The notes below the pieces were generated by a model. It was not told where the DNA came from and searched no databases. It saw only the letters and a list, made by a program, of their open reading frames with translations. This document shows, piece by piece, positions 1 to 35,288 of a stretch of 35,288 nucleotides of DNA (the first letter of the stretch is position 1; each line of letters opens with the position of its first letter). Both the position numbers and the translations under genes were made by a program. Source of the stretch: Betaproteobacteria bacterium (GTDB lineage: Bacteria > Pseudomonadota > Gammaproteobacteria > Burkholderiales > JACQAP01); NCBI GenBank assembly GCA_025351455.1, contig JANXVW010000193.1, positions 1 through 35,288 on the forward strand, given 5' to 3'.

Positions 1-2
1 CG

Positions 3-422
3 CTCGATTCGCACAACAAATGGATCGGCGACATCGAGGAAACCCAGAATACCAAAATGAACTTCCCGATCCTCGCGGATGCCGACAAGAAAGTGTCGAA
101 CTTGTACGACATGATCCATCCGAACGCGAACGACACGCTGACCGTGCGCTCCGTGTTCATCATCGACCCGAACAAGAAAATCCGCACGACGTTCACGTAC
201 CCGGCGAGTACGGGGCGCAATTTCGACGAGATCCTGCGCGTAATCGATTCGCTGCAGCTGACCGACAAGTACAGCGTGGCCACGCCTGTGAACTGGAAGG
301 ATGGCGACGACGTGGTGATCGTGCCGTCGATCCAGGACCCGGAAGTGATCAGGCAGAAATTCCCCAAAGGCTACAAGGCAATCAAGCCTTACCTGCGCAT
401 TACGCCGCAACCGAATCGCTGA
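3..422 (+). CDS. Peroxiredoxin, 1-Cys/Prx6-like, C-terminal part (5' end outside window)
   Basis: Frame 3 open from window start (LDSHNKWIGDIEETQNTKMNFPILADADKKVSNLYDMIHP...RSVFIIDPNKKIRTTFTYPASTGRNFDEILRVIDSLQ), characteristic of Prx6-type peroxiredoxins. Confidence 0.92.
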   Translation, partial: LDSHNKWIGDIEETQNTKMNFPILADADKKVSNLYDMIHPNANDTLTVRSVFIIDPNKKIRTTFTYPASTGRNFDEILRVIDSLQLTDKYSVATPVNWKDGDDVVIVPSIQDPEVIRQKFPKGYKAIKPYLRITPQPNR

Positions 423-445
423 ACGAGGAGTGCTTGACGGTACCA

Positions 446-474
446 GGGCCGGCCTCGACCGGCCCGTTTTTTTT
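446..474 (+). terminator. Rho-independent terminator of the peroxiredoxin gene
   Basis: GGGCCGG-cctcga-CCGGCCC stem followed by G and T8. Confidence 0.85.
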
Positions 475-753
475 ACAGGATTATGAAAATCACGAGGCAG
501 AGCAAACCGGTTTTTTGACCTGGCGCTTTCATGTTCTCCCCGTTCCGGCCATTGTGCTTCGATGCTGCGTTTTCAAAGTCCTGGCGCCGCAAATGCAAAG
601 CGGCGTACAAGTTACGCCGCTCCAATTCCGCTGATTCCCCGCATTCATCCCGGCGCGGCCCGGGTGCCCGTCCGAACCATCATGCGCCGGGATTTTGCCA
701 GATTTTTGAAGTGCTTAGTGTTTAGCTTTCAGTAGACAAGAAAAATTCCTCTC

Positions 754-942
754 GTCCCGCGCGGGACAAGAAGTCAATGTTAGGAACTTAACCCGCCTCC
801 CGTCTCTTGATCGGCGAGGGTTGCCTTCTAAATCCTAACTGAACCGCACCTTCTCAGGTGCAGCCATTATGTATGTACTGCGAATCCCAAAGCTCGCGGC
901 TCAGTGCCTGGTATCCCTCGCGGATGCAGATTGCCCGCGAGC
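754..942. ncRNA. Candidate structured RNA / structured 3'UTR (family not identified)
   Basis: Several perfect stems: GTCCCGCGCGGGAC (754-767), GTTAGG/CCTAAC (779-784/834-839), AACCC/GGGTT (790-794/818-822), GCACCT-tctc-AGGTGC (846-861), CTCGCGG/CCGCGAG (917-923/935-941) with a competing GCTCGCGG (892-899); no credible ORF. Confidence 0.35.
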
Positions 943-953
943 ATATGGGAAGC

Positions 954-1337
954 TTAGTTAGGCCGGTTGCCGGCTACCGGAAACGGCCAAGCCGCCGGTG
1001 CGGAAACGGGCTTCGGTGCCGCAGGCGCTGCCGTAGCAGCCGCCTTGGCGGCAGGCTTCTTCTTCGAGGCCTTCTTCGCCTTCTTTTTCGCAGGCTTTTT
1101 CGCCGCCTTCTTCGCCTTCTTCTTGGCGGGCTTCTTCGCCTTTTTCTTCGCGGCCTTTTTCTTGGCCGGGCGCTTAGCAGCCTTTTTTGCGGGCTTCTTC
1201 GCAGCCTTTTTCGCGGTCTTCTTCGCCGGCTTCTTTGCTACCTTCTTCGCAGGCTTTTTCGCAGCCTTTTTAGCGGGCTTCTTCTTGGCTGCCATTTTCT
1301 TAGCGGGTTTCTTTGCTGCCTTTTTCTTTGCTGCCAT
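954..1337 (-). CDS. Histone H1-like Lys/Ala-rich DNA-binding protein
   Basis: MAAKKKAAKKPAKKMAAKKKPAKKAAKKPAKK... repeats of AAKKPAKK; RBS-like sequence upstream on minus strand (ggagaaac). Confidence 0.85.
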   Translation of the reverse strand: MAAKKKAAKKPAKKMAAKKKPAKKAAKKPAKKVAKKPAKKTAKKAAKKPAKKAAKRPAKKKAAKKKAKKPAKKKAKKAAKKPAKKKAKKASKKKPAAKAAATAAPAAPKPVSAPAAWPFPVAGNRPN

Positions 1338-1590
1338 TTCAGTTTCTCCTAATGAAAGTTAAACAACGGGCACTACCAGCACTTCAAAGAAGGATTCTTC
1401 TCCGTGCCTACCGCCAATGCCCGGTCGTGCGCCATGTGGGCCGCATTTCCGGGCGTCGGACAGTTCTGTTGGCTGCGCACCAGAGCCCTGGTGCGCGCCG
1501 CGATTCTTTGGGAAGCAATGCAGAAAGGCCGGGGACGACAAAACGCCATCGCCGGCCAGGGACCATAAACGAGAGGGAAAGGAAACCTTG

Positions 1591-1615
1591 GGCTTGGAGC
1601 TCACGGCTCCAAGCC
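1591..1615 (-). terminator. Strong hairpin downstream of nrdB, candidate nrdAB terminator
   Basis: GGCTTGGAGC-N5-GCTCCAAGCC 10-bp perfect stem followed on the minus strand by a pyrimidine/T-rich run (caaggtttcctttccc). Confidence 0.45.
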
Positions 1616-1765
1616 TGGTGCCGCGACCTGAATCCGGTCGGCACACGTTTCGTGATGAAATAAATACCGCTTTGTCCGGTTTGCCCATTCAGCCTGTCAA
1701 GTGCGCCGCCCCTGATGAGGCCTTTGGCAGCGCGGGTTTCACAGAAATCATTACGGCCCTGAAGA

Positions 1766-2902
1766 TCAATCCCAATTCAGGGCTCCCCCCGTTTGATACT
1801 CAATCACGCGGGTCTCGAAAAAGTTTTTCTCTTTCTTCAGGTCGACCATTTCCGACATCCACGGGAACGGATTATTCGCTCCCGGATATAGCGGATCAAG
1901 TCCGATCTGCTGTGCGCGGCGATTGGCCACGAAGCGCAGGTATTCCTTGAACATCGGCGCGTTCAATCCAAGCACGCCACGCGGCATGGTGTCCTCGGCG
2001 TACCGGTATTCGAGTTCGACACCCTTCTGGATCAGGCCGCGGATTTCCTCGCGGAACTCCGAAGTCCACAGGTGCGGATTCTCCATCTTGATCTGGTTGA
2101 TCAGGTCGATCCCGAAATTGCAATGCATGGACTCGTCGCGCAGGATGTATTGATACTGTTCGGCGGCCCCCATCATTTTGTTCTGCCGGCCAAGCGCCAG
2201 GATCTGCGCAAAGCCGACATAAAAGAACAGCCCTTCCATGATGCAGGCGAACACGATCAGGCTTCTGAGCAGCTGCTGGTCGGTTTCCGGGGTGCCGGTC
2301 TTGAATTCCGGGTTAGTCAGGATCTCGATGAACGGGATCAGGAACTCGTCCTTCTCCCGGATACTGGAAACCTCGTGGTAGGCGTTGAAAATCTCGCCTT
2401 CATCCAGGCCCAGGCTTTCGACGATGTACTGGTAAGCGTGGGTATGGATTGCCTCCTCGAAGGCCTGGCGCAGCAGATACTGGCGGCATTCCGGGGCGGT
2501 GATATGCCGGTAAGTGCCGAGTACTATGTTGTTGGCGGCCAGGCTGTCGGCCGTCACGAAAAAACCGAGATTGCGCTTCACCACCAGGCGCTCGTCCTCG
2601 GTCAGACCATTCGGGTCCTTCCACGTGGCGATGTCCCGGCTCATGTTGATTTCCTGGGGCATCCAGTGATTGGCGCAGCCGGACAGATACTTTTCCCAGG
2701 CCCACTTGTATTTGAACGGCACCAGCTGATTGACGTCGGCCTTGCCGTTGATGATGCGCTTGTCCTCGACGCGCACGCGACGCGATACCACGTCGGCGGA
2801 CGTAGCGCTGCCGGCGGCAGGGATGCGCGCCGGCGGAACATTCACGACAGGCTGCAATGCAGCGCCGCCGATGCTCGGGATGTGATCTTCAAATTGCAAC
2901 AT
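1766..2902 (-). CDS. nrdB: Class Ia ribonucleotide reductase beta subunit
   Basis: [13 protein letters not shown]...; diiron ligand motifs ([31 protein letters not shown]); start chosen at MLQF inside the 399-aa ORF. Confidence 0.95.
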
Positions 2903-3152
2903 CGATGGTTCCTTTATAAATGTTATCGGTGGAATGTCAAATACTTCTTTGATATTCGGCCGCAATGCGACCCCTTTTTATCCCGAGGCCGCGATGAAAG
3001 ATGCATGGATCCGTTCATCGCATCAAAAAAGTCTCAACTCCTCCGCAACGACCACGCCACGACGGCGGGCCGTACGATTTCTTCACGCTTGCGGCGCAAC
3101 CAGAACGTCAGCCGTCGCCTTGCAGCTGCATTGACCTGGCGCGCCGCCCTCA

Positions 3153-3254
3153 TTATTGGCAGGCCTCGCATTCGGGGTTGCGGATCCCGCCGCTCTTCAA
3201 GCTTAACTTGCCAAGGCAAGTCAGCGTCCGCCGTAACCAGGAGCGTGAAGTCAT
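3153..3254 (-). CDS. 33-aa ORF translationally overlapping nrdA (ATGA), ending in a duplicate RNR C-terminal tail NPECEACQ
   Basis: MTSRSWLRRTLTCLGKLSLKSGGIRNPECEACQ*; ATG (3254-3252) overlaps the nrdA TGA (3253-3251). Confidence 0.5.
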   Translation of the reverse strand: MTSRSWLRRTLTCLGKLSLKSGGIRNPECEACQ

Positions 3255-6121
3255 TGGCATGCTTCACACTCCGGGTTATCAATGGCGCAGAACTTGGCTT
3301 CCTCGTCTACCGCTTCCGCGGCGCCCATCCCGGCGACGCCGCCATCGGTCGGCACGGCGTTGAGCTGACCGCCGCGCACGGTCGACTTTTCGGTCGATGT
3401 GGCACCCAGCGTGCGCAGGTAATAGGTGGTCTTGAGGCCGCTCTTCCACGCCAGCTTGTAGATATCGTCCAGCTTTTTGCCGGATGCACCCGCCATATAT
3501 ATGTTCAGCGACTGGGCCTGGTCGATCCATTTCTGCCGCCGCGAGCCGGCCTCCACCACCCAGGTGGCGTCGACCTCAAAGGCGGTAGCGTAAAGGCTGC
3601 GGACTTCCTGCGGAATGCGGTCGATCTTGGCCAGGCTGCCGTCGAAATACTTGAGGTCGGCGATCATGACCTCGTCCCACATGTTGAGTTTCTTGAGGTC
3701 GCGGACCAGATACTCGTTGGTCACGGTGAATTCACCCGACAGGTTGGATTTCACATACAGGTTCTGGTAGGTCGGCTCGATCGAGGCCGAGACGCCGACA
3801 ATATTCGCGATGGTTGCGGTCGGGGCGATCGCCAGGCAATTGGAGTTGCGCATGCCGAACTGGCGGATGCGGGCACGCAAGGGCTCCCAGTTCAGGGCCG
3901 AAGAATCGTCGACTTCGACGTAGCCGCCGCGCTGTTCGATCAGAAGCTGGATCGAATCCTGCGGCAGGATGCCCTTGGACCACAGCGAGCCTTCATAAGT
4001 AGAGTAACGGCCCCGCTCTTCAGCCAACTCGGTGGAGGCCCAGTAGGCGTTATAAGCCACTGCTTCCATCGAACGGTCGGCGAATTCCATCGCCTCCCGG
4101 GACCCGTAGGCCACGCGCATTTCGTGCAGGCAATCCTGGAAGCCCATGATGCCCAGGCCGACCGGTCGATGCTTGAAATTGGCGTTGCGAGCCTTGTTGA
4201 CGGCGTAATAGTTGATGTCGATCACGTTGTCGAGCATGCGCATGGCGGTCGACACCGTGTTCTTCAGCTTTTCCTGGTCGAGCTTGCCATCCTTGATATG
4301 GGCAACCAGGTTTATCGAGCCCAGATTGCAGACCGCAATCTCGCTTTCCGAGGTATTGAGCGTGATCTCGGTGCAAAGGTTGGAGCTGTGAACCATGCCG
4401 ACATGCTGCTGCGGGCTGCGGATGTTGCAGGGGTCCTTGAAGGTGATCCAGGGATGCCCGGTCTCGAACAGCATCGTCAGCATCTTGCGCCAGATGGTCA
4501 GCGCCGCAACACGCTTGAACAGCTTCAGTTCGCCGGATTTCGTGCGGCGCTCGTATTCGACATAGGCTGCTTCGAACTCCTTGCCGACCTTGTCGTGCAG
4601 GTCCGGCGCATCGGCGGGCGAAAACAGCGTCCATTCCCCCGCTTCCATGACCCGCTTCATGAACAGGTCCGGAATCCAGTTGGCCGTGTTCATGTCATGC
4701 GTGCGGCGGCGATCGTCGCCGGTATTCTTGCGCAGTTCGAGGAATTCCTCGATGTCCAGGTGCCAGGTCTCCAGGTAGGAGCACACCGCGCCCTTGCGCT
4801 TTCCGCCCTGGTTCACCGCCACCGCGGTGTCGTTCACGACCTTGAGAAAGGGAACAACGCCCTGCGATTTGCCGTTAGTCCCCTTGATATGGGAGCCGAG
4901 CGCGCGCACCGGCGTCCAGTCGTTGCCGAGCCCGCCGGCGAACTTCGACAGCAGCGCGTTTTCCTTGATGGCGTCGTAGATGCCTTCCAGGTCGTCCGAC
5001 ACCGTGGTCAGGTAGCAGCTCGACAACTGCGAGCGCTGGGTGCCGGAATTGAACAAGGTAGGCGTCGAGGACATGAAATCGAAGCTCGACAGCACGTTGT
5101 AGAATTCGATGGCTCGGGCCTCGCGCTCGACTTCGTTGATCGCCAGCCCCATCGCCACGCGCATGAAAAAGGCCTGCGGCAGTTCGATGCGCCGGTCGCT
5201 CACATGCAGGAAGTACCGGTCATACAGGGTTTGCAGGCCAAGGTAGCCGAACTTGAAATCGCGATGCGCATCCAGCGCCGCACCGAGCGAGCGCAGGTCG
5301 AAGCGGCTCAGGCGCTCGTCGAGCAACCCGGCATCGATGCCGCGCTTGATGAAATGCGGGAAATAATCGGCATAACGGGTATGCATGCCGGCCTGGCTCA
5401 CTTCCTCGCCCACAACCTCGAAGCGCACACTATTAAGTAGCAGGCGAGCGGTCACGTAGCTGTACCCCGGATCCTTTTCGATCAGCGAACGGGCCGCCAG
5501 GATGGTGCACTTGCGCACTTCGTCCATGGGCACGCCGTCATATAAGTCCTTTAACGTCATCTGCAGGATCAGGCCCGAATCCACGGCACGGCCCAGGCCT
5601 TCGCAGGAATCCTTGATCAGCGCGGTCAGCCGCTCCATTTCCAGCGGGCGGGTCTGCCCGTTTTCGACGACGTTGATGCTCGGGATGGAGGTCGCCGCAG
5701 CATGCGCTTCGCGATTCCTGGCGCGCTCGCGCGCCCGCTCTTCGCGATACAGCACGTAGGCTCGTGCCACTTCGTGCTCGCCGGAGCGCATGAGCGAAAG
5801 CTCGACCTGGTCCTGGATGTCCTCGATGTGGAAGGTGCCGCCATTGGGCTGGCGGCGCATGAGCGCATTGATGACGGCCGCAGTCAGCTTTTCGACCATC
5901 TCGCGCACACGGGCGGATGCTGCACCCTGGCCGCCGTTGATGGCGAGGAACGCCTTGGTGACCGCGACGGCAATCTTGCCCGGCTCGAAGGAGACCACGG
6001 CGCCGTTGCGCCGGATGATCTTGTACTGCGCGTAGCGCTGTTTTTCCTGGTTGGCGGAACTGTCTTCCGTGGAGTAGCTGCCGGCCGGAACGGGCGTGCT
6101 GAGATTGCTGCCTAATTGCAT
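3251..6121 (-). CDS. nrdA: Class Ia ribonucleotide reductase alpha subunit
   Basis: 956 aa with ATP-cone N-terminus, NLCTEI, MRNSNCLAIAPTATIANIVGVSASIEPTYQNLY, C-terminal CEACQ redox tail. Confidence 0.97.
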   Translation of the reverse strand: MQLGSNLSTPVPAGSYSTEDSSANQEKQRYAQYKIIRRNGAVVSFEPGKIAVAVTKAFLAINGGQGAASARVREMVEKLTAAVINALMRRQPNGGTFHIEDIQDQVELSLMRSGEHEVARAYVLYREERARERARNREAHAAATSIPSINVVENGQTRPLEMERLTALIKDSCEGLGRAVDSGLILQMTLKDLYDGVPMDEVRKCTILAARSLIEKDPGYSYVTARLLLNSVRFEVVGEEVSQAGMHTRYADYFPHFIKRGIDAGLLDERLSRFDLRSLGAALDAHRDFKFGYLGLQTLYDRYFLHVSDRRIELPQAFFMRVAMGLAINEVEREARAIEFYNVLSSFDFMSSTPTLFNSGTQRSQLSSCYLTTVSDDLEGIYDAIKENALLSKFAGGLGNDWTPVRALGSHIKGTNGKSQGVVPFLKVVNDTAVAVNQGGKRKGAVCSYLETWHLDIEEFLELRKNTGDDRRRTHDMNTANWIPDLFMKRVMEAGEWTLFSPADAPDLHDKVGKEFEAAYVEYERRTKSGELKLFKRVAALTIWRKMLTMLFETGHPWITFKDPCNIRSPQQHVGMVHSSNLCTEITLNTSESEIAVCNLGSINLVAHIKDGKLDQEKLKNTVSTAMRMLDNVIDINYYAVNKARNANFKHRPVGLGIMGFQDCLHEMRVAYGSREAMEFADRSMEAVAYNAYWASTELAEERGRYSTYEGSLWSKGILPQDSIQLLIEQRGGYVEVDDSSALNWEPLRARIRQFGMRNSNCLAIAPTATIANIVGVSASIEPTYQNLYVKSNLSGEFTVTNEYLVRDLKKLNMWDEVMIADLKYFDGSLAKIDRIPQEVRSLYATAFEVDATWVVEAGSRRQKWIDQAQSLNIYMAGASGKKLDDIYKLAWKSGLKTTYYLRTLGATSTEKSTVRGGQLNAVPTDGGVAGMGAAEAVDEEAKFCAIDNPECEACQ

Positions 6122-6191
6122 TTTTTCTCCCTCGAATGTTCTTGTCGCGCTTTAGCAACCGCCGGCGCCGGGATTAGGGATTTACGCGAAA

Positions 6192-6239
6192 CCACTATAT
6201 GTTGTGCCCAAGCCGAACCATAAGGACTAATTCTAGTAC
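6192..6239. promoter_or_regulatory. Pair of NrdR-box-like sites
   Basis: ccaCTATATGTTGTGc (6192-6207) close to the NrdR consensus acaCwATATaTwGtgt; second weaker CTAattcTAG site (6224-6239) with centre 32 bp away, overlapping the -10. Confidence 0.6.
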
Positions 6240-6257
6240 CCCCACTCACCCTGTCAA
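6230..6257 (-). promoter_or_regulatory. Sigma70-type promoter of nrdAB
   Basis: Minus strand TTGACA (6257-6252) - 16 bp - TAGAAT (6235-6230). Confidence 0.6.
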
Positions 6258-6560
6258 GAAATTTTTATATTTGGAAATCAGAATGCTCGGCTGCGCTTTT
6301 ACTGTGCAGCGCGATGTGGCTAGAACGCGCCGGTGGCGCCCACGGATCGCGGCACGCGCAGCAAATCAGCGCACCACTGCCGGCAAATGGGCGGCGGAGG
6401 GTTGCGCAGCGCGCCGAAGGTGCGCGGCATCTACGACGATGCGGAAGTGAATGTTGCGCGCCGGCCGCGTATGTCGAATGGCGGCGGGCAGAGGGATTGC
6501 GAGTCAGGTTTGCAGCGCAGCGCGCGCCGTCACGAATAGGCGGGCATAGCCCGCATGAGA

Positions 6561-6617
6561 TGGAATGGTAGTTCCGGTATGACATTGGCTACGCAAATGT
6601 TAGCCGGCACTGCAATG
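6561..6617 (-). repeat. Diverged copy of the proB-downstream repeat motif, 3' of ampD
   Basis: Minus strand CATTGCAGTGccGGCTAACATTTGCGTAGCCAATGTcatACCGGAACTACCATTCC aligns to 14961-15052 unit. Confidence 0.6.
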
Positions 6618-6636
6618 TGCCAGGTGCCGCGCATCT

Positions 6637-7206
6637 TCACCGCTTCCTAAGCATTGCCCGAAAGCGGACCCAGTCGAAATGCGGTCCGGGATCAGACTTG
6701 CGACCTGGCGGCACGGCGATGTCGGAATGGCCGACGCAATCCCGGATCGGATAGGTAGCGAGCAGCACGGACGCCAGCGCCGTCAGGGTTGCGTACTGGG
6801 AATCGGCGAAAGTCTGATCGTCGGTGCCCTCGAGTTCGACGCCGACGGAGAAATCATTGCAGCGGCTGCGGCCCTGCCATTCCGACCAGCCGGCGTGCCA
6901 TGCGCGCCGGCTGCAAGGCACGAACTGGATCAACTCGCCATCCCGGCGGATGAGGAAATGGCTGGACACCTTTGCGTCCGCGATCTGACGGTAGTACGGA
7001 TGGGCGTTCGGATCGAGACGGTTGGTAAACAGCTCGATGATGCCGGGACCGCCAAATTCTCCGGGGGGCAGGCTGATGTTGTGCACGACCAGCAGGTCGA
7101 TGGACGCACCATCGGGCCTGTCGTCGAAATTCGGGGAGGGGATATAGCTTGCCGCGCCGAGCACCCCGGCAGCGTCCAGGCGCCACATCGCCGCAAACTT
7201 TGTCAT
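6637..7206 (-). CDS. ampD: 1,6-anhydro-N-acetylmuramyl-L-alanine amidase AmpD
   Basis: SPNFDDRPDGASIDLLVVHNISLPPGEFGGPGIIELFTN...VGHSDIAVPPGRKSDPGPHFDW; start set at MTKFAAMWRL. Confidence 0.93.
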   Translation of the reverse strand: MTKFAAMWRLDAAGVLGAASYIPSPNFDDRPDGASIDLLVVHNISLPPGEFGGPGIIELFTNRLDPNAHPYYRQIADAKVSSHFLIRRDGELIQFVPCSRRAWHAGWSEWQGRSRCNDFSVGVELEGTDDQTFADSQYATLTALASVLLATYPIRDCVGHSDIAVPPGRKSDPGPHFDWVRFRAMLRKR

Positions 7207-7212
7207 GCGGCA

Positions 7213-7353
7213 GGGACGAGGGGCGAGGGACGAGGGACGAGGGATGGGAAGCAAGGCTCAAGAACGGCGCTTACTCGTTCCTCTCCCCTTATGGGCGAAG
7301 CCCGATATCCAGCGAAGTCGGGCGTCCCTCGTCCCTCGTTCGTCCCTCGTCCC
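7213..7353. repeat. Intergenic element with inverted arms of tandem heptamers (GGACGAG)n
   Basis: Left arm 7214-7248 (ggacgag gggcgag ggacgag ggacgag ggatggg); right arm 7323-7353 inverted (cgtccctcgtccctcgttcgtccctcgtccc). Confidence 0.8.
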
Positions 7354-7357
7354 GGTT

Positions 7358-8722
7358 TCAATTCAGCCCCAGGCGCTCCATCCGGTAGCGCATCGAGCGG
7401 AAGGTAATGCCCAGCAGCTTGGCCGCTGCGGTGCGGTTGAAGCGAGTCTTTTCCAGCGCCTCGAGGATGGCCTCTTTCTCGACGCGATCGAGATAGTCCT
7501 GCAACGGCGCCTTGCTGTCGCCGCCGACGACAACAGGCTGTCCCGGAATATCCTCTGGCGTGAGCTGGAGATCTTCCGCCGTCACCTTGCCGTCGCTGCA
7601 CAATGCCATCGCCCGTTCGAGCACATTCTCAAGTTCACGGACGTTTCCCGGGAAGTCGTAGCGTTTCAGATCCTCCAGCGCCTCGGGGGCGATTTCCGGC
7701 TTCTTCGCGCCGGCATTGCGAGACAGCTTGTCGAGCAGCGATCCGACGAATTGCGGGATGTCTTCGCGCATCTCCCGCAATGCCGGCATGCGCAACTCGA
7801 TCACGTTGAGCCGGTAGTAAAGGTCATGCCGGAACTTGCCCCCTTCCACGCATTCACCCAGTTTCTGGTGGGTGGCGCTGATGATGCGCACGTCGAGCGG
7901 CTCTTCCTGCGTCGCGCCGACCTTGCGCACCTTCTTCTCCTGGATTGCCCGCAGCAGTTTGACCTGCATCGGCAGCGGCAGATCGGCGACTTCGTCGAGG
8001 AACAGCGTGCCGCCATGCGCCGCCTGGAAGAAACCATCCCGGTCGCTGTCCGCGCCGGTAAAGGCGCCCTTGCGATAGCCGAAGAATTCCGACTCCATGA
8101 GGTTTTCCGGAATGGCCCCGCAATTGACCGGAACGAAGGGCTGGGCACGGCGCGCGCCTTTCTGGTGGATGAGCCGCGCCGCAAGCTCCTTGCCGCTGCC
8201 CGATTCGCCTGTAATGTGCACGGGCGCTTCGCTCCGCGCGAGCTTTTCGATCAGTTCGCGGACCTGTTGGATGGCGGCAGAATCGCCAATCATCGCCTGC
8301 TCGTTCGAAGACTTGGCTGCCGCGGGTTGCGGCAGCGAGAGGGCGGATTTGACCAGCGTACGCAGCTGCTCCAGAGAAACCGGCTTGGCCAGGTAGTCGA
8401 AAGCCCCGGCCTTCAGGGCCGCCACGGCATTTTCGGTATTGCCGTGGGCGGTAATCACCGCAACCGGGAGATCCGACAGGTTGTCCGAGATGAACTGCAC
8501 CAGCTCGAGGCCTTCGCCATCGGGCAGGCGCATGTCGGTCAGGCAAAGGTCGTAATCGCCCGTCTGCACCTTCTCGATCGCTCCCTTGACGGTCGTTGCG
8601 CGGTCGACATCCAGTCCCATGCGCAACAGGGTGAGCTCGATGAGTTCGAGAATATCTTCTTCATCGTCGACGATGAGCACCGAACGCGATGTCGATCCTG
8701 CGGGCTGATCCTTGCGTTTCAC
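7358..8722 (-). CDS. pilR: Sigma54-dependent response regulator, PilR type
   Basis: REC domain (VLIVDDEEDILELIELTL), AAA+ GESGSGKELAARLIH, GAFTGA, C-terminal HTH; GTG start overlaps the pilS stop (GTGA). Confidence 0.85.
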   Translation of the reverse strand: MKRKDQPAGSTSRSVLIVDDEEDILELIELTLLRMGLDVDRATTVKGAIEKVQTGDYDLCLTDMRLPDGEGLELVQFISDNLSDLPVAVITAHGNTENAVAALKAGAFDYLAKPVSLEQLRTLVKSALSLPQPAAAKSSNEQAMIGDSAAIQQVRELIEKLARSEAPVHITGESGSGKELAARLIHQKGARRAQPFVPVNCGAIPENLMESEFFGYRKGAFTGADSDRDGFFQAAHGGTLFLDEVADLPLPMQVKLLRAIQEKKVRKVGATQEEPLDVRIISATHQKLGECVEGGKFRHDLYYRLNVIELRMPALREMREDIPQFVGSLLDKLSRNAGAKKPEIAPEALEDLKRYDFPGNVRELENVLERAMALCSDGKVTAEDLQLTPEDIPGQPVVVGGDSKAPLQDYLDRVEKEAILEALEKTRFNRTAAAKLLGITFRSMRYRMERLGLN

Positions 8723-10341
8723 GCTGACACTCCTCTGCAGACCAGACTGAACTGGGCACCGACCGGCCGCTCCACATAGTCGAGCGTAGCCGCGTTTGCC
8801 TCGCAGATCTCGCGAGCGATATAAAGGCCGAGCCCCGTGCCGCTGGATGCTGTGGTGAAAAACGGTTCGAACAGATGCGCGCGCAACGACTCGGCGATGC
8901 CCATGCCGTCGTCGATGACGTTTAATTCTACCGTACCCTGCCGCGGACCCGGGCGCACACTTACGACGATACTGCCCGGATTTTTCTGGCAATAGCGCAA
9001 GGCATTGCGGCACAGGTTCCACATGATCTGGTTCAGGTGGCTGCGGTCGAAGGAGATGGTAGCCTCGATTTCCTCCTCCACGCGAATAGTATCGTTCGCC
9101 ACTTTTTCGATTTCGCAGAATTCCGCAGCAAAGGTTGCCAGGTACTCGCCCAAGCCGAAGTGCTCTCGCACCGCGCGATCGCGACGGTTCAACTTAAGCA
9201 CGTCCTGGACCATGCGGTCGAGCCGCTGCGTATTGTCGTGGATGATCTGCAGCATCCGCGCGTGCGACGGACTGCGCAAAGCGGAGTCCTCGAGCAGCAA
9301 CTCGGTGGCGTGGTTGATCGCCGACAGCGGATTCCTGATTTCGTGGGCAATGTTGGCGGTGAGCCGCCCCAGCGACGCGAGTTTGAGTTGCTGGGCCTGC
9401 TGCTGGACACGCGTCAGGTCTTCCAGAAAAATCACGACACCGACATTGCGGCTGATGCCCGCCTGGACGAAGCGCGCCGCCGTCGGCTTATGCGTCTGCA
9501 CCGTGCGCAGCGGGTCCAATCCGGAACTGCCGGGATCACGCCGCCATTGTCCCAGGCGCGCGGCCAGCGTCGGCGCATAGTCCTGCAGGAGGATTTCCCG
9601 ATGCGTGCGGCGCAGCGGACCGAGGATGGACTCCGCCTGGCTGTTGATCTGGCGTATCACCCCGCGTTCGTCGACCACGAGAACGCCGTCCTGCATGTCC
9701 TGGATCACCAGCTGATTCACTTGCGCAAGGTTGGCGAGATCGACTTCGCGCTGCGCCACGATCGCCTCGATTGCGACGGCGCGCTTGGCGAGCGAGTGCG
9801 CCAGCCAGCCGGTGGCAAAAAACCCGATGCTCAGCAGTCCTGCCTGGGCGTACTGCGCGGTGGAGCCTGAGAGGAACACCACCTGATACGTCTGTTCGCC
9901 GAGCACGGCAATCGTGGCCAGCGCGGCAAAGAACAGCGTGAGCCTGCCGCGGCTGATCAACCCCACTGCAGCCAGCGAAACCACCAGGAGCAGGCCCAGG
10001 CCGCTGCCGATGCCGCCGCTGGCGTGCATCAGCACAGTCAGAAAGAAGATGTCCGCGCAGATCTGTACGGTGAGTTGTACGGTGAAGTAAGGTTTGCGCG
10101 GCAGCACGGCGGCAAACGCCAGCAGGCTGAAAAGGACGTAGCCGGCATCCACATATAAATAGACCTGCCGGCTGTTGGAGCCGAACGGGATGTTGTCGCC
10201 CAAGGTTACGGCGGCAACGAACAGCACCACGGCCGTGGCAAGGCGATAGGCGTTGAAGTAAAACAGCGAGCGCCAGAAGGCATCCCCGTACTGCCGGCGT
10301 TCGACCGAGAATCCCTGGAGCGGAAATGGAGTACTGCTCAT
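8719..10341 (-). CDS. pilS: Sensor histidine kinase, PilS type
   Basis: N-terminal TM segments, PAS, H-box NIAHEIRNPLSAINHATELL, HATPase GTGLGLYIAREI. Confidence 0.85.
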   Translation of the reverse strand: MSSTPFPLQGFSVERRQYGDAFWRSLFYFNAYRLATAVVLFVAAVTLGDNIPFGSNSRQVYLYVDAGYVLFSLLAFAAVLPRKPYFTVQLTVQICADIFFLTVLMHASGGIGSGLGLLLVVSLAAVGLISRGRLTLFFAALATIAVLGEQTYQVVFLSGSTAQYAQAGLLSIGFFATGWLAHSLAKRAVAIEAIVAQREVDLANLAQVNQLVIQDMQDGVLVVDERGVIRQINSQAESILGPLRRTHREILLQDYAPTLAARLGQWRRDPGSSGLDPLRTVQTHKPTAARFVQAGISRNVGVVIFLEDLTRVQQQAQQLKLASLGRLTANIAHEIRNPLSAINHATELLLEDSALRSPSHARMLQIIHDNTQRLDRMVQDVLKLNRRDRAVREHFGLGEYLATFAAEFCEIEKVANDTIRVEEEIEATISFDRSHLNQIMWNLCRNALRYCQKNPGSIVVSVRPGPRQGTVELNVIDDGMGIAESLRAHLFEPFFTTASSGTGLGLYIAREICEANAATLDYVERPVGAQFSLVCRGVSA

Positions 10342-10363
10342 CAGTCCCTGGCGCAGATTGCGG

Positions 10364-10618
10364 CTAACGGCGTTCCCGATCGGCGAGTTGCAGATGCTCT
10401 TTGCTGCAGAAGAAGTCGCCGCGGGAGGTCACTGCTTCGCTCGTCGGCAGGTGCACGCCGCACACGCCGCATCGAACCATGTCTTCGCCATGCGTTGACG
10501 GGGAATCCTGTTTCGGCGAGGAATGCGGCGGCGGCATGCCCGACGACTTCCGCGCCTGGTTGCGCAGGAACAGGTAAAAGACAATGAAGACGGCGATGAC
10601 GAGGAGGAATTTTGCCAT
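10364..10618 (-). CDS. Small PP0621-like protein, N-terminal TM helix plus CxxC zinc-binding motif
   Basis: MAKFLLVIAVFIVFYLFLRNQARK...MVRCGVCGVHLPTSEAVTSRGDFFCSKEH. Confidence 0.75.
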   Translation of the reverse strand: MAKFLLVIAVFIVFYLFLRNQARKSSGMPPPHSSPKQDSPSTHGEDMVRCGVCGVHLPTSEAVTSRGDFFCSKEHLQLADRERR

Positions 10619-10646
10619 GAGAGCCTCGCAGCGCGTAAGGATGGAT

Positions 10647-10723
<77 letters not shown>

Positions 10724-10733
10724 ACGGTGAGTT

Positions 10734-11702
10734 TCAGTAATTGCGGGTCACCGCAAAGGCCGCCAATTCTATCAAACTATCCCTGTATTTTGAATCAGGC
10801 AGTGCGGCGACCGAATCGCGTGCCTCCCGCGCCGACGCCTCCGCCTGTTTGCGCGTGTAATCGAGGGCCCCGGTCTCCTGCATTGTTTTGAGCACGGGCG
10901 CGAAATCGCTCAAACCTCCGTTTACAAGAGCATTGCGGATGATCGCCGCCTGTTCCGGGCTGCCATTGCGCATCGCATGGATGATGGGAAGGGTGGCCTT
11001 GCCTTCGGCCAGGTCATCGCCGAGATTCTTCCCGGTCTGCGCCAGGTCGCCAGAATAATCGAGAATGTCGTCCACCAGCTGAAAAGCCGTACCCAGGTGC
11101 ATGCCGTAGTTCGCCAATGCCTCTTCCTCGCCCGCAGGCACGGCGGCAAGAATGGCGCCAATGCGCCCTGCGGCCTCGAACAGCTTTGCGGTTTTCGAAC
11201 GGATCACGCGCAGGTAGTCGTGCTCGGTCACGTCGGCATTTTGCACGTGCAGGAGCTGCATCACCTCGCCCTCTGCAATGGTGTTGGTGGCATCGGCCAG
11301 GACCTCCATGATGCGCATGTTCTGCACTTCGACCATCATCTGGAAGGCGCGCGAATAGAGGAAATCGCCGACCAACACGGCCGCCGCATTGCCGAACGTG
11401 GAATTGGCTGTTGCGCGCCCGCGCCGCATATGCGAATCGTCCACGACATCGTCGTGCAGGAGCGTGGCGGTATGGATGAACTCGACGACCGCCGCCAGAT
11501 CGTGGTGATGCCGTCCCGAATAGCCGCAGGCTCCAGCCGACAAGATGACCAGCGCGGGCCGCAATCTTTTGCCGCCGCTGCCAATAATGTAGTCGGCTAC
11601 CTGCCGGATCAGAACCACGTCGGATTTGAGTCGATCGCGGATGACGAGGTCAACCTTGTCCATGTCCGCGGCAATCAGGCTTTTGATGATTTCAGGGGTC
11701 AC
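10734..11702 (-). CDS. ispB: Polyprenyl (octaprenyl) diphosphate synthase
   Basis: [15 protein letters not shown] and [12 protein letters not shown] Asp-rich motifs; divergent from rplU. Confidence 0.93.
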
Positions 11703-11833
11703 AAAGGAACGGGGTGAAAGAGCGTTGCCGCCTGGCAAAGTGCGCGATGGTAGAAACCGCGCCGGTGCAGTGTCAAGGAAATACGCGAAGGGAGAAAGCC
11801 GGCGGGCCACCCGCCCCTGCCCGACACTTTTGC

Positions 11834-11862
11834 TTTACTAAGCCCTTCTTTTTTTGTAGTAT
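11834..11862 (+). promoter_or_regulatory. Putative sigma70 promoter of rplU-rpmA
   Basis: TTTACT - 17 bp - TAGTAT. Confidence 0.45.
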
Positions 11863-11899
11863 GCCCGGCTTTCCTCAAAAGCGTACCGAGGGTCTCATC

Positions 11900-12223
11900 A
11901 TGTATGCGGTCATAAAAACCGGCGGCAAGCAGTATCGCGTCGCCACAGGCGAAAAAATCAAGGTAGAACAGCTACCTGCGGACATTGGCAGCCAGGTTGC
12001 CGTGGATGTTCTGATGGTCGCGGATGGCGACAAGATCTCGATCGGGGCGCCATTGGTAGCCGGGGCAAAGGTCGAAGCCACGGTCGTGTCGCACGGTCGC
12101 CACGACAAGGTCACCATCTTCAAGATGCGCCGGCGCAAGCACTATCAGCGTCATGGCGGACATCGGCAGAACTACACCGAGATTCAAATCGGCGCGATTC
12201 AGATCGGCGCGATCTCGGCATAA
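11900..12223 (+). CDS. rplU: 50S ribosomal protein L21
   Basis: [25 protein letters not shown]...[23 protein letters not shown]. Confidence 0.97.
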
Positions 12224-12235
12224 GGAACCCAGAAC

Positions 12236-12493
12236 ATGGCACACAAAAAAGCAGGCGGCAGTTCCCGTAACGGCCGCGACTCGCAGTCCAAGCGCCTTGG
12301 CGTGAAGCGGTATGGCGGTGAAGTGATCTCCGCCGGCAGCATCATCATCCGCCAGCGTGGCACCCAGGTTCACCCCGGCGAAAATGTCGGCATCGGCAAG
12401 GATCACACGCTGTTCGCGAAGATCACGGGCACCGTGAACTTCACGACCAAGGGCCCGTTCAAGAAAAAGACCGTCAACGTCGTGCCGGCGTAA
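12236..12493 (+). CDS. rpmA: 50S ribosomal protein L27
   Basis: [28 protein letters not shown]... Confidence 0.98.
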
Positions 12494-12514
12494 GGTTTCC
12501 CGCTTCAAGCCCAG

Positions 12515-12544
12515 AAGCCCTATCGATCCGGTAGGGCTTTTTTG
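12515..12544 (+). terminator. Rho-independent terminator after rpmA
   Basis: AAGCCCTA-tcgatccgg-TAGGGCTT followed by T run. Confidence 0.8.
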
Positions 12545-12581
12545 TTTCCCTGCCTCGGACGCGAGATCAGGAATTCTGTTA

Positions 12582-12722
12582 ACACGAAGGACACGAAGGA
12601 AAACCTGAAGTCGGAACTGGTTCGTTTCACGTCGAGATTGCAGCTATGGCAGCCCTGATCGCCTCGTCGGTTGGTTTTTTCCATCGTGATCCTTGCCTGC
12701 CTTTCCTTCGTGTCCTTCGTGT
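12582..12722. repeat. Intergenic element with 21-bp perfect terminal inverted repeats made of ACACGAAGG units
   Basis: acacgaaggacacgaaggaaa (12582-12602) and its exact inverse (12702-12722) around 99 bp. Confidence 0.85.
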
Positions 12723-12748
12723 CCAATGTGTTCTAGAGTGGTTTAGAT

Positions 12749-13810
12749 ATGAAATTCGTCGACGAATCGAACATCGAAGTCCACGCCGGAAAGGGCGGCG
12801 ACGGCAGCGCGAGCTTCCGGCGCGAGAAGTTCATCCCGCGCGGCGGTCCTGACGGCGGGGACGGCGGACGCGGCGGCAGCATTCTCGCCATCGCCGATCG
12901 CAACATCAATACGCTGGTCGAGTATCGCTATGCCCGCATCCATCGCGCGCGCAACGGCGAAAAAGGCCGCGGGGCAGATTGCTACGGCGCCGCCGCGGAG
13001 GACATCGTCCTGCGATTTCCCGTCGGCACGGTGGTGACCGATATCGAGACGGGCGTCGTTCTGGCGGACCTTTCCACCCACGACCAGACTGCCATCCTCG
13101 CCAAAGGCGGCCAGGGCGGGCTGGGCAACATCCATTTCAAATCGAGCACCAACCGCTCGCCGCGCCAATTCACGCCCGGCACGCTCGGCGAAAGCCGCCG
13201 CCTGAAGCTCGAACTCAAGGTCCTGGCCGATGTCGGCCTGCTCGGGTTGCCGAACGCGGGCAAGTCGACTTATATCCGCTCCGTCTCCGCCGCGCGGCCG
13301 AAGGTTGCCGATTACCCCTTCACCACGCTGCATCCGAATCTCGGCGTGGTGCGCGTGGACGAAAACCGCAGCTTTGTGATTGCCGACATTCCCGGCCTGA
13401 TCGAAGGCGCGTCTGAAGGTGCGGGGCTGGGCCACCAGTTCCTGCGCCATCTGCAACGCACCCGCTTGCTGCTGCACCTGGTCGACGTGGCGCCTTTCGA
13501 CGAGAACGCGGACCCTGCGAACGATGCTCGCGCCATCGTCGAGGAGCTGCGCAAGTATGACGAGTCGCTGTTTCGCAAGCCGCGCTGGCTGGTGCTGAAC
13601 AAGGTCGACCTGATCCCGACCGAGGATCGCGAGGAGAGGATCGGGACTTTCCTGTCGGCGTACACCCGCCTGGTTTGCGAACCGGAGAAAACCTTTATCA
13701 TTTCCGCGCTTACCGGGGAAGGGGGTCGCGAACTCACCTTCGCCATCATGGATCACGTGCAACGCAACGCCCGAACCGAACCCGCCGAGAACGCGGAAGA
13801 TACCGAGTAA
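12749..13810 (+). CDS. obgE: Obg-family GTPase
   Basis: [52 protein letters not shown]. Confidence 0.97.
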
Positions 13811-13830
13811 CCCGCAAGCGCCGCATAGCC

Positions 13831-14949
13831 ATGAAATCAATCGCCGCAGAAGCGCGACGCCTGGTCGTCAAGGTCGGCAGCAGCCTCGTTACGAACGAGG
13901 GCCAGGGGCTCGACCACGCCGCGCTTGCGCGCTGGGCCGAGCAGATCGCCGAACTCAAACGGCGCAAGAAAGAAGTCGTGCTGGTGTCGAGCGGCGCGGT
14001 CGCCGAGGGCATGCAGCGGCTGGGCTGGAAACGCCGGCCGAACGCGCTGCACGAATTGCAGGCCGCAGCCGCCGTCGGCCAGATGGGCCTTGTCGAGGCC
14101 TACGAATCCTGTTTCCGCAAGCACGACCTGCATACCGCGCAGATCTTGCTGACGCATGAAGACCTGGCGGACCGCAAACGCTACCTCAACGCGCGCTCGA
14201 CCTTGCGAACCCTCCTCGACCTGGGTGTCATCCCGGTGATCAACGAGAACGACACGGTCGCCACCGACGAGATCCGGTTCGGCGACAACGATACGCTGGC
14301 GGCACTCGTGACCAACCTGATCGAAGCCGATGCGCTGGTCATCCTGACCGACCAGCCTGGTCTGTACACCAAGGATCCGCGACGCCATGCGGACGCCGAA
14401 CTCGTCAGGGAAGCCAGAGCCGGCGACGCCAGCCTGGAGAAAATGGCGGGCGGCGTGGGCAGCCACATAGGCAGCGGCGGGATGCTCACCAAAGTACTCG
14501 CGGCCAGGCGCGCGGCTCGCAGCGGCGCCGCCACCATCATCGCTTCAGGTCGCGAAGCCAACGTGCTGGTCCGGCTGGCTTCCGGCGAAGCGATAGGCAC
14601 GCAGCTCAACGCGGAAACATTGACGCTCGCGGCGCGCAAACAATGGATGGCGGACCACCTGCAGGTGCGCGGCAAGCTCAAGCTCGACGATGGGGCCGTG
14701 CGCGCACTCAGGACCGAGGGAAAAAGCCTGCTGCCGATCGGCGTATTCGAAGCGGCGGGAGAATTCGAGCGCGGCGAGGTCGTAAGCTGCCTGGACCCGC
14801 TAGGCCATGAGATCGCGCGCGGACTGGTGAACTACAACTCAATCGAGACGCGCAAGATCCTGAAGTCGCCGAGCCATGAAATCGAGGCCCGCCTGGGCTA
14901 TATCGACGAACCCGAGCTTATTCACCGGGACAATCTGGTTCTCCTCTAG
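13831..14949 (+). CDS. proB: Glutamate 5-kinase (with C-terminal PUA domain)
   Basis: [18 protein letters not shown]...[24 protein letters not shown]...GSGGMLTK. Confidence 0.96.
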
Positions 14950-14960
14950 GAGGGCAACCA

Positions 14961-15188
14961 GATTGCAGTGAAGGCTAACGTCTGCGCCAGCCGACGTTAA
15001 GTACCGAAGGTGTGTGCCGGAACTACAACCTTGTGCTGCTTTAGCTGCGCACGATTGCAGTGAAGGCTAACGTCTGCGCCAGCCAACGTTAAGTACCGAA
15101 GGTCTGTGCCGGAACTACAACCTTGCGTTGCTTTAGCTGCGCACGAGTGCAGTGAAGGCTAACTTGCTTCAGCAAGTTACGGTGCACT
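14961..15188 (+). repeat. 92-bp tandem repeat (2 full units plus partial third) directly downstream of proB
   Basis: Units start 14961, 15053, 15145 (period exactly 92): GATTGCAGTGAAGGCTAACGTCTGCGCCAGCCRACGTTAAGTACCGAAGGT... Confidence 0.92.
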
Positions 15189-15779
15189 CTACCGGTTCTT
15201 ATCGGTCACGTTTTCGAGGGGATTCCCCGCAAGATTGGCTATCAGGTCTTTTTCGTTGCGACCGGCAATCGCCTCGATGTCGCAAAAATAGTCCTTGTAT
15301 AAAGCGAAGCGGAAATCCGGACTCACTCTGGCGACGTAGCGCCACTGCACATCCGGCACTTTCGCCCATTCGCTTTTTCCGGTCCCGAACGCATAGATCT
15401 TGTATTCGGAAGTCTTGCAGCGCAGGCCCTCGTAGCTCGTGTTGATTGCACCGGACGGCGATTTGATCACCACACTGTAGCGTATCACCCGGTCGGATCC
15501 GATCGAAATCGAATCTCGATCGATGTAAAAGTGGTTCGCCGAATTGCGCCGCGGCGCGAATTCCAGCAGCGCGGAATCCTGCGGATAGGATGGCAATGCC
15601 ACCTCGATTTCCTTGAAGGCTTTTACCTCCGGCACGCCGCCGATATCGTCCGTCATGCCGCGCTGCGACACTTTTGTCGCCGGGGCAGTCGAGGCGCCGC
15701 AGCCACCCAGCGCAAATGCAATTACTGCCAGCGTAACCAGAAGCCGCAATGCGGCCCGCCAACCATCCGTTACTGTCAT
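15189..15779 (-). CDS. CNP1-like family lipoprotein
   Basis: Signal/lipobox LAVIAFALGGCG; start ATG overlaps the upstream cfa stop (ATGA); CNP1-like body. Confidence 0.7.
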   Translation of the reverse strand: MTVTDGWRAALRLLVTLAVIAFALGGCGASTAPATKVSQRGMTDDIGGVPEVKAFKEIEVALPSYPQDSALLEFAPRRNSANHFYIDRDSISIGSDRVIRYSVVIKSPSGAINTSYEGLRCKTSEYKIYAFGTGKSEWAKVPDVQWRYVARVSPDFRFALYKDYFCDIEAIAGRNEKDLIANLAGNPLENVTDKNR

Positions 15780-16981
15780 TTGTATACGTGCTCCCGCGTC
15801 AGCGGATAAGGCACGGAGCCGTCCGCCAAAGCCTTCGTGCCGAGTATCTGGAAGATCGAGATCCAGCCCCGATCGAAAGCGTGCGCCGAGCCGGCCATGT
15901 AAATGCGCCAGATGCGGTACATCTTCTCGCCCACGATCCGTCGCGCCTCTTCCTGCCGCGCCTCGAGCCTGCTCACCCATTCCCACAGTGTTTTCGCATA
16001 ATGCGGTCGCAGGCACTCGGCATCCCAGGGCTCCAGGCCCTGCGCCGACATCTCGGTGAGTACGCGCGAGATGTGCACCAGTTCGCCGCCCGGAAATACA
16101 TACTCATCGACAAAATCCCCGATGCCGCTGCCCAGCTCCGCATCTTCCAGCGAATTGGTCGTGATGCCGTGGTTCATGACCATGCCGCCCGGCTTGAGCA
16201 GCCGGTATATCTTCCCGAAATACGCCTTGAGATTGCGTTTTCCCACATGTTCGAACATGCCCACGCTGGCAATTTTGTCGAAGGGCTCGTCTTCGACAAC
16301 GTCGCGATAATCCATCAGGTGCACTTCGCAGCGGCCTTCAAGCCCGGATTCCCTGATCCTCTGCGTAGCATAGGCATGTTGCTCGTCGGATAGCGTGATT
16401 CCCAGCGCCTTTACGCCGTAATGCCGGACCGCCCACAGGATCAGGCCGCCCCAGCCGCAGCCGACATCGAGGAGCCTCTCGCCCGGCTTGAGTTCGAGCT
16501 TGCGGCAGATATGGTCGAGCTTGTACTCCTGGGCCGCGTCGAGTGTATCGCTGGGCGTCTTGAAGTAAGCACAGGAGTAAACGCGGTTGCGGTCGAGCCA
16601 AAGGCCATAGAAATCATTGCCGACATCGTAATGGTGCTGGATGTTCTTGCGATCGGCGGGACGGGTGTGCCGCCACCACTTCCAGACCTTCGAGCGATTG
16701 TGGTACGTGGTCGAATCGCCGGAAACCAGCCCTTCGCCGAGGCGAATGGTCTCGCGAATGTCGCCTTCGAGGTCGAGCTGGCCTTCAACATACGCCTTGG
16801 CGATCCCGCCCAGGCTCGGATTGGCGAGCGACATCAGCGCCTGGGGCGACTTGACCGTCAGGCGCAAGTGCTCTTCGGTTCCGGATCGGATGGTATTGCC
16901 GTTCCAAAGGGTCATGCTGATGGGCAGGCCTACGCGCTTCAGGCGGCTCTCGAGCATACCTATCATGCGGGATTCCAGCAT
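15776..16981 (-). CDS. cfa: Cyclopropane-fatty-acyl-phospholipid synthase
   Basis: QHHYDVGNDFYGLWLDRNRVYSCAYF, LLDVGCGWGGLILWA SAM motif. Confidence 0.92.
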   Translation of the reverse strand: MLESRMIGMLESRLKRVGLPISMTLWNGNTIRSGTEEHLRLTVKSPQALMSLANPSLGGIAKAYVEGQLDLEGDIRETIRLGEGLVSGDSTTYHNRSKVWKWWRHTRPADRKNIQHHYDVGNDFYGLWLDRNRVYSCAYFKTPSDTLDAAQEYKLDHICRKLELKPGERLLDVGCGWGGLILWAVRHYGVKALGITLSDEQHAYATQRIRESGLEGRCEVHLMDYRDVVEDEPFDKIASVGMFEHVGKRNLKAYFGKIYRLLKPGGMVMNHGITTNSLEDAELGSGIGDFVDEYVFPGGELVHISRVLTEMSAQGLEPWDAECLRPHYAKTLWEWVSRLEARQEEARRIVGEKMYRIWRIYMAGSAHAFDRGWISIFQILGTKALADGSVPYPLTREHVYK

Positions 16982-17076
16982 CGCGCTCTCCGAGAAATCT
17001 GGTTTACGGAAAACCAACGGCGGCCCGAAGGTCGCCGTTATTGTACTGGTTACACCGCCAGTGCAGAAAACCGCTT

Positions 17077-17664
17077 TTACAAAGCCAGATCTTGCAGGAG
17101 GGAAGCCACGGTGCCCGACCTGGCCTTGTCTATCGTCACGGCATAGTTTGGATGGTCTATCCCCATCGACAGCCCAACTCCCTGCTTCAACGCCTGTTTC
17201 ATCGGCGCGGACAATTCGAAACGCAGGAAATGCACGGCGGAGGTCTTGACGTCGTTTTCCCGGTCAAGGTCCTCGTCGGCGATCGCATAGGCACGCGGCT
17301 GTCCTTCCACTGCGACCCAGACGCGGTCCTCGATGCCGATGAGTTGCGCCAGCGCCACACGCCGTTCGTCGATGTCGGGGTATTCGATCAGCATCGTCGC
17401 CTTCCAGTTGCTGCCGTCCGGAACCAGCGGATTGTACGAATCCAGTTCGTCGCGGATGCCTTCCTCCTCGAAGATGCGTTCCACGCGCAGCATTTCCTGG
17501 ATCTGGTAACGCATGGTGAGTTCGTCCTCGAACACCAGCGTCACATGCCCGCCGAACTGCACGGTTCGATGCTTCTTGTGCGCCAGGACCCGCTGGCGGA
17601 ATTCCTTGCGCGCCTTGGCGTATTGTTCCAGGGACATCAGGCTCTCTGCGGTGATCGCGCCCAT
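17077..17664 (-). CDS. DUF3501 family protein
   Basis: MGAITAESLMSLEQYAKARKEFRQRVLAHKKHRTVQFGGHVTLVFEDELTMRYQIQEMLRVERIFEEEGI. Confidence 0.8.
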   Translation of the reverse strand: MGAITAESLMSLEQYAKARKEFRQRVLAHKKHRTVQFGGHVTLVFEDELTMRYQIQEMLRVERIFEEEGIRDELDSYNPLVPDGSNWKATMLIEYPDIDERRVALAQLIGIEDRVWVAVEGQPRAYAIADEDLDRENDVKTSAVHFLRFELSAPMKQALKQGVGLSMGIDHPNYAVTIDKARSGTVASLLQDLAL

Positions 17665-17702
17665 CTCTTTCCTCTTGTGGTCGTACCCGCCAGCATGCAT
17701 CG

Positions 17703-19046
17703 TCACAGCCCGTAGGCAATGCGAATGAGCGTCAGCGGATGCTGCTTCTCGGATTTGCCCTCGCCGGGGCCGCCCTCTGCGATGCCCTGCCCTATGTGGC
17801 GGCCGGCGATCGCGCAATCGGAACTTATATAGTCGGGCGCCGTGGACGCCATCTGGCGGAAAACCGGCCGGCCGATCTTCATCGAGTCGGCGAAAAATTC
17901 CGTCTTGACGCCCCAGGTACCGTCGTGTCCGGCGCAACGCTCCACCGTGTTGACTTCGGTCTGCGGCACGAGTTCGAACACTTCCCGCGTCTTCTGCCCC
18001 ATGTTCTGCACCCGCAGGTGACAGGGGATGTGATACGACACCTTGCCGAGCGGCGTCTTGAAATCGGTTTTGAGCAATCCGTCCCGCTTTCGCATGATGA
18101 GATATTCGAACGGGTCGAACATCGCTTCCTGCACAGCTTTGACGTCGGCGTCATCGGGGAACATCAGCGGCAGTTCCTGTTTGAACATCAACGTACAGGA
18201 CGGCACGGCGGTAAGAATGGCATAGCCTTCCCGCGCCAGCTTCGCGAGCACGGGAATGTTGGCCTGTTTGAGTTTGGCCACGGCGTCGAGGTCGCCCAGT
18301 TCAAGCTTGGGCATGCCGCAACAGGCCTCTTTCTCGACGACAATAGCCGGCACCTCGTTGTGCTGGAGAATCTTCAACAGGTCGTGGCCGATGCCCGGTT
18401 CGTTGTAGTTCACGTAACAGGTGGAAAATATTGCCACCTTGCCGGGCGCGCTCTTGCCACCTTTCACCGGAAACGACGAATCCGGCCGGGCGGTGCCGCG
18501 AAAATGCTGACTCGTGTATTCCGGCAAAATCCGGTCCTTGTGCACGCCGAGAACGGACTGCATCACCTTGCGTGCGACGGGCGCTTTATTGACCGCATTG
18601 ACCATCTGCACCACCACCGGGATGGACGCCAGCTTGCCGACCGCATCGGTGCTGGTCAGCAGCTTGTCGCGGAATCTGGTCCCGCCTTTTTTGAATTTGA
18701 CCGCCTTGGCACGCAGCATCAGATGCGGGAAATCGATATTCCAGCGATGCGGCGGCACGTACGGACACTTGGACATGTAGCACATGTCACACAAATAGCA
18801 TTTGTCGACGACCTTGCCGAAATCATGTTTGTCGACCCCATCGAGTTCACCGGTCTTGCCTTCGTCGATCAGGTCGAACAAGGTCGGAAACGCCGTGCAA
18901 AGATTCACGCAACGGCGGCAGCCATGACAGATGTCGAAGACCCGATGCATTTCGGCATGCACCTTGTCCTCGTCATAGAAGTCGGCGGACTGCCAGGCGA
19001 TTGGATGTCGTGTCGGCGCTTCGAGCGAGCCTTCGCTTACGGTCAT
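17703..19046 (-). CDS. GlpC/HdrD-like Fe-S oxidoreductase
   Basis: CHGCRRCVNLC and CYLCDMCYMSKCP cluster motifs, cysteine-rich CCG-type motifs (EACCGMP). Confidence 0.82.
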   Translation of the reverse strand: MTVSEGSLEAPTRHPIAWQSADFYDEDKVHAEMHRVFDICHGCRRCVNLCTAFPTLFDLIDEGKTGELDGVDKHDFGKVVDKCYLCDMCYMSKCPYVPPHRWNIDFPHLMLRAKAVKFKKGGTRFRDKLLTSTDAVGKLASIPVVVQMVNAVNKAPVARKVMQSVLGVHKDRILPEYTSQHFRGTARPDSSFPVKGGKSAPGKVAIFSTCYVNYNEPGIGHDLLKILQHNEVPAIVVEKEACCGMPKLELGDLDAVAKLKQANIPVLAKLAREGYAILTAVPSCTLMFKQELPLMFPDDADVKAVQEAMFDPFEYLIMRKRDGLLKTDFKTPLGKVSYHIPCHLRVQNMGQKTREVFELVPQTEVNTVERCAGHDGTWGVKTEFFADSMKIGRPVFRQMASTAPDYISSDCAIAGRHIGQGIAEGGPGEGKSEKQHPLTLIRIAYGL

Positions 19047-19052
19047 ATATGC

Positions 19053-19147
19053 GTGAGGGGTGAGGCGTGAGGGGTGAGGGGTGTTCAACGCACAGGGGGA
19101 TAAGGCATGTCGGCCTTTTCGCCTCACGCCTCTCTCCTTACACCTTA
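19053..19147. repeat. Intergenic element with inverted arms of degenerate heptamers (GTGAGGG)n
   Basis: Left 19053-19080 (gtgaggg gtgaggc gtgaggg gtgaggg), right 19120-19147 (cgcctca cgcctct ctcctta cacctta). Confidence 0.75.
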
Positions 19148-19156
19148 CCGAAGAAC

Positions 19157-19579
19157 TCAGTCCGTCAGCGCGTCGAGGGCCTTCTGGAACCGGTTGGCGT
19201 GCGAACGTTCCGCCTTGGCCAACGTTTCGAACCAGTCCGCGATTTCGTCGAACCCTTCGTCGCGGGCACCCTTGGCCATTCCCGGATACATGTCGGTGTA
19301 TTCGTGGGTTTCGCCGGCGATCGCCGCCTTCAGGTTGTCGCGGGAGCGGCCGATCGGCAGACCGGTCGCCGGATCGCCGACGGATTCCAGGTATTCCAGG
19401 TGACCGTGCGCATGGCCGGTTTCACCTTCCGCGGTTGAACGGAAAATCGATGCCACGTCGTTTTGCCCTTCCACGTCCGCTTTCGCTGCGAAGTAGAGGT
19501 AACGTCGATTGGCCTGGGATTCGCCCGAAAATGCATCCTTCAAACTCTGTTCGGTCTTCGACCCTTTGAGTGCTTTCAT
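19157..19579 (-). CDS. Rubrerythrin-family protein lacking a rubredoxin domain
   Basis: [38 protein letters not shown]...[14 protein letters not shown]...[10 protein letters not shown]; no C-terminal CxxC pair. Confidence 0.88.
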
Positions 19580-19650
19580 GCTGACCTCCTTGTCATTCAA
19601 GTTGGTTCGAATCGGACAGCGGCCACCAAAATCTCGCTGCCACATCCTGA

Positions 19651-19667
19651 ATTAGACTAACTCTAAT
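19651..19667. promoter_or_regulatory. 17-bp palindrome upstream of rubrerythrin, candidate operator
   Basis: ATTAGA-ctaac-TCTAAT. Confidence 0.4.
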
Positions 19668-20136
19668 CGGTAAACCGAGTGTAGGCATAGGCGCCGACCA
19701 AGTCAACAATAGCCTGCACACGTGGCGATTCGTTCGGATGAACCATCGAAGGTCGGCCTGCCGACTTCGTCTCCGATAATAATTTCCGCCGCTATTCAGG
19801 TCCGATCGGCCGATGCCAACGGAACCCGACGCCGGCGCATGCTGCGGTCGGCAGTCGTCAACGCGCGCTGAACGCACTCGCGTGGAGAAACCGGGCAATC
19901 GGCCTGGATCGAGCCGGACCCAATGCTTTCAGGAAGCGTCCGCACTGCGCGCGTAATAAAGTGCCAATTCCAAAGACGCGGCAAGCCAGACCGTCGCGAC
20001 ACCGGATGCTCCACCTGGTATTCGAACGAGGTCCAGCTATGGCACTGGTCGCGGAAACCGTTTAGTCTTACCGCACTTCTGCAGGGAGAACAACGACATT
20101 GCGCTCGGAACCGGCAAATCCACACACGGCGATTTC

Positions 20137-21204
20137 ATGCTGACAAGAACAAACATCGGACTGACCATCGAGCAGGACGAACTGAAGGGTTTTTCCAGGA
20201 CTATCGCGGAAATCGAGTGGCTGCTGCTCGGCCTCGTCCTCGTTTATCTGCTCGCGGGCGCGCCCCCGGACGACGGCAGGGTCGCCATCCACACCGCGCT
20301 CTTCTTCTTCACGGCCTTCATCCTCGGCCTGCACTATGTGCATTTCTACAAGCTGGAGAACCGCCCCAAGCTGATGTTCGAAAACTGGGTGATGATCGTG
20401 TTCATCACCTGGGTGGTCTGGTACACCGGACAAATCAACAGCCCGCTGCTCAACCTCTACCTGCTGCCGATCATCGCCAGCGCACTCATTTTCGGCAAGC
20501 TGCCGACCGCGCTGAAGGTCGGCGCCATCATCGCCTGCTTCATGTATTTCGCTCACAACCCGAAATCGAAGACGCTGCTTACGCTGCCTTTCTGGGGCGA
20601 ACTGCTTGCGCTTTGCGCACCGATGATTCTGGTCGCCTACATCACCACGATGCTCGCTGCCGATATCCGTCATGCGGTGGACAAGATCAAGCAGGTGTCC
20701 GATACGGACGAACTGACCGGCACCTACAACATGCGCGCGTTTTCGTCGATGCTGCAGCGCGCCTTCCGCCAGGCGGTGCGCTACGGCCACGCGCTGTCGG
20801 TGGTCATGATCGATTCGGACAACCTCAAGCAGATCAACGATACGCACGGGCACGAATCCGGCAACCGGCTGCTGCAGCATCTGGTGCGCTGCATACGCGA
20901 GCAATTGCGCGGCTCGGACGTCATGGCGCGCTTCGGCGGCGACGAGTTCATCGTGCTGCTGCCGGAGACCAACAACAAAGGGGCGTTGGAAATGGCGGAG
21001 CGCATCCGCAAGGCCGTCGAAATCTCGCGCTTCGACGTGCGCAGCGGCGATGCCAGCATTACCGTGAGCCTCGGCGTTGCCAGCTACCCGGAGGACGGAG
21101 GCAACCTCGATGTCATCCTCGACAAGGCGGACAAGGCCATGTACCGCGCCAAGCAACGCGGTCGCAACAAGGTCGTCGCTTATACCGAAGACGAAGCAGC
21201 CTGA
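20137..21204 (+). CDS. Membrane-anchored diguanylate cyclase (GGDEF)
   Basis: N-terminal TM helices; RGSDVMARFGGDEFIVLLPE (intact GGDEF with RxxD I-site). Confidence 0.9.
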   Translation: MLTRTNIGLTIEQDELKGFSRTIAEIEWLLLGLVLVYLLAGAPPDDGRVAIHTALFFFTAFILGLHYVHFYKLENRPKLMFENWVMIVFITWVVWYTGQINSPLLNLYLLPIIASALIFGKLPTALKVGAIIACFMYFAHNPKSKTLLTLPFWGELLALCAPMILVAYITTMLAADIRHAVDKIKQVSDTDELTGTYNMRAFSSMLQRAFRQAVRYGHALSVVMIDSDNLKQINDTHGHESGNRLLQHLVRCIREQLRGSDVMARFGGDEFIVLLPETNNKGALEMAERIRKAVEISRFDVRSGDASITVSLGVASYPEDGGNLDVILDKADKAMYRAKQRGRNKVVAYTEDEAA

Positions 21205-22025
21205 TCCGGCGTACCGGAGCCCGCGCGGCCCGCACGGAAGTAGTCCGTGTTGTCGTAAAAACTTTCCTGCTCGTTCTCTTTCCACCATCCCGGCACGCCC
21301 AGTACCGGCAGCGGTGACAGTTCCCGGCCGTGGCTCATGCGCGTCCGATCCCACATATAGGCGGCAACCAGGCGGTCGGCTTGAGCAACCTGCGCGTTCA
21401 GGTCCAGGTGCATGAATTCACCCGATACATTGAGCAGCACTGCCTTTCCCGTCATGCCGATGAAGGGATCCAGCGCCTTGTGGTAGAGCGCATGGCCGAA
21501 CAGCATGAAGCGCATGCGTTCCCGGGCCTCTTCGCGGCGTTTCCAGAACAGCTCTTTCCAGCGGAATTCGCGAACCAGTTCAAGCAGCCCGGCATCGCTC
21601 GAAACGACCACCACACCCTCCTCGTCGAACAGCGTCAATGCATCGCGAACCGGGGTCCGGTTGCCCGATTGCGCCGCCGACAATGATTCGTAGTGTCGCG
21701 CGTTGATCACGGCCTTGGTGGTGGGGAAGGTCATCCACGCCAGTGCATTAAACAAGTCGTGCCAGTCCAGCGGACGCATCTGTACTTCGCCCCTGAGGAA
21801 GGCGCGCGGCTCGAAGCCGTCCTTGAACTCCCTGGGCTTCTCGGTCTGCGCGACGAAACGCACGCGTAATCCCTGTGCATTGACGACCCTGCCAGCCTCG
21901 TGGACCAGGGCATTGAGCGTTTCGGGATCCGGCCAACCGATCTGCGGAAGATTGCTGCCGGCGGCCCGCAGCGGCGCAAACATGGCGGAGCGGTTCAGCC
22001 AGTCGGTATTCCAGTAATCGGCCAT
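21180..22025 (-). CDS. DUF3025 family protein
   Basis: [23 protein letters not shown]...[28 protein letters not shown]; overlaps GGDEF gene tail-to-tail by 25 bp. Confidence 0.78.
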
Positions 22026-22089
22026 TCAGTTGCGCGGGGGCGTTCGGGTAACATGCGGTCCTTGCAGTATAGCCATCGGAAAAAGCATC

Positions 22090-23196
22090 GTGACCGAACA
22101 AGTTGATTGCGCCGTCATCGGCGCCGGCGTCGTCGGACTCGCCATCGCCCGCGAGCTCGCCATGGCGGGGCGCGAAGTCGTCGTGCTGGAAGCGGCGGAC
22201 GCCATCGGCACGCACACCAGTTCGCGCAATTCCGAAGTCATCCATGCCGGCCTGTATTACCCGAAGGGTTCGCTGAAAGCCCGTTTCTGCGTATCCGGCA
22301 AGGCGCTGCTCTACGACTACTGCGCCGGGCACGGTGTGCCCCACAGCAACATCGGCAAGATCGTCGTGGCGGTGACAGACAATGAAATCACCACGCTGAA
22401 GAATTATGTCCAGAAAGCCGAGGACAACGGCGTTGCGGATTTGCGCTGGCTGTCGCGCGAAGAGCTGCGCAAACTCGAGCCGGAAGTCGAATGCGTTGCC
22501 GGCTTCCTGTCGCCCTCCACCGGCATCGTCGACAGCCATGCGCTGATGCTCGCCTACCAGGGCGACGCGGAAAACCACGGTGCCGCCCTGGTGTTGAAGA
22601 GCCCGGTCCAATCCGGGGCAATCGGCTCCGGGGCCATTGTGCTGAATGTCGGCGGCGATGAGCCCATGACCATCGCCTGCAGAAGCGTCGTCAATTCCGC
22701 CGGCCTGTTCGCGCAAAACATTGCCCGCTCGATCGACAGCATGCCCGCGATGTTCATTCCTCCGCAATATTTCGCCAAGGCGCACTACTACACGTTGTCG
22801 GGCCGGCCGCCGTTCAAGCGCCTGGTCTATCCGGTGGCCAGCAACGCCCATCTCGGCGTGCACGTGACGGTGGACATGGCCGGGCAGATCCGCTTCGGCC
22901 CGGATGTCTCGTGGGTGGACACGGTGGACTACAGCTTCGATCACTCGCGCGAACCGCTGTTCTACGAAGCGATCCGCAAATACTATCCGGGACTCAGAGA
23001 CGGCCAGCTTCAACCCGGCTACACCGGCATACGCCCGAAGGTCTCCGGGCCGAAAGAACCGGCGGCCGATTTCGTCATCAGTGGTCCGCGTGACCATGGC
23101 GTCGCCGGCCTGGTCAATCTCTTCGGCATTGAGTCGCCGGGATTGACCGCTTCGCTGGCGATCGCCGGTCGCGTCAGGGAGTTGCTGCAAGGTTAG
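22090..23196 (+). CDS. FAD-dependent oxidoreductase, L-2-hydroxyglutarate oxidase (LhgO)-like
   Basis: [60 protein letters not shown] start. Confidence 0.8.
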
Positions 23197-23229
23197 ACTG
23201 TCAGGAAATCCGCAGCGGGGGGAGAACGC

Positions 23230-24537
23230 ATGGGAGCGATGGACCAGCTGGAACACGTGGAGAAAGCCAGCACCGACGAATTGCGCCGGATGCAACTCGA
23301 CCGCCTGCGCTGGAGCCTCAAGCACGCCTTTGATAACGTGCCGCACTATCGACAGGCCTTCGATGCCGCGGGCGCGCACCCCGACGACCTGAAGGACTTG
23401 TCCGACCTCGCAAAATTTCCGTTCACGACCAAGGCCGAATTACGCGACAACTATCCGTTCGGCATGTTCGCCGTGCCGATGAAGGATATTGTGCGCGTCC
23501 ACGCGTCCAGCGGCACCACCGGCAAGGCCACGGTGGTCGGCTACACGAAGCAGGACATCGAAATGTGGGCTTGCGTCATGGCGCGCTCACTACGCGCAGC
23601 CGGCGCGAAATCGTCCGACATCGTTCACATCGCCTACGGCTACGGCCTGTTCACCGGCGGACTTGGCGCGCATTACGGGGCCGAGGCCCTCGGCGCGACG
23701 GTCATCCCCTGCGGCGGCGGCATGACCGAACGCCAGGTCAAACTCATCCGCGATTTCAAGCCCGACGTCATCATGTGCACGCCGTCCTACCTCCTGGTGA
23801 TCGCGGACGAGTTCGAGCGCCAGGGCCTGGATCCGGCCAAGTCCTCGCCGCGCATCGGCATCTTCGGCGCCGAGCCATGGTCGGAGAGCATGCAGGCGCA
23901 ACTTGAACGGCGCTTCGGCATCGTTGCACTCGACCTGTACGGATTGTCCGAAATCATCGGGCCCGGCGTGGCGGCGGAGTGCATCGAAACGCACGACGGC
24001 CTCACCATCTGGGAAGACCATTTTTATCCCGAGATCATCGATCCCCTGACCGGTGCGGTATTGCCCGACGGCGCAAGCGGGGAGCTCGTGTTCACCTCGC
24101 TCACCAAGGTCGGCATGCCGATCATTCGCTACCGCACGCGCGATCTCACGCGGCTGCTGCCCGGCACCGCGCGCAGCATGCGTCGCATGGCCCGCGTCAC
24201 GGGACGCAGCGACGACATGCTCATCATTCGCGGCGTCAACGTCTTTCCATCGCAGATCGAAGAGATCGTCGTGCAGCAGGCCATGCTCTCGCCGCACTAT
24301 GTCCTCGAAGTGCGCCGCGATGGCCGCATGGACGAGCTCGACGTGCTGGTGGAACGGCGCGCCGACATCCCGGGGCCGCTTGCAGCCGAAACCCGTGGCA
24401 GCGTCGAGCGGGAAGTCGAACGGCTGATCAAAGGCCTGATCGGCGTGAGTACCAACGTGCACGTCGTCGAGCCCGATACCCTGCAGCGTTCGCAGGGCAA
24501 AGCCGTGCGCGTCGTCGACAAGCGGCCAAAGCATTGA
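23230..24537 (+). CDS. paaK: Phenylacetate-CoA ligase family (PaaK-like)
   Basis: HASSGTTGKATVVGYTKQD; GLSEIIGPGVAAEC; RSDDMLIIRGVNVFPSQIEE. Confidence 0.88.
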   Translation: MGAMDQLEHVEKASTDELRRMQLDRLRWSLKHAFDNVPHYRQAFDAAGAHPDDLKDLSDLAKFPFTTKAELRDNYPFGMFAVPMKDIVRVHASSGTTGKATVVGYTKQDIEMWACVMARSLRAAGAKSSDIVHIAYGYGLFTGGLGAHYGAEALGATVIPCGGGMTERQVKLIRDFKPDVIMCTPSYLLVIADEFERQGLDPAKSSPRIGIFGAEPWSESMQAQLERRFGIVALDLYGLSEIIGPGVAAECIETHDGLTIWEDHFYPEIIDPLTGAVLPDGASGELVFTSLTKVGMPIIRYRTRDLTRLLPGTARSMRRMARVTGRSDDMLIIRGVNVFPSQIEEIVVQQAMLSPHYVLEVRRDGRMDELDVLVERRADIPGPLAAETRGSVEREVERLIKGLIGVSTNVHVVEPDTLQRSQGKAVRVVDKRPKH

Positions 24538-24549
24538 GAGGGGAACAAC

Positions 24550-25965
24550 ATGTCGTCAGCGGCAGCCAAACCATACGCCCGGGAGGCTGAATGCCTGCAA
24601 CGGGCCAGCCTCGGCAACGAAGCGATTGAATCGTGGCGCGCGGCGGCGCCCCTTGACACCAGTGATTTCACCAGTGACTGCGCCCGCTATTCGCCCTTCT
24701 GGCAGGCCAGCGCCGCTTTGCTGGCGCGACTTCCCGCAAAGCCGGTGCGCAACGCCGGACAGATCGAAGCCGCGGAACACATCAAGCGGGTGGCGCGCGA
24801 AGTGCGTACGCGTTTTCTCTCGGCCCACGCGGGCGCACTCTACGACCGGCTGACGCGCAACCGCACGCGCTTCGTGCGCGTCGAGCGACTGATCTATGAC
24901 GCGGCGGTGCTGGTGCCCGGCCTGACGCCGACGCTTGCGCAAGTGGACGCCGAGCTGGCGCTCATGCAACGCGACAAGGAAGGCCACGAAGTCGACCAGG
25001 GCATTTTCGTTTCGAAAATACTTGCCGATGTGCGCGCCGGAACACACCTGTGCCATGCCATGCTGCTGCCGCGACCGGAAGCCATTGCGCAACTTGCCGA
25101 ATACGAAAGGACCGGCCACCTCGACCTCGGTGCCGCGGAAATCACCCGCAAGGGCAAGGCGTCCTATGTGCTGCAGAAAAATCCGCGCCATCTCAATGCC
25201 GAAGACGACACCACGATCGATGCGGCGGAGATCGCCGTCGATCTTGCGATCCTCGATACGCAAACCCAGATCGGGGTATTGCGCGGCGATTACGTGCAAG
25301 GCGGAAAATACGACGGCAAACGCATGCTCGGCAGCGGCATCAACCTCACCCATCTGTACTACGGCAAGGTGCCGTTCATCTGGTACCTGCAGCGCGACCT
25401 GGGCATCGTCAATAAATTCTTCCGCGGCGTAGCGCTCGAGGACATGACGCCAGACGACTTGAACGGGCAAACCATCGAGAAGCCATGGGTCGCCGTGGTC
25501 GAACAGTTCGCCATCGGCGGACACTGCCAGTACCTGCTGACGATGGATTATGTGCTTGCGGCACGCGGCGCTTTCCTGAGCCTGCCCGCACGCAAGGAAG
25601 GCATCATTCCGGGCGCAGCCAATATGAGGCTGCCGCGTTTTACCGGCGAACGCATTGCACGCCAGGCCATCATGTACGAACGCCGGCTCGATTGCGACAG
25701 CCCAGAAGGCCGGCTGATCTGCGATGAAATCGTCGAACCCGCAGACATGGACGACGCGATAGAACGCGTCGTAGACAATTTCACCGGCTCCGGCATCGTC
25801 AGCGCCGCCTCGAACCGGCGCGCCTTCCGCGTCACGCAGGAACCGCTCGACCTTTTCCGCCGCTACTTCGCCACTTACGCGTTAGAGCAGGCCTACTGCC
25901 ATTTCAGCCCGGCGCTGATTTCCAACCTCGAACGCCATTGGAATGCCAAGAGCCGGAAGCTTTAG
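24550..25965 (+). CDS. Enoyl-CoA hydratase/isomerase-fold protein resembling DpgC ((3,5-dihydroxyphenyl)acetyl-CoA 1,2-dioxygenase)
   Basis: ~200-aa helical N-terminal extension then crotonase core; EQFAIGGHCQYLLTMDYVLAARGAFLSLPARKEGIIPGAANMRLPRFTGERIARQAIMYER. Confidence 0.65.
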   Translation: MSSAAAKPYAREAECLQRASLGNEAIESWRAAAPLDTSDFTSDCARYSPFWQASAALLARLPAKPVRNAGQIEAAEHIKRVAREVRTRFLSAHAGALYDRLTRNRTRFVRVERLIYDAAVLVPGLTPTLAQVDAELALMQRDKEGHEVDQGIFVSKILADVRAGTHLCHAMLLPRPEAIAQLAEYERTGHLDLGAAEITRKGKASYVLQKNPRHLNAEDDTTIDAAEIAVDLAILDTQTQIGVLRGDYVQGGKYDGKRMLGSGINLTHLYYGKVPFIWYLQRDLGIVNKFFRGVALEDMTPDDLNGQTIEKPWVAVVEQFAIGGHCQYLLTMDYVLAARGAFLSLPARKEGIIPGAANMRLPRFTGERIARQAIMYERRLDCDSPEGRLICDEIVEPADMDDAIERVVDNFTGSGIVSAASNRRAFRVTQEPLDLFRRYFATYALEQAYCHFSPALISNLERHWNAKSRKL

Positions 25966-26155
25966 GTCAACGCCCAACACACAGGCACAAAGGCACAGAG
26001 GGAGCGGAGAAATCACCCCCCCACCCCCTGCTGCGCTTCAAGTGTTCCCTTGTCCAGCAAGCGGGCGCCCGGATGATCGCCGTTTCATCACCTCTCCACC
26101 CGAGTTTGGGGAGAGAGAGATGGGTGAGGGGGGCCTCTGTGTTGGGTTTTGACCT
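25964..26155. repeat. Intergenic element with imperfect 24-bp terminal inverted repeats and (CACARAGG) units
   Basis: aggtcaacgcccaacacacaggca (25964-25987) versus reverse complement of 26132-26155 (aggtcaaaacccaacacagaggcc). Confidence 0.6.
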
Positions 26156-26292
26156 GGCGGCCCACTCCTGACCGGCTATCGGGTATGATGCCGCGCCGCC
26201 GCGATTCTTATTCGGGTCCGAGCCACAAGCTCTGCCTAGCCCGCGCACAAAATCGGGGCGTTCACCCGCCCACCTATTCAGGAGAATAAAGC

Positions 26293-26424
26293 ATGACCAG
26301 CGCAATCCTGCTCCTCGGCCCCCTCACCGTCATCATCGGATGTCTCTACTGGGTGATGTCACTCGGCAAGGAACAGCTGAAACTCCATGCGGAAGTCTGG
26401 CCCAAGCAACGCAGCCACAAGTAA
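26293..26424 (+). CDS. 43-aa single-TM small protein
   Basis: MTSAILLLGPLTVIIGCLYWVMSLGKEQLKLHAEVWPKQRSHK; RBS aggag; followed by strong terminator. Confidence 0.65.
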   Translation: MTSAILLLGPLTVIIGCLYWVMSLGKEQLKLHAEVWPKQRSHK

Positions 26425-26445
26425 GACTGGCCTCACGTTCCAAAT

Positions 26446-26474
26446 AAAAAGCCCCGGATGCCCGGGGCTTTTTT
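26446..26474. terminator. Terminator after the 43-aa ORF
   Basis: AAAAA-GCCCCGG-atgc-CCGGGGC-TTTTTT. Confidence 0.9.
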
Positions 26475-26500
26475 CATTCTCACTCCTAGTTCTCCACCTC

Positions 26501-26678
26501 GACGCAAAGGCGCAAAGGTCGCAAAGGAAACCAAAACAAAAATTTGATGGTGAAGGCTCTCGATACACGACCGCTGCGATGATATTTCCAAATGATGGCA
26601 ATTTTGCCGCACAAAACTTCCCATTCCCTTTTTCTTTACGTTTCTTGTCCCGCTTTCCTTCGCGCCTTTGCGTTGAGA
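26501..26678. repeat. Intergenic element with inverted arms of CGCAAAGG units
   Basis: gacgcaaaggcgcaaaggtcgcaaaggaaa (26501-26530) versus inverse tttccttcgcgcctttgcgttgaga (26654-26678). Confidence 0.75.
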
Positions 26679-26691
26679 TTTGCCTGGTGTG

Positions 26692-28995
26692 CTAAGCGGC
26701 TTTAGCCTGATTGATCGCCCGCCAGACTTTTTCAGCCGTGGCCGGCATCTCGATCTGTTTGACGCCGAGGTGGCGCAGCGCATCGATGACCGCGTTCATC
26801 ACGGTCGGCGTGCCGCCTACCGTGCCGAGTTCGCCAACACCTTTTGCACCGAGCGGATTGATCTTGCACGGCGTGGTCTCGTCGGTATTCGTATTGAAGC
26901 TCGGTAGATCGTCCGCGCGCGGCAGGCAGTAATCCTGCAGTGAGCCGGTGATGAGCTGGCCGGTCTGCGGATCGTAATGCGTGTTTTCCATCAGAGCCTG
27001 GCCAACAGCCTGCGCGATGCCGCCGTGCACCTGGCCCGCCACGATAAGCGGGTTGATCACGCGGCCGACATCATCCATGGTGGTGTAGCGCACGATCTGG
27101 GTGACGCCGGTATCCGGATCGATCTCAACTTCGCAAACATGGCAGCTGTTCGGCCACGACGGCCCGTCCACTTTCTGCAAGGTGGTAATCGCGATGCGCT
27201 TTTCCGGCTGCCTGGCGGCGAGTTCGAACAAACCGATGCCGAGGTCCGTGCCGGCAACCTTGAAGCGGCCGTCGCTGTACACGATATCCTGTCCGGCCGC
27301 TTCCAGCGCATCGCCCGCCAATTCACGGCCTTTTTCGATGGTCTGTTTCGACGCCGTCAGCATCGCGGACCCGCCGATATAAAGCGAGCGGCTGCCCATG
27401 CTGCCGATGCCCTGCGCAATATCGCTGTCGCCCTGCACGATGACAATTTTGTCCGGATCGATGTCCAGGGTTTCGGAAAGGATCTGCACATAGCTGGTCT
27501 CGATGCCCTGCCCCATTGCCTGCATGGCGGTGTAAACCAGCACACGCCCGTCCGCCTCCACATGCAGATTTACGGTCTCCTCGTGCACGACACCGGTCCA
27601 CTCGAGGAAAGTCGATAGCGCGTGACCGCGCAGCTTGCCGCGCCTGCGGGACTCGTCGCGCCGAGCCGCATAACCTTTCCAGTCTGAGGCTTCCAGGATG
27701 CGGTCGAGCATGTGCGGGAAATTGCCACTGTCGAATTTCTCGCCCATCGGCGTCTTGTACGGCATCTGCGAAGGCTGGATGAAATTGCGCCGGCGCAATT
27801 CCGCAGGATCCATTTTCATCTCAGCGGCAGCCTGGTCCATGAGGCGCTCGACCAGGTAGATCGCTTCGGGGCGGCCCGCCCCGCGATAGGCACCGACGAC
27901 ATTGGTGTTGGTCATCACCGCAGTGCCGCGCAAATGCAGCGCAGGCACGTGATACACGCCGGTAATGACTTTCGGCCCGACGGCGACCACGATTACGGCG
28001 CCGGGGCCGCTGGCATGCGCACCGATGTTGCCGATGATATTGACGCGGAAGCCGAGAATCTTGCCGTCGGCATCGAAGGCGAGCTCGGCATGATTGATCT
28101 GGTCACGACCGTGATTGCCGCCGAGGAATTCCTCGCTGCGGCTCGCGCGCCAGTGCACTGGCCGCTTGAGCTTGCGCGCGGCCCAGGCGCAGACGATGTC
28201 TTCCGCATACAGCTGCGTCTTCATGCCGAATCCGCCGCCTACATCTCCGACAATAACGCGCACATCCTTCATCGGCACCTTCAGGCAGGCTTCCGCCAGG
28301 GTCTTCTGCAGGCCTGCCGGATTCTGGCAACTGGTACGCAGGGTAACGCGACCTGTGCCGGCGTCGAATTCCGCGATGCTGCCGCGCGGCTCCATGCTCA
28401 CCGGCACGAGGCGCTGGTTGGTCAGGGACAATTTGCTTACGTGCTTTGCCTTGGCAAAGGCGGCATCGCAGAGATCCTTTTTGCCGAATTCCGTCTGGGC
28501 GGCAATGTTGCCGGGTGCATCCGCCCACAGCAGCGACGCGCCTTTTGCGGTGGCGGCCTCGATCGTGACAACTGCGGGTAACTCCTTGTAGTCCACCATC
28601 ACTTGCTCGGCGGCGTCTTCGGCCTGGATGCGGGATTGCGCAAATACTGCCGCCACCGGTTCACCCACGTAACGCGCGGTATCGATTGCCAGGGCGTCGT
28701 GCGGCGCGCCGCACATCGGCTTGTCGTCCGCACGCTTCAGGCCGGCACCGTCGGGCAGCGGCCCGATGCCGGCCGCCTTCAGGTCCGCGCCGCTCAGCAC
28801 GGCCACGACACCCGGCATGGCCTTGGCCGATTTAGCGTCGATGGAAACAATCCGGGCATGCGCATGCGGCGAACGCACGAAGGCGACGAAGACTTCGTTT
28901 GCCACCGCCACGTCGTCAACGTACTGGCCTGTGCCGAACAGCAGACGCTGGTCTTCCCTGCGGGTCATTGCCTGACCGATACCGAACTTTGCCAT
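26692..28995 (-). CDS. Molybdenum hydroxylase large subunit (xanthine dehydrogenase/CoxL-like, not form I CODH)
   Basis: MAKFGIGQAMTRREDQRLLFGTGQYVDD; VGGGFGMKTQLYAED; active-site loop VVGAYRGAGRPEA; KGVGELGTVGGTPTVMNAV. Confidence 0.92.
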   Translation of the reverse strand: MAKFGIGQAMTRREDQRLLFGTGQYVDDVAVANEVFVAFVRSPHAHARIVSIDAKSAKAMPGVVAVLSGADLKAAGIGPLPDGAGLKRADDKPMCGAPHDALAIDTARYVGEPVAAVFAQSRIQAEDAAEQVMVDYKELPAVVTIEAATAKGASLLWADAPGNIAAQTEFGKKDLCDAAFAKAKHVSKLSLTNQRLVPVSMEPRGSIAEFDAGTGRVTLRTSCQNPAGLQKTLAEACLKVPMKDVRVIVGDVGGGFGMKTQLYAEDIVCAWAARKLKRPVHWRASRSEEFLGGNHGRDQINHAELAFDADGKILGFRVNIIGNIGAHASGPGAVIVVAVGPKVITGVYHVPALHLRGTAVMTNTNVVGAYRGAGRPEAIYLVERLMDQAAAEMKMDPAELRRRNFIQPSQMPYKTPMGEKFDSGNFPHMLDRILEASDWKGYAARRDESRRRGKLRGHALSTFLEWTGVVHEETVNLHVEADGRVLVYTAMQAMGQGIETSYVQILSETLDIDPDKIVIVQGDSDIAQGIGSMGSRSLYIGGSAMLTASKQTIEKGRELAGDALEAAGQDIVYSDGRFKVAGTDLGIGLFELAARQPEKRIAITTLQKVDGPSWPNSCHVCEVEIDPDTGVTQIVRYTTMDDVGRVINPLIVAGQVHGGIAQAVGQALMENTHYDPQTGQLITGSLQDYCLPRADDLPSFNTNTDETTPCKINPLGAKGVGELGTVGGTPTVMNAVIDALRHLGVKQIEMPATAEKVWRAINQAKAA

Positions 28996-29171
28996 GTTGT
29001 TATCCCGGTTCCGTTATGCTGTGAGGAGACAAATGTCGCCGAATTCTACGCCACGATCGCGTCGGATGTTATCGATGGGCCGGCGGGATCAGGTTGCCCT
29101 GACCGCCGCGGTTGTCTAGGATTGTACTTTCGCCGGGTACCCGGCTCCCCCCTGCCCAGAAGGAAATACCC

Positions 29172-29636
29172 ATGCCAGTCCGGCTTTCCATGACCGTAAA
29201 CGGAAAACCCGTCAGTGCCGACGTGGAACCGCGCACCCTGCTGGTGGATTTCATTCGCGACACGCTGCGCCTTACCGGCACGCATATCGGCTGCGACACC
29301 GCGCAGTGCGGCGCCTGTACGATCCACATGAACGGCGTGGCGGTCAAATGCTGCAACATGCTGGCGGTCCAGGCGCAGGGCAGCACCCTCCTGACCATCG
29401 AAGGCCTGGCCAAGGAAGACGGCACCATGCATCCGATGCAGGCTGCGTTCCGCGACCACCATGGCCTGCAATGCGGCTATTGCACCCCCGGCATGGTCAT
29501 GACCGCCATCGACCTGCTCAAGCGTCACCCGCATCCGAGTGAGGAACAGATCCGCGCCGAACTCGACGGCAACCTGTGCCGCTGTACCGGATATCACAAT
29601 ATCGTCAAGGCCGTCCAGGCGGCTGCCAAGGCGTAA
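29172..29636 (+). CDS. Molybdenum hydroxylase [2Fe-2S] small subunit (CoxS-like)
   Basis: [50 protein letters not shown]. Confidence 0.94.
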
Positions 29637-29661
29637 GTCACCTGCAAAAAAAGGATTCAGC

Positions 29662-30462
29662 ATGCATGCATTCAATTATCACAAGGCTTCGAGCGTCGCG
29701 GACGCGAGTGCGAAGCTCGCAGCTTCGGACGACTCCCGGCTGCTGGCTGGGGGGCAGACGCTGATTGCCGCGATGAAAATGCGCCTGTCGGCGCCGGCGG
29801 ATGTCATCGATCTGGGCGGCATTGCCGAATTGCGGGGAATCAAAATCGAGGGTGCAAGCATCACGATCGGAGCGATGACCACGCACGCTGCAGTAGCTTC
29901 ATCGAACGAGGTTGCGAAAGCCATCCCGGCGCTGGCGTTGCTCGCCGGCAGCATCGGCGATCCGATGGTGCGCAACATGGGTACGATCGGCGGTTCGGTC
30001 GCGAACAACGATCCCGCTGCGGACTACCCCGCGGCGCTGGTCGGACTGGGCGCGACCGTTGTTACCAGCAAACGTAAAATCCCGGCCGACCAGTTTTTCA
30101 CGGGCATGTACGAGACAGCGCTCGAGCCGGGCGAGATCATCACCTCGGTTTCCTTTCCCGTACCGAAGCGCGCCGGCTACATGAAATTCAAGAATCCTGC
30201 CTCGCGTTACGCGATGGTCGGTGTGTTCGTTGCTGAAAGCGCCAGCGGCATGCGGGTCGCCGTGACCGGCGCCGGGCCGAGCGTATTCCGCATCACTGAG
30301 ATGGAAAAGGCGCTGGCCAAATCGTTCTCGGCCGACGCGCTGAAAGGCATCAAGGTGCCGGCGGAGAATCTGAATACCGACATACATGCAACCGCGGAGT
30401 ATCGCGCCCATCTGGTTACCGTCATGGCCCAGCGCGCCGTCGATCAGGCGCTGGTTAAATGA
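29662..30462 (+). CDS. Molybdenum hydroxylase FAD-binding medium subunit (CoxM-like)
   Basis: LLAGGQTLIAAMKMRLSAPADVIDLG; RNMGTIGGSVANNDPAADYPAAL. Confidence 0.93.
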   Translation: MHAFNYHKASSVADASAKLAASDDSRLLAGGQTLIAAMKMRLSAPADVIDLGGIAELRGIKIEGASITIGAMTTHAAVASSNEVAKAIPALALLAGSIGDPMVRNMGTIGGSVANNDPAADYPAALVGLGATVVTSKRKIPADQFFTGMYETALEPGEIITSVSFPVPKRAGYMKFKNPASRYAMVGVFVAESASGMRVAVTGAGPSVFRITEMEKALAKSFSADALKGIKVPAENLNTDIHATAEYRAHLVTVMAQRAVDQALVK

Positions 30463-30512
30463 GCTATAAGACGGTTTGCTAAAAAACATTCCAAGCAAGC
30501 TGTGGCAGTGAA

Positions 30513-31013
30513 ATGAAAAAGCTTTTCACCATTGGCTACGAGGGCGTTGCGCTCGATGATTTCATACGTGCGCTCAAGACGGCCAAGATTGAAGTGCTGT
30601 TGGATGTCCGCGAGCTACCGATCTCGCGACGTAAGGGTTTTTCAAAGACCGCCTTGGGTACTGCGTTGACCGAGGCCGGCATTGCCTACCGCCACGAAAA
30701 GCAATTGGGCTCGCCCAAGACGATCCGGCATAGATTGCGAGAGGACGGTAATTACCCGCGCTTCTTCCGCGAATTCGACCGGTATCTGATCAAACAGTCG
30801 ACGTTGCTGGAGATGCTCGCCGAGAAACTTAAGGGCAATGTTGCGTTGATGTGTTACGAGAAGAACCACGAAGAATGCCATCGACGCTCGGTGGCCGATG
30901 CCTTGGCCGAACTGCTTGGCAAGACACCGATCCATCTAGGAGTGGGTGATCATGCAAGGGAAGGATCGGAAGCGGCGCGTTCGTATCCTCGTCAAGGCGT
31001 TTCCGCAGCCTAG
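30513..31013 (+). CDS. DUF488 family protein
   Basis: KKLFTIGYEGVALDDFIRALKTAKIEVLLDVRELPISRRKGFSK...LMCYEKNHEECHRRSVAD. Confidence 0.88.
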   Translation: MKKLFTIGYEGVALDDFIRALKTAKIEVLLDVRELPISRRKGFSKTALGTALTEAGIAYRHEKQLGSPKTIRHRLREDGNYPRFFREFDRYLIKQSTLLEMLAEKLKGNVALMCYEKNHEECHRRSVADALAELLGKTPIHLGVGDHAREGSEAARSYPRQGVSAA

Positions 31014-31782
31014 CGCGAAGCACGAAGAGACCGTCTGCTGTGCCGGCGTCACGGAGGACGGCCGTGAGCTACTTCGGCTTTATCCGGTCCGTTACCGCCG
31101 GTTGTCCAAGAGCGATCAGTTCGATCGCTATGATCTGGTCGAGATGACGACCACCAAGGCATCCTCGGACACGCGGCCCGAGAGCTACCGGGTCGATGAA
31201 GGCTCGATCCGCCTGATCCAACACGGCGGAATTTCCGAGGAGGCAAAAATAAGACTCTGGCGACCCTTCGTTGCACCGTCAATTGGGATATTAATCGAGG
31301 ACAACAAGACCTCCGGACGCAGCCTGGGTATCATCCGACCCCAGCTTGAGAATATCAAGTTCATCGTCAAGGAAGCCAAGGATAGCAACACCGAAGATCA
31401 AAAAATCGCCGATCTGATCTTCCACGAGCAGGCCTCGTTACTCGAAGACCCGCTAAAGCCGCTGGAAAAACCCAAGCACAGTTTCTCCTACCACTTCACC
31501 TGCGCGGACCCAACACGTTGCACCTGCGCCAAACACCCGCACACGCATCAGATCCACGACTGGGAAGTTCAGGCAACCTACTTCAATTACAAGCGAAAGT
31601 ATAAGACCGAGGAAGAAACGTTGGTGAAGATGCAACAGGCTTATCAGGAGAACATCCCAATACGCAATCTGCATTTCATCATGGGCACCATGGCTTCGCA
31701 CCCGAAGACCTTCATCGTGATTGGACTATTGCGCTCGGGCATGAACCCGGAGGAGTTATCGAAACAGCGAGAGTTGTTTTAG
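30952..31782 (+). CDS. Uncharacterised Cys/His-rich-centre protein paired with DUF488
   Basis: Overlaps DUF488 gene by 62 bp with its own aggag RBS-like site; conserved-looking CADPTRCTCAKHPHTHQIHDWEV segment. Confidence 0.7.
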   Translation: MQGKDRKRRVRILVKAFPQPSAKHEETVCCAGVTEDGRELLRLYPVRYRRLSKSDQFDRYDLVEMTTTKASSDTRPESYRVDEGSIRLIQHGGISEEAKIRLWRPFVAPSIGILIEDNKTSGRSLGIIRPQLENIKFIVKEAKDSNTEDQKIADLIFHEQASLLEDPLKPLEKPKHSFSYHFTCADPTRCTCAKHPHTHQIHDWEVQATYFNYKRKYKTEEETLVKMQQAYQENIPIRNLHFIMGTMASHPKTFIVIGLLRSGMNPEELSKQRELF

Positions 31783-31892
31783 CGGGTGGCTTGACTGCCA
31801 GTTGATAATTGGCACTCAGGAAACCGTGGTCTATCCCTGAAGAACGTGCGAACGAGTGGTAGGCGTTTCGTCTAAGCAGGCTACGATCTCAC

Positions 31893-33051
31893 TCAAACCC
31901 CGAATATTTGATCTCCTTTCTCCGTCGCAATTAGGACTTCTTTTAGCTTTTTGGCGCTATCTCCCAAGAAGGTTTTAAAGAAGTCATTTGCAGTCATTTG
32001 ATAGATCTCGACACGGGCTGGACTTATCTTGGTGAGGTTGATGATCTCGTTCATTGACTTCAGTGCCTGAAATCTCTCTACCCTGTCTATAAATTTCATA
32101 TTGTCCGGTGCAACTGCAGGATCGATGACTAACATCTTCTTGTTTAAACCAGAACTCAGGCTTTGAATAAGAATATTGTTGATGTATTTTGTCTTGAAAG
32201 CTATACCCGACGACGACGAACAGGCTAGCGGCTTTAAGTTTTTCGCGAAAGCCGCCCAGCAACGACAAGAACGGATCATAGGATTGCAGTTTCGGGCCCG
32301 AGCCGAATACGATTAACGGTCTGACTTCGTGCGGGACTCCTTGCTTTACCTCTTCGTCGGATTCATCGAAGTACCAATCCACGGAGCCGTGCAATTTGAA
32401 CAACTTCACTTTCGCTGAGTTATTAGGGTCGTCGAAATCTCCGGACCACCGTTTTTGCGAAAATCCGACATCCACCAACTGCTCCTGTTCATTGTTGAAT
32501 ACAGTTTCGAATATGAGATCGTAATTTAGAGAAAAGACCGATAGGTCAAAATTTTTGTCAGACTCTACGAGGTCCCTTATTGGTTGAAGTAACGCCTCTG
32601 CCTTTCCTTTTTCAAAATGCGTCCACTTTGTAATAAGCCTATCGTATGCGAAATCTAGGAATTCGCTAAACACCTTGTCGTTCTTTATCTCCCAGCCAGT
32701 GATTTTTCCATTCCAATTTCCGACCAAAGGCGGAGGAACAATGTATTCTCGGTCCAATATCTGTCGTAGCACTGCGACGAAGTCTTCAATATTTGTCAAT
32801 TCAAACAACTTTGACTCCGGATCGCCTTTCAGGGCTCGTTGATACACAAGACTTTGAATAATGAAGTCGTAAATCGACGAGTATTGGGAATCCGCTCCCG
32901 CTCCGGCTATTGCTAACTCGCTGACGTCCGATCTCAAACTTACGAGCATTTGCTTAGACGAAAGGCATCCGGCATCCATTGACGCTCCCGCCCCCAGCAG
33001 AAACACTGTTCTATCAAAAAGACTGCTGAGTTGAACGTCGCCCACGTTCAT
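31893..33051 (-). CDS. SIR2-like domain protein, apparent frameshift at A4 run (32187-32190)
   Basis: FLLGAGASMDAGCLSSKQM, SLNYDLIFETVF, FKLHGSVDW, VVGYSFQDK; the C-terminal part continues in another frame (YINNILIQSLSSGLNKKMLVIDP...IFGV). Confidence 0.82.
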
Positions 33052-35054
33052 AGAAACCAGAGAGACCGCTTCGCTACTTCAGAACTTGGTAAAGATTGTC
33101 CTCCAAACGCGGCGCTCATTTCGGCAACTTTTTCCGAGTACAAAATCGTAACCGGTTTGCCCTTTTGCTTGACGCTCCTCCAGTACATTCTGGAGAACTG
33201 ATACACTTGGTCTATCAGTTGCTGAATATCCTCGTTTGCCAATTCCTGAATGCTGGCCTTCGAAATCTTGATCCGCACAGGAAACGGAAAATCGTCAACC
33301 TTTGAACCCGTAACATCCGCATATCTAGTGTTGTTACAAAGCAAATAGTCCCCTCGCCGCAAAACTATACAGGTTCCGCTCATTGGCATTTTTCCCGGAT
33401 ATCCAATATCAAACGGGACTAGATCAGCGTCCTCGACGATGTGAGCCACGACGTAGGGAATCTTGAGGCCGAGAGCATCAAGCGCTGAGAGGACAGCTTT
33501 TTCTTCGGCCCTATTCATATGTTTGAAAAAGTGAATGACAAGCCGCTTTACTTCCGGCCACTCCTGAGGCACTGAGGATAAGATTGAGCGGAAATAACTA
33601 ATCAGATCGTTTACGGCGGAAACTTGGCTAGAGTCAAACCTAATGAACGTACCATCATTCTTGAAAGCAACCGTTGTACCGATGTAGACGTTGTTATCTA
33701 AGTCCCTAAAAGCGCCTAGCCCTACGACAAGATCATGTCGAATTGGGCGGCTTAGACGCCACGGAATACCACCGAGCTTTGCGAGGATCGCAATGGCGAT
33801 GTTGGGTAAAAAATAATTAAAATTCGGCAAATCAACGTTAGCTTTATATACAACCTGTGAGCTAATGTTCCGTTCCAGCAGCATCTTTTTTAGTCGAAAA
33901 TAAACGCCTCGTTTGTTTTCATCAATCTCATCTTTTTGGATTCTAGAGATATAGATCGCGATGTATTTGATAGCTGGGTCACATTGGATTTGCTGGAGTC
34001 GTGCTGATACTTCTTCGGTTGGATCTTCCTCCGCGTAGGAGATTGTCTTGTCTTTATCAAGTTTTAGCTCCAAGCCAACAAATCGATACAGCCCAGGAAA
34101 GCCCTTCAGGCCCCTGTTTAAACAGCTGTACAACCTATTGGCATGGTCGGCATCATCTTTGTGAAAAATGAAAAAGAATCTGTAACTGCCAGTCTGAACT
34201 GGCTGAAACGGTCCATATTCTTTGAGGCCGTTGTATGGACTGAAGTGAGTATGGTTTTCACCAAAGAGAAGGAGATTAGAATCTCTCGTGGCTCTAATGA
34301 CTTGACTTTCGCTTATTGGCTGAAAGCCCGATTCAAAGACTGTCAAAAGATTTCCAATAACCTTGCCGCGAAGGTGCTTCGTATAGAAGAGAAGGCTTTC
34401 TTCGTAGAATTTTCCATACTTATTTTGTACGCGAGAATAATTTGTAGAAAATCCTAGCTTTCTCCCCGCTTTGTAACTAACTACCGCTCGTGTCGAATCG
34501 GCCACCTTCTCTTGAGGAGTTATATCGCTCAATTTCTTCTGCGTGCGATCTGCAATTACCTTTGATACAACGTCGTCAAGTTGAGGTAGAGACGCCAAGG
34601 ATTTTTTAGTTATTTCGACTTCTCCCTCATACGAAATATTTAGGTGCCATAACTGTCCTTTGCACGCGTGCTGCTCTCGAGGCGCCAACGCACGAATAGC
34701 GAACCTCTTGTAAATGTCCGTTTCATTCCTCGTGGATTCGTGACTAAATTCTAGAGCGACCACGCTACCTATAAAATCGGACGACAGAATCAATCCCTGG
34801 CCAAAAAGATAGCTATGCAGCGACTTCGCTACGAGGCGCTTCAATACAGGAACGTTTTCCGCCGTTACTTTAAATTCTGAAGAACCTTGAAAAGGCGTCA
34901 CGTCCCAGCTAGCTTTCTCGCCATCGTCCGAAAAACCTACGCACGTTGGATAAATTTGGTTTGATCCGCCAGCGGGATCAGCGCTGACGTGAATCCTAAG
35001 CTCGGAAATGTTCAATTCGATTGGAACGAGATTAATTACAAGGTCCTGATTCAT
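33048..35054 (-). CDS. Prokaryotic Argonaute (long, catalytically degenerate PIWI; long-B-like)
   Basis: 668 aa; FGENHTHFSPYNGLKEYGPF, LPNIAIAILAKLGGIPWRL, RHDLVVGLGAFRD (no GID Asp), RLVIHFFKHMNRAEEKAV, YWRSVKQKGKPVTILYSEKVA, terminal LWFL. Confidence 0.9.
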   Translation of the reverse strand: MNQDLVINLVPIELNISELRIHVSADPAGGSNQIYPTCVGFSDDGEKASWDVTPFQGSSEFKVTAENVPVLKRLVAKSLHSYLFGQGLILSSDFIGSVVALEFSHESTRNETDIYKRFAIRALAPREQHACKGQLWHLNISYEGEVEITKKSLASLPQLDDVVSKVIADRTQKKLSDITPQEKVADSTRAVVSYKAGRKLGFSTNYSRVQNKYGKFYEESLLFYTKHLRGKVIGNLLTVFESGFQPISESQVIRATRDSNLLLFGENHTHFSPYNGLKEYGPFQPVQTGSYRFFFIFHKDDADHANRLYSCLNRGLKGFPGLYRFVGLELKLDKDKTISYAEEDPTEEVSARLQQIQCDPAIKYIAIYISRIQKDEIDENKRGVYFRLKKMLLERNISSQVVYKANVDLPNFNYFLPNIAIAILAKLGGIPWRLSRPIRHDLVVGLGAFRDLDNNVYIGTTVAFKNDGTFIRFDSSQVSAVNDLISYFRSILSSVPQEWPEVKRLVIHFFKHMNRAEEKAVLSALDALGLKIPYVVAHIVEDADLVPFDIGYPGKMPMSGTCIVLRRGDYLLCNNTRYADVTGSKVDDFPFPVRIKISKASIQELANEDIQQLIDQVYQFSRMYWRSVKQKGKPVTILYSEKVAEMSAAFGGQSLPSSEVAKRSLWFL

Positions 35055-35240
35055 ATACCCACCAATTGAAAATTATGCGCGCTGTACGGTCCGGGTTTCA
35101 CTTAGCCCACACTCACCGGCACCAGCGTCATGGTGTCGTTGCCGAAGATAGAAGTGGTCCCGCAAATCTGAACAGGGCTATAAGTGGAAACTCCGGGTAT
35201 AAAGCCGGACCGGACACGGTCCGGCAAAAAGGAGTTTTTG

Positions 35241-35288
35241 ATGGTGAAGAAGAAAGCATCGGCGCGGCGCACGCGGCGCGCCCACAAT
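35241..35288 (+). mobile_element. Start of a probable IS3-family orfA transposase, truncated by window end
   Basis: RBS aaaggag then MVKKKASARRTRRAHN, resembling IS3-type orfA N-termini. Confidence 0.4.

Follow-up and report, generated by a model that had tools for sequence, protein, structure and literature searches.

A catalytically dead long-B Argonaute and a stand-alone SIR2 protein form a probable BPAS-type abortive-infection operon in a betaproteobacterial genome

An Argonaute (Ago) gene that runs directly into a gene for a SIR2-type protein raises the question of which prokaryotic Argonaute (pAgo) system the two represent. We addressed it for a pair of this kind in a betaproteobacterium, found at the right end of the window, by which we mean the whole stretch of 35,288 nucleotides analyzed, one entire contig of a 3.9-Mb genome assembled in 353 contigs. 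A preliminary description, made from the letters alone, had proposed a long-B-like pAgo with a separate SIR2 effector rather than the SPARSA arrangement. The pair's architecture, its residues, its lineage, and its co-inheritance are all open to direct observation, and we conclude, with a probability of about 0.88, that it is an abortive-infection operon of the BPAS type, in which a long-B pAgo is combined with the SIR2 protein bAgaS, as described for GbBPAS by Song et al. 2023 (PMC10620215). The features of the locus are collected in Table 1.

Table 1 Features of the Ago–SIR2 operon and its right-hand border, in window coordinates
Feature	Position	Strand	Basis or remark
Conserved C-terminal ~98 codons of SIR2, +1 frame, stop-free	31893..32186	(-)	inside ORF 32279-31893
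SIR2 (SIR2_2, Aga_SIR2) NADase-type effector, 355 aa as assembled	31984..33051	(-)	ORF, profiles
A-run (T-run on + strand), site of the SIR2 frame shift	32187..32190	(-)	no shift in intact relatives
ATGA stop/start overlap of Ago and SIR2	33048..33051	(-)	also 4 bases in L002, L003, L004
Long-B type Ago, 668 aa, catalytically dead PIWI	33048..35054	(-)	ORF, profiles, tree, structure, alignment
PIWI without nuclease tetrad, about residues 435-668	33051..33752	(-)	profile, alignment
MID, about residues 281-434, 5'-phosphate guide pocket predicted to be intact	33753..34214	(-)	alignment
N-L1-L2 part, residues 1-280, lengths suggesting PAZ reduced or absent	34215..35054	(-)	lengths, predicted secondary structure
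Multi-copy IS-like repeat, start of a small basic ORF, contig end	35143..35288	(+)	

The upstream protein is the Ago of 668 residues with MID and PIWI regions that had been proposed: residues 62-668 match the PADLOC pAgo profile PDLC02385 at 4e-160, and the Pfam Piwi match lies above its cut-off, whereas the only NCBIfam model that it matches, a Rhodobacter-type Ago, scores below the cut-off. To place it, we built a MID-PIWI tree of 48 rows, in which AfAgo, EcAgo, and RsAgo are represented by fragments taken out of alignments. The window Ago groups with these three long-B proteins and apart from six short pAgos (support 99/99 for the short clade and 93/90 for the split of long-B from short). 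TtAgo, on a long branch, is the only long-A row, and the root and the three-way split among long-A, long-B, and short are weak. The fold agrees with this placement, with an AlphaFold model (pLDDT 85) whose top Foldseek match is RsAgo (TMq 0.71, E 2e-29). The window Ago is thus a long-B pAgo.

Alignment to TtAgo (NC_005838) bears out the loss of two catalytic aspartates, D478 being replaced by G447 in the motif GLGAFR and D546 by F510 in IHFFKHMN. No other row of the alignment carries Asp or Glu in either column. The column of TtAgo D660 holds E641, and that of E512 falls within a poorly aligned loop. With G447 and F510 the DEDX tetrad is not intact, which rules out an active long-A pAgo. The guide pocket, by contrast with the tetrad, is predicted from the alignment to be intact: Y385, K389, Q400, and K426, including the YK motif, correspond to AfAgo Y123, K127, Q137, and K163, and these positions are invariant across 40 aligned sequences. 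The stretch from the N terminus to MID is 281 residues long, compared with 338 in a sister of RsAgo (L094) and 328 in TtAgo. Because this stretch is about 50-60 residues shorter than in RsAgo-like proteins, we suggest that the PAZ domain is reduced or absent, its boundary being blurred in the AlphaFold model.

The downstream protein matches the Aga_SIR2 profile PDLC02414 at 6e-54 and a SIR2_2 domain, with no match in NCBIfam. The GAGAS and GYSFQD motifs are present, as are N176 and H221, which are conserved in the relatives and, judging from the sequence, are the likely NADase residues. Read across the frame shift discussed below, the gene has about 386 codons, the length anticipated in the preliminary description and in agreement with the 377-398 residues of intact relatives, which are single-domain proteins. 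A structure prediction from four sequences reached a pLDDT of 40, and the model was set aside.

A dead PIWI protein encoded in one operon with a SIR2 protein could also be expected of SPARSA, in which a short pAgo is paired with a SIR2-APAZ protein and the outcome is likewise NAD+ depletion (PMC10781750). Here, however, the Ago has an N-terminal half of 280 residues and clusters within long-B, outside the short pAgo clade. In the SIR2 protein only the SIR2_2/Aga_SIR2 type of domain was found and no APAZ, and since the intact relatives are only 377-398 residues long, there is no room for one. On tree placement, SIR2 length and domains, and N-to-MID length, we reject SPARSA as extremely improbable. 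The preliminary description had argued likewise from an Ago too long for a short pAgo and a SIR2 too short for an APAZ fusion. It had named an APAZ domain, a place in the short clade, and an intact DEDX tetrad as findings that would speak against its reading, and we found none of the three.

Equivalent pairs occur in distant hosts. A gammaproteobacterium (L002), a planctomycete (L003), and an ignavibacterium (L004) each carry an Ago gene joined by the same ATGA overlap to a SIR2 gene, intact in all three, with BLAST identities to the window proteins of 39-40% for Ago and 45-52% for SIR2. In a SIR2 tree, the nine SIR2 proteins that adjoin long-B Agos (those of the window, of L002-L004, of Leptolyngbya and Hymenobacter plasmids, and of G505 and G731) form one clade with support 98/94, and for the 19 SIR2 proteins outside it no Ago was found in the flanking stretch that was fetched. 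Because the Ago-linked SIR2 proteins form this clade and branch largely as their Agos do, the pairing is old and has been inherited jointly. That the two genes are mere neighbors in a defense island, without functional coupling, might be read from the other candidate defense genes nearby (matching PDC-M19A/B). An ATGA overlap identical in four distant hosts, together with a clade of Ago-linked SIR2 proteins that largely follows the Ago tree, makes this very improbable.

Plasmid-borne SIR2-coupled long-B pairs from Leptolyngbya and Hymenobacter (L085, L087, L088, and L127) constitute a second BPAS lineage. The Leptolyngbya plasmid SIR2, annotated as "hypothetical", has 304 residues and is without the LHGS and GYSF motifs. 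Among plasmids, no close relatives of the window Ago were found, only distant ones. The sole Ago found on viral contigs (L084, from IMG/VR, on a contig classed as viral) is a dead protein of the orphan type.

The operon looks horizontally acquired, since both genes have a GC content of 45% as against 60.5% across most of the contig. It adjoins a multi-copy repeat that recurs on six further contigs of this genome, in two cases at the first bases of the contig, and the assembly breaks at this repeat beside the operon. Ago is absent from all three same-genus genomes searched, and Pfam Piwi carriers number 4 among 299 genomes searched in the host phylum, this genome included, so Piwi genes are uncommon there. 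On the other side of the operon, and convergent with it, lie a DUF488 gene and an overlapping partner gene (30513-31782, plus strand; GC 54%). The partner matches the PADLOC candidate defense families PDC-M19A (7e-37) and PDC-M19B (3e-45), and the two genes may have arrived together with the operon on one acquired island.

Most of the nearest Agos are found without a SIR2 gene. Among the best 80 relatives in GTDB representatives, three have SIR2 beside Ago and 77, nearly all from Bacteroidota, are without it. These 77 Agos (L005-L081) are mostly 680-705 residues long, and in the rows of the Bacteroidota clade that we inspected the catalytic positions are lost likewise. A SIR2 of this type adjoins Ago in none of the 77 loci, which mostly belong to this Bacteroidota sister clade, and a search of 19 sister-clade genomes for one elsewhere returned none, apart from one weak match at 3e-10. 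As the window branch and the second SIR2-linked lineage carry homologous SIR2 proteins, loss in Bacteroidota is the simpler account, and the distribution suggests that this clade lost the effector from a SIR2-bearing ancestor. The MID-PIWI tree nodes behind this have support from 89/86 to 100/100. Tentatively, and at slightly less than even odds, we propose the fuller scenario in which the window operon is part of a small branch that kept SIR2, while the Bacteroidota clade, derived from the ancestor of that branch, lost it altogether and now works in another way. Long-B pAgos without a partner have been described as needing explanation, with their function open (PMC10620215). If the scenario is true, such effector-less, non-cutting Agos would act by binding alone or with another partner, and the window pair would be the nearest comparison to the Bacteroidota Agos that still has an effector gene.

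Several other features of the sister-clade loci were recorded. A small XRE-like helix-turn-helix ORF is present in 16 of them, often directly upstream of Ago, and RND-type efflux genes lie near Ago in 19. At one locus (L075), Ago is present as two ORFs of 270 and 435 residues, corresponding to the N half and MID-PIWI; this is either a split long-B pAgo, like those of PMC10954474, or the result of a frame shift or stop.

As assembled, the SIR2 gene of the window is frame-shifted right after GYSFQD, residues past about 288 being out of the conserved frame, at a cost of about 98 conserved C-terminal residues. The +1-frame segment that follows extends the same Aga_SIR2 profile (229-303/313, 9e-9) and is 44% identical to L002. 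We consider a programmed frame shift unlikely, as the closest relatives read the same site in one frame. With its frame interrupted as assembled, the activity of this copy is uncertain, and it may be inactive. The locus could then be a decaying remnant, with a real lesion and a dead effector, leaving the Ago on its own like those of the Bacteroidota sister clade. The frame shift is indeed present in the assembly, the operon lies at a contig edge next to the multi-copy repeat, the sister-clade Agos persist without SIR2, and the toxicity of free SIR2 in GbBPAS (PMC10620215) would make loss of the effector selectable. The downstream codons are nevertheless open, conserved, and free of any other lesion, and the Ago ORF is intact. 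The lack of a second lesion points to a very recent event or to a sequencing or assembly error in the homopolymer, so that the copy has been either recently inactivated or mis-assembled. On balance, we regard a decaying remnant as possible but unlikely.

For a BPAS-type operon, the mechanism can be sketched from GbBPAS and from other inactive pAgos, on which we model our account of the type of guide, its target, the association of Ago with SIR2, and the depletion of NAD+. In GbBPAS, GbAgo restrains SIR2, which is toxic when free and requires its catalytic residue N155, and the system depletes NAD+ upon sensing the CloDF13 plasmid (PMC10620215). Judging from its pocket and its relatives, the non-cutting window Ago would bind a 5'-phosphorylated RNA guide in MID and, once guided, may recognize complementary invader DNA. 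If the operon behaves as GbBPAS does, Ago would keep the co-translated SIR2 in check as long as no target is present and would release or activate it when one is recognized. SIR2 would then hydrolyze NAD+, and growth stop or cell death would precede the spread of the plasmid or phage.

Among known systems, GbBPAS, which we compared through its published description, is closest in plan. It shares with the window a two-gene operon in which a dead long-B pAgo comes first and a stand-alone SIR2_2-type protein follows, the absence of APAZ, and the conserved NADase Asn and His. The catalytic Asn is residue 176 in the window protein and 155 in GbbAgaS, and the window gene, unlike that of GbBPAS, is frame-shifted as assembled. 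Single-chain long-B pAgos whose PAZ is reduced or missing and which have a ThsA-like SIR2 downstream appear in the available part of Manakova et al. 2024 (PMC10954474), where we found no functional test of that SIR2 subtype; the window Ago resembles them in its single chain, its probably reduced or missing PAZ, and its downstream SIR2 effector gene. AfAgo itself differs in being split into two chains and in having another type of partner. A literature search for more recent structural studies of long-B pAgos coupled to SIR2 found none. SPARSA has in common with the window a dead PIWI and a SIR2 effector, but the window Ago includes an N-L1-L2 half and falls in a different clade, and its SIR2 is without APAZ. 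RsAgo and EcAgo (BPAN) share the long-B fold and the dead PIWI, RsAgo being the best fold match, but they have a nuclease partner, are about 63-110 residues longer, and, in RsAgo, include a PAZ*. The window system is therefore already known in kind, as a divergent member of the published BPAS architecture (PMC10620215; also noted in PMC10954474). The few known SIR2-coupled long-B Agos gain with it a branch whose identity to its nearest relative is only about 40%, and BPAS becomes tied to the large Bacteroidota clade of dead Agos that apparently have no effector.
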